Shown in pieces: positions 1 through 64,000 of a DNA stretch of 64,000 bases. Made by a program: the position numbers and the translations under genes. The stretch spans positions 62,001 through 126,000 of the forward strand of contig JANVFP010000010.1 in assembly GCA_027919835.1 (NCBI GenBank), written 5' to 3'. The notes under the pieces are model-generated. The model saw only the letters and a program-made list of their open reading frames with translations. It did not search any database and was not told where the DNA came from. The stretch is from Lentinula raphanica. Its lineage: Eukaryota > Basidiomycota > Agaricomycetes > Agaricales > Omphalotaceae. Each line of letters begins with the position of its first letter. Position 1 is the first letter of the stretch.

Positions 1-1
1 C

Positions 2-325
2 TTTGGAAAGCTCCAACCGCTTTTAGCTCAACATAAGCCGGGCAGTTCAACGCAAACGACTACTTCTCAGAATGAGCTTGCCACGGATGAACAGCAGCAG
101 AGTGATCAGGTTTCCAGCAAACGGACCGGTGATGATTTTTCACGTTCCTTCATTACTTCTGTTCCGCATGTACAATTGTATAGCAGCCAGGAAGTTTGCT
201 CGGAAGAATCATGGGTAGTGACGCTGGCCATTGAACGAAGGAATGCTGGTGAGTGTCACTGGTCAAGTCTTCCAGCGAGTATCCGTTCTTATCCGGTCCG
301 AGAAACGAGTAGTCACATCATGTGA
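2..325 (+). CDS. 3' end of an unidentified protein (partial)
   Basis: An open frame runs in from the left edge and stops with TGA at 323-325. It is polar and rich in Gln, Ser and Thr, with short motifs such as DEQQQSDQ and SWVVTLAIERR. I recognise no domain. The last part is uncertain: a GTGAGT donor at about 250 could start an intron, and another frame from about 274 stays open to a TGA at 411-413, which would overlap the MSH2 start codons. The gene therefore ends either 84 bp before MSH2 or on top of its ATG. Its 5' part lies outside the window. Confidence 0.4.
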   Translation, partial: FGKLQPLLAQHKPGSSTQTTTSQNELATDEQQQSDQVSSKRTGDDFSRSFITSVPHVQLYSSQEVCSEESWVVTLAIERRNAGECHWSSLPASIRSYPVRETSSHIM

Positions 326-409
326 GGTGACAAATCGTGACGCACGAATCAAAATTTCGCGCTCAACTCTGACAGTGAAACCGTCAGAACTGCCAGTGGC
401 CACAGCACC

Positions 410-3400
410 ATGATGTACGACAAGGAGAAAGAGCAGACTGACACCGTAACTGACCCCGGTTTTATATCTTTCTTCAATAAACTGCCCCAGAAATCTCCAG
501 AGACGGGGACCCTACGACTTTTTCATCGCACAGGCACTGACGCATATTACGCTGTCTATGGTCCAGATGCCCTTTTTGTCGCCACTCATGTCTATCACAC
601 GAACTCGGTAATCAAATATCTTGGAGCAGGAGGAAGAGCTGCGGGTCTACCGAGTGTAACGATGAAGACTACCGTTGCACAGATGTTGTTGAGGGATGCT
701 TTGACTATCAAGCAACTCAAGGTCGAGATATGGGTGCCGGAAAGTGGACAGGGGAAGAGGGTTTCGAAGTTCATACTGGATAAAGAGGTGCATACCATAA
801 GCTTGTGCTGGACAGCCTAATACTGATCTGATCCAGGCCTCCCCTGGCAATCTCCAAGCAGTCGAAGATCTATTATTTGTTGACACCGACCTCACCACTG
901 CACCAATAGTGATGTCAATCAAGATTGCCTCGGTAGCAGCTTCATCGGGTGACAAGACGAGATCAAAAACAGTTGGTATAGCGTTTGCAGATACCAGTGT
1001 ACGTGAGCTCGGAGTTGCGGATTTCGTCGACAACGATCTTTTCTCCAACACAGAGGTATGCTTTGTTCGCTCTTGCACTTCAGGAGCATTCAGACTCAAT
1101 GATTCGTCAGTCTCTGATCATTCAACTATCAGTGAAGGAGGCCATCCTTCCGACTGGTACAGCTTCAGGCAACACGGATCGTGATGTAGACCTCAGAAAA
1201 CTCAAAGCGGTCCTTGATCGTTGTGGCGTCGTTGTCACAGAGCGGAAGCCAAGTGAATTTTCGACAAAAAATGTGGCAGATGATTTACCTCGTTTGCTTT
1301 CGGCTGCTGCTATGCCATCTGCAACAGAGGGTACCTCTGCTGATGCCTCTGTCACCATTCGTATGTTTGATACTATTGATAACTGTGTATCATTCTGAGG
1401 AACCTGTCTAGCACAACTTGCTCTTCCAACAGCTCCTTCTGCTTTATCAGCGCTCATCACATATTTATCTCTCCTATCTGACCCTTCCAACCATAATGCC
1501 TTCTCAATTCGAACGCATGACTTGGGACAATACATGCGTCTCGATGCCAGTGCGTTGAGGGCACTCAACCTTACAGAAACCCCAGGAAACGGTGGAACTA
1601 CAACAAGAAATACGACATTACTTGGTTTGTTGAACAAATGTAAGACAGCTCAAGGCATGAGACTTCTTGGAACTTGGCTCAAGCAACCATTGGTAAACCT
1701 TCACGAAATCAGTACGCTCTCATCGTCATTTTGATGTTCAATCTAACTGTGGGTTCTGCTCCAGTCAACCGTCAGAACTTGGTTCAGATGTTTGTTGACG
1801 ATACGAATTCTCGTCGAACGTTACAAGTAAGTAGAGCAGGAATTGACTCGGTCTGGCGCTAATATTCGTTTTAGGACGAATATTTGAGATATATGCCGGA
1901 CTTGCACCGACTAAGTAAGAGATTCCAGCGGTCTCAAGCAAGCCTGGAGGATGTGGTACGAGTATATCAGGTCGTGCTAAAGGTAATCATTAGTCTCCGT
2001 GATGATATCGTTTATTGACGGAAATTCAGCTACCAGGGATGATCGAAGCTTTGGAAGGCATGCAAACGGAAGAAAATGAATACTACAATTTACTAGAAGA
2101 AATGTGCTTACAGAAATTGAGAGTGAGTCTGTATATGGCGCCTGCCTTCATATCCTCATCATGGTTCCAGGAGCATAAAGACAGCCTCTCTAAGTACTCA
2201 GACATGGTTGAACAAACTCTTGACCTGAAAGAACTTGACAAACACAATTATGTGATCAAACCTGACTACGACCCTCGGCTACAGGACCTCGCGGAAAAGC
2301 TCACTGAGGTGTGAAACTTCTCCACCAAATCACTGTTCAGATCGATATTGATGATGATCAGGTTCGAGATGGTCTGGACGACGAACATCGAGAGGTCGGC
2401 GACGATCTGAATATGCAGCTAGACAAGAAGCTGCATCTTGAGAATAATGCAACTTACGGTTACTGCTTCAGGCTGACGAAGAATGTAGATCTTCTCGTAA
2501 TTCTCGCGCTGATGGAACCGCTCAACATGTAAACAGGACGCGAAAGGTCTATCCACGAAGAAGTACATAGAATTGGGGACGATCAAAAGCGGCGTTTTTT
2601 TTACCACGAAAGCACTGAAGCGTCTCGCTGAAGATTACCAAGAATATTCAAATAAGTATACCAGAATGCAGAGTGGATTTGTGAAAGAGGTTGTAGATAT
2701 TGCTTGTGAGTGAATTGTAACAATGGTCCGATTGTGGCTAATGTCTTTCAAGCCACATATACACCTGTTCTGGAGTCTCTCAACAATCTCCTTGCCCAAC
2801 TAGATGTAGTCATCAGGTGGGCACTTTCCTTTGACCTTGTATGAATTTCAAAGTCTAATGCCATTCAGCTTCGCTCATGTATCCGTCAACGCTCCAGAGG
2901 TCTATGTGAAACCCGAAATGTTGCCCAGTGGTGAGTGACTCGGGAATCTTCAGTAGTGAGAATGACGAAAACTCTTCTGAAGGTGAAGGAAACCTTGTCC
3001 TACGTGATGCCCGCCATCCCTGTCTCGAAGTTCAGGACGATGTCTCCTTCATAGCAAACGATGTAGAGATGATCAAAGGTACAAGAATGCATACCATAGA
3101 TTTTACTTCACTGATTGTTTCGTAGATCAGAGCGAATTTCAGATCATAAGTAAGCCGTTGTTTCCTGAAAGCCACACTGATGTTTAATCCCACTCATAGC
3201 TGGGCCCAACATGGGTGGAAAATCTACATACATCCGTCAAGTAGGAGTCATCTCTCTGATGGCACAAGTTGGCTGCTTTGTGCCCTGTTCCGAAGCCAAA
3301 ATTCCTATTTTTGATTCTATACTCTGTCGTGTTGGAGCAGGAGATAGCCAGTTGAAGGGCGTTTCAACATTCATGGCTGAAATGTTGGAGACAGCAACTA

Positions 3401-4337
3401 TCCTTCGGGTAGGTATATCCTGCGTCTACACCGGCAGTTGTTCATCACATTGAGATAGTCGGCGACGAAAAATTCCCTGATTATCATCGACGAACTAGGG
3501 AGAGGTGTGCAATAATTCTCATCCTGACTATTGCATGCTCTCATGTTGCCTAAACAGGAACGTCAACGTACGATGGGTTCGGCCTGGCTTGGGCCATCTC
3601 AGAGTCTGTCCTGCTTTTCTGGTCAATTACTCAACACGCGCCTGACCGTTTTGTGATAGACATATCGCATCCGAAATTCACGCCTTCTGCCTCTTCGCCA
3701 CTCACTTCCACGAGCTTACCGCGTTAGACCAGCAGCTTCCTCATGTCAAGAATCTACACGTAGTTGCTCACGTAGGGGAAAAATCAGCAGATGAAAAACG
3801 AGAAATCACCTTGCTGTACAAGGTTGAGCCTGGTATCAGCGTTTATTTTCTTGGAAAGAGTTCCGAAGTCTCACTAAAGATCAGGTATCTCTGACCAGAG
3901 CTTTGGTATACATGTTGCGGAGCTAGCCAATTTCCCAGAAAGCGTTGTAAAGGTAAACTCGTTTTCCTTCCAAGCAGATCTGGTACTGATGTGCAGCAGC
4001 TTGCGAAAAGCAAAGCTGATGAACTAGAAGACTTCGGAGGTGGTAAGTAAACTTGTGTTTACCGCATGTCGCCAAGATGCTGAACCGATTTTATTGTCCT
4101 GCAGACGACAAAGATATGGATGTGGACATACCACCGGAGGTAACGGACGAAGGTATCAAAATCGTTGAAGATTTTCTTCGTTCTTGGGCATCAGCCACTG
4201 ATGGAGAGGATATTGTTATGGATGAAGAAGAAGTCTCGCCGGAGCAACAGCTCGAGCAGCTGAAAGCTCATGTTGACAAGTTCCTACCTCGAATTGAGAG
4301 TAATTCATGGTTAAAGTCGCTCATTGATACGTTCTAG
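410..4337 (+). CDS. MSH2: DNA mismatch repair protein MSH2
   Basis: MutS-family ATPase that pairs with MSH6 or MSH3 in the nucleus and recognises mismatches and insertion/deletion loops. The N-terminal mismatch-binding region reads [20 protein letters not shown], followed by the connector, lever and clamp regions. Near 3205-3240 lies the Walker A motif GPNMGGKST. The Walker B region [11 protein letters not shown] is rebuilt across an intron near 3495-3560, followed by the [10 protein letters not shown] helix motif. The C-terminus is acidic and ends LKSLIDTF. There are more than ten short introns, and the frame can be followed through them without a break (for example CCT-G/GT-ATC across about 3832-3890). 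Two ATGs in tandem sit at 410 and 413; I cannot choose between them. The predicted length of roughly 950 residues fits the family. Confidence 0.95.
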
Positions 4338-4576
4338 ATGTGTTCAGGCTACCTATTGCTACCTATTGCTTTGCTGTGACCATGTACAATATATAATGAA
4401 TTCTGGAATTTAAATCTAATCGTATGCAGTCCGGGATATTTTAAGAAACGGTCCCGGTCCCAGTGGCGTTTTCCGACGCAATTATTGACTTGAATTGAGT
4501 GAACAGCGTTGAAGAGGGCGAATGACCTTCTTTGCCGCGAAACCACACTTCTCTCGGACTTCTCTCGCTCCTTTAG

Positions 4577-5859
4577 ATGTTTCCTCTCAGGACAGTGGGC
4601 CACAAACACAAGGACGGCCTGGCCGCGAGGCGAAACTCTCATAGAGAAATTCGTACTTCTGTGCACGATGTTGGCTCAGAAGTATCTGTCGCAACTGTAG
4701 ATCAACCTCCACCTAGCCGGCAAAGCAGTCATCATGATCATGAACTTCATCGGACGAGAACATATCACCCATTTGCGCCTCATGTCCTTTTTCTTCTCAT
4801 GCCTGCTTCGATTTTCGGAGTTTTGGCGAGATTAGGATTGGTGGCGCTTGCAACTTATAATGGCCAGAGTATCTTCCCTTTGGCCTACGTCCAAGGATTG
4901 GGATGCTTCGTAATGGGTTTCGGGCTGGAGTTAAAGGAGCCTCTGGGTAACTTGTGAGTATAGTACCCTTGTTTTCAAACGCGGTGTCTAATATATGTGC
5001 CCGGATCGATAGTTATCCTCCGTTGTATACTGCATTAACCACAGGTGAAGAAAACCTAGCAGAGCAAGAGTTTCTTTGATTTGTCTTACGAAAATCCAGG
5101 CTTCTGCGGCTCTCTTACGACTTTTTCAAGCTGGCAATTAGACGTTTTCAACTCATGGTTAAACAGTCAAGGAGCTGACCACGGTGGTCTTCGAGATGTA
5201 CGCCTTTGCTTGGTGCAAGAGATTCATTGGATGACTGTTTTCAGTTCATGGACGGCCTTGGAAAAACAGTCTTCACGCTGGCCATATCCTTAGCATCTGT
5301 CCTTTTTGGCTCTTACATCGCTCGAGTAATCTACCCTTTTCTTCCGACGCTTCCACCTCCTTCAAGAACTGTACGCTACATGATATCCACCTTATCTGTA
5401 TTGACCTACGCCGCTACTCTCCCAGCATATTTTCTCCTCCCAGCCTCGTATCGACATCAAGCTACCGCTGCACTCTTGTTCTCCTTTCCCGGAACTCTCA
5501 CTCGCTACATTCTCTCTACCCTACTCAATCCTCTCCTGATCAGTTTTCCGCTTGGAACCTTTGCAGCTAATTCCACCGGGACAGGTCTTCTCGCGGCATT
5601 CCATGTTATCCAATCTATTACCAACAAACCAATATCACCTAATGGGTGTTCTCTTATTCAAGGTCTGGATGATGGTTTTTGCGGATGCCTAACGACCGTC
5701 AGTACGTTTGCTGTCGAGATTCGCGGATTAAAAGGATGGGAACGACCCCGATATGTCCTAATGAGCTGGGGAGCGGGGCAGTTGCTATTCTTGATCATCA
5801 TGGGTCCTTCCTTACTGTCAGGGAACGTTAGAAAGCAGCTCGTGTGCTCTTTCACATAG
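4577..5859 (+). CDS. FEX1: FEX-type fluoride export channel (two CrcB domains)
   Basis: Plasma-membrane fluoride channel that keeps cytosolic fluoride low. Fungal FEX proteins are two CrcB/Fluc domains fused head to tail. Exons traced: 4577-4953, 5013-5044, 5100-5197 and 5245-5859. Joining exons 2 and 3 restores the first signature, GFCGSLTTFSSW; the second domain carries GFCGCLTTVSTF. Both keep the Gly-rich turn and the TTxS residues that line the pore in this family. Several hydrophobic helices flank each signature (for example ASIFGVLARLGLVALATY and VFTLAISLASVLFGSYIARV). The first about 65 residues are polar and probably cytosolic. The gene converges on USB1, with about 90 bp between stop codons. 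Confidence 0.93.
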
Positions 5860-5951
5860 ATTGAAGGCTATCTTATTATCATCATTCCAGTAAGTACGTA
5901 TAGCGCAATCTTCCTCTATAATTTGGTCATTTTACATAGTCCGGATGTGAT

Positions 5952-7013
5952 TCAGCCCTGTAGCTTCCACGAAAACACATCTTTGCCGATCTTCACACAG
6001 ATATCGTGTACATCGGAGGCACTACAAGACCTGGATGAAAGTCGTGAAGCATATTGTTCATTGAGTGTCGCGACCAAAGATGCGGGAAGTCGATGTATCC
6101 TTCGAAAAGCGTCTGTAGAAGGGGGTTGTGTTGATGGCGGGCTATTGTGAACTGGCGGTTGAAGATTTTCCTCCTGAGAAATGTTATCCGTCTCCATGTT
6201 TGTGTTCTTAGCACATGGAGTAATGAGAAGAGCCCATGCCAAGGACGCATGGAAGCGTGGTTCGGCATAGTATTCTTTTTGGCGCAATGTGGCGAGAAAA
6301 GGTAACAGACCATTTGACAACAACTTGAGCTTTAATGAAATGAGCGAATAGCAAAAGGAGTCACAGCACTGGACACAGACCTCTGGATGTCCCGAGCCTA
6401 TGTCCAAGGTTAGGAACGTCCTAGTTTGCTCATCATTGGTCAACACTGAGAACGTGGTGAATGAGACTTTGAAGCTATCTAATATGATCAGACCAGTGTT
6501 CATACGATGATGGATACAAGGACTTACCTACTGGTTTTCTCAGCTAGAATTCTTACTTCTCGCTTCAGATCGTTCCGTTGGTGTGAGCGTAGAAAGATGG
6601 GTCTTGACAAAGACACATGCAAGTCCAGGTCATTATCGGGCTTTTGCTCGATTTCGTTAAGATCGTGTAAAGCAGGCTCAATACCCTTGGCAGTCTTCAG
6701 AGCGTCGGACACAAGATTATACATGGCAGAACGTTTTTGAACCTTGATAGACACGTATACATGCGACGCCCATTGACCGTCTACGTGAGGTGTACTGCGT
6801 ATTCGGCCTTGATGTAATGCAGGATCATCTTTGGGTGTTTGCACGATCAAAGACGATGATAGACTAGGTAATTTTCTGGACAACGGTTAGCGCGCAGCTA
6901 GACTATAGAGATATCACTCACTTCTTCTTGTGAACTACGCTTTTCGATGCCTGTTTTGAGTCGCTTTCTTCGTCAGAGCTGCTGTACGAAACCAAAGCAA
7001 GATTTCTTTTCAT
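5952..7013 (-). CDS. USB1: U6 snRNA 3'-5' phosphodiesterase USB1
   Basis: 2H-family phosphodiesterase that trims the oligo(U) tail of U6 snRNA in the nucleus. Both HxS catalytic motifs are present: HVSLSRP in exon 2 (about 6590-6610) and FHASLAW in exon 3 (about 6245-6265). They are preceded by GQWASHVYVSIKV, typical of the family. The start at 7013 opens a Ser/Asp/Glu-rich exon (VSYSSSDEESDSK) joined by a GTGAGT..CAG intron to KLPSLSSS. A second intron (GTAAGT..TTAG, about 6482-6530) joins KTSR to SFKVSFTTFSVL. The tail after the second motif is Ser-rich. The start codon lies only 69 bp from that of the divergent NCL1 gene. Confidence 0.92.
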
Positions 7014-7082
7014 TCAAGGTGCACGATGGAAGCAGACAAGTTTGGGCGCTTATTCTATAATTTTGTTTTCTAGTTGACCACG
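7014..7082. promoter_or_regulatory. 69-bp shared promoter of USB1 and NCL1
   Basis: Only 69 bp separate the divergent start codons of USB1 (minus) and NCL1 (plus), so this stretch must hold both 5' leaders. Core promoter elements must lie here or extend into the first exon or intron of either gene. It contains an AT-rich core (ttctataattttgttttc). Confidence 0.6.
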
Positions 7083-10162
<3,080 letters not shown>

Positions 10163-10313
10163 TACATGCATTATGAGACCGGTATGAAAAAACGAAATTC
10201 AGCAAAAGATATTTTGTGCATTTACCGCCATTTAATAAGCGCCAGATAAGCGCGTGCGCCACTTTTACGTTGAACATTGACTAGTACGGAGTACGAGGAA
10301 AGGACAGTATTGA

Positions 10314-11773
10314 ATGTTGCATATTCTCGGACTCGCAAACAGCGTGCTCTCTTTGACTCTCTCTACACTATTGATTGCTTTCTGGGCTATGTGGCCAACG
10401 AAAAAGTGGGATCCCCGGGGCCAGGTACGCGTTACACAGATTCTGAGAATCATCCAATTGATTCCAACTGGGTTTGTTTCAACAGTTTTGCTATGTTACT
10501 GGAGGATCTTCCGGACTCGGGCTTGCTCTTGCGGTCGCGCTCACAGGAAGAGGTGCTCACGTTACCATCGTGGCCCGAAATGAAGAGCGTTTAGCAAAAG
10601 CACTAGCAGAAATTGAGGTCCGTTCACATATACACGCGTCGCGTTCTTGGCCCCTCAATCCTTCTACAGACAAACCGTCAAAACCCCAATCAAATTTTAC
10701 GCTCTTATTCATACTCCCTAACTGATCCTGAGGCATCACAAGCAGCTTTAGAAGCAGCGTCCGAAGACCATGACCACAAATATCCAGACGCGGTGTTTCT
10801 GTGTGCAGGAGCAGCTACACCAGGGTTCTTTGTGGAGGAAGACGCCAAGTCAATGCAGAAGGGGATGGATAATACATACTGGATACAGGCGTACACTGCT
10901 CTGGTGAGTCGTTCTTACCGCCTGGAAAAGGCCACTTAGTAATGTCGGTGTAATCGAAGGCATACGCAAAGCATCTTGCGCGCAAACAGACACAAGGAAA
11001 ACTCGTATTCACCAGCTCTCTTCTTGGGTACATGTCATTGATTGGCTACTCGACATACGCGCCTGGAAAACACGCGCTTCGAGGTACTTTCCACTACAAA
11101 CTCCCTTCTTCCGCTACGCGTTCTCATCGAGAAGTGCAGGTCTCGCGGAAACCCTTCGCTCGGAACTCATCCTTTACAACTCGTCTGTTCACATCATGTT
11201 CCCTGGAAACATCGACAGTCCGGGATACGAAGAAGAAAATCGGACCAAACCCAAGATTACGCTGGAGATTGAATCAACCGACAGGCCAACGGCTCCGGAC
11301 GTGCTCGCGAAAGAGCTGATTGACGGTGATCAAACTGTCATTCTTGTAACCGGTGAACTCCCGACGCTGACTTTTTCGCTTTCGGTGATAGGCGTTCGGA
11401 GAGGAGATTTCCACATTGCACCGGATATGCTCTCGAATATCTTTCGTTCTTCGACTATGGGCGCAACGCCACACCAGAACGTACTGTTGGATGCATTTTA
11501 CGCTGGGATAGGATGGGTGCGTAAACATTTTGTAGTTTTTGTTGTTGTGATTGACTGAGTTGGATTTGACCGGTACCTTCTTTGACTATGACCATGTCAT
11601 TCTCCGTTCACATCGTGCTGACGTGTTTCTTCCACCTATGGGAAAACTTTTTACACTGGCTGAAGATCGGCCTTCCGCTCTGGCGTCGAAGTGTTGATTC
11701 TAAGGTCTTGGGGCATCGAGAGGAGCACAAGGAGTATCTGCAGACTCGAGACTTCTTTAAAAGTACTGCCTAA
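10314..11773 (+). CDS. TSC10: 3-ketodihydrosphingosine reductase TSC10
   Basis: ER-membrane short-chain dehydrogenase that uses NADPH for the second step of sphingoid base synthesis. An N-terminal hydrophobic anchor (SVLSLTLSTLLIAFWAMW) leads into the nucleotide-binding motif TGGSSGLG after the first intron. It is followed by NEERLAKALAEIE, the NAG-equivalent FLCAGAATPG and the catalytic region SSLLGYMSLIGYSTYAPGK, which contains the Tyr-x3-Lys pair. The last exon (IGLPLWRRSVDSKVLGHRE) rejoins in frame after GIGW, with donor GTGCGT at about 11516 and acceptor near 11665. That intron of about 150 nt is longer than its neighbours. Length and C-terminus fit the KDSR family. Confidence 0.92.
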
Positions 11774-12286
11774 ACATTGTGATTTCATTTCTTATTCGCA
11801 AAAGTACCGAAAGAAGGGGATGGACCAGGTGCCAACGGATTGTATACTGATACATCTCTGATACGTCTCCAATTCTACGGAACTTGTACGTGGCGGAATG
11901 TTAGAAAAAAGCGAAGCTCTAATGCAAGAGAAAAAGGAGACAAAAAGAGCATTATAATCTTCATTCCGCATGAGCGAAAGTTCTCTTGGTCCTTGCCATT
12001 AGGTACACCAAGATGGTTAAGAATTTTTGACCTGGTGTTCCTTGGTTTACAAGATGACCTCGGATGTAAGATGAAGATAGAAAAAGGGAAAAAAGCAATG
12101 TATATATATTTTGTACCGTGGGAAATAGAATTATTACGTGAAAATTGGCTGATGAGAAGTTTGACTGAAATTGGTGATGGACCTTTTAATTTGACTTCTC
12201 ATGTGCTTGCCTCAACTCTTTCCTCTTATCTCTTGACCGTCCTCTATATATCTACCCACATTCCTTTGCTCATTCAATTATCCATA
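11774..12286. other. Intergenic region between TSC10 and DUF7704 gene
   Basis: About 510 bp. It holds purine-rich and AT-rich stretches (atgtatatatatttt near 12097) and the promoter side of the next gene. One long open frame crosses it, but its composition (KKSIIIFIPHERK and similar) and lack of any family signal suggest it is not coding. No repeat or RNA gene was seen. Confidence 0.4.
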
Positions 12287-13068
12287 ATGAAGTCCTCCAA
12301 CAGACCCACTTCCGCAATTCCTCATCTTTACTACGCCATTTTTGCCTGCTACGAGCCTTTGCTCTGTCTTCTCGGCTTTATTGGTGCCTCATCGTGAGTG
12401 ATCCTCTTCGACATATCTGCTCGTCCTCATCTTTCTTCATCGCGAAAGGGATCCAAAGACCGTGAGTTATCGTGAGATCAACCCATGATCTACTTATTCA
12501 GTGATATTATACCAGACATTCGAAGGACAAGCGCCTTGGCCTGCAGACAGCCCTCCTCCAGTAAGCTTCCTTGTATGCGCTGCACTCGTTTCGTGCGCTG
12601 ATCTCATCGCGCACAGGCTGAATTATCTCGCGCTGGTCTGGTCGTGAGTACCGATCCGAGCTCATCACAACATGATATATATTTCGCTTCTTCCAGACCG
12701 TGATACAACTCGCACACGTTTGTTTTCTTGTCGGCGTCATCAACCACTTTGTTCTTTCAGCCGCCCGCAATCATCTCGGTTCCTATCCAGCAATACAGGA
12801 AAAGATTGTCTTTTCCCTCCTTGCTCCGCTTCTCTTCGGCGATATATTACACCTCTACGTGACTATATGGGCGTTAGGTGAAGACAAATGGAATTTCAGA
12901 AAATGGAGTCCAATGTTATGGACGACCATCGGGCTAGGACTTACTTTAATGGTGCCTCGTATTTGTTGGCATCTAGGAATCGGGCGTTATGTACACTCCA
13001 GAGATGGTCATCACCAGGACAATTCATCCAAGGTCAATAGCTCAAAGTTCTCTGTTCCGATACACTAG
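12287..13068 (+). CDS. DUF7704-type four-helix membrane protein
   Basis: Small fungal integral membrane protein of unknown function. The first exon, MKSSNRPTSAIPHLYYAIFA, leads into helix 1 (CYEPLLCLLGFIGASS). Short exons follow, then a long last exon with three more hydrophobic segments: LAHVCFLVGVINHFVLSA, KIVFSLLAPLLFGDILHLY and WTTIGLGLTLMVPRICWHLG. The pattern FGDxxHLY..WN..W matches what I recall of the DUF7704 family. Exact borders of the two small middle exons (about 12505-12560 and 12619-12645) are uncertain. A polar tail rich in His, Ser and Asp ends the protein. Confidence 0.75.
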
Positions 13069-13808
13069 GACCTTGTTTGCTTGGGCGACTTGCCTTCGAA
13101 CTATTAGTAAGTCGGCTCTTTTCGGTGCATTGGACGACATCGATTAACGGCTTGTTCCCCTCAGATATCACTATCTGTATCTATTTAGTGAATAGTCTTA
13201 AACAGCTTTTAGACCAATGTAATACCTCATCGTTCGGATATATTCAGCCTCTTTCTGAGCAGAAGGGTTTCTGTCAAGGTTTGACATTTTCCAGATATCC
13301 ATGGGCCTTTCTATCGTTTCATTTGAGACAGGCTATCACGCCTTCCATACTGCAACCATGAGTTAAGCATGTAGCATGGAGGAAGTGACGTTGCTGATGC
13401 TTTTAGCTCATTAGAGCGTCCAACAGCGTCCCGTATATTTGTTTTCAGGGTTCTCAAATGTTCCGAATCCCAGTCTCAGGGAATTCATTTTTGTCGCGAC
13501 ATCTATCAGCCACTCAATTCAATCAGCACCGAACGATAGCAAACGATCCATGAAGATCATCTCGTTGCGTCAGTCGTCTCGTAAGAATGCATTAAACTGG
13601 GGTCTACTAACAGACGCAGTGCCTGAACACGAGAAACTCTGTTGGCCAACGTGAACAGGTAACTTCGAGAAAGGAATATAGCTCTTAAGGAATATAGCTA
13701 TTGCTAAATATTACAGAATAACCAAAATTATGAATTGAGGAAAGGAACTTGGGTTCCCATGTAAATGACCGGCAGAGAAAATTACATATACACACACTCA
13801 TCATCCGT
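13069..13808. other. Intergenic region, convergent 3' ends
   Basis: About 740 bp between the stop codons of the DUF7704 gene and VID27. Short open frames occur, but none has family similarity or consistent splice structure. It probably holds the two 3' untranslated regions. One short direct repeat (aaggaatatagct, near 13671 and 13687) is the only structure seen. Confidence 0.4.
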
Positions 13809-16625
13809 TCAGAATGGGGCATTCACAATACTTGACCTGCTTGCCCCCACACCTAGAGACTGACGGGTAGGTTTCTTCAAAGCCTTCTTGTTCACTTGGA
13901 GAACATTGTTCTTCAATGCAACAATCTGATCGACCATCGTAAGTACATTTCAGAGAGCAACGATGATAAGGAACATACAATCTGTTTGTCATCCCCGAAC
14001 CTAAAGTTATCCTGAACGACCGTGTCCTCGTATTTCTTAATTTCATATCGATCAAGCAACCCCTTCTTGACTTTGGCAAAGTCCCAGGCGATTACGAACA
14101 CCCCGGTAGATGTCACAATGGCGTTCTCTTCTTGACCCTCCCCAGTATTAAACCTAAAAAGTTGCAAGGTGAGCAAAATCAAGCAAGGCGGGATTTTTTC
14201 CACTCGATGTTCACCTTGCAGGCGTGAAAGAAATCTCATGGTTCATGTACGCAGCATGTTCGTTACGAAGTCGGAGCCGACGCGGGATAGGTTTCGCTGT
14301 GGCGGGGAAACTGCGATCGAAGCCTAAGCTCCCTTGATATTTGCCTTCCCCAATTAAGGTATCAATAAGCAGCAAGTACGTCTTCGTTGTCGCGACTATC
14401 CAGCGGCCATCTGCGGTGGCATCGATACCAATGATAGGATCACCCAACGGAGGCAGAGCCGTCTTTGCGTTCTTTCCGATAGAATCAAACAGACGTATGT
14501 CCCCCTTTTCGCTCGCGACAGCTAGCTTTCCAGATGCAGTAGTCGCCACGCCCGAGAACTTGTTCTTGCCGGCATATTGCTTGTATTGACTATCGACCAT
14601 CTTCGTACCTGAAACACGGGGATCGATGCGGAATAGAGCGTTATGTGATGCTCCAACGAGCGTTTGCTCGTGTGTGGTGGGTGCAAATTTATCTGTTGGT
14701 GCGATGTGGCTGACGGCAATATCGTCGTGGACTTTCCATTCTTCGACAATTTTTCCATACTCGAGGTCTGCCTGGTATAGCGAATGCGGATTTGCAGGAT
14801 TCATCATTATCATCTTCGTATCTTGATCGTGCAGCATAACCTTGAACGAACAGTTTAGAATGACGGGGATACGCGAAGCATTTTGACTTACATTCTCAGG
14901 TTTAAACGCTTGTTTTTCTTTCGGTGTCTGTATCCTACTCAACGAAGAAGCATATATCATCGAACCAGCATCTGGATTATGTCGGAAGACACCAATGTTG
15001 TTACCGCGGACAACAAAGGCATTGTCTCCTCGATAACCGACGGTGAGCTGAGAATTGCTGTCGCCTGTTAGTCGCTGTGGATCTTCTTCTTCGTCATAGT
15101 CGTCCTCTTCTTCGGACTCACTTTCTTCTGTGAATACCTCAGTTAACGAAGGGGAGATTGGGTCAGTCAAGATTGCACATACCATCAGGATCTAATTCAG
15201 ACAAGACTTCCTCTTCATCTTCTTCCTCATCCTCGATATCCAGCATCTCTACATCCTCGTTGGTCGAGCTCATCACATATCTCTTATCCTCTTCTTTGAT
15301 CTTGTTGAAAGGCATCTGGTTGAGTGTCTCCCATCCACATTCCATATACTTCTCGCAAAACCTCCTGTATTCCTCCTCCGAATGAAAAGCAAACAACCAG
15401 CTGCTCACATCTTGGCCTTCTTTGACATGATTCCAGGTGACCGATCGCATTCGGGGATTGAACTTGGGGTTCATGCTAGAGGTAAATTTATGGTCCAGTA
15501 AGATACCCGCGTCATCAGTAGACGCGCATAAGGAATAATCAAATTGGCCGGTCTTGACGATATGAGCTGAGAAGATTCCTTGATTGACGAAGCCTTCTTC
15601 ACCCTCCCAGTGGTAAAGCTCAACCTCCTCTATTTCGTACACCGGGGTTCCAGGGAATTGCTTGACCACGGAAGCTTTCTCTTTGCCTTTAGGGGAAGTT
15701 GTGTTGGTTGGCGGTGGAGGTTTCACCTCTTCCACAGATGAAGTGGAGGGAGCTCGGGTAACTTTACGCCTTGGGGGAGGTTTCTTCCTAGTTGAAGGTC
15801 TTATCGCGTATCAGACGCAAGTTCAGATGAGAGTCAGAGGACAAACGCACTTGTAGACAAACTCTTCTAGATCTGGTTCATTGATACTATCCGCGGTGCG
15901 CATGTATTTGCGCTCGTACATCGCCCTATACATGCAAGTCTCAAAGAATGCTTTCGTCGGTTCGTTGATGCCGGTTGCGACAAATTCGTAAAACTCGTCC
16001 ACATCGCCAGCTAGGTCTCGCCACACAAAGTTGGGTTCACCTTCGTTTGTCTTGTCGGTTCGGAATTCAAGTTCTTGGCTGATAAGATATACGCGTTCTT
16101 CGTCGGCTGGAGAGCAATGAGATCAGTCAGATCAGAGATTTTTCTCATACTCACTCTCTTCCTCATCTTCCAAAAGCTCCTGATCGCCTTCTTCGTAAAC
16201 TCTGGTGATAACAAGCTGAAAGTTATGTTCCATGTTTGGGACGCGACGGATTGTCGCCATGGCTTCATTGAAACTTTGCAATGGTATCAGATCATTGCTA
16301 TCATCGTAGAATAGGTTGCACGTACATGCACTCTCTATCAGTGCGAATATTACCCGGTCGGAGGATATACAGTTGACCTGTTGAAATCTTGACAACTTGG
16401 GAAGCGTAGAATGAGGCAAACGCGACAAATATCCTGTGAGAAGCGACGAACCTTCAGCAGCATTTGGATCCTCTGCATATTAAGCCACCAATTAATAAAC
16501 GATCAAGGGAAAAGAAGATAGACACGGTGACGAACGCCAAACTTTGCCAATCACTGCAGAAAAGAGATCAGTATGGATATCCTCAGTATCGAAAGCAAAA
16601 TCATACAGCTTCTGAAAATATTCAT
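13809..16625 (-). CDS. VID27: VID27 family protein
   Basis: Cytoplasmic fungal and plant protein linked in yeast to vacuolar import and degradation. It has a PH-like N-terminal part and a C-terminal WD40-like beta-propeller. The N-terminus is rebuilt from tiny exons: a 19-nt first exon at 16607-16625 (MNIFRS), an exon encoding LIGKVW, a 21-nt exon at 16452-16472 (DPNAAE) and VVKISTGQLYILRPGNI. Then come MATIRRVP..FQLVITRVYEEG and DEFYEFVATGINEPTKAFFE. An acidic linker (about 15070-15260) precedes the propeller, with landmarks VMLHDQDTKMIMMNPANPHS, YKQYAGKNKFSGVATT and VFVIAWDFAKVKKGLLDRYE. It ends KKPTRQSLGVGAS..NAPF. All diagnostic blocks of the family are present. Confidence 0.93.
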
Positions 16626-16826
16626 GATGGCAAAGAAGGACCGAAGGACAGATGCAAGGATAATGGAAATACAAAGGGAAAGTACTTTCGCCACTGACTT
16701 CACGACAACAGCTTGCATCAATACCACGTGATTAGTTCTCACGGGTTCTTCCTTCCTCGTCTGACATGTTGACTCAGACACAACTTGAACTTGTTCGTTC
16801 ACAAACCTCACGCGCGCCCCGCGAGC

Positions 16827-17175
16827 ATGTCGTCAAATCCTGGAAGTCCATTTGCCAATCAAAAGAATAAGAGCACAAATGTAAGAAAACCACGCTGGCT
16901 TTCCCGAACTCTTCCATTCACCCTCAATTCTGCAGTCTAATGAAAGTTCTTCACCCTCGTCCACACTCTCTGGATCTTCCAACAACATCTTGAGCACCAG
17001 TCTTCACACATTAGCTCAAGAAGCCTCCCGCACATCACTGCGGGGTATGTTCCCTTCCTCGAACTCGAACATCATCGGCACGAGGAAACCTATCATTCGC
17101 TCCGATCCTTCGATACTCACATGTTTTGACCCGGCTGACAAGGAGTTATATGATTTATGGGCACCCAAGAAATAA
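16827..17175 (+). CDS. Small Ser-rich protein of unknown function
   Basis: Two exons: ATG at 16827 encoding MSSNPGSPFANQKNKSTN, then a GTAAGA..GCAG intron, then an exon ending at TAA 17173-17175. The product is about 92 residues. The first half is Ser/Asn-rich and likely disordered. The C-terminus is more ordered in composition (RSDPSILTCFDPADKELYDL, ending WAPKK) and looks conserved rather than random. No family is recognised. It diverges from VID27 with about 200 bp between start codons. I infer that it is real from the clean intron and the sharp composition change at the stop. Confidence 0.6.
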
Positions 17176-17421
17176 GCTAGAGGACGAATAGGACTGCTTT
17201 GACTTCAACGATGATACGTGCTTTGAAAAATCCGAGGAGTCACCGTCAATTCACACATGGCACGCTTTGCTGACTGTTCGTTGTTGACTCGCGGGAAAAG
17301 ACAGCCGTGAGCTTCGAGCCGTGCCTGAGCCGTGCATATATTCAAGCACGATAATGACAGAGATATCGAGGACAACGGATCCGAATGAACTAGCATTCAC
17401 GCTCTTTTCCTTCCAACACCC

Positions 17422-18762
17422 ATGTACCACCCTCCTAGCCTTAGGCTGCTGTGGATTTTGTCCATAGCAGTCTCTGTCTTGGCCACCCAGAAAACAACAT
17501 TACCACGGCCTGCAGACCCTTTTGCCGATCCAAGAGACGATCCATATAATCCATTACGCTATATCGCCTCTAATACTCTGACCGCCATCGCTTTCAGTTC
17601 AGTGACTTGAAGCTTTTATATTTTTTTGACGGTTTCATCGTTCTCACCGTATGATCAGGTCTCGTTCTTTTCGTTGCAATAGCACAATCAATGTGTATAT
17701 GGAAATGGGGAGGGAAGTTTATGTTGTCTATGACCATTGGAGCTTACAGTGAGTTGGACCCCATTTTCGAATAGAAGAACGACTGAAAGAGTCTTTAGCA
17801 TTTGCATTCGGGATCGGAACACGTTTTGGACTTCATTCACATCCTGAGTCCAAAGGAATATATATCGTGGAGTATCTATTCGTGGTCCTTTCAGTGTGTT
17901 TTAGATCTGTCCTCTGCGTCTGAACTGCTCGGTCGAAGCAATTCCACAGCCCTGCGCATTTATTGCGGCCGAATACGTGCTTTTGGGTCGTTTAGCACGC
18001 TATCTTCGATGCGACAACTACTTGCTCGTCACACCACGTCGAATCACTTTGACCTTCATTTCTTCGGATATCACTACATTCTTGATCCAGGTGTGTGATT
18101 AGCCTGCTCCCTTAACCTTCATGAACTCATCCTCAAATTTCAACGGATTTGGATAGGCAATAGGAGGTGCTATGTCAATATCTGCAAATGACGAACCTCT
18201 TGCTCTCGCTGGATCCAGAGTCAGTAGACGATGTCGATGGAATGTCATTAAATATCGACCTTGCTCACGACGTTCACAGGTGTTTCTGACAGGGCTCGCT
18301 TTACAACTGCTCTCATTCTTGGTCTTCACTTGCATTTTCTTGGTCTTCCTGTATCGCGTTCGAAGGTACCAACATGTGATCTACATGAAAGACCAGACAC
18401 TTGTTTGGTACAAAGACTGGCGCGCGCTTGCTGGAATTATGATTGTAAGCTGTATAGGGATTCTAGTACGTGGACGTTGTTTTTGTTATGGCAATTTGAC
18501 GATTAATGCTTTCTGTTATTCCCAGATTCGTTCGGTGTATAGGACTATTGAACTATCGGAAGGCTTCCAGGGACGCCTCGCTACCTCTGAGCCGTTCTTT
18601 TACGGACTCGATACCCTTCCGCTTTTCATCGCGATTGTAGTCTATCTCCCGTTCTGGCCGGGAAGGTTTATACCTCCATTCACCGAGTTAGCGGAGAAAG
18701 AGAACTTGGGGGAAGAGGAGAAGAGAAACAGCAGTCAAGGCACTGTGGTCGAGCAGAGTTGA
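17422..18762 (+). CDS. RTA1-like 7TM lipid exporter family protein
   Basis: Fungal seven-helix membrane protein of the RTA1/RSB1/RTM1 family, whose members are linked to resistance to toxic lipids or to sphingoid-base release. An N-terminal signal-like segment (LRLLWILSIAVSVLA) precedes a Pro/Asp-rich lumenal stretch. Helices follow in spliced exons: GLVLFVAIAQSMCIW, YIVEYLFVVLS, CAFIAAEYVLLGRLARYL, FLTGLALQLLSFLVFTCIF and ALAGIMIVSCIGIL. The family hallmark IRSVYRTIELSEGFQGRLAT comes before the last helix, LPLFIAIVVYLPFWPG. The C-terminal tail is charged. Introns of about 50-60 nt were traced near 17600, 17750, 17886 and 18470. The substrate cannot be told from sequence. Confidence 0.9.
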
Positions 18763-18876
18763 GATTTCCTGTCGGCTTGGGTCATATTGTGAGAGAAGTA
18801 TATTATATATGGTTAATACTAGATCGTCCGTCAGTATTCTTTTGGGGCATGTTCATCGGTTGAATCGCACATACAA

Positions 18877-19551
18877 TTATAGAGACTCCAAAAACGCTGC
18901 AAGATTTGTTTGACCGTTGCTCGAAGCATTTTTCGCCTTCTCCTCTTTGGCTCTGTTCTGGGCCAACATCTCGTGCAGACCGCTCTTTTTCTTTGGTCGT
19001 GATTTGGATTTGACAGGGACAGAGATAGAGTCGGATTTGGCACTAGATCGCGAAGAGTTGACAAGCTGAGGTGAGGTAGGCTGTTGTTGCGCTGATAGCG
19101 CGTGAAAACCAATATGAGGAGCGTCTGTTTCTGGAATAGCGTTGACGGTTGCAAGATCATGATGAGGCCGTTTTGAATCGTCTGCTTTGGAGGATAAGGA
19201 AGGCTTCCGTATGGGGAACAAAGATGCCGGCTCTGAGTCTAGGTCGAAATAAGTGACATTTACCCAGCCGCATTGCAAACACGTAGATTGTCGTGCCCTT
19301 GAACTGCTGCTACCGTTGTGTATGCGTGTAGGTGCATCTGTTCGTCGTCTTTTGATTCGAACAATCCTGGTGCTGCTGTCACCATCGAACAAATAGAACC
19401 CGCATTGAGCGCAATGATGAGCCTGGGAATCAGTATTTGTTGGCTCTGTCGATATTTTACGGATTCTTCGAGTGTGTAAAGCAGCGAGAGCAGGCGACAC
19501 CGACTGTAGAGTGTAAGGGATAGAATTTTGAAATTTAGCAGTGACGTCCAT
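18877..19551 (-). CDS. RNase P/MRP subunit-like protein (RPR2/SNM1/RPP21 family)
   Basis: A single open frame starting at the ATG at 19551, about 224 residues. The N-terminal part has a helix with basic end (SPALAALHTRRIRKI) and then a four-cysteine zinc ribbon, CAQCGFYLFDGDSSTRIVRI ... CLQCGW. This is the arrangement of the RPR2/SNM1/RPP21 family of RNase P and RNase MRP protein subunits, which act in tRNA and rRNA precursor cleavage. The C-terminal half is disordered and basic (KSKSRPKKKSGLHEMLAQN) and ends NLAAFLESL. Assignment rests on the Cys pattern and the StrvRikr-like block between the Cys pairs; the exact member (Rpr2, Rpp21 or Snm1) cannot be decided. Confidence 0.7.
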   Translation of the reverse strand: MDVTAKFQNSIPYTLQSVSPALAALHTRRIRKISTEPTNTDSQAHHCAQCGFYLFDGDSSTRIVRIKRRRTDAPTRIHNGSSSSRARQSTCLQCGWVNVTYFDLDSEPASLFPIRKPSLSSKADDSKRPHHDLATVNAIPETDAPHIGFHALSAQQQPTSPQLVNSSRSSAKSDSISVPVKSKSRPKKKSGLHEMLAQNRAKEEKAKNASSNGQTNLAAFLESL

Positions 19552-19723
19552 GGGTAAAAAGAACTTTGATAAAAAAAACAAAGTACAGTACAATGAGCGG
19601 AAAGGGACAATGATACAAGCACGTGATGAGTCAAAGCTTCTCTTTGTTCTTTCATCTCAATTGATTTCTAGCTAGAACAAAAAGGTCTGCGATGAAGATG
19701 GCCTTATTTCTTACTTGTCCATC

Positions 19724-21361
19724 ATGCTCGCCACAAACTCTCATCCTCACGACTTACACGCTCCTCCTACATCGTTTTCCTTAATGAACTCGCGTTCTAC
19801 CTCCAATCTCTCTCTCAAATCTTCTCGCAGCCGCAAACATTCTCTCACTCTCTCGAACACTATGGGCTGGCTTTCACGACACTCTACACAGTCTTCACTC
19901 TCCTCTTTCTACAAAGGGAACAGGAACGTACCTCCTCCAGCTGCAGATTCAAAGCAGCACAAACCGGCCAGAAGCATTGAACTAGTGTCCAGTGCTCGGC
20001 ACGGTCCTCTTGGATCGGGCGCTACAGTGGTAAGAACCCCAGAGGAAGCTTTGCATAACTCTGGCGTCGACAATAAACCTTTGATGCAACGCTCCTCTTC
20101 TTCACCTACTCCCGTTCCGCCCAGACCAACTTTACACCGTTCTGCTACCTCTGGATCAAAGCCGCTGGAAAGTCCCCCACTTCCAGCCATTCCAATCGAC
20201 CCTCCTGAATCATATGTGGGCCCAGAAGATGATGACTATGACGAGGATAACGATGATATGCTCACTGCGTCTGCAGGGATGTCTTGGCCAACTCCGCCTT
20301 CAGCACCCGTTCCTCTTCCTCCCGCCCCATCGGCTTCTAGCCTTAGATCATCTCTCAAATACAAATACAAATCCAGCTCCGACGTCCTCCGTGTACCAGC
20401 ACTTCCTGCGCATGTTGCTCAGTCTCCACAACCACCATTTGAGCCGGTTCTGATGTCCGATGTACCTACAGGAGTGGCTGATCCTTCTGCTGTCCTGGTG
20501 ACTCTCGAAACCTCTACTACCTCGTACAAAACCACGTTCAAGACATTAACTTCACGCCCTTCTCATCTGGCTAATTGCCTACTTGCTCTATTACCAAGGC
20601 CGCGGCGGGATTCTGACGCATCGTCGGTATATTCTACGGCTAGCGACGATATGTTATCCTATCGGGAACACCTCGTTTCACAGGGTCTTCTCCCACAGAC
20701 ACCTGTCAATATTCATATATTCCTCGATCGACCCAGTGCACCGTGAGTGGCCCTCCGTTCATTTGACCATTGATACCCTCATTGAACTGCAATTACTTCC
20801 AGATACCTGCACTTATTAAGCTATCTCCGTTCTCCTGTCGGAAGTGCGGATGCTCCCGAGACTCTCCCAAGAGCCGTGCAGCTTCATCCGGCGAACTCCC
20901 AGAGCCGGCTTGAGGCACTCTTGGAACTCCGCGACGAAGCATCCTATCTCGATCTCGAGGACCTCTATAAGCTCTGCTCGGACGAAATCCGTCAAAGACA
21001 GCCCGTGCTGCAGCCTCGTTTGCCTCGCACGCATTCCCGTGGACAAAACTCTAACTCCAGCAGTGCAGGATATGGCATGGATAGTCAGCATACTTCGCTG
21101 TCTAGTATGAACACGCTCCTCGATCGTTCCACTCATTCACCTTCTCATGTTCGAGCGAGGGAGCTTAGTACGATATCCGATGACCGCGCGCCGATGGTGA
21201 AAGAGTATTCTGATTTTCAGTCTCAAGTACAACCCGCTAGCAAACGTTCACCTCCTACGCCTGAGTCGTGGAAGGATGGCCGCAATTCTGGTTCCAGTAC
21301 TAGTACAAGAGGAGCGCGGCGGAGAGATTTAATGTGTTCCCCTCCAGCTGGCTGGATCTAG
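19724..21361 (+). CDS. KCTD-type BTB domain protein, Ser/Pro-rich
   Basis: Two exons joined at about 20742-20801 (donor ACC/GTGAGT; the codon CCA is completed across the junction, giving DRPSAPYLHLLSYLRSP). About the first 240 residues are low complexity, with Ser- and Pro-rich stretches (RSSSSPTPVPPRP) and an acidic patch (EDDDYDEDNDD). The later part fits a BTB/T1 fold of the KCTD type: VLVTLETSTTSYKTTFKTL, IFLDRPSAPYLHLLSYLRSP and LLELRDEASYLDLEDLY match the beta-strand, ifDR..F..iL.yLR and EAxYxxLxxL signatures. KCTD proteins often act as cullin-3 adaptors; that role is inference here. The Ser-rich C-terminus ends RRDLMCSPPAGWI. Confidence 0.7.
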
Positions 21362-21810
21362 TTGTTACACTATGTTCTTGTTATCTCCAATCTTGTCTCA
21401 TTACATTCCATCATTCCCTTCCTTCACCACTTTACATGTATCCACTCATTACTTACTGTAAAGCTCGTATCGATCAGTCTTTGATAAGTCTCAATAATGT
21501 ATTCGCTTTCATCTCATTCGACGAGTCGTAAAGGCATAAATTTCTCTCGATATCGAACTCAGAAGGACAATGTACACGATAAAATACAAGCTACGCAGCA
21601 TGAACGGGTTCACTAGTGTGTACTTATGTTCGAGGAATCCGTATTATATGTGAGCCGACAGAACAGCCCAAGAGCATGAACCTGATCAAAGTGATTGCGG
21701 ATAAGGAGAGAGGACAGTGAAAGAATGAAGTCAGACAAATTTGAAGGACTATAGGTAAAAATACAAGGTTCAGGAGGACATTATCGAGGAGCGGCAAGGC
21801 TGCTCAGGCT
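21362..21810. other. Intergenic region, convergent 3' ends
   Basis: About 450 bp between the BTB gene and the SSD1 stop codon. AT-rich, with no credible reading frame or repeat. Likely the 3' untranslated regions of the two genes. Confidence 0.4.
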
Positions 21811-24800
21811 TCAATTCTTGTGCTCCGCATAAGGGTTCACACTATACACCTTTATGACAGGAGGACTCTTGGTCAAGTCAGCGGTGACGATGACCTAAAA
21901 AGCAAATTAATACCCAGAGAGCATACAAGGACATAGAATACTAACAGGGACAGTCATCAATTCACGAATGTCTTGAATCTTGTGACCAGAAGGTCCATTT
22001 CTAAGGCCCTCGAAAACAGGCGCAGGCTTAGCGATCGACAACAGCCTCTGCTTTGACGTCTCTGGCTCTGCAGATTGGTTGGCACGACCAAGAATAACCT
22101 CATCCTCTTCAGCATCGTCCTCATCGAACAGAGCTTTTTCGTCATGGACTGATCGGGAGGTGACTTCCATCTTGAGCGCGTGTTGCTCAGCATTTTGTTT
22201 GATTTTCCTCAAATGTTCGTCGTCACTGTTTTCAGCCAACCAGGTTATCACATCTTTGTTCGACCAATAGATCTGAAGTGTATGCGTGTGTTCGTCGTAG
22301 ACATGATTCTGGTCGGGTTGGGATGTGTTTTAGATTATGGTTTAGTAAAAAATCACAAGAATGAGTAAACTTACGTCGATCGGCATTTGGTCAACATGAA
22401 CACGCTTTTCGATTCCAAACTCGGGAACAAGAACGTCGAAGGCAGCGTCTAGCACGTTGACAACTTTGGCTTGACGAATAACAGGACCATAGCGTTGTGT
22501 GAGGTCAGAAATGAGCACACATAAGTATAGGTGCGTCGATTGCTCCTGTGCCAGAGAAGCACAGTCCCGTTTGCTACATGGAAAGATAAGCCAGTGAAAA
22601 CGTGCGGTAGCAATTTCTCCTACATGTTACATTGCTGGGCTACCTTAGCCACAGCATCACGATCCATGACGAATTTAGGATCAGCTAAGGAGAACTGTAG
22701 TAAGCAACATGTACGCGGTACAGAATGAATGACTGACCCCCTCCTTGAAGGATTGACTCGAGTTGACGATGAACAAGGAGATCAGCATATCGTCGTAATG
22801 GTGAAGTGAAGTGGGTGTACAAAGGAACGTTCAAGGCATAATGCTGGTATTTGGCGATATCGAGCATTCCGCTACAGAAGTACTTCGCACGTTGAGTAGC
22901 TTTGAAAGATAGCAGTTCCAACAATCTTCTGGCAGTGGGATCACGTATGCTGTCGAAGGAGCGCATCATGGCGCCGGAGCTCGAAGTATCCATTTGATAG
23001 CCAAGGCGCTCGGCACGTTCCAAAAATGTGTTCTATGATGAGGGAATGTTATCTATGCAGACGGAAGGAAAGTGATGTAAAAGGACTTACAAGGCGTCGT
23101 TCAAGGGGATTATCATGCCGACGAAGCAAGGCTTGCTCTGGTAAATGAACGGCGACATGTTGAGCGACCGACAAGTTGGTGAGAAGCATGAACTGAAATC
23201 AAGTATCTTAGTGTGTTGAAAATTGGTAAGTGTCTCCGAATTTACCTCTTCAATCAATTCTTGAGCGTCATTTCGCTCACGTTGCCAGCAGTCAATTGGA
23301 ATTCCAGTGTCATCCAGCTTGAATTGCAACTGAAGAGATTCTAACACCAAAGCGCCGTTGTTATATCGCTCTTGGCGCAACTTCTTCGCAAGGCCATGCA
23401 GAATTTTGATATCGTGTTCGATGTCAATAGCATTATGCTCAGGAGTGACGGGAACCTCGCCGAGTGTTTTGCCTTCAATGACATTTTGAGCGTCTTCATA
23501 CGAAAGTTGAGTAGCAGTTCTACGATTATAGGGAAGCGTATTGGTTGAGGGTCAAGGTCATCACAAAATGAAACATACCGAATGATAGTCTTTCCAAACC
23601 ATTTATTGATGAGTTTAGCATCCTTACTGAGGGTGAAGACAACAGAGAAAGCCAGGCGATCATGACCAGGGACAAGGCTGCAAAGCTGTTCACTGAGAGC
23701 AGGAGGAAGCATAGGGACGGAGCGTTGAACGAGGTAAACACTGGTAGCCCGTTTGCGAGCGTCCCGATCCAAAGCAGTATTTGTTTTGACGAAGTAGGAG
23801 ACATCGGTAATGTGGACGCCGACTTCGTAATTTCCATCTTCAGTCAGCTTGATGGATAACGCATCATCCAAATCTTTGGCGGTAGCAGGATCAATGGTGA
23901 AGACCCGAGTTTCACGAAGGTCTTTTCGGACCTCGAATTCGTGTTCGGGAATACTGTATGGATTCGAGACGCTGTTAGAGAGACTCTGCGACATGACATG
24001 ATTGCACTTACGTCCAAGGTATTGGCGGTAGACATTTCAAAACGTTCTCAGTGAAATCTTCGGTTGGGAAATTACAGTCTTTCAAAAGTGCACTAGTTTC
24101 CACTTCAATATCACCAATGGGGCCGAGTTCCTCGACCAGAGTACCGAAAGGATGTAAAGAACTAATGGGCTATCAAATGCACGCTGATCAGTTACTTCGG
24201 TACAAGTAATTAGGACAAATGACTTGCGTGGCGCTTGATACAAGCAACGAAGAGCTTGTTCACATAGGCATCCGAGTTCTGTACGAAATCAGGGGGTGCC
24301 TGCTCGGTGGGGATAGCGATAAGCGGAACTCGCTTATCAGTGGGCTTGAACCAGACAATTTTAGGACGTTCAATAGGTGCACGCCTGGGCTCATCGCCTT
24401 TGTCTCCTTCACGTTCGCGACGTTCAGCCTCTTGCTTTTCCTTGGTAGCGGCAGAGGAAGGACGTAGAAGACCGAGGGTTCCAGAGAACAATTGGCCAGG
24501 CATACGTTCTACCACAGCAACGACATGGCCAGCGAACTGGGGTTTCACGTCGTCTGTGACTCTGAAACATTTATTAGTGCCAGACGAATTAAGAAAGTAA
24601 GACGACAATTACTCTTCATCCTCAAAGAGAAGTAAGCCTTGACCTTCGACCTCAACATCATCTTTCTTTTTGTCGTCCTTGCGACCAGCGGTAGATTTGA
24701 CGTCGTAAGCGGCGTTCTCTTCCTTCTTCCTCTTTTTTTCTTCTTTTTCTTTCTTCGTGCCCCACACTTCATCGACATCAAGCAACTCAACAGCAACAAT

Positions 24801-26801
24801 GTCACCTTCCAAGGCACGATTCCTATCTTTGGAACCACAGATGTAGATGTCCGCATCCAGTACTTCGGTCGCAACATACGCATCTGACCTGTTTCGTTTA
24901 TTTACACGAAGAATGCCGACAACAAGCTTGCCAGCAGCGAGAAGGGGAGGGAGTGACGCCTGAGGGAGGTAGGGAGCGAATAGAGATTTACGCTGTGGTT
25001 GATTAGATTGCTGTTGTAGCTGAGACTGGAATTGTTGTTGTTGTTGTTGAAGTAGATTGATACCTCCAAGGCCCATGCCCATCATGTTCGCGGCCATCAT
25101 GTTGGGCAACATGTTTGGAAAGCTGAACGACGCCATCTTTTGGTGATGCCCTCCAGCTGCAGCACGGAATTGCTGCAAACTCTGGAGTTGTGCCTGAGCT
25201 TGTGCAAGGTCTGAAGTGAATGGAGTGTTTTGAATACCGCCAACACCGCCATCTACGGGGGAAAGTAAGTTGAGAAAGAACTATGACAGCAAATCCATCG
25301 CTCTACTTACTGATGCGCCAACTATTATCAGCGCGGGACACCTGGCGAGAATGGCCGTTGAAATTGGAAGGTGGAACGAAACCATCGTCAAAGCCATCGT
25401 TAACATTGAAACCACTGATGGAAGCGCCGGGGCCAGACTTGTTTACGACGTTTACACTGTGTCGACGACCATGTCCTCTAGGGATGCCTTGATTCTGACC
25501 GTCAAGGCCGAGACCCAGACTACCAAGATTGTTGAATTGACCCAAAGAGTTTTGTGGCGGATTGTAAGATGCTCCAGCCCCTACTCCCGGTGCAGTACTT
25601 TGTACACGCCGGTGACGGTTAGGAACAAGACCAGGGGTTTGGAAGGACAAAACTTGATTCGAAGCAAGTTGTTGTTGGTACAACGCTTGTTGCTGCTGTT
25701 GAAGTAACTCAATCTGATTCTGAAGTGCAATCTAAACACAGATTCAGCTATATTATAAACATAAGATAAGCAAGATAGTACCTGTTCGGCCATTATGCCC
25801 GTAATTTCTGCACTATCCGACTTCTTATGAGCAGACTCATGTGCAGGCATGTCCGATGCGTAATTCGGTTGCTGCTGAGGGAATTGGAAGCCGATGTCTT
25901 CGTTGATGGGAGGCCCCATAGCTCCGGTACGTGATTGTTTCTTTGCACCGCCGCCGAACATGAAGTTAGGAGCGAGCTGAGGACGACCGGATGGACCAAT
26001 CTGGTCACTCTGCTCCTGTTGCGCAGCCAACGCGGCGAATCGAGGGGCAGTGAAGCTTTGGGATTGAGAACGCATTTGATGTCCAGGAGACGTATAGAAA
26101 TTACTCGGAATTTCACCTTCCTCGAGAGACATGCCAGATGCGTCTTCAGCATCTTCCATCATCGAGCCAAGATTGGGAGAAAAAGAGTTGAAATTGCCGG
26201 ACAGACCCGAAGCGCCGAGAGACTGAACTTTGCGGTGTTTGGGGTCAAGATTACCGGCCATACCAGCGTACGTGCTGCCTGGTTGGAAGACGGGGGCGTT
26301 GACCGGAAGGTTAGAGGTCGCAGCAATACCCATGGAGCCGGTGTTATTGTTAGCGGGAGGCTGGGGTGAGGTAGTTTTAAGATCGGCTATTACCCGCTGG
26401 AGGGAAGAAAGTGCGTCACTCGATTCCTTGTTCTGAGGAGGAGCAGGGGAAGATTTCGCATCCCGTCGGCCGGCCTGAGAGGCAGAGGCTTTGCGATGGC
26501 CCTGCTGACGATTCCCAGCACCGCTACTCTTGCGTTGCTGCTGCTCAGGTTTTTTACCGGTGTCTGAGCCCTTACGAGTAGCGGACTCGGAACCAGACTC
26601 TGTGGCCTGAGCGGTCTTCTTGTTGCTGCCCCTGGATGCAGGTCGAGGATTTCCCTGGCTATTGTTCGTATTGCCAGTTGATTTAGAGCTTGCGGAATTT
26701 GAAACATTCCGCTTGACATTACGATTGTTGGATGAAGAAGTGGGTTTCTTGTCGTCCTTCTTCGCAGGAAGGTGAGCTTGAGGCGTGACTTCGTCGGTCA
26801 T
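21811..26801 (-). CDS. SSD1: SSD1/Dis3L2-like RNase II family RNA-binding protein
   Basis: Large cytoplasmic RNA-binding protein that in yeast controls translation of cell-wall mRNAs. The start at 26801 opens a roughly 550-residue disordered N-terminus rich in Ser, Asn and Gln ([28 protein letters not shown]). Cold-shock and OB-fold regions follow ([40 protein letters not shown]), then the RNB domain. The RNB signature [16 protein letters not shown] lies near 23855-23896 and keeps all four aspartates used for catalysis in RNase II enzymes. Later blocks include [20 protein letters not shown] and [18 protein letters not shown]. The S1-like C-terminus ends at TGA 21811-21813 with [14 protein letters not shown]. 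There are several introns. Confidence 0.93.
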
Positions 26802-27218
26802 GTCGTTCGTGAAGAGAAAAAATGAGATGAGATAGGTTTTTCGACGTTTTTTTGCGCTTTTGGAATTTCTGAGGTTGATGACGCTCAGTGAACAAGAGAT
26901 AAAGATGCTCAACTACCAACATACCTTTAAGTTGGTTACAATGTAGGAATTTGGTTGGCTTTGCCCTGTAGGGCTTGTGAGGGAAGGAATGCTGGGAGCT
27001 TATCGGTTGAGGAATGTAAGAGTGAAGTTATGTCGTTGGAGACGCAACACCATCAATGAGATTTTTCCCACACTCATTGGTATAACTGCGGCATCCAAAA
27101 AAGCGCACAATACGAGACAATACGGGAATGACATATAATTACCCTTCCGCACGATTCAACAAAATCGCGACAGCTCTACGTTACTTTACACTAAGTCACA
27201 AGTGCTATATACTTGTCA
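26802..27218. other. Intergenic: SSD1 upstream region and IDH2 3' side
   Basis: About 417 bp between the SSD1 start and the IDH2 stop. It contains T-rich and A-rich runs (read on the minus strand as leader sequence of SSD1) and no credible gene. An AT-rich stretch near 27120-27180 may be the SSD1 promoter. Confidence 0.35.
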
Positions 27219-29040
<1,822 letters not shown>

Positions 29041-29298
29041 TTTTTAGGGATAAAGAGAGTGATGAAAGTTTGAAGTTGGGTGTTAGCCAGATTCCGGTCC
29101 TTCCGAAAAACCCATGCGTGGGAAATGACGCAGTTCGGCTTATTCGGAGTTAATTTCGGCGCTTTCGGCCTTTACACCCAAGTACCTTTCAAGTTACGAC
29201 TCACAGCTCGTTATTCTCAAATAGATATTATTCGACGCTAAGGTATTCCGTATAAAAAACCAAGAAGAGGTGCAGCATGTACAGTTAAATTCATCCGC

Positions 29299-30152
29299 TC
29301 AGTATGCCATTCAACTGTTCCCGGTATTTCTCCAGGTTCCGCTCTATTTCTTCATCCTCCACTGACTGCTCCGTTGACTATGAAAAGTAAACTTTAGTAA
29401 TCATACTTGGAGATGAAGAGGGAAACCATACTGGAAGTTCAGCGCTCACGCTACCTGCCTGCCCTAACTTTCCATCAGTTAGCTGGAACAGGACTTGGTC
29501 CACCTCAGCATCAGCTTCTTCTTCCAGTTCCTCGTCATCATCCAATGCTAGTGTGTCTTCCATCATCTCCTCCAGAATACCAGCCTAATGAAAATCATGT
29601 TGACACCTTGCAAGAATTGAAAGTCTTTTGCTATACCTTTGTCATTTCCATACTCATTTCTCGCATAGATTGACTGATTTGAGGCAATTTAACAAGCGAG
29701 TTCGATAGCTTCATGATCTCAGTCGATTTCTGAAGTGAGCCGGTCACCTTCGCCATGGCTTTTGAGGGATAATGTTAGCATGTTTCAACTATCCACGAAT
29801 ACAAGCACGTACCCATTTGATGCTGTAGCTGCGTCCCAATTGACCCCAATCTCGCCTTGCTCACAGACAAACGGTCCTTTTGCCGCTGTGACCTAACAAC
29901 CTCTCGAGCCAAGATACGTGCAGATTTCACATCGCCTTTCTTCGCCAACTGTTTCACAGTTGTTCTTGCTTTACTGGTTTCCACCTCTAGCTGATATAAA
30001 CTTTAAGCATTCGTAGAGTTGACGAGTACTTCTGATCCAACCTGCCTCATATCCCTATCTAGCTTACGACTTTCTTGTCGAAGTTTTGCTTGCCATGCAC
30101 GGACCTTTTCCTCTGGAGTAGGCCCGTAGAGAAAACGATTGATAGTCTGCAT
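29299..30152 (-). CDS. VPS24: ESCRT-III subunit VPS24 (CHMP3)
   Basis: Snf7-family coiled-coil protein that assembles on endosomes for multivesicular body formation. The start at 30152 gives [20 protein letters not shown], matching the amphipathic N-terminus and the G-P-x-P-x-E signature of VPS24. A basic helix follows ([39 protein letters not shown]), then [20 protein letters not shown] and the acidic helix [20 protein letters not shown]. The short last exon reads [20 protein letters not shown] and stops at 29299-29301. Several introns are present. An upstream in-frame extension exists, but lacks an ATG, so 30152 was chosen. Confidence 0.92.
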
Positions 30153-30245
30153 GACGAGTGGAAAGAGAAGGGCCGTTGCAGCTGCTGAACTGCATACCAA
30201 AACGGGAAAATCCTTACCTCATACTCGGCGTCTAATTCTCGCCCC

Positions 30246-30252
30246 TATAAAA
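30246..30252 (+). promoter_or_regulatory. TATA box of KRE9-like gene
   Basis: TATAAAA lies 103 bp before the ATG at 30355, inside the 202-bp divergent interval shared with VPS24. Position and context (GC-rich on both sides) fit a core promoter element; activity is inferred. Confidence 0.5.
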
Positions 30253-30354
30253 CGGCGCTTCCTCGATTTTGATTTTTCAACAACTCGTTCACCATCGGTC
30301 TGGTACCGACAACACATCTCTACTAGATATTGGCCTTGCTACATCCTGGAGATA

Positions 30355-31299
30355 ATGCATCACTTCATCTATCTCGCTCTTATGCTTCATGCTTCGATCG
30401 TTGTCGCGAGCGACGGTATAACTCCCACCGCACCAGGCCCCGGCGACAAGTTCAACGCGGGATCGCCTTGTACAATCCAGTGGGAGACGGGCGAGGATTG
30501 GTCAAATTTCTCTATCTGTGAGCGACGCTGCCATCTAGCTCTCGCTGATTTCGGGGTCCTCAATTTTCTTTTTTTTCAAAGCACTCATGTCCGGTTCCAA
30601 CACCCAGATGCAACTCGTAACCACAGTTGCCAGCGGTTTGGATGGCTCAGATAGTACCCTTTCTCCCTTGAACTGGACATGTCCCGATGTGGATCCTTAC
30701 TCGGCGATATATTTTTACCAGGTACGTGGTATAACCTTAAGCGTTTCGCGTCCCGTATCAAGCATGAAACATACATCATCCGAGTAGTTCACGAATGGAA
30801 ACGACACGACAAATTCCAAATGGACTACTCGTTTCACGGTAAACTCTCTATTTCACACTGCCCTTCATGTTCAACTTACGATCTCAACTGTCTCTAGATT
30901 GCCTCGCCTTCCGGAGAATCATCCTCGCCGATGAATTCTACTCAGCCTAATGGAGACGCTATTCCTTGGGGTTTGGGCACGTTGGCTGCCCCGACTAGCA
31001 CAGCGATAGCAACTTCCAGCCCTTCCGTCAGAATCATGGGCATCGCCAGCGAATCAACTTCCAGCACCAGCTATACAAGAATGCGCAAGGCGAGAATGAG
31101 CGCTACCAGTATTGAAAGACAGGCTACTCCGACGATTGCAATCCCATCGTCACCGACGACAACAAGTGCGTATGCAACTGGAACGGCATTTGCAGCTTAT
31201 CAGAATCAGAACGGGAATGGTGCTCATAGCGGTTGGAGTCAAGCATTCGGTACCAAATTCAGTGTAGTTTTTGTCCTCGTTATCATAGCCTTGAGCTAG
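30355..31299 (+). CDS. Ser/Thr-rich GPI-type wall protein with KRE9/KNH1-like N-terminus
   Basis: Secreted protein of about 265 residues. A signal peptide (MHHFIYLALMLHASIVVA) precedes an immunoglobulin-like domain of the KRE9/KNH1 kind: ITPTAPGPGDKFNAGSPCTI, then WETGEDWSNFSI. After splicing come LMSGSNTQMQLVTTVASGLD, LNWTCPDVDPYSAIYFYQ and FTNGNDTTNSKWTTRFT. A long Ser/Thr-rich stalk follows (STSSTSYTRMRKARMSATS). The end is hydrophobic (FSVVFVLVIIALS), as expected of a GPI attachment signal. Members of this group are wall-associated; the exact role is unknown. Introns run from about 30518 to 30581, near 30720-30790 and near 30840-30898. Confidence 0.82.
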
Positions 31300-31416
31300 A
31301 TGATCTTGTCAGAAATAAGAGCATACGTTGTAGTTTGTTCAATTCTTCTACCAACGTTGTACAAATCAGTCGCGCAGAAGCTCCATCGTTCCGAAAAGCC
31401 TTCTCCATCCAAGAAC

Positions 31417-32470
31417 TCATGAATTCTCGAACCAGCCGTTTCGCAACTCCACAGTCCACAGTATAGGACTGGAGGTCCTCACCCAAACATTCTCGCTAGG
31501 AACTAAATGATTGGAAGATGAAACAAGACCGTCAAAAGAAGAGGGATGGTTGGCTTCGGGTGCCGTATTCAGTATACAGAAATAATCGACGAGCAAGCAT
31601 TCACAAAGACCTACCAAGATTCCATCGTAATCCAGAGGTCGAGAGAATGGTGCTTTCGATACCGACAGGTAGAAGCCCACATGTAACACCGAGAATTGTG
31701 TGGTCTATTTCTATGACATGTTCCCCCTGAGCAAAAACTGTCGATGAGCACCTGGAAGGAAGGAAGTCCGAATAGATCCTACGCTATCGAGCACCCAACA
31801 TATGTTATCATCAGTCGCGACGTATACACGTTCACGAACTTTACGAAGTTTATGCAGATAGGAAAGTGTATGGACCGTCTGGTCAAGACGTCCTGCTAAT
31901 CCTCCAAGAACAACGATTTCGTATTGCTGTAAACATCGCTGTCTGTAATTGCGCAGATCGCTGAGAAACCTCGACGTACACTGATTCCTTCAACTTTCTT
32001 CTCTCTCTCTATGATTGCAGAAACGCATTTCATGAAATCTGTAGAGTCCTGATCGTCATCTTCCTCCACCATGACACCCTGGAGGCCGCGTAAGAATGTT
32101 GGTAGCACGATTTTCAGGCGATAGAGGGACAGACTTTGGATTCATAGTACTTGCGTACATCTGGCCGCAGAGAATCAAGATCGCCTTTGACCAAGTCGGG
32201 AAGATAACTGGCGATGATATTCATAATAAAACATCACTGGATCGAGTGTTATTCGTACGAAGATTCATCCAAACTTTGCTGACGCAGCGTATCCAGTAAT
32301 CGGTTAGCTCCACCATCGGCGCAACAGTGCCAGCATGTGGAATTCCAGAGACGTTGCAAGAGAGCAAAAGAGAAAGGTTGATTTAAGATTATCAATACGC
32401 GTTTCGACGCTGCGTTAGAATGCTCATGACGGAGGAAGTCAACGCTCCAGTGGTGGGAACTGTTGCTCAT
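31417..32470 (-). CDS. THI80: Thiamine pyrophosphokinase
   Basis: Transfers pyrophosphate from ATP to thiamine to make thiamine diphosphate in the cytosol. The start at 32470 (MSNSSHHWSVDFLRHEH) is followed by the family blocks VLIILNQPFSFALLQRLW, CWHCCADGGANRLLD and the DLVKGDLDSLRP substrate-binding segment. Next come DDQDSTDFMKCVSAI, VVLGGLAGRLDQTVHTLSYL and CGLLPVGIESTILSTSGLRW. The last exon reads FDGLVSSSNHLVPSENVWVR and ends TVELRNGWFENS. The aspartates of GDLDS and DDQDSTD, which bind metal in this family, are present. Stop codons are about 117 bp from the convergent wall-protein gene. Confidence 0.93.
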
Positions 32471-32610
32471 GTTCAATAAGGTTAGAGAAGAAGACGCCAG
32501 GAACGGATACTAATAGTAAGTAAGTACACAAATCAACTCCAGCTTACATCAAGTACTTGGATACACGTAGATATAGTCACTAGTGATCGTAGAGAGAATC
32601 GTTCAGTAAA

Positions 32611-35600
32611 TTACTCAGTTCGAGCTTGGGGCATAGCTTGCGGTATTTGGTTGACTAACTCCTCCCAATAAAAGCTCCAATCTTGGTTTTCCGAGCCATT
32701 AACCGCCCCGTTCACAGCCCCAGTTAACTGCTGAACCGATGATCCTGCGGCAGCTTGCGCTGCCCATCCCGAGAGGTCTGCTCCACCTTGACCTCCCCAA
32801 GCCAAAGGGGCATTGAGACTCTCCAAAGGTGCGTTGCTGACCGTGTTGTACCAGTGATCAAATAAAATCTGAGCAGTTGATTCAGATTCTTCTGCAGCGG
32901 GACTAGATGAAGCAGCAGGAGAGTATTCTGCTGGATGTTGCAGACGTTGATATGCAGCTGATTGCGTCAGATGCTGAGTTGTCCCAGCACTGCTGCCATT
33001 GTAGTTATATAGTGCCAATGGATTAGTTCTTTCTGCATCAAGATTGAATAAGGATGGAAATGGTGCTTTCGGAGAACCGACCGCAGGAGGTGAACGGTGA
33101 ATGTTCAGCAGCAGCTGCGCGGCATTGTCAGGTGTCGTCGGGGCACCGTTGGCGACGTCTCCGTTACTAATGGGTGTAGAATCCGGCTTGCCCCGTTCTA
33201 GAGCTTTACTTTTCAGAAATTCTATGGTCTTGAGCTCTCTGCGCGTGGTTTCGTCTATTTCCCGTAGGCCATCGTGATCAGCGACGAATGTATCGAGGAT
33301 GGTGTGCATGGCATTTGCGTCTTCGCCATTGGGATAAATGACAAGGTATATCCCACTGATCATGGCAGTTTGGAATTCTCTATATGCGTTCCCCAAAGAG
33401 ATGCGTACTTCTTCCGTTGCCGTCTCTCGAAATGCTTGGCGAACCTGGAAATCCTTGACCGCGGATTCGAAACAAGCCGCTCGTGAGCGCGCATAGCGAT
33501 CTGAGCTCAGACGACGAAGTATGTATGGGCGATGGAGACTAGTCCTCACAAAGAGTATTTCTGTGATTAGCAGGAAACGATGGACAGGAATGTAAGGTTT
33601 TTCCTCGTCAAGCGAGGTGTCGGGATTGAGAGAATAATGTGGAGGTAGATTGGTGACGTAACGAAGTATTTCATCGTCCAGCACGCAGACTTCAGAATAA
33701 TGGCTCGGGGAACGGACTTTCTGAAAGTGGTGGACGATGTGGCCTATAATACTGGCTAGCTGGTGGCGCAGAATGATACATGTCATGCGGGTAGGGGTTG
33801 ACAAAGGGGAAGGTACTTGTTTGAGGGCGGCAGGAGAATCGTCATCTATATTAGAAGGCGGTAATGTTGAAGTGTAGTCATCTTGTATAGAGTGGGGTCT
33901 GCCCAAGACAAGAGCGTATGAGCGGTCTGCGTGATAGAGATACGACCTGCAGAGTGATGAGAACACCGTTAACGATGGATATAATCAGAATTTACCATAT
34001 TCGACGACGATATTCGACTATAGCAGGTTCCATCCCCATCGAGGCTCCATCACGATGTAAGCCCAAAGCCTCGGCAGTTCGAACAGCAGCACCTAGCTGA
34101 CTCCAGCATTCGGTGATACGTCGGTCGAATGTCAGAAAGCGAGCACTCTGTTTTGCAATCAATTGGATTATTTAAACGGTGAACTGAGTATGCTCACAAG
34201 TAGACGTGTTAGGACAATATCTAGGGAGTCGGGTTGTATGGCAGCTGCGATCAAAAGAGATCTTCGCGCTGCCATCGGTGAGGAACATGTTCGAAACGGG
34301 ACAAGAATATGTACTTACATGACCAATAATATCTTAAGGATGTTAACCTTCTCTGACGAGCATCTCCAGCCAAATCCTCAGGTGCAAGTCGGGCAGAGAT
34401 AGCAAGCACCACGAAAAGAAGAGGGAGGAACCGGACATCATTAGGGTTGGTAGCACTGAGGCCGTGACTGCCATGAGCGCAGACTGCAGTGTAAGCTGAA
34501 CGGAATTCCGGTTCGGATATGGCGTAACGCGTCCAGTTTCTGGCATTCTTGTCAACGTGTTTCAGATCCACTGAAAGAATAGGACCCGTACAGTGAAGTG
34601 AAATAGTAATTGATGAGTGCATCAGATGTTCTCAGAGGAGGTAGTTCTTGAAGAATCTCTGGGATCTTGTGTGGTGAAACTCCACATTCTTGTACCAAGG
34701 TCCTTAGATTATCTGCTGCAGATGGTTCTAGAACGGGTACAACAGGTTGAATAGTGTTGTTGATAGAAGCCTAAGGAGAATTCTGGTTCAGGGAATGTAA
34801 TTTGATGAGACGGCGATGAACTAACTTCTTTTGGAGGCATTACAGCGTTTTGAAGCTAGAGAATTATTGAGATGAAGCAATATTCAGACAGCACCATCAA
34901 CTGACTTGCTCGAGCACTGACGCAGGTGCAATACTGCCTGATGCACTATTTCCATACCACTTGCCGCTTTGAAAAGCCCCTCCGCTAGCATCGTGATCCT
35001 CCTGCTGGGAGTTTACATCCTCTTCTGTCATTGACATGGAACGATGCCTTTCTGGAATGTTGTAAGTAGAAGATTCTAGGTCAGAGAACTGCGGCAGAGC
35101 CAGTTCTATGATTTGTTCCAAGCGAGCAATACGAAGACTGAGGTCTTGGTCTGATTTCCCTGGAGTATAAGCTTTGCAGAGCTCGGGAACTTTACGCGCT
35201 ATACACTAGCAGACAAATGAATTCGAAGCAATTTCTTTTATCAGTGAAGGGACATACATGCGAGCAAGGCATTTGACGATCACACTGGGAGGAATATCAG
35301 CACAAAGGAGTGTTTGATACTGGGAAGTTGGCGTACTTTCTGTTTTCTCCTGTAAGATGCGGAATGAATGTTAGTTCTCCGACTTCGACTCGAAAAATAC
35401 AACTTTCCTGTGACACTCTGAACAACTGAAGCTATGCCAAAACAGAATTAGTGGACTGTTTAGGAAGCGTGGGGGGTAGACAATAACCAACCTCACGCGG
35501 TTGCGCTTCTTGCTGGTCCCATTTAGTTCATCATCGTCTGCTTTCTTTCGTTTTGTAGAAGTGACAGGAGGTGCAGGACTTGAATATGGATTCTTCATCA

Positions 35601-35631
35601 TCGGTAACCTAGATGTGGCGGCGGATCCCAT
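32611..35631 (-). CDS. Zn2Cys6 fungal transcription factor
   Basis: Nuclear DNA-binding regulator. A Pro/Ser N-terminus and a basic stretch (KRKKADDDELNGTSKKRNRV) lead into a binuclear zinc cluster assembled from several exons: CSECH, RRKQKCDRQMPCSH and CIARKVPELC. This gives the C-x2-C-x6-C-x5-C-x2-C-x6-C spacing only if the intron at 35350-35407 is removed, and that intron starts with GA. A short coiled coil follows (SLRIARLEQIIELALPQF). The middle region (YTAVCAHGSHGLSATNPNDV; LPLLFVVLAISARLAPEDLA) fits the fungal-specific transcription factor domain. The C-terminal part is Ser/Ala/Pro-rich and ends QIPQAMPQARTE. The start is the first ATG in frame; an upstream exon cannot be excluded. Target genes unknown. 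Confidence 0.88.
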
Positions 35632-35961
35632 GGTTGTTGAAGATGGTGAACCAAGCCCCAAGATATGTCTACGTAGACGAATTGTGAGAGCGCCTTTGAC
35701 GTCCCAAAGGAAGCACGGCGTACTTTTCTGGCGAGGCCAAACTCAGGACAGACCGATATCAGATATCGGTACTGGTCAAGGATCCAATGGAGAGAAATTC
35801 CGAGTGATGTGGTCGAGTAAAAGACCAAAGGAGGGAAAGGATAGCTTATCCTCTCAAAAGAAGGTGGGAGTCCGGAGAAAGTGTTCAGCTTGATATTTCG
35901 GCGGCTAAATTACTTGCATGTTATCACCGACTTATCACTTTCGCTTATCTTATCCAGCAAC
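35632..35961. promoter_or_regulatory. Divergent promoter region, Zn-cluster gene / MED17
   Basis: About 330 bp between the divergent start codons. A short palindrome, gatatcagatatc, lies near 35757-35769 and could bind a dimeric factor. No gene is seen here. Confidence 0.35.
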
Positions 35962-38254
35962 ATGAACGAGCCCAGCTGGAAGCAAACCAAGCTCTCTCTC
36001 GAAAGGCCATATAAGAATGACAACGGCGATCCAATTCCTGTCCTTTTCGATATCGCTCCAGATGGCGTCCTACACTATGAGCCGTAGGCTTATGTTCTCC
36101 TCACCTTCTGCTCGTTAACCAAGTCTTGTCAGCAAGGAAACTCCGGCTGAAGTACTTGGAAGAAATCTTCAAAGAATATTCGAGGAACGTGGGCTGGATT
36201 TCTTCGAACGCCTGAAAGACGGTTCTCTGCAAGCTGGCGTTCTTCCCTCTGTGGACACAACCACCAAACAAGCAGACGAACCCGAGGATGCTGCCGCCGA
36301 AGACGAGGGTGGTCACACAATGACCAAGGATGAGCTGTATAAACTGAAAATGGAGGTCATGCCGCAACTATAGTGAGTAATTCATGCACGATGACACTCA
36401 ACTTCTGAACTAGAGCATCACCAGCATTGCGTTAGGAGAAATGACTCTGGCAAGAGATCTTCTATCATCTGTCTTGACTTCCTCAGATGCCTCATCTACT
36501 TCATTACCATCGATCTTACATTCCATCGCTGCGCCGGAACCCCAACAACCACCGGTGTCCCTTCCTCCATTATCCGCTACTTCAGTCACCAAACCACCTT
36601 CAATCATCTCTGTGCGAGCTTTTGACGCGCAGCTCGCTATAGGAGGGAAAGATGAAGCTTTAAGGAAAGCTGCTAATCTCTTCAAATCTGTAGCTTCAAG
36701 AATGGAACGTGGAGTGCTGCTGAATGAGAAATATTGGATTGACGCGCTCAAAATACGCCGTGGCAACTGGGGACTCATCCCTGCGCCTCTTCCTCCGGGG
36801 TCAGCCGCTGGTAAAGGCGCAGACAAGACGTCAAAGGACTTCATGATTTCGTATGGGCTTGAAGAATGTATGTTCACCCTGCATCTGATGAGATCTTACT
36901 GAATTTTCTTTGCACTTACAGCACCTCCGATTTTTCGAAGAAGCGCCATCGCCCATATGGCTCACAGTATCTCTGAGACAGACTCTTTGGTTCTACCCCA
37001 ACGCTCTAGTATTCGCCTTCGAGTCTCTATTGGCAGTCCAGACGCAACTGGCAATATGGTCTATTCTCATAACGCTCTCAAAAAAGCGCCTGAGGATCAC
37101 ACACCTACCCTAGATGAGCGTTTGAGAGATGCTCAACGTGCGGTCATCGAACAGGAAATTTTTTCAATTCTGGTTCACGAAGCAGGAACATTTCCTACTG
37201 CATCTGCTCGGGTTTCAGAAAGGCTTGTGCTTGTGGATGTTACACAAGGTTTGGAACTCAAGTTCGAACTGGTATGTAACGATGATGTCAATGGTCATTG
37301 TGCTTATTTTGCCTTGTAGGTTGATGCCGATGCATTCTCGTTGGGGACATCATCTTCTCAAAACCCTGCTAATCAAGCTAAATCCGATCTCATATACCAC
37401 TATCTACTCACCCTTCTCCTACGACGACATGCACACATCAGGTCTCGACGGCTTGGGACCAATTCTTCTTCGAATCATAGTAGTATTGGCGCTTTCGTTC
37501 CGGATCCAGCACAAGCGAATCTACACGTATTACAGCCAGTCATCGACCAATTGCAGTATCAAGTCTTCTGTGAACGGATACAGTCGCAGTTGATTATAGT
37601 ACAAACTGCTTTGAATGATGCAGGAATACCCTCAACACTCCGTTTCAATCCAGTAGGAGAAATCGGCAGTGAGCTAGTCAAAATAATTGACGATAACGAG
37701 GCACCTCCGTTGAGTGGTGTGTGTACTCTCCGAATTGATAATCGGTGAGATTTGAGAATTTTATGACCAAAGTACCTTTCTGATTCATTCATTTGCACGT
37801 AGCCACAATCTGCGGTTGACATTAGTATCACCATCTGCTTTGACTGCTCATCTTGCGCAGGCAACGGTTTCTATTTCTTCTATGCCTCAACTTTGCGAAC
37901 TACTCTCAGACGAGGTTGAACGCTTCTTCCTTGAACGCATAAGTGAAGTAGGACGGCGAATATGTAACGATATGGGTGGAATTTGGTTCGTCGACTTGAA
38001 TCGATGTGTCGGGCGCTGGGAGGGTTGCGTCCTGTATGTTTTGTCTCATTCATGCCTGCATTTTGCATTCTCATCGTAGTTGCAGAAATTTCGAGATAGC
38101 CTTTGGTGACAAGTTCGAGATCATATGTACAGCAACACGACTGAACCACGATGACCCGAAACATCCCTCTATAGAGACGTATAAAGCGTCAAACACCCAA
38201 AAGGGTTTGATAGAATGGGTACGATATGTCATTGGTAATGCACTGAACGAGTAA
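35962..38254 (+). CDS. MED17: Mediator complex subunit 17 (SRB4)
   Basis: Head-module scaffold subunit of the Mediator coactivator of RNA polymerase II. The start at 35962 (MNEPSWKQTKLSLERPYKND) and the next exon (RIFEERGLDFFERLK) match the conserved N-terminus. Later blocks are LYKLKMEVMPQL, a Pro/Ser-rich linker (PEPQQPPVSLPPLSATS) and EKYWIDALKIRRGNWGLIPA, the most diagnostic MED17 segment. Further on come LRVSIGSPDATGN, DLIYHYLLTLLLRRHAHIR and QYQVFCERIQSQL. The final exon is FEIAFGDKFEIICTATRL, ending YVIGNALNE. Six to seven introns are present. About 690 residues, as expected. Confidence 0.92.
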
Positions 38255-38363
38255 TTGTTTGTTGTCTCCAATGGAATCACGACGATCATAGTTGGCATGC
38301 AGGAAGACATATACATATAACAATGTGAAGCATAATCCAGACGCAGGGTACCTGAAAAATCCT

Positions 38364-39486
38364 CTACTCGTCGTCGCCACCACCTGCATGGAACTCCTCG
38401 ATCCTGGCATTGATTTTCTCCTTGCGCTGGGCGAGGGTGAGTCTGGGCGTAGCGTATTTTTTACTCTCCGCTTTCCAGTCCTTGGTCTTTTCCGTGGGCT
38501 TGAAGGTGGGGTCTTCGCGGATAGCTGCGTATGCATTGGTGTAGATCTCCTCAATGTCCTCAGAGCCAATGCCGTCTGCGAGGTATGTCGAGAACTGCTT
38601 CTTGAAACTAATCGACAATCAGATGGAATTAGTTACATTGAATATCAGGAAGAGCTTGAATAGAAATTTGACTGACCGTTCGTCATCCTCCTCTTCCAAT
38701 GATTCCATGTACTCTGCAACGTGTCCACCGAATATGTACTTCTTCAACACCTCGGCATCGAGCTCCTTGGACTCTGGGTCGTACCCAGGGAAACGTTTTT
38801 CTGAATGGGGGATATAGATACCCCCATCTGATGCACCCTTCATAGCACCGAACACACGCGAACCAGTCGAAGTGCGCTTCAGACCGACGTCGAGGAAACA
38901 CTTGAACGGCCGTGGGGCATCTTCCTCATCGAGCGCCTCGGTCACCGTGAATTCACCGTCCGGCTCTGCGACACCCTGATACTTGTCAGCTAGTCCAAGC
39001 TTGGTCAATGCACGGCGGGCGCATAGAAGACCAGTAGCATAGGCTATATCTTCATCAGAGACGCAAATCTAAGAGAAGACAAGGTTTCATACCAGCAGTC
39101 CAGTTAGTCAGCCCATGGTTGATGCCATAGCGTGGTAGCTCCTTCGAATGTGCGGCGGCCAGAATGAAATCACCCTGTAACCGTGCATATGCGATCTGGA
39201 CAATGATGTCCTTGTTGGTGAATCGCACAACGAGGCGATACTTGGGAGCATTGCTTGATACAATATGAGGATTGGACGGATATAGGTATCCATTGTGGAC
39301 GTACTACTTGTTCTTAGCTTGGGTGGTGAGCCTCTTGCGGGCATAGTCTATAAACGAGATCAGTTACAATCGAAGTTCAGGATTCGGGAGAAACTCACAA
39401 TCAGTCTTTCCCTCTCTTCTTCTGCGGTACTTGACTTGGAAACGAGAGAAGTAGGCGTCTGACTTGATCTTTTTGACGAACGGCAT
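38364..39486 (-). CDS. RPL5: 60S ribosomal protein L5 (uL18)
   Basis: Large-subunit protein that carries 5S rRNA into pre-60S particles with RPL11. The start at 39486 gives [20 protein letters not shown], the conserved fungal start. Later exons carry [58 protein letters not shown] and [19 protein letters not shown]. The last exon ([19 protein letters not shown]) ends in a basic region and the tail AGGGDDE. Introns lie near the N-terminus, as usual for ribosomal protein genes. Convergent with MED17, about 109 bp between stops. Confidence 0.96.
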
Positions 39487-39839
39487 CTTGAAATGAAGTC
39501 AGCTATGAGTCCATCCTACTATCTTCATTCGAATCCAGCCCATTGCACAGCGAACAACAGCACATATTCATTCAAACTTCGTTCATCGCTCTACGATGGG
39601 CTTCTGAAGACCGTGTCGAGGACAAAATGTAACTCACCTTGGGCTTGAGGAGGAGTTGAGGATTCGGCCTTTGCGGTTTGCTCAAATTTTCGCAACGGCA
39701 ACGGCTCGCGCAGGCCCTCGGCCCGAGCGCCTGTGCATAGCTGCGTCAACCAATCAAAACTGAAGTTGAAAACTCGTTTTCTCGTTTTGTCACAAGGCGT
39801 TACAGTTACTGTGTACGCCTTTTGACTCCATCTTTCACC
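39487..39839. promoter_or_regulatory. Divergent promoter region, RPL5 / RBM42-like gene
   Basis: About 353 bp between divergent start codons. It contains a GC-rich segment (about 39690-39740) and T-rich tracts close to the RBM42-like ATG (tcgttttctcgttttgtc near 39770). No gene is visible here. The ribosomal protein side may include a leader intron that I could not place. Confidence 0.4.
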
Positions 39840-40623
39840 ATGGACTACTCGAATTCCTACTACAACCAATACGACAATCCTTATCACAAGCCCTACGCTG
39901 GCCCTTCCTACCCCGCTGCTGGGTCTTCTTCTGGTCACAGTGCCCCGGTTCCCGCCAACGCTTACGAATACGATGTCGGTATCTTGGCTCAACAAAGTGT
40001 TTATGTTCCCGGTGCGATGATCGATAAACGAGGTGGCTCCGGCGGGAAGCTAGCGAAAGGTGGCAAGCGGACCACTGTTCTGAGGAAAGGAGGAGGCAAA
40101 GTTTGGGAAGATCAGACGTTGCTGGAGTGGAATCCTTGTGAGTCGACCTGAACGATAACGCCTTTCTGCCTGTCTGATGTCGGCTCTTGCAGCTTGGTTC
40201 AGACTTTTCGTCGGTGATCTCAGTAATGACGTCTCAGATGACGTTTTGGCCAATGCGTTCAACAAGTACACCTCGTTCCAGAAAGCACGAGTTATCCGCG
40301 ATAGATTGAGTCAAAAGGTGAACTTTGTGTTCTTTTTGCGAATTATGTGTGATTTACCACTCGAATCAGGCCAAATACGGATTTGTAGCATTTTCTGATC
40401 CTGAAGACTTCCTGAAGGCGTGGAAAGAAATGGATGGTGCGAACTCTTTGTTTTTTCATCGTTGAAAATACTCATGCGGCTTTCTCCAGGAAAATACGTG
40501 GGTAATCGGCCTGTTAAGCTTCGAAGGGCCGATGATACTGCTATTCGTCCTGTAGAGATTGGTCATCGCAAGGCTCGTCAACTGGAGAAGGATTTGAAGA
40601 AAAATCGTCACAAACCTTATTGA
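39840..40623 (+). CDS. RBM42-like RRM protein
   Basis: RNA-binding protein related to RBM42, a nuclear factor associated with the spliceosomal tri-snRNP in other eukaryotes. The N-terminus is Tyr/Pro/Ser-rich (DYSNSYYNQYDNPYHKPYAG), followed by a Gly/Lys-rich stretch. The C-terminal RRM is rebuilt across three introns: FRLFVGDLSNDVSDDVLANA (RNP2 LFVGDL), FNKYTSFQKARVIRDRLSQK and KYGFVAFSDPEDFLKAWKEM (RNP1-like). NRPVKLRRADD follows. The basic tail HRKARQLEKDLKKNRHKPY closes the protein. The position of the RRM at the extreme C-terminus followed by a Lys/Arg tail is the RBM42 arrangement. About 210 residues, shorter than animal RBM42. Confidence 0.85.
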
Positions 40624-40864
40624 TAAGGTTGCTGTACGTTAGTATGTTTATGTTTTCTGGGCAGTTCTTTGAACGGTGGCTTCTACGCCAAAAAGTCGTG
40701 AATGAAGGTTAGGTTATACATATATCGTAGCGGAAATCGTTGATAGTATAACACATTTCAGGATGCAATGACTGACGAACTACCGGGCCTCTGATTACAT
40801 CGTTGGTATCGCTGATGATAATGTGCATGCCTAGTCGCTGATCAAGCTGCCTCAAGTGCCAATG

Positions 40865-40950
40865 TTAAAGCTCGAAGAGGCCGTATGTGAGACGATAATT
40901 TTATGAAAGAGAATGCGAAATGAACGATGAAAATGTATAAATACTGGAGG
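40865..40950. repeat. Partial extra copy of paralogue 3' flank (R0)
   Basis: About 85 bp starting at agctcgaagaggccgtatg and running through gtataaatactggagg. It is similar to the start of the R1 (40978) and R2 (42798) repeats but more diverged. It lies directly next to R1, so the array has three copies of this short segment. Confidence 0.6.
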
Positions 40951-40977
40951 ACAAAGTAGAAAACGTGTGCTACCCAA

Positions 40978-41142
40978 GCTTGAAGAGGCTGTATGTGAGA
41001 CGATAGCTTTAAAAAGAGAACGGAACGGCGAAACTGTATGAATGCTACTCAATGTGAAGGATGTCCATGAGATTCCGAAGATCCCGTTAGACTGGCCGCA
41101 AGCCTTTGGCCTGGACGCGCGATTGCTCGTGGCGAACCGAGG
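40978..41142. repeat. 3' flank repeat R1 of secreted paralogue A
   Basis: Starts gcttgaagaggctgtatgtg and runs up to the stop codon of gene A. Shares long near-identical blocks with R2 (for example gaaggatgtccatgaga, agactggcc and ggacgcgcg). It marks one end of the duplicated unit. Confidence 0.8.
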
Positions 41143-42205
41143 TTAATGCCCTTCAACGAGGGGCTTCGGTCGATGTACCGGGTCAGGAATAACGTTCGAC
41201 GACTCCAGCTTGGTCTTCTTCGCTGCCAGTGGCCTCTTGGGGCTTTGAGACCCTTCCCTAACTCTCTTCTTCCCTTGCTGAATGTTCTGGCTTGGTATGC
41301 TTTCCTTGTCCCTCCACCGAAACCCATTTATAACTTCCGCACTAACAGTCCCCCTCAAACTTTTAAAGACGAAGCTGAACGTGGTCTCGTCACCTCCTTC
41401 CGGAAAGTCATTCTTGAAATCGAGATATGCACGCTTGAAAGGGGAAAATTCGCTCAAGAAGATTCCGTGGCTGCCAGGGTTAGCATCAGGGTTTTTCTTG
41501 TATTCTTCTGGGATAACGTCTTCTACAAGCTGTTTGACACCATCTGGTACGTGCGGTGTTCGACCTTCTGGGGCTCCTCTGCGGACTCCATCAACGATGA
41601 AGTAAGCTGGGTAAACCACCAAGCTAGAGACAAAATCTTCGGAATACTCTGCGTCGTAGAGCCCAGCTATCCAATGCTCATTGATCTGGACATGAAATAA
41701 GTCGCCTCGGATGTTGACGAGCATATTAGAACCGCCTTTCGGGAGAGATTTGAGATCGTATGGGAAATCGTTCTTATACTCCAACTCGAGCTCGGACGAG
41801 GATCGCAGGAAAGTTTTCAGGAGGGTCTGAAGAGCGAGTTTGATTTCAGCAGGAACATAGGGAACATAGACGGAATTTGGAGCAGGATCATGGAACTTTT
41901 CCTTGTCGGGATTGATCTTGGGCGCATTTTCGTTCATGTCATTATTATTCCAGACTTGGAAAGTCACTTCGACCATCGGGGGTGGGGTTTTACGTGCTCG
42001 GAGTTTGGGCAGAATCGGGTCCATCGACCGCTCCATCAAACTGGCTTCTGAGTATGAGCTATTGAGTACGGAGGGGAATATCTGGGGAAGCAAAACGTGA
42101 GTATACAACCTGTGTTAGGTATACACTAGCGGAGTCACGCACAGCGAGAGGACACGCCAGCACATAGGGTGTCTCAATGAGGAGTGGCAGTAGCAAGCCA
42201 AACAT
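41143..42205 (-). CDS. Secreted protein of unknown family, long paralogue A
   Basis: Two exons: 42143-42205 and 41143-42081, joined by a 61-nt intron (GTGCGT..CCCCAG, phase 0). Exon 1 encodes a signal peptide, MFGLLLPLLIETPYVLA, with a small-residue cleavage context before CPLA. The mature protein (about 315 residues) begins IFPSVLNSSYSEASLMERSM. It contains two related modules of about 90-100 residues. Module 1 has YVPYVPAEIKLALQTLLKTF and LELEYKNDFPYDLKSLP. Module 2 has PHVPDGVKQLVEDVI, AYLDFKNDFP and FKSLRGTVSAEVINGF. The C-terminus is strongly basic (GKKRVREGSQSPKRPLAAKK) and resembles a bipartite nuclear localisation signal. No known family is recognised. Gene B downstream of it on the + map is a recent tandem copy. 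Confidence 0.8.
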
Positions 42206-43023
42206 CCTTCCGAACGGGGGCATTGTTGAACGTTATTGACTCTTCCAACGTATGGGTGAATAGCAAGTAGACTAGGTGTCGATGGCAGGGCGAAAGTAGA
42301 ATGAATAGACGAGGAATTCCTCCCTGTAAGTATACATTTCAATAGCGTAACACCCGCAGACTCTATCATGATGAAGTTGAGACCATCATCTGTAGTAGCC
42401 GGGATCCATCAGGATCCATCGGATGATACATACAGATGAGGGTTTTTATTCTTACCTCGACACTGGGACGAAGATCAGCACGTACTAAGGCTGAGGGGCG
42501 GGTTTGTCAAACAATCATACCACTGGTCTCCCGAGTCAGACTCGTAGCCTCTCGTAGCTCCAGGATGCAGGAGGGTCCGAGCTGCTCTCAATCTAGACAA
42601 TCTTGCTGAACAATCCAGACTTTCCAAGCTTTGAATGTTCTGGTGGCGAAACCAAAATTTCTATCGATGATATCACACATATAGATCGCGAACGCATCAA
42701 AAGGCAGCAGGCTAAATTAAAAGCGAAGAAGAAAGCCACTATATAGAGGAGGCTCCAAAGAGAAGCAGAAAGATAGAGCCACTACTACCCAAGCAGACTC
42801 AAGCTTGAAGAGGCTGTATGACATATGTGGAACGACAGCTTTAGAAAAGAGAACGCGAAAGGAACGGCGAAACTGTATAAATACTACTCAACCTGAAGGA
42901 TGTCCATGAGACTCCAAAGATCCCGTCAGACTGGCCACAAGCATTGGACCAGGACGCGCGTTTGCTCATGGTAGAGATCGAACCGAAGTTAATTCCCGCC
43001 AATGAGCTTCGGTCGATCTAGGA
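42206..43023. other. Spacer between the secreted paralogues
   Basis: About 820 bp. The first 230 bp (to about 42440) are the upstream region of gene A and resemble the upstream region of gene B (shared catgatgaag, atcggatgat and cagatgaggg). The middle (about 42440-42780) has no counterpart around gene B; it includes a short Lys-rich open frame at about 42597-42742. The last part is the R2 repeat. Confidence 0.5.
42798..43023. repeat. 3' flank repeat R2 of secreted paralogue B
   Basis: Starts caagcttgaagaggctgtatg and runs to the stop codon of gene B. It aligns with R1 over its whole length with scattered substitutions and small insertions. The pair shows that the duplicated unit included the 3' flank, not only the coding region. 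Confidence 0.8.
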
Positions 43024-43765
43024 TCAACCGTGACGCTCCGTATTGATCTTCTTCGCTGACCTCTCGGGGCTTTGAGACCCTCCCCTAAATCTCTTCTTCC
43101 CTTTCTGAATGTTCTGGATCGGTATCCACCGAATCCCATTTACTATGAAGTGAGCTGGGTAAACCACCAAGCTGGAGACGGACTCTCCCGAGAAATAGTC
43201 TGCGTCGTAGATCCCAGCTATCCAATGCTCATTGATCTGGACATGGTATGAGTCGCCTCCGATATCGACGAGCATATTAGAACCGCCTTTCGGGAGAGAT
43301 TTGAGATCGTATGGGAAATCGTTCTTATACTCCAACTCGAGCTCGGACGAGGATCGCAGAAAAGTTTTCAGGAGGGTCTGAAGAGCGAGTTTGATTTCAG
43401 CAGGAACATAGGGAACATAGACGGAATTTGGAGCAGAATCATGGGGCTCTTTCCTGTTGGGATTGATCTTGGACGCATCTTTAGTGTCCCCGGACTCCTG
43501 ATCCCAGTCTTGGAAAGACACTTTGACCGTCGGGGGTGGGGAAGTACGTGCTCGGAGTTTGGGCAGAAGAGTCGCGTCCATCGACCGCTCCATCAGACTG
43601 GCTTCTGAGTATGAGCTATTGAGTGCGGAGGGGAACATCTGGAGAAGTAAAAGATGAGCCTAAAACGTTTGGATATATCCTGGAGGAATCACACACAATG
43701 AGGGGACACGCCAGCGCATAAGGTGTCACAGCAATGCCAAAGAGCAGGAGCAAGCGAGTTTTCAT
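43024..43765 (-). CDS. Secreted protein of unknown family, short paralogue B
   Basis: Two exons: 43697-43765 and 43024-43638, with a 58-nt phase-0 intron (GTGTGT..TCCAG) at the same position as in gene A. The signal peptide is MKTRLLLLFGIAVTPYALA, followed by CPLI. Total about 227 residues against 333 in A. The block from APNSVYVPYVPAEIKLALQT through LPKGGSNMLV is almost identical to A. The protein then jumps from YPAHFIVNG to IRWIPIQNIQKGKKRFRGGS, omitting the second module of A with no frame change. The basic tail is degenerate (SPERSAKKINTERHG). It appears functional rather than a pseudogene: intact frame, intron and signal peptide. Confidence 0.78.
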
Positions 43766-43833
43766 CCTGAGCAGGGGTACTGTTGGGGGATTTGTCGAGT
43801 ATTTCTAGACTAGATGTCGATGGAGCAGTGCTG

Positions 43834-43840
43834 TATATAT
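43834..43840 (-). promoter_or_regulatory. TATA-like element of paralogue B
   Basis: On the minus strand ATATATA lies about 70 bp before the ATG of gene B. The aligned position upstream of gene A reads without TATA (ctactttcgcc), so the element is specific to B. Function inferred from position. Confidence 0.4.
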
Positions 43841-44011
43841 GTTGGACAGCATAAAACTCGCAGAACATGATGAAGGTGTATCGGATGATCCATAGAGATG
43901 AGGGATTTGATGAAGCTGCTACTGTGTCCTCAAGTTGGAGGCTGAGGGCTTTCAATTTCCCACGACCCTTATTGTCCTTGTACCATCGTCCTTGATCTTT
44001 TCTTCTCCATC

Positions 44012-46319
44012 ATGCCAATGGGCAGAACTAGTGAGTACTATCTCCTTCATCTTTTCTTCCTACATAGACTGAAATACTTTCTTTGCTAAGAGCATAGGAA
44101 ATCTGAAGTTCCATTGAGATCAAGTACGCAGCCTCCGATCTCGACTTTTCGTTGCCTCTCAAAAATCATTCCCCAGAACTCAAGAAAGATCCTGGAATTC
44201 CAAAGCTTCCAGATTTAAAGCAACGGAATGAGCTACGTCAACGTGCACAACATGTGTGTCTTTCATCATTCCACCCCATCATTCTTCCTCGCCACTCATG
44301 CCTGACTACTCTTTTTGCAGAAATTTCCAGCCCATAAATCAGATCCCGACTCTGTCATGGCTTCAGAACCTACGCTATCCTCACTAGCTCAGCTCGCGAA
44401 CAGTGCCACAGAGGCTGACATTTCTCACCCGTCAGAACAAAGCCAGGCTTCATCCTCGGGTTCCGGAAAGACTCAAGAACAAATCCGTAAACACTACCTG
44501 AAAACTCTACACAAAGTCATCGATCAAGCAGACATTATCATACTTGTATTGGATGCCAGGGATCCGGAGGGTTGTCGAAGTCGGCTCGTAGAGGAGGAAG
44601 TGAGGAGAAGGGAGAGTGAAGGGAAGAAATTAGTTTTCGTGTTGAACAAGGTCGGTAAGTATCCATCAACCATTAATCACGTCGAGACGTCCCTCATTCC
44701 ATCGCTATCGCTCAGATCTCATCCCTCGTGATAACGCACAAGCATGGCTCAAATACCTGCGACACAATACACCCACTTTACCATTCTTATCTCCATCCTC
44801 TGCCCAGCATCAACGAACAAACATATCTTCCTCAACCGCACCTTCACTTTTAAAACTCCTCAAGGCGTACAAACCCAAATCAGGAAGTGTCACGATCGGT
44901 GTTGTTGGTTATCCGAATGTAGGCAAGAGTAGCTTGATCAATAGTTTGAAGAGAAACAAGGTGCCTTGGTTTTTCCCCCCTCACTATCATGAGAGATCTG
45001 ACCGTTATCGCTCTGTATGTAGGTCTGTGCTGTAGCTGCACAGCCTGGTCACACCAAAGAGCTTCAATCCGTTCAGCTTGAACGCGGGATGCGGATAGTT
45101 GATTCGCCCGGCGTCGTTTTTGATGATGACGACGAAGAGTTCAAAGGTCAGAAGAAGGGAAGCGTCCTGCTGCGAAACGTCGTCAAGGTCGAAGATGTGG
45201 ATGACCCGATTGCTGTGGGCAAGTCGTTTTCTTTTTTAGATTTTCAAGACGGGTCTTACTGACCGTCTGCGTGTACTCATAGTGGAGGAAATTCTGATTC
45301 GAACTGACAAGGAAACGATGCGCAAAATATATTCGCTGCCTGATTATAACGATACTCTGGAATTTCTAACAATGCTTGCACTCAGCAGTGGCAGATTGTT
45401 AAAGGTACACCAACCTAGTTGTATACCTGGTACAGTCTTACTCATGCCACAACTTCCTTAGGGAGGAACACCCGATGTGACATCTGCCGCTCGTCAAGTC
45501 ATAACCGACTGGAATCATCAAAAAATACCGTATTACTCTATCCCACCTACGATCCACCCTTCATCCATCCCGTCAACTATACCTTCATCGATGGCATCTT
45601 CCATCCCTGGTCCATCTGCCGCTCCAAATCCATCTGCCCAAGACCAGTCCGGACAAATCATCGCACCCGGAGCAGAGAACGTCGGTCATGCACAGATATT
45701 GTCTTCGTTCTCGGAACCATTTCGGTTGGAGGGGTTGTTCGGTGCAGCTGATGCTGGTGCATTCGGTGAGCAGATTGATGGGAGTCCGGATGTGAACATG
45801 GATACAGAAGGTGGGAACGACGAGGATGGAATGGCCTTGGATGCAAATGAGACTTTTGGTCAAAGGAACGAGGATGATGGGATGCAGGAAGGCGACGAGT
45901 TGAGTCGGTTTCACATAGGTGTATCATATACACGACTGATGACCTCTCTTTCGTGCTTTAGAACAATTTCCGCATCAGAGCTAGCTTCAAGACGGACCTC
46001 TCTAGGAAAACGTGCTCGTTCTCCTTCCCCTTCGATATCAACAGGCCCTCTACAAGCACAGGAAGAATCCAAAACGTACCAACGTCAATCAAAACGGCAT
46101 CGCAAATCACACCTCATCCCCTCGTATGATGCCCCTCCTGATGAGCATGTGCTGCAGGCGATGGGTAAGAGTAACCCGATGAACAGGCGGTTGAATAAGA
46201 TGCTGGCGAAGAAAGAGAGGAAGAGAGATCGAAAGCTTGCGAGACATCTAGGAGGTAGCACTGCGGGCGGGATGGAAGTTGATGACAGTAGTAATCTAGG
46301 TTTGACTTTCATGGCCTAA
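44012..46319 (+). CDS. NUG1: Nucleolar circularly permuted GTPase NUG1/GNL3 (Grn1)
   Basis: Nucleolar GTPase required for 60S subunit maturation. The GTP-binding motifs appear in permuted order, as in the family: LVLDARDPEG (G5), FVLNKVD (G4, completed across an intron near 44655), GYPNVGKSSLINSLK (G1), AAQPGHTKE (G2) and IVDSPGVVF (G3). The N-terminus is short and basic, made from small exons (MPMGRTRKSEVPLRSKLKKD, then DPGIPKLPDLKQRNEL). After the GTPase domain come YSLPDYNDTLEFLTMLALSS and the substrate-binding-like TSAARQVITDWNHQKIPYY. Then there is a Pro/Ser stretch, an acidic region and a Lys/Arg tail (KKERKRDRKLARHLGG). Confidence 0.9.
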
Positions 46320-46460
46320 TTTGTGATAGAGTTGCTCAGTACCAATGGTGCTGAATTTATGAGGCTTTACATGTATCTCGTGTTCCAGTGGTACAAAACA
46401 GATTATCAAATGAACAAAACAACGTATTCGTATAGCTAGGTATAAAGAAGTGGTGTACTA

Positions 46461-48508
46461 TCAGGGGAAATGGGTGCCATCTGACTGTTTCAGAGCTTTC
46501 CGGCCTTTCGAACCTCGCTCTCCGTCACTGTCAACCGTAATCGTCCGCTTTCTCTTGCCTTTGTCGTCCGATTGCAAGTTCCTTTGATTTGCGATGTCTT
46601 GGTTTTCCTTGTCTGCTCGGCTTGTACGAACGGAGAGTGTAGAATTTCTTTTGACCAAGTCCTTCTTCGACCGCGGTCCTGCTGACCCGCTGGCAGTAGA
46701 TGATGGTTGAGGTGGTTGAGGCTCTTCTACGCTTAGGAGTTTGAAAACTGCGAGTTCTTCGGCTATATCACTGTCGCTAGGTGAGAACATCCGCACACGT
46801 TTTCGCTGGGGTGAAGAATCGTGTGTTACAGAGCTTTCAGCTTTTCTCTTGGACGTCGACACGTTACTGGTGGTATCGCGTGGATCGTCAGAGTAGAGGC
46901 ATAGCGACGAAGTCTGATCTTCCAGAGATGTCATATCGAGTTCATCTTGTTCATCTTCACTCAAGTCAGCTTTGATATCCTCCAACGCCTTGGTCATACT
47001 GCGAGTAACCCGCCGTTGGACCAGTACTGGTTTGTACCCATTGCCCACATTGCTCCTACGGGCTCTCTTAGCACCATGCCCAAAGTTATGAGCACGGAGA
47101 GGATAGTTGTCAGCATAACGTAAAGCAGCACGCGCTTTGCTTTGAGCTCGACGGATTTGCAATTCTCTTTCGTCTTCAACTGTTTTGAAGAAATATGATT
47201 GATGGCGACGATTGCGACGATTGAAAGCGAAAAGTTAGGAAGGGTTATGGGGAAAGGAGAAATGACCAACTATGTGCTCGAGACCACTTTATCTTGCGAC
47301 CGCCAATCCTCTGCACCAAGTATCGTACAAACAGAATGTCTTGAGCTGTGAGCTGCCAGCTAAAGCCAATGAAGCCGAAATCCTGCCCGACAGTGTGAGT
47401 GATGAAGGGGATGCGTCCATGGTAAATGACTTTCAAGGGAATCTTCAAAAGGGAGCAAAAGGGTCAGTGGTGTCAAAGAGGAATCGTCGATCTGCAATGC
47501 ATGTACCTTGATATCGTTCCAAGAAAAACTGTTTGTCCCGACGCCTTCGAACACGAGCATACTTCCAGGTAGGAACGGAACACTTTCTGGGTCTACCCAA
47601 CCGTTTCCATTGTCGTTCCGGTTGACGGTCAATTTCTTCCCCCGGTGCTCGAACCATACTGGCTTAGATGGATTGTCTTCGGCTGCTAGACCGCCTCGAC
47701 TGACAGGAATTCTGAACGCGTTGAAGGTGCGCACCATATCCGGTTTCACGGTATCCGAAGCTAGACCCTTCTCTTTCTTCTTCGTCTCGATATAGTCGGT
47801 CTTGGGCATGATGATCAGTTCAACGCCTTTCCATAACGGCTTCGGGTTGGCATTCAAAAAGGCGTCGACACCAGATAGACTGCAGAATTCAACAAAAACC
47901 GATCCTCGAAAGAATTTGTCGGGATGAGTTCTTTGCATTCGGACCTCGTTCGTAGGAGCGTAACTCTCGAAGAATTTGATGATTCGAGAATGAAGATCGG
48001 GGGTTTCTGTGGTTCCAAAGCCAGCCTGGGTTCAAAGCGAGTGAATTTACTTGGGTACACTGAGGCGAATTGACCCACAACATGTAAAGAGCGTTCGAAC
48101 TGGCCCTCGAGCTGCTTCACCTCCGTCTTCCGTCTGACTTTGGTATAGGACCTGTCCACCTCAAGAAGCTGACTGGCCTTCAAGCTTTCGGCGATCCATC
48201 TCAGCCCGTCTTTTCGTTGAACATATTGCTGCATCTTCTTAAACGTTGCTATTTCAGATATAGGCACCCAATGTCCAGGATAGTTCGTATGGAGCTTCCA
48301 CATATGCCTATGAATTCGAGAGGTCAGGAACGTCAAGACGAGGATGAGATCGTGTTGTTACTTGTCGTAAGGCAGATTGGAATCTCCGAAGTAGAACTCA
48401 ACTGCAAGAAGATAGAACATCTGAATAACTTTTGTAACATGGAAAATGATTGTAGAAGAGTGAACCTTGCTTGACCAATGCACACTGCTGCTCAGACTGG
48501 ACTAACAT
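46461..48508 (-). CDS. LHP1: La protein (LHP1)
   Basis: Nuclear chaperone that binds UUU-OH 3' ends of RNA polymerase III transcripts. The start at 48508 gives a short N-terminus (MLVQSEQQCALVK), then an intron, then the La motif QVEFYFGDSNLPYDK/HMWKL, HWVPISEIATFKKM and LLEVDRSYTKVRRKTEVK. The RRM follows: SVYVKGF-type strand, EVRMQRTHPDKFFRGSVFVE and AFLNANPKPLWKGVELII. The second RRM-like domain has ESVPFLPGSMLVFEGVG, then QDFGFIGFS and DILFVRYLVQRIGGRKIKWS. It joins through a GTTGGT..ACAG intron to IEDERELQIRRAQSKARAAL, as expected of La C-termini. A disordered tail of about 200 residues (SSPQRKRVRMFSPSDSD) is longer than in yeast Lhp1. Confidence 0.9.
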
Positions 48509-48596
48509 ATGGGCGAGGTGAAGGTTTACAAGGTGGCGCGAATGATAGTGTAGGTGGAAAAGAGAGAAATATATGTAAGACATAATCAAAACATGC

Positions 48597-50701
48597 TTAA
48601 AAACTAGTACGTGCACGTTCAATGCCAGAAACCTTTGCTTTGGTTCGTGTCCCGCTAGTAACCCATTTGCCTTCAACTTTGTTGCAACCCCAAACTTTCA
48701 CTTCGGCGAGCCAACTCTTGCAACTATCCAATATGGATTTCATGATGAAATCGTCAACCTGGCGACACCAACCAAGATCTATACTTCGTAGATTCCTGGC
48801 TTGTGTCGCTATGTTCCCGAGTGCGGTCGCGCCGACGTCTTTCCAGCCGTTGATATTCAAATATTGTAACCCTTCCCCGGAATGGTTGAGCAATTCCGTA
48901 AGAGATTTGGACGATAATGCCGGATTGCGAGACGATTCCACCGAAGTCAAAGGCGGATTGGACCATTGCGAAAAGAAGCGAGCCACGCCCTCGTCAGTGA
49001 GCAGGGGAAGATTTGAGAGCATGAGGTGATCAAGGGTGTTGACATGCGGAAGGAGACCGCATTGAAGTACCTCATCAGTGAGCCCGATGTGCCCAGACAG
49101 GTTAAGGTGCGTAAGTGTAAACCCCGCCTTTTTGAGAAGTTTAATGACTGCCGTGTTGCTGCAGGAAATGGAAGGTTCGCTGATGTCCAGATAAGTAAGA
49201 TGGCCTGATAACAGCCCGATTGGTTCCAGAAAATCATCAGACAGCAAGCCGACCTCCCTCAGGCCCAACCTGGTTAGCGTCTTTGAACTACTGTCGATCA
49301 GAGCGTCGAGGCATTCGAGATTGAATCGCGGGCTTTGTGTGATGAGAAAAGTGTTCAACTGTGGGTGGGATCTGAAAAATGCAACCCAGGCCGGAGCACG
49401 GACGAGGAATGGGCCAAGTAGCTCAAGTTGCACCAGATTGGGAAGCGAGGTGCACCACGAGTTGATGACTTCGTCAGATATCAATCCACAGAAGTCAAGA
49501 CGAAGACTAGTGAGATTAGGATTGAGATGCCCTAGTGTGATGAGTGCAGCAGGGGACAGCTCTATGTGCGAGTATCTATATATCGAATGCATTTCGGAAG
49601 GTGACACAACTCACTTGTCACATCATAGAGGGTAAGTGAAGTATTTCCTGCGCCGTAGAATAGATTCACATTCTCCGAGTTACTGATTATGTGCTTCGCG
49701 TGAGTATATCTATAATGAGGAGTTCAATGCAAGAAAACGTACAGACTACGTTTCTTGGACATAGCCTTAGAAATGGCTTCCATGTTCAACGCACCGATAT
49801 CCCCGAACGCTTCAATATCGTCAATATGCGTCGAGACGATCTGGAAGTTGAAATTCAGCAAGAATCAAAAGACCATCGAAAATTTTGAACAACAAACATT
49901 GATGCATAAGGATACCAGGGTCGGGAAACGACGCTCTTCAAAATACACGATATTGCGTTTGTCAGCCGCCTTCGTTCGCTTTCTAGGAGCAGTAGGCTTC
50001 TTGAACGGATCATTCCCCAGCTTTTTGGCGCATGAATGACACAGATAACCAGGTCCATTAGCTGCTGCTATCGTATACTGACTCTGCGTTCTTTGTGATC
50101 AACAACTCCTGAGTACGCAAGATGGAGAGAACATACCACGGAAAATTCCTTATCGCATTCAGCGCATTTCTCGATGCTACCGTTTGCAGGTCTAGGGTTG
50201 GCTCCCATCTTTGACAATAATGTGTATGGATCGTTATCCTCGTCCTCGTCCTCGTGATCGTCATCTTTCTTGGTCAATTTTTTTGCTTTGTCTTTAGCTA
50301 CCGAGCTGTTCGCCTTCCTCTTCTTTGTAACTGGGGCTTCCGGATCGTCCAGATCATCTGAATCATAATCCTGACAGAGTGCCTTTAATAATACATACAG
50401 CATACAACAACAGATGAAACCTACTCTGTTTGCTGTTCTACGCCTTCGACTTCTGCTTGATCCTCTAGCTTCTTGTGCATTATCAGCATTATCAAATGCA
50501 TGATTAGCCTGTGCAGTACTAGGACCTGCGACAGGCTGATTCTGAGTTGCAACACGAGCCGCTACAGTTGTCGCTGTGATATTTTGCTCCTATAGCAATC
50601 TCAGTGGGAAACCAGACAAGATGTTGTATCTCGATACTCACCCTCAAAAAGTCTGTGAGAGCTGAGGTGGGACCTCTTACATTGTTGCGTCTGCCACTCA
50701 T
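48597..50701 (-). CDS. RAD7: RAD7-like leucine-rich-repeat protein (global-genome NER)
   Basis: Partner of RAD16 in nucleotide excision repair of non-transcribed DNA. The start at 50701 opens the conserved MSGRRNNVRGPTSALTDFLR. A disordered region follows (QEARGSSRSRRRTANR; acidic HEDEDEDNDPYTLLSKMGAN). Next is a four-Cys zinc-binding motif split by an intron: CAECDKEF, then GYLCHSCAKKLG. The segment VYFEERRFPTLVSLCIN links to a C-terminal array of leucine-rich repeats, for example LTHLNLSGHIGLTDEVLQCG, LDHLMLSNLPLLTDEGVARF and LRSIDLGWCRQVDDFIMKSI. It ends SGIERARTSF. La lies 88 bp downstream in the same orientation. Confidence 0.9.
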
Positions 50702-50851
50702 ACTGACAGAAACAAAGAAAGTGAGAAGACAAAGGGAAATTCAATTTAAATTTCATGGGGAGGCGTGGATGAGATCACGTGTGATTTCGCGCGCGTCAAT
50801 GAGTCGGCACTCGTGCATGATCCAGCTCCATACCTTCAAATTACTACCACC
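50702..50851. promoter_or_regulatory. Divergent promoter, RAD7 / CTNNBL1
   Basis: 150 bp between divergent start codons. It contains an AT-rich core (attcaatttaaatttcatgg) and a GC-rich palindrome-like stretch (atttcgcgcgcgtc). No gene here. Confidence 0.4.
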
Positions 50852-53268
50852 ATGGATATAGACAGTCTATTCAAGGCATGAATTCTTATTTCTTCAAGCT
50901 ACTCTCAGGCTAATACGCTTCAAGGTCCCAAAATTTCCTGCAAGTGGGAACAAACGAAAGATGCCAGCCAATCCAAGTCCGGAGATGTTGAAGAAGATGA
51001 GAATGGACCCGGAAGTGTCTGCTATCAATGCTCAAGTCCCTTCAACGAATGATGAAGCGAAGAACCAGATGCGTGCTACAGTGGAGGACGCAATCGACGA
51101 CGACGACGATCGGAATTTTGCCCCTGGTGGAGACGCAGACTATTTCATGGAAGAGGATGAAGATGGAAGATTCTACGGTGGTGGATTGACAAGTGAACAG
51201 AAAGATATCTTGAATATATTCGAACGCGCCGGTGATGAGGCTCTGGCTGAGGTGAGTTCTGAATGCTGCTGGTGTCGGTGATCTGACATGTAAGTTGCTA
51301 AATGTAAAGCTCTTCTAGTCCGATGAACTCACAATAACAGGTATACGGAGAACCCTACTCAAATTTGAACGTGCAATTACCAAGAATCAAGATCAACGTT
51401 CTAAATATCCAAACGACCCGTCAAAGTAGGACAATTATTCTGACACTCATCGAGGACGAGAACTAAATGCAAGTATTAGATTTATCGAGTCAGAGGCCGA
51501 CCTTGACAGTGCTCTGAAATCCCTCCTTCCATTGGCTCAAATGCCTTCACTCGCGTATTCTGAGCTTGTACGCTCTGGGACCATTGTGCTGCTCGTCGGG
51601 TTACTCAGTCACGAGAACATGGATATTGTGATTGATGTGGTGGAAGTATTTCACGAACTCACTGACGAAGATGTCGGCTTGGAAGCGGAGGGTGATGAAG
51701 ACGAGAATGAGGATAATGCCGCTGCTCTCAAACTACTCATTGACGCGTTGGTGAGCGATCATAATGTTGAAAGGCCCAAACTCGTCTGATTTCATATCTA
51801 GTTGGAAAATTCCATACTGGACCTTCTTGTCGGTAATTTGAAACGGTTGAATGAAGAAGAAGATTCAGACCGACAGGGTGTATTTCACATACTAGGTGAG
51901 ATAATTTGAGTTACATTCCTATGCAGTCTGATTCAGTGAAACAAAGGGTTTTTCGAGAATATCATTGGCTTCAACCCTTCTCTTGCTACTGACTTGGTAT
52001 CTAAAACAAATCTTATTGCTTGGCTTCTCGAACGAATCCAATCAAAGAAGAATGACGAAAATAGAGGATACGCAGCTGAGTTGCTGTCGATCCTTCTTCA
52101 AGACAATCAGACGAACCGTTTGGAGCTGGGAAGAAAAAATGGTATAGAGGTACTACTAAAGGTTGTCTCGGTGAGTATATATACAATATCCCGTACAATG
52201 CAAATGTCTTAATGTTCCCTACAGCAATACCGCCGAAGAAATCCTGTTGACGCAGATGAACTGGAGTTCATGGAGAACGTTTTTGATTCTTTATGCTCTG
52301 CAATGAATGAGCCTACTAATAAGGCTCTATTTGTGGAGGCTGAAGGTCCCGACCTGATGGTCTTGCTCATGAAGTCAGCCCTTCTTCGGATTAGGATGAT
52401 TTCCCATGACGCTGAGATGTTTATAGGGAGAAAATGGACTCGCGGTCAAGGTCCATCAAAACTCTGGATTATGCCATGTCAGGACCTGCAGGTACAGCGA
52501 CCTGTCAAGCATTCGTCGATGCTTCAGGCTTGAAAACTTTGTTCTCTGCTCTCATGGGCAAAGTATGTTTATCCGTTCCCACCTTCCCATATATTTACAG
52601 TCTTTCTTGCCAGGGAACAAAGAAAACCAAAGCAGCTGCTCTCCTACCCGCATCAGAAGACGCTTCACACATATTAGGAATTATATCTTCCTTATTTTCA
52701 AATCTACCCTCAGATTCATCTGAACGAATACGTCTTTTGGCCAAATTTGTCGAAAAAAACTACGAAAAAGTCGATAAACTTTTGGATATTCGGGAAAACG
52801 CACTCTCTCGACTTGAAGTGGTTGACGCTGAAGTAGAGAACCAGAAGAAGGTGAACGACTTGTTTCCTCTCCAACTTCTTCGCCAACCATATTTATTCAG
52901 GCTCTAGCCGAAGAAGGCGAGGAAGTGTCAGAAGAACACGAAGAATCCTGGTATCTCCTTCGCTTAGACGGGGGACTCTTCACTCTTCAGATCGTTGATT
53001 ACATCCTTGCATGGATCGCTATGGAAGATGATGGCGTATGTCTCAATCGTTCAATCACTTCATCCACTCAACTTTCATTCTTTAGATTCGCGGACATTTA
53101 ACACAAATGCTGAGAAGGAAAAGTCTATCGCTGAAAGACATCGTGAAAACTCTGCGGATATATCACGACAATGTAGGGGATGACCCGAATACCGCCAATG
53201 AAGACTCTCCTTCACAAAAGGATATACTTCAAGAACTCATACATGCACTCGAGCCCGGTGATCAATGA
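50852..53268 (+). CDS. CTNNBL1: Beta-catenin-like protein 1 (CTNNBL1), spliceosome-associated
   Basis: Armadillo-repeat nuclear protein that associates with the Prp19/CDC5L spliceosome complex. The first exon (50852-50875) encodes MDIDSLFK; joining to VPKFPASGNKRKMPANPSPE requires a GC..AG intron. Diagnostic blocks are DYFMEEDEDGRFYGGGLT, LTITGIRRTLLKFERAITKN and AQMPSLAYSELVRSGTIVLL. Then follow VVEVFHELTDEDV, LLVGNLKRLNEEEDSDRQGV, NRGYAAELLSILLQDNQTNR and KTLDYAMSGPAGTATCQAFV. The C-terminal part has LLAKFVEKNYEKVDKLLDI and RLDGGLFTLQIVDYILAWI, and ends HALEPGDQ. About ten introns. Its stop is 54 bp from the convergent UTP15 stop. Confidence 0.93.
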
Positions 53269-53322
53269 CAATGATTATGTGAAATCAGCGTTACTTATTA
53301 AAACTATCTCAATGTTGAAATA

Positions 53323-55130
53323 TCATCGTGGTGGAATATTCGTCGAAGCTACTGCTGAAAATATCATATCCAAGGCACCTTTGGTTCTTTGAATTTCTTT
53401 TTGGAAACGCAGTTCAGCCTGGACCTTCTTGCGGAGCCGTAGGAATAGAGTGTCGATCAATGGAGATTGGCCCAGGATAGGAGTATACATCTCTGAGGGT
53501 CAAGTCAGACTTCCTGATTAATGTGAGTGCGCGCTAGAGAACTCACGTATCACAAGCCCTGCAACATCACAGACCATCTCCCCAAAGCGTGGATCTGTGA
53601 CGTACTTGACCAACACTCGTAGAATAGGTTCTAATAACACGTCGTCCCGACCAGCTAGCGCAATTCGAAGCCCGTCACGATGAATCAACTCCTGTATCAA
53701 CGCAAATGTTGTAGTTGGGGGTACATTCTGAAAACAGTGTTCAGGATGTGATAATCGGAAAAAGTGACACTGCATCACGCACTTTGCGAAGCACAGAGTC
53801 CAGTGCAGCGGAATATTTGAAGTTTTTCAGAAGCTTGTCGTAGCTTTTCAGCCGTTTTGCCCTCCGACTCTCTATCCGGAATTCGTTCAGGTCACCGAAA
53901 GGTTTTGCTTTCACCTTTCCCTTGATCGTGCCTTGTCCAATAGCGGGCATAGCACCTCCAAGGAAAGTTTCGAATGTGCCAGAACGGAGGATAGTTGCAG
54001 CAAGGGAGGCGTCAGACTGGGCTTCCGAAGCTTTTGGGGTTCGTCTTCGTACAGACAATGTACCATCAGTCATTCCTGCGGCGATGTGTGTTTCATCGGG
54101 CTAGAGTAGATATCCAAGTGAGTGACAGTGCGGTAGTGAAGAAATTCAAAATGCATACCGAGACTGCTAAACATAATACTGGAGCTGGATATCTCATTGT
54201 ATGGGCAACCTTGTACGTACTCACGTCGTACACCTTAACCATTTGATCAAGTCCGCCAGAAAGCAATCGGCTTGCGGTACTATCGAAGGCTAGAGCTGTG
54301 ACGGTCTTCTGATGATTAGACAAAGCTCGTAGACAGCGCCCCCCAGCGACAAGATCCCAAACACGAAGTATAGGTCCTGCGGAGGATACAGCGACTGTTC
54401 CTGACGGGAACATTAAGACTTGTTCTACCGGCACAGAGCTGGAACTGCTGCCTCCTGCTGGACTCATTACCATCTCGCATTGACCAGACCTGGAATCGAA
54501 CAGACGCACAGTAGCATCGTAAGAACCGGTCAAATAGAGATGGGGACTCGATGTAGAAGGCTGTCCGGTACGAACATAATCGGTATGAGAGGTGAATGTG
54601 GTTATACAAGATTGAGCAGGAACATCCCAAATCCTGACTGTTGTATCGTCAGAGCAGGAAAGGATTTGTGTAGGGGCTAAGAACGAGAATTTTGTGACAT
54701 GGACAGGTTGTTTGTGCGAGTCGAATGTTCGGAGAATGGCTCGTGAGTTTATGTCGAAAACCTAGGTTACAGATTTCAGACCGCGTACATAGAAGTTTGC
54801 AAGAAAAAACCCTACTTGAATTAGACCTGTGTCGTCTCCAGCAACGAGTAGCTTTCCATCCGCGCGTATGCTACCACTCCTGGCAACATCCTTGAATCTA
54901 GAAATTGTTTTTGTGACCTTCTGGGTCCGAGGTGCGTACAGCTGGACTCTGGTAGCTGCCGTGACGGCATATCGATGTGGTTTGGCTGGAGAAAAATGAA
55001 CTGCTGTAACTGGAGCGTATTCCTTGACGAATACGGGATGTTTGAATTGTCGCCAATATCTTGCCTCAGGACTAGATTTGAAGTTGGATGGTCGAGGATG
55101 TACTTTGACAATGACCGGTTGGTAGTCCAT
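53323..55130 (-). CDS. UTP15: U3 snoRNP / t-UTP protein UTP15
   Basis: WD40 protein of the t-UTP subcomplex, needed for rDNA transcription and early 18S pre-rRNA processing in the nucleolus. The start at 55130 gives MDYQPVIVKVHPRP, then SPEARYWRQFKHPVFVKEYA, the family N-terminus. Blades of the propeller include VTAVHFSPAKPHRYAVTAAT, ARSGSIRADGKLLVAGDDTG, LTGSYDATVRLFDSRSGQ and RLLSGGLDQMVKVYDVSTYK. After MTDGTLSVRRR the C-terminal UTP15 domain follows: RAKRLKSYDKLLKNFKYSAA, TFALIQELIHRDGLRIALAG and EPILRVLVKYVTDPRFG. It ends at 53323 with VASTNIPPR. An upstream extension in the same frame was rejected because MDYQ is the usual start. Confidence 0.93.
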
Positions 55131-55310
55131 TTCATCGGCTTTTTCGGCCGGACAAATTTTTTCTGATGATGGCCACGTGCGTAGCATCACGTAAGCATAT
55201 CGATCGCGCCTCTGCTTTTTTTTGCGACCCAAAACACCTTCATCTGCTTTCTCTACTGTACCTCTTGCTCCGATAACCAGATCCTCCGCCTTTCAGCACC
55301 TTCGACCCTC
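55131..55310. promoter_or_regulatory. Divergent promoter, UTP15 / TCTP
   Basis: 180 bp between divergent start codons. On the TCTP side a long pyrimidine-rich leader (ttcatctgctttctctactgtacctcttgctcc and further) precedes the ATG, common in highly expressed fungal genes of the translation apparatus. No TATA box is obvious. Confidence 0.45.
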
Positions 55311-56155
55311 ATGTTACTCTACAGTGATGTCTTATCCGGAGATGAGATGTTCTCCGATGCTTTCCCTCTGTGAGTTTGCTCCTACATGCAACTAGTTCAC
55401 AATTTCACATTTATCGCCGTGTTATGTCTAGAAAACTTGTTGACGACATCGTCTATGAAGTCGATTGCCAACTGATTACTGTCAAGGCTGGAGCTGATGT
55501 CGACATCGGTCCGTTCCAATTCCATCTCCTTTCGATGCGTTTGACCCCGATATTCTGCTGAACAGGTGCAAACCCTTCTGCTGAAGACGCAGAGGATGCC
55601 CTCGAAGACGGTGCGACCCAGGTCAACAATGTTGTTCACTCGTTCCGCCTTCAATCCACTTCATTCGACAAGAAATCCTACTTGACATACCTCAAGGTTC
55701 GTTACGTGCTGCCACGAATAACCGACATGAATACTTACTTGCGGTATCAGGGCTACATGAAGGCAGTAAAGTCACACCTGCTAGAGTCTCACCCAGATCG
55801 TGTCGAGGCTTTTGAGAAGGGTGCGGCCGCTTTTGCCAAGAAGCTTGTCGCCAACTTCAAAGATTATGAATTCGTAAGAGCCTCTCTATTTTCTCAGTCG
55901 AAAGCAAGCTTCATATCACTTAACCCCAGTATACCGGAGAAGGAATGAATCCCGATGGCATGGTAGCCCTCCTAAATTACAGGGTATGTCTGGTCCATAT
56001 GACCCATATCGATCTCTTGACTTACTTTCACTTATAGGAAGATGGAATTACTCGTAAGTTCTCTGATTACACCTTCGTGGTTCTAAATCAAAATTGACTC
56101 CTGGTCAGCTTACTTCACGTTCTGGAAAGACGGATTGAAAGAAGTGAAGCTTTGA
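55311..56155 (+). CDS. TMA19: Translationally controlled tumour protein (TCTP)
   Basis: Abundant cytosolic protein associated with translating ribosomes, called Tma19 in yeast. Exons give MLLYSDVLSGDEMFSDAFPL, then KLVDDIVYEVDCQLITVKAG, ANPSAEDAEDALEDG, TQVNNVVHSFRLQSTSFDKK, GYMKAVKSHLLESHPDRVEA, YTGEGMNPDGMVALLNYRED and a final exon PYFTFWKDGLKEVKL ending at 56155. Both TCTP signatures are visible (MVALLNYREDG type and the N-terminal DELF/DEMFSD type). About 167 residues, normal length. Five or six small introns, dense for such a short gene. Confidence 0.96.
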
Positions 56156-56480
56156 TTTATCTCTTACTTTAAACGATGTTGTATTTCTGTGGTATGAGGA
56201 TCGATGCTTGTAAAGGTCTACAATTGTGTCGAATGATGAGAGTCCGTCTTCACGTTCATCGTGAATGACAACATGCCCTGACATTGCCACAACATACACG
56301 CCAATGAACACGGATTGGAGGTTTTGCATGATGTAGATGGTGATGGTGTCACTGTTCAGAACAGCCTCTGGACAGTTCTTAACAGTGCGTGTTATGGGAG
56401 TATGTATCGTCTTGCGGTCGCCGGTGATACATAATGCATGATCCTTAATTGTGTGGACAGACGATTGAAATGAAAGCAAC
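56156..56480. other. Intergenic region, convergent 3' ends
   Basis: About 325 bp between TCTP and COX16 stop codons. The minus-strand frame of COX16 stays open in parts of it, but without similarity to the family. No gene, repeat or RNA structure was recognised. Confidence 0.4.
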
Positions 56481-56944
56481 TTAAGATTTTTTGTATTCTG
56501 GAGGTTCGGTCGGTGGTACACCCCACTCTGGTAGACCCTTCGGTCTTTGAATTCTCTTGGGTTCCCAATCGTCTTCCGCTTTTGAACTGAGTTTCTGAAA
56601 TCACGTCGTAACCGCTCCGAACAAGTTATATCCAAATTCCGCCCACTCACAAAATATTCCTCCCGTATATCGAACTTCTTTTTCTGTTTGTCTAGTCCAA
56701 GTTCCTGCGCCTTAGTCATCTGCAGATATCGAGTCGTTCTACATTCTGACCGGCACAAAAATCCACAGCGCACCTGCTTGACCTTATGGTCATGTAAATC
56801 GTAGCGAGTCTGAGTGAAAGTCGACATTCCATATGAAGCAGCAACCATGAGTAAGATAAAAGGTATCCCAAAAAGCGCAGGATTCTTTTGAACAGCTCTG
56901 TTCAGTTTCGAGGGATTGAGCGGTTTGGAGTCGAATCGAGCCAT
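56481..56944 (-). CDS. COX16: Cytochrome c oxidase assembly protein COX16
   Basis: Small mitochondrial inner-membrane protein needed for cytochrome oxidase assembly. The start at 56944 gives MARFDSKPLNPSKLNRAVQK, a single membrane helix (ALFGIPFILLMVAASYGMS) and FTQTRYDLHDHKVKQ. The next exon is MTKAQELGLDKQKKKFDIRE. The last exon, KLSSKAEDDWEPKRIQRPKG, ends PEWGVPPTEPPEYKKS with TAA at 56481-56483. The order helix, TRYD.HDxKV, KfDIREEYF and W.xKR.pRP matches the family. Two introns. An upstream in-frame ATG exists but adds a sequence with no family match. Confidence 0.93.
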
Positions 56945-57073
56945 GGTCGTCGTAAATAATAACGGATGAATGCCGTGGGAAACCATCAAAATAGATAAGA
57001 TTAAAAATTCATGATGACTCCGAAGTCTGTGCTTCTCTTATCGATACTACATCCTACTACTGGTTTGAGTTAG

Positions 57074-58759
<1,686 letters not shown>

Positions 58760-59375
58760 TAGAGATGGTACGAATATCATACATGTGCACAAGTTTGCAC
58801 CTGAGAGCTCTAGTTGTTCTGTCTGTCCATCAATGAAAGACTGCAGTTCAACTCATTATTCATTGAGAAAATGAATGTCATGATCAAATCGGTTGTATGA
58901 GTTCAACTGCTTGATGATATGTATCTGATATTGATCCCTTTCTCTGACAGTCTGCAATGATCAATCTTCTGCAATGCCCATTGCCAACAGGGAACAATCG
59001 ATGATGCAATAACGTCCTATACCAAAAGCGATGTCAGCGTTCAGCTTGAGCCGCCAAGAGCGTCTTTTTTCGGTGCAGTTAGCTTCACTAAACATTCATA
59101 CTTATCACAAGGTGTATGATCATCTTTGGATAGCTGTCCTGGTTACGAGGTACTTGTAAGGTCTGGCTAAATTTCCCACCTGACACCGGTCATGATATGA
59201 AGGGATTGGAAGCAAAGGCCTTCATTTTTATCTTCTCGTCCTTTCTCCTCACAACTGCGAGGCCAGTCCCGCTCCGAGTCCTGTGGATTGCGGATTCAAA
59301 ACTTCGACCCGGTCTTCTTCTTTTCACTCGTCAATTCATTGTAGGTCAGGTATCATCCTGGACTAACTAGTACAT
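58760..59375. other. Intergenic region between ADE12 and membrane protein gene
   Basis: About 616 bp without a credible reading frame. It contains an inverted-type pair of related words around 58840-58920 (gttcaactcat and gagttcaactg) and several AT-rich tracts. Likely ADE12 3' region and the promoter of the next gene; no RNA gene was recognised. Confidence 0.4.
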
Positions 59376-61263
59376 ATGTCGCTAGCAACGCCTGAAACCC
59401 CTCAAGGGTCTGCACAGTTTATGAAGCACCCAGATTAGTGAGTCTGTACTTCTAATAATCCGGACAAGATGTACTGAATCCGATTGCTCCTGAATGGTAG
59501 TCAGCCCGTGTCCGCTTTCCTTCTCGGATGGGTATTTTACGCCTCATTTTTCGCTCTCGTGCGTTCCATGCATGTGAAAAGGATTTTCGTGAGATTGTGG
59601 TCGTTGTTAGTAGCATTGACACGTCTCTCTCATGCTAGCAAAACGTCCAAATACTTTGCGCACTCTCCTCGCTCGAAAGTTGATCTTGCATCCGATGAGG
59701 AGTCCGAATCGGGCGACAATGCTCAACAAATCCTTATCACAATGCTTCTCGTTTCGTTCAATTCAGGCAGTCTTACCAGCTTCGGCTCTCTACTGTCATT
59801 TCATCAGCATACAGATTTATGTGGTCAGTCAATCCTGAGTTCTGACTTTGTTCCTAAGTCTTAGAACTCCCCACCTTTCAAGATTTCCTCGTCGTTTGGA
59901 GTCTTCTGTCGCTGGACGTCGCACGTTTGATGGGCTTGTTTGCGCTTCTTCTTGCACTTCGCGACTTAGGGATGAACCTATGGGAGTTGAGAATCTCATT
60001 GATATGGATGTTCATCGGACTGGGTGCGTAACAAGTTCTGCTCCATCCGAGATGATACACAAATTGGTCATTTTAGTTTTCGTGTTTGCCAACGCCGCGC
60101 TGGCTGGAGGTGTAACCCAGTAAGAATATGTTTCCCCGCTCAAGCTCAGTTCCAATCACCATGGGTCAATACAGATCTGTAGACCAACTTGGTACTACCT
60201 CGGCGCTCTGTTTACGAAAACAGTCAGTTCTCATCATACTAGCTGAATATAACAACGTGGTGATCGTGATATGTGCGCAGCTTTTTCCCAACGTCGGTGG
60301 TTATGACTTCTATCTACTTTCTCCTGGAGACTTTTGTTATCATCCGTCTATGGTTTTTGCTCCCACGTCGGCGATTTGGCAATAGGCGACTATTGCCGTA
60401 TGTCGCCGACATTAGAGTCTTAAGAGCAATATCACTTGTGATGCTGGAATTGCTGACCTTTGTACCTTCTGCGATTGTCACTAATACGCTGGGGGAGTTT
60501 GTTCCCTACGGTTTAGGCGGAATGTTGGTCTTGCGTAAGTTACACATGTCACCGGGACGATAACGGACTATGTACTGATCATCCTGAAGTTGCATTTAGC
60601 CACGAAACGGTTAAAGATCAGTGGGATCACACAGAAAAGAGACTTGATTCAGCAGAAAATATAGTACATCCGTCTCCAGTGCCGAGCTCGAAATACCCAT
60701 TTTCAACACAAGAGGATATCCGGCGCTTCTCTATCCCAGATCACTTCGGGGCTAACTATTACCCGTATTGCGCTCTTTCACCGGGCAGGCTCACACCTTT
60801 GTTAAACCCAAAGGAGGATCAGCGGATTGCGCGAAATGGCACAACGCGTAGTAGTCAAACGATTGACTCCGGGACAGCACGCAGCATTCGCGAAGCTGTG
60901 ATCCATCAAGCGACATTAGAGAAGATTTCAGCAAGGACGAGTTATGCTCCATCCTTTGTACGGGGTGTTATTATGACCCCAGATTTGGCACTGCCCAGAC
61001 GGACCCTCAGACCCCTTCGCCCTAAACTCACCATAGTAACCCAAACATCCCACAGACAGTCTCAGTATCCTATCGCCCGTAACCAAGGGAACTGGTCATC
61101 CGGGTCAGGAATCGTTGACTGGTCTACCGACAGGGATGCTGGAGGCGCTCCTGCACAGAGGAATCGAACCCGCAACAGGCAATCATCTTTTCCAAGATGG
61201 ACTGCTATTAATCGTTCCGAGTCTCCTGTTCAACATTCGAATCCTTTCGAAACACCGTCATGA
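59376..61263 (+). CDS. Multi-pass membrane protein of unknown function
   Basis: The first exon encodes MSLATPETPQGSAQFMKHPD; an intron with GTGAGT..GTAG follows. Exons then give hydrophobic segments consistent with about seven helices: FLLGWVFYASFFALV, AVLPASALYCHFISIQIYVV, LDVARLMGLFALLLALRDLG, RISLIWMFIGLG, VFANAALAGGV, SVVMTSIYFLLETFVIIRLW and AISLVMLELLTFVPSAIVTN. The last about 210 residues are polar, rich in Arg, Ser, Thr and Pro (RRTLRPLRPKLTIVTQTSHR), and presumably cytosolic. It ends HSNPFETPS. I cannot assign a family; the layout (7 helices plus long tail) recalls fungal receptor-like proteins, which is only an inference. Exon borders around 59640-59870 and 60015-60130 are approximate. 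Confidence 0.65.
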
Positions 61264-61654
61264 TCATTTCCTTTGCCTAACTCGCAAAGCAGTTTTTTCG
61301 TGGGCTTTTCCAGTCATTTGTCTGCATGATTGAAGATTCCTGACTAGGAATTAATGTCACCATCCACTGCGAGCACTGTTGATCTGCAACCTGTAACACC
61401 AACGTATCAATAACTTTCCCCTGCATCTCCTGCCATGAACTCATAGACTCGAATTGGAGCCTGAGTGTCGGACATTGAGTGTCGATATAGCACTATCGCA
61501 GCAATGTACCGTAGTATATTTTCTCCACCATACACACATGACATATGTAGGCTCGATATTCGTATACTGAAGTACATCTGATGAGCGCAGGAGCTCAGCA
61601 TATGCGGTATAAACGAACGAAAGTATTGCCGCACATAGAGAAATGATAGAGTAC
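61264..61654. other. Intergenic region, convergent 3' ends
   Basis: About 390 bp between the membrane protein gene and the WD40 gene. No credible reading frame; probably both 3' untranslated regions. Confidence 0.4.
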
Positions 61655-63750
61655 TCATTGATTGACACAGTTGGCGTTGATATCCTCTCCTTGTCCCAAA
61701 GCTTCTAGCATCCCGATAAAATTCATTCTTCGCCGAATTCCGCTACTGCGGAAGTTCATACGGTTTTTCTCCATAATGGACTCGGCATTAGACATCCGAG
61801 AGAATTTGCTTTCACCATTGACAGGTGCAAACAGCTGGGAAGATGAAACGGTGTATATGCCTGAGTGTAATGCATTCCTTACCTTGATAGTATAATCGAT
61901 TCCGCTCACTGCCACGAGAGGAAGATGAGGGTGTCCTTCGATGACGTTCACCACACTACCTATACACCAGCGGTATTAGCATGATATTGCATATCGAGCA
62001 TTCTGACAGTACCATCGCCTTCGTATAGACCGTGTAGTCTCCCTGTGTTTTTGTGCCATACAAAGAAATTGCCATCGTCAGACCCCGATGTGACATATTC
62101 ATCGCGGGGACCAAGGAAGTTGACTGCGCAGAATGTCTGAGTACATTGATGTTGATAGAAACAGTCGAATTTCTTCGTACCATCTTTCACGGTTTCTACG
62201 TTTCGAGCTCCAGAAAAACGTCGAAGAGGTCTCACTGTGTCAACCCAAGGATAAAACTCTGGCCGCTCTTCGTCTTCATTCTCATCCTCGTCTTGATCGT
62301 CATCTGTATCTTCTTGTGGTGCATGCGTTGACCATTCATTGATATCCATGGCATGACCTTCTGTGAGTGGAGAAGACTCTGCGGAATGAGTTTCGCGGTG
62401 GTGTCTCCGGCGTTTGAGATTCGGAGAAATAATGGAAGACGATGAAGATGAAATACCATCACTACTTTCTGGGTCATCTAGAGTTGAGAACAGATACACC
62501 CCGTCGGCAGAATATGAGAGCAGGACCTGCGGAGACCCATGAAATTCAGCGTGTATTCGGAAGTCGAAGATCTATACTATAAGACGCACTTCATGTCCAT
62601 TCTCTGCCGACATTCGGGCTCCAGTGATGTGCTCTCTAGCATATCTACTAGTTTTCCGTTGTTCAGCGCGCCCAAAACGGCGAACACAAGATGTGATGAG
62701 TCCTTGAGTATGCACATCCTGCTTGCGTCCTGTGAAACGTCTATCAAACAGATAACCCTGTCAGATTTGCAGAATTAGAGCGCATCGTTCAGAGAGGTTT
62801 GGAAGACGACTAACATAGGGAGAATCTCCAGCGACAACACAATAGTAACCGGATGTAGCGAGTGTCGAGAGTTCGTGGTGAACTTGCAGCAACGGAGTAG
62901 GACATTGATTTCGACATACATGCTGGGTGCGTAGATCATGTTGACGGACTGTGCCATCCTTGTAGAACAAGCTCGAGTGACACTTCTCAAGGCGAAAGAA
63001 GAATATAAATACTTGCCTCCGAAACTGTGAGGAATCGGTCGGGACTCTCCTCCGTGACGATTCGCTTGACCCGATCCTCATGGCACCGCAGAGTGTTAGT
63101 CATTGCTTGCGAAGCATAATACTCATGGGGCCGGACATTTTCTCCAATAGCACTGGGGACTCTTCCAAGGTTCTTCCCGAGATCGAACACGCGAACTTGT
63201 CTGTCCCCAGCGACTGTGACACTGTCGCAGGAAGTAAGATGGAAGTCTAAGCGGATTTCGAGGTCGCTTTGCTTACATTCGATTGGAAGAAGGGAGCATT
63301 GCGGTATTAAAAATATTGGCTGAATGTCCGGTATGGATTACAGTGCGACATACGAACGGATAGTCGTCCAAGGTGTTTGTTGGATCCGATTTCCAGATCT
63401 GCACTCTGGATGGAGTGTATCAATATTTCGCTGCAGTGGGGTGCCATTATTTGAGAGCATACGTAGTATCATCTCCTGCACTGAGCAAAAGTTCTCCTCC
63501 CCGCGCCCAGTGGAGGGCGTTAACGCATCTGTCCTTTGAGAGTCACAATGTGTTTGCATGAATTGAATGTCACTAACCCAGCATGTCCATAGTTTCTGTT
63601 ATCACCGAGTACTTGGACTCTATCCCAAGTCCGCGCAAGAGATCTACTCAATGCCCTTTTCTGAATCCGCGTTGATAGAGAGAAAGTAGGAATAGGCAGA
63701 TTCAAATAAGGGTCCGTCGAGAAAGAACTAGAGTAGGAATTGAAGCCCAT
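61655..63750 (-). CDS. WD40 protein, DCAF8-like
   Basis: WD-repeat protein resembling DCAF6/DCAF8-type substrate receptors of CUL4-DDB1 ubiquitin ligases. The start at 63750 gives MGFNSYSSSFSTDPYLNLPI. The first repeat, rebuilt over an intron, reads CVNALHWARGGELLLSAGDD and TTLQIWKSDPTN. Then come VTVAGDRQVRVFDLG, LRCHEDRVKRIVTEESPDRF and DGTVRQHDLRTQHVC. A disordered acidic region follows (TDDDQDEDENEDEERPEFYP). The last repeats are diagnostic: VNFLGPRDEYVTSGSDDGNF, FVWHKNTGRLHGLYEGDGT and VVNVIEGHPHLPLVAVSGID, with IKLFAPV after it. It ends GQGEDINANCVNQ. A strong GTAAGT donor upstream at about 63852 (minus strand) suggests an intron in the 5' leader. The ligase role is inferred from the family. 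Confidence 0.85.
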
Positions 63751-64000
63751 CGAGACATGCAAGTTGAGTCTTGAGGTACAAGATAATATAATTCGAATGC
63801 ACGAATGGTTCATTCAAAAATATGTCATGAATATCGGAATATGGTCTACTTACTTCCGGCGAGGTCATTACAATACAGACAAGAGAACAGCATATATGTA
63901 GAACAGGAATATTGTACTATGTGATTGAACGTCCGGAAACATTTCCCTCTCCACTTATGTTGACTTGGCGAAACCGACAGCATCTCGGCCCAGATCATAC
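63751..64000. other. Upstream region of the DCAF8-like gene
   Basis: 250 bp to the right edge. On the minus strand it contains a GTAAGTAGACC donor near 63852 and possible acceptors before the start codon, consistent with a leader intron. No other gene is visible. Confidence 0.4.

What the first reader, a model, noticed from the sequence alone, without database searches (positions are those of the whole stretch)
41143..43765. Tandem pair of secreted proteins with no recognised family
Two neighbouring minus-strand genes (333 and 227 residues) each have a signal-peptide exon, a phase-0 intron at the same place and nearly identical central blocks. I recognise no domain in them. They sit in the only repeat-rich stretch of an otherwise housekeeping region, which suggests a young, lineage-specific secreted family.
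Basis: partly seen in the sequence, partly recalled or inferred. Interest (0 to 1): 0.75.

Follow-up and report, generated by a model that had tools for sequence, protein, structure and literature searches.

The report
Fast-diverging secreted protein pair, Lentinula mushroom
Two neighbouring genes in a wood-rotting mushroom related to shiitake appear to make secreted proteins of a family found so far in that species only, whose bodies differ strongly between strains while their export signals stay nearly the same; what they do outside the cell is not known.

Summary
Two tandem minus-strand genes, A (227 aa, 43765-43024) and B (339 aa, 42223-41143), each have a signal-peptide-like exon, a phase-0 intron (58 and 61 nt) and a shared body. 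The window is Lentinula raphanica (contig length equals that of deposited protein P0002). No Pfam, PDB-sequence or convincing fold match was found. Three searches of 5.8 billion proteins gave 10 relatives, all L. raphanica. Two distant paralogs elsewhere in the genome (C8, C19) keep the same exon layout.

New here: (1) B is predicted to hold two domains of the same beta-alpha-beta-beta-beta order; A lacks 85 residues, most of the second, that its EV360 counterpart has. (2) Signal exons follow locus and are conserved between strains (19-22 of 23; 21-26 of 27), whereas domain 1 falls to 45-61% identity between sequence classes. Between two of these strains the C19 paralog is 97.8% identical. (3) A and B look like old duplicates homogenised by conversion, not a young pair. 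(4) The deposited gene model fuses A and B through a 1,551-nt gap without GT-AG sites.

Best reading: a lineage-specific, fast-diverging secreted protein acting in interactions with other organisms. The function is inferred.

The parts
43697..43765 (-). Gene A exon 1: signal peptide (23 residues, A-type MKTRLLLL...ALACPLI)
   Evidence: others (P0003; P0005; P0004) of 23 positions identical in other strains
43639..43696 (-). Gene A intron, 58 nt, phase 0, GT..AG
43024..43638 (-). Gene A exon 2 (single-domain body and short basic tail)
43140..43141 (-). Gene A junction (residues 189/190) where 85 residues (190-274) of its EV360 counterpart P0003 are missing
   Evidence: alignment
42143..42223 (-). 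Gene B exon 1: signal peptide (27 residues, B-type MPPFGRMFGLLL...VLACPLA)
   Evidence: 23, 26 and 21 of 27 identical in P0001, P0006 and P0007
42082..42142 (-). Gene B intron, 61 nt, phase 0, GT..AG
41143..42081 (-). Gene B exon 2 (two-domain body and basic tail, stop included)
41587..41877 (-). Gene B domain 1 (residues 96-192, carries YKNDFPY)
   Evidence: predicted helix and strands; homologous block in the relatives
41323..41586 (-). Gene B domain 2 (residues 193-280, carries FKNDFP)
   Evidence: predicted helix and strands; repeat test (weak for B itself)
41146..41322 (-). Gene B basic, predicted-disordered tail (residues 281-339, net charge +8, KRVR and KKTK)
   Evidence: pLDDT under 50 over exon-2 residues 255-312; charge and motifs
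41588..42176 (.). B copy of the duplicated body (partner 43136-43730)
   Evidence: 86% over 598 columns
43136..43730 (.). A copy of the duplicated body (partner 41588-42176)
   Evidence: 86% over 598 columns
40972..41298 (.). B copy of duplicated tail and 3' flank (partner 42797-43125)
   Evidence: 78% over 348 columns
42797..43125 (.). A copy of duplicated tail and 3' flank (partner 40972-41298)
   Evidence: 78% over 348 columns

Best explanation
A and B are two old tandem copies of a Lentinula-specific secreted protein. The signal exon sends the protein into the secretory pathway. The mature protein is one (A) or two (B) small beta-alpha-beta-beta-beta domains with a net acidic body, followed by a disordered basic tail. 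Most likely it works outside the cell as a binding or antagonism protein towards other organisms in wood (competing fungi, bacteria, grazers). The partner-facing body diverges quickly between strains and is shuffled between the two neighbouring genes by gene conversion, while the signal exons and probably the promoters stay locus-specific. Shown: gene structure by comparison, taxonomic limit within the searches made, predicted repeat of element order, loss of most of domain 2 in A, strain divergence of bodies against conserved signal exons. Inferred: gene conversion as the process, actual secretion, the extracellular binding or antagonism role.
For: Signal exon plus phase-0 intron shared by A, B and two distant paralogs and by deposited models in other strains. 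All 10 database relatives are L. raphanica. Domain-1 identity is 44.9-61.1% over the 27 between-class pairs and 85.6-100% over the 9 within-class pairs (classes drawn by me from the identities), while signal exons keep 19-22 of 23 or 21-26 of 27 across classes. Control between the same two strains: C19 paralog 264 of 270 aligned residues identical in strain F5878 (one 6-residue gap), against 54 of 89 for domain 1 of P0008 of that strain versus A. Between A and B, codons 28-95 have Ka 0.22 and Ks 0.03, codons 96-150 Ks 0.05, the signal exon Ks 0.8. P0004 pairs an A-type signal exon (9 A-like, 2 B-like diagnostic sites) with a B-type start of exon 2 (0 A-like, 4 B-like). Sequon at N30 or N34 in all 8 of A, B, P0001 and P0003-P0007; in those 8 the body net charge is -7 to -16 and the tail +2 to +8.
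Against: No expression, secretome or functional data. Mean pLDDT is 63 from a 12-row alignment. The Ka/Ks excess is post hoc (one of 7 regions printed; Fisher p 0.019 uncorrected for it, 0.15 for codons 96-150, 1.0 for the whole) and rests on 68 codons. Differences there sit mostly at first codon positions (20, 8, 4), which is odd for selection on the sense frame alone and is what an antisense frame in register would show. One of the gaps in the deposited model P0002 (41295-41348) reads GTATGC..CTAACAG on the plus strand, so the transcript evidence behind that model, if any, may be antisense. Strain alleles were compared as proteins only; that P0004-P0008 lie at the same locus is inferred from signal-exon type and equal contig lengths, not from flanking DNA. 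Bodies are not homogenised in FB446 (P0005 to P0007 42 of 89).
Confidence: 0.5

Rival explanations
1. Extracellular recognition or self/non-self system: the discrete, strongly diverged classes are balanced alleles, and the protein body is the recognition surface between individuals of the same species.
For: Classes are shared by several strains (A locus: A and P0003 in one class; P0004, P0005 and P0008 in another) and differ by about 40% in domain 1, while the C19 paralog differs by 2% between two of these strains.
Against: No mating-type gene among the 20 ORFs scanned, of which only 10 matched any Pfam family. No known allorecognition domain. Few alleles, proteins only; population structure or strong directional selection could look the same.
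Confidence: 0.08
2. Nuclear-acting secreted protein: the basic tail is a nuclear localisation signal used in a target cell, or in the mushroom itself after retro-transport.
For: Basic K-K/R-x-K/R motifs in the tails of all 8 of A, B, P0001 and P0003-P0007, although the tails diverge otherwise. That such motifs can be nuclear signals is recalled.
Against: Absent from the C8 paralog (P0009); A and P0003 have only KRFR. Short basic motifs are common by chance and also serve as dibasic processing sites or anionic-polymer binding.
Confidence: 0.12
3. Structural or matrix protein of the fungal wall or fruiting body that tolerates fast drift, with no antagonism.
For: Signal exon, glycosylation sequon, basic tail suited to anionic polymers; low constraint would also give Ka/Ks near 1 over the whole A/B comparison (Ka 0.162, Ks 0.162).
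Against: The signal exon and the NDFP motif stay conserved while other parts of the domains diverge, and frames stay open across divergent classes (P0008's N-terminus excepted), so the genes are not simply unconstrained. The C19 paralog is slow.
Confidence: 0.2
4. The locus is one gene, as in the deposited model P0002 (A's 5' part spliced to B's 3' part).
For: P0002 (319 aa) exists in the databases on a contig of exactly this length.
Against: The join is a 1,551-nt gap equal to the repeat spacing D1, with 15 equivalent placements, none GT-AG on either strand. The second gap (54 nt, 3 placements) is not GT-AG on the gene's strand; one placement is GT-AG on the plus strand. Strain EV360 has both genes as separate deposited models on contigs of one length (P0001, P0003).
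Confidence: 0.04

Closest known systems
Lineage-specific secreted orphan proteins (SSP / candidate-effector class) of Agaricomycetes (class features recalled)
   Same: Signal-like exon, no Pfam domain, narrow taxonomic range, tandem duplicates, strain variability.
   Different: At 227 and 339 aa larger than the usual SSP, poor in cysteine (one Cys each in A and B, next to the likely cleavage site; 1 to 3 in P0001 and P0003-P0007), two-domain body, and signal exon better conserved than the body. The species is a wood saprotroph (recalled).
C8 paralog, C8R42DRAFT_719129 (P0009), same genome
   Same: Signal exon plus 58-nt phase-0 intron, same order of predicted elements twice, FQNDFPY motif.
   Different: 25-27% identical to B, no basic tail motif, no detectable sequence repeat. 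Its 90% cluster has 4 member sequences, which suggests conservation, though the strains behind them are not known.
C19 paralog (L014; P0010 in strain F5878)
   Same: Signal exon plus 73-nt phase-0 intron, two repeats with F.NDYP.
   Different: Nearly invariant between two strains (264 of 270); no such basic tail; the C-terminal part of the P0010 model differs.
ATP synthase delta/OSCP C-terminal domain (best VIA-align row, 7p2y_d)
   Different: Within the range the tool calls a common arrangement; 12% identity; Foldseek's own best PDB E-value is 0.28, for another chain. No relationship claimed.

Membership tests
Lineage-specific secreted orphan protein (SSP / candidate effector class) | N-terminal signal peptide | tested here: inconclusive
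   Hydrophobic N-terminus and A-x-A-like cleavage site by inspection; best 12-residue hydropathy near the N-terminus 2.0-2.7 in A, B, C8 and C19, in B at residues 21-32, overlapping exon 2; SignalP not available.
Lineage-specific secreted orphan protein (SSP / candidate effector class) | No match to a known domain family | tested here: met
   0 Pfam families at E up to 10 for A and B exon 2 and for 5 relatives.
Lineage-specific secreted orphan protein (SSP / candidate effector class) | Restricted to a narrow lineage | tested here: met
   10 of 10 proteins found in three searches are L. raphanica; limited to relatives sharing 5-residue words, and no positive control for other Lentinula proteomes was run.
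Lineage-specific secreted orphan protein (SSP / candidate effector class) | Small and cysteine-rich | tested here: not met
   227 and 339 aa, one Cys each. Typical of many such proteins, not required of all (recalled).
Lineage-specific secreted orphan protein (SSP / candidate effector class) | Expressed in interaction with another organism | not testable with these tools
   No expression data held.
   no rows at all at E up to 10.
Known small alpha+beta folds (OSCP, KhtT N-domain, MIF, cystatin-like) | Convincing structural match over most of a domain | tested here: inconclusive

The most novel reading that the evidence does not exclude
The A/B pair is a balanced, hypervariable extracellular recognition locus of a mushroom: conserved, locus-specific signal exons deliver exchangeable, strongly diverged bodies that are moved between the two genes by conversion, giving each strain its own combination for telling self from non-self or for matching changing antagonists, with a protein domain not seen outside the species.
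Probability: 0.1. Interest if true: 0.8.

Novelty: new member of a known kind. Interest (0 to 1): 0.4.

Why it matters
Taxonomically restricted secreted proteins are common and mostly unstudied in saprotrophic mushrooms (recalled). This pair is a compact, testable case. It has a conserved address label, a body whose first domain differs by about 40-55% between sequence classes within one species, a slow paralog as a built-in control, and a natural variant that has lost most of one of two domains. If the divergence reflects balancing or diversifying selection, it points to what these fungi compete over or recognise.

Tried and rejected
Known family: Pfam, NCBIfam (0 families for 4 of 5 proteins; two sub-cut-off rows for P0010) and PDB sequences (none; one row at E 0.77, taken as chance) gave nothing usable. 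Fold search with the B model: PDB, VIA-align and BFVD gave no significant match; the proteasome subunits that fill much of the top of the PDB list (TM about 0.1) are taken as noise. The VIA list mainly covers model residues 34-157, so domain 2 is barely tested.

C1 hit (L013, E 0.2) rejected: it lies in a 922-residue open frame of unrelated-looking sequence. Antisense genes considered: long in-register antisense ORFs run opposite exon 2 of A and B and the C8 gene. Rarity of TTA, CTA and TCA codons is the plain explanation (A 4 of 228, B 4 of 340, C8 2 of 285, C19 7 of 303). The sense frame is the one conserved with its exon structure across paralogs. An antisense transcript is not excluded: see the plus-strand GT-AG reading of the 54-nt gap and the codon-position pattern.

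Repeat test of domain 1 against domain 2 within one protein, 7 of the 10 two-part proteins tested, shuffles reaching the score out of 2000: C19 0, P0003 9, P0006 15, B 42, P0004 76, P0007 138, P0009 1430. So the internal duplication is clear by sequence only in C19, suggestive in P0003 and P0006, weak in B, P0004 and P0007, absent in P0009. Profile comparison of the two halves gave probability 21.6% (E 0.001) over 11 columns. For the others the repeat rests on predicted element order.

The second structure model (P0009, mean pLDDT 47.9) is too weak for a fold search and was not searched; its alignment also held A and B, so it is not independent. P0008 has a different reading frame at its N-terminus (frameshift or annotation error, unresolved) and was dropped from statements about signal exons and tails. 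P0002 was dropped from the strain comparison because it is a fused model. Paper searches (listings with starts of abstracts seen, no paper opened) showed nothing on this family; I make no claim beyond those searches.

Full report
What is there. Two minus-strand genes lie in tandem at 43765-43024 (A) and 42223-41143 (B). Each starts with a short exon coding a hydrophobic signal-like sequence, followed by a phase-0 intron of 58 nt (A) or 61 nt (B) and one long exon. The best stretch shared by the bodies is 288 nt at 94% within 598 columns at 86%; tails and 3' flanks match at 78%. All 6 direct-repeat families of 40 nt or more found in the 64 kb are pieces of these two genes and their 3' flanks. 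Of 20 other ORFs that I chose from the window, 10 matched a Pfam family: ribosomal protein L5 and an MMR_HSR1 GTPase next to the pair, and COX16, VID27, RNB, NSUN2 pre-PUA, CrcB, WD40, a short LRR match and a sub-cut-off Rpr2 match further off.

Where it is from. The window lies in contig C10, 1,487,339 bases, of a 49-Mb genome. The deposited Lentinula raphanica protein P0002 comes from a contig of the same length, and the C8 paralog's P0009 from one of 1,563,550 bases, the length of C8. So the window is L. raphanica, an agaric of the shiitake genus (taxonomy).

Relatives. Three searches of 5.8 billion proteins returned 8, 8 and 2 proteins, 10 distinct, all from L. raphanica. Sensitivity is limited to proteins sharing short exact words, and I had no search left for a positive control on other Lentinula proteomes, so 'species-specific' means 'not seen elsewhere by these searches'. 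In the own genome, single-protein searches with B, C8, C19 and P0007 found A, B and two distant paralogs: C8 (30% over the match, E 3.9e-4 from B) and C19 (E 3.2e-7 from C8). One further row (C1, E 0.2) was rejected. C8 and C19 have the same build: signal-like exon, phase-0 intron (58 and 73 nt), long exon with the F.NDFPY or F.NDYPY motif. The deposited P0009 equals my spliced C8 model, and P0010 carries the same splice for C19.

The deposited gene model is probably wrong here. P0002 follows A up to about residue 83 and B from there on. None of the 15 possible placements of that join is GT-AG on either strand, and its 1,551-nt length equals the repeat spacing. A second gap of 54 nt in B has 3 placements; none is GT-AG on the gene's strand, but one (41295-41348) is GTATGC..CTAACAG on the plus strand. 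A model with such gaps looks like the trace of a transcript assembly that mixed the two copies, possibly with antisense reads (inference; no RNA data were seen). In strain EV360 the two genes stand as separate models, P0003 (A) and P0001 (B), from contigs of the same length.

A has lost most of domain 2. Compared with P0003, its EV360 counterpart, A is collinear to residue 189 and then lacks 85 residues (P0003 190-274), resuming in frame at NGIRW. The residues just before the missing segment and at its end both read I-V, so a deletion between short similar stretches is likely (inference).

Uneven divergence. Protein identities by region show signal exons grouping by locus: A to P0003, P0005 and P0004 22, 21 and 19 of 23; B to P0001, P0006 and P0007 23, 26 and 21 of 27; A to B only 11 of 23. 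Domain 1 groups otherwise: A to B 85 of 95, A to P0005 54 of 91, B to P0006 47 of 94, B to P0007 44 of 91. With four classes drawn by me from these identities, the 27 between-class pairs run from 44.9 to 61.1% and the 9 within-class pairs from 85.6 to 100%. P0005 and P0007 of strain FB446, from contigs of one length, share only 42 of 89, so homogenisation is not general. P0004 has an A-type signal exon (9 A-like, 2 B-like sites) but a B-type start of exon 2 (0 A-like, 4 B-like). Between A and B, Ks is 0.80 in the signal exon (19 synonymous sites only), 0.03 in codons 28-95, 0.05 in 96-150 and 0.28 in 151-192. This patchwork fits old duplicates with repeated conversion of exon-2 parts. As a control, strain F5878's C19 ortholog is identical to this strain's C19 at 264 of 270 aligned residues, with one 6-residue gap, while P0008 of the same strain matches A's domain 1 at 54 of 89. 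The A/B locus thus differs far more than its paralog between the same two strains. P0008's N-terminus is out of frame and was not used for the signal exon.

Selection. Ka/Ks between A and B is 1.0 overall and 6.6 in codons 28-95 (30.5 nonsynonymous against 1.5 synonymous changes; Fisher p 0.019). This region was one of 7 printed, the test is post hoc, and the changes cluster at first codon positions (20, 8, 4; chi-square against equal p 0.0015), so I treat it as a lead. First positions of the sense frame are third positions of the in-register antisense frame, so constraint on an antisense product would give the same pattern. Codons 96-150 show the reverse (Ka/Ks 0.15, Fisher p 0.15).

Surface features. 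All 8 of A, B, P0001 and P0003-P0007 keep an N-x-S/T sequon at residue 30 or 34, have an acidic body (-7 to -16) and a basic tail (+2 to +8) with at least one K-K/R-x-K/R motif. P0009 lacks the motif. The tail may bind anionic polymers, carry processing sites or act as a nuclear signal; nothing here decides.

Verdict. The reading as a lineage-specific secreted family is upheld within the limits of the searches; 'young' is not. I take the proteins to be fast-diverging extracellular binding or antagonism proteins, with moderate confidence in the setting and low confidence in the exact job.

Noticed in passing
window 43458 to 41908, and 41293-41348: The deposited protein of this locus (P0002, C8R42DRAFT_664658) is a fusion of A and B made with two gaps that are not GT-AG on the gene's strand; the public annotation probably needs splitting into two genes.
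   Followed up: yes
window 41295-41348 (+): The 54-nt gap of P0002 reads as a canonical intron on the plus strand (GTATGC..CTAACAG), a hint of a spliced antisense transcript under gene B; no RNA data were available.
   Followed up: partly
P0008 (strain F5878): The N-terminal part reads in a different frame from its relatives, either a frameshifted allele or an annotation error; described only.
   Followed up: partly
L008 4441-5265 (+), window 43252-43608 (+) and 41701-42051 (+): Long in-register antisense ORFs opposite the family's main exons; explained plainly by rare TTA, CTA and TCA codons, but between A and B the changes in codons 59-95 fall mostly on the antisense third position (17, 6, 2).
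   Followed up: partly
L014 3904-4815 (+): The C19 gene has no deposited protein from this strain among the results of the three protein searches, although strain F5878 has one (P0010, a longer model with a different C-terminus).
   Followed up: no
window 40868-41011: A 36-nt element downstream of B is repeated 108 nt away (89%) and, less well (61%), downstream of A at 42801: duplicated 3' flank.
   Followed up: no
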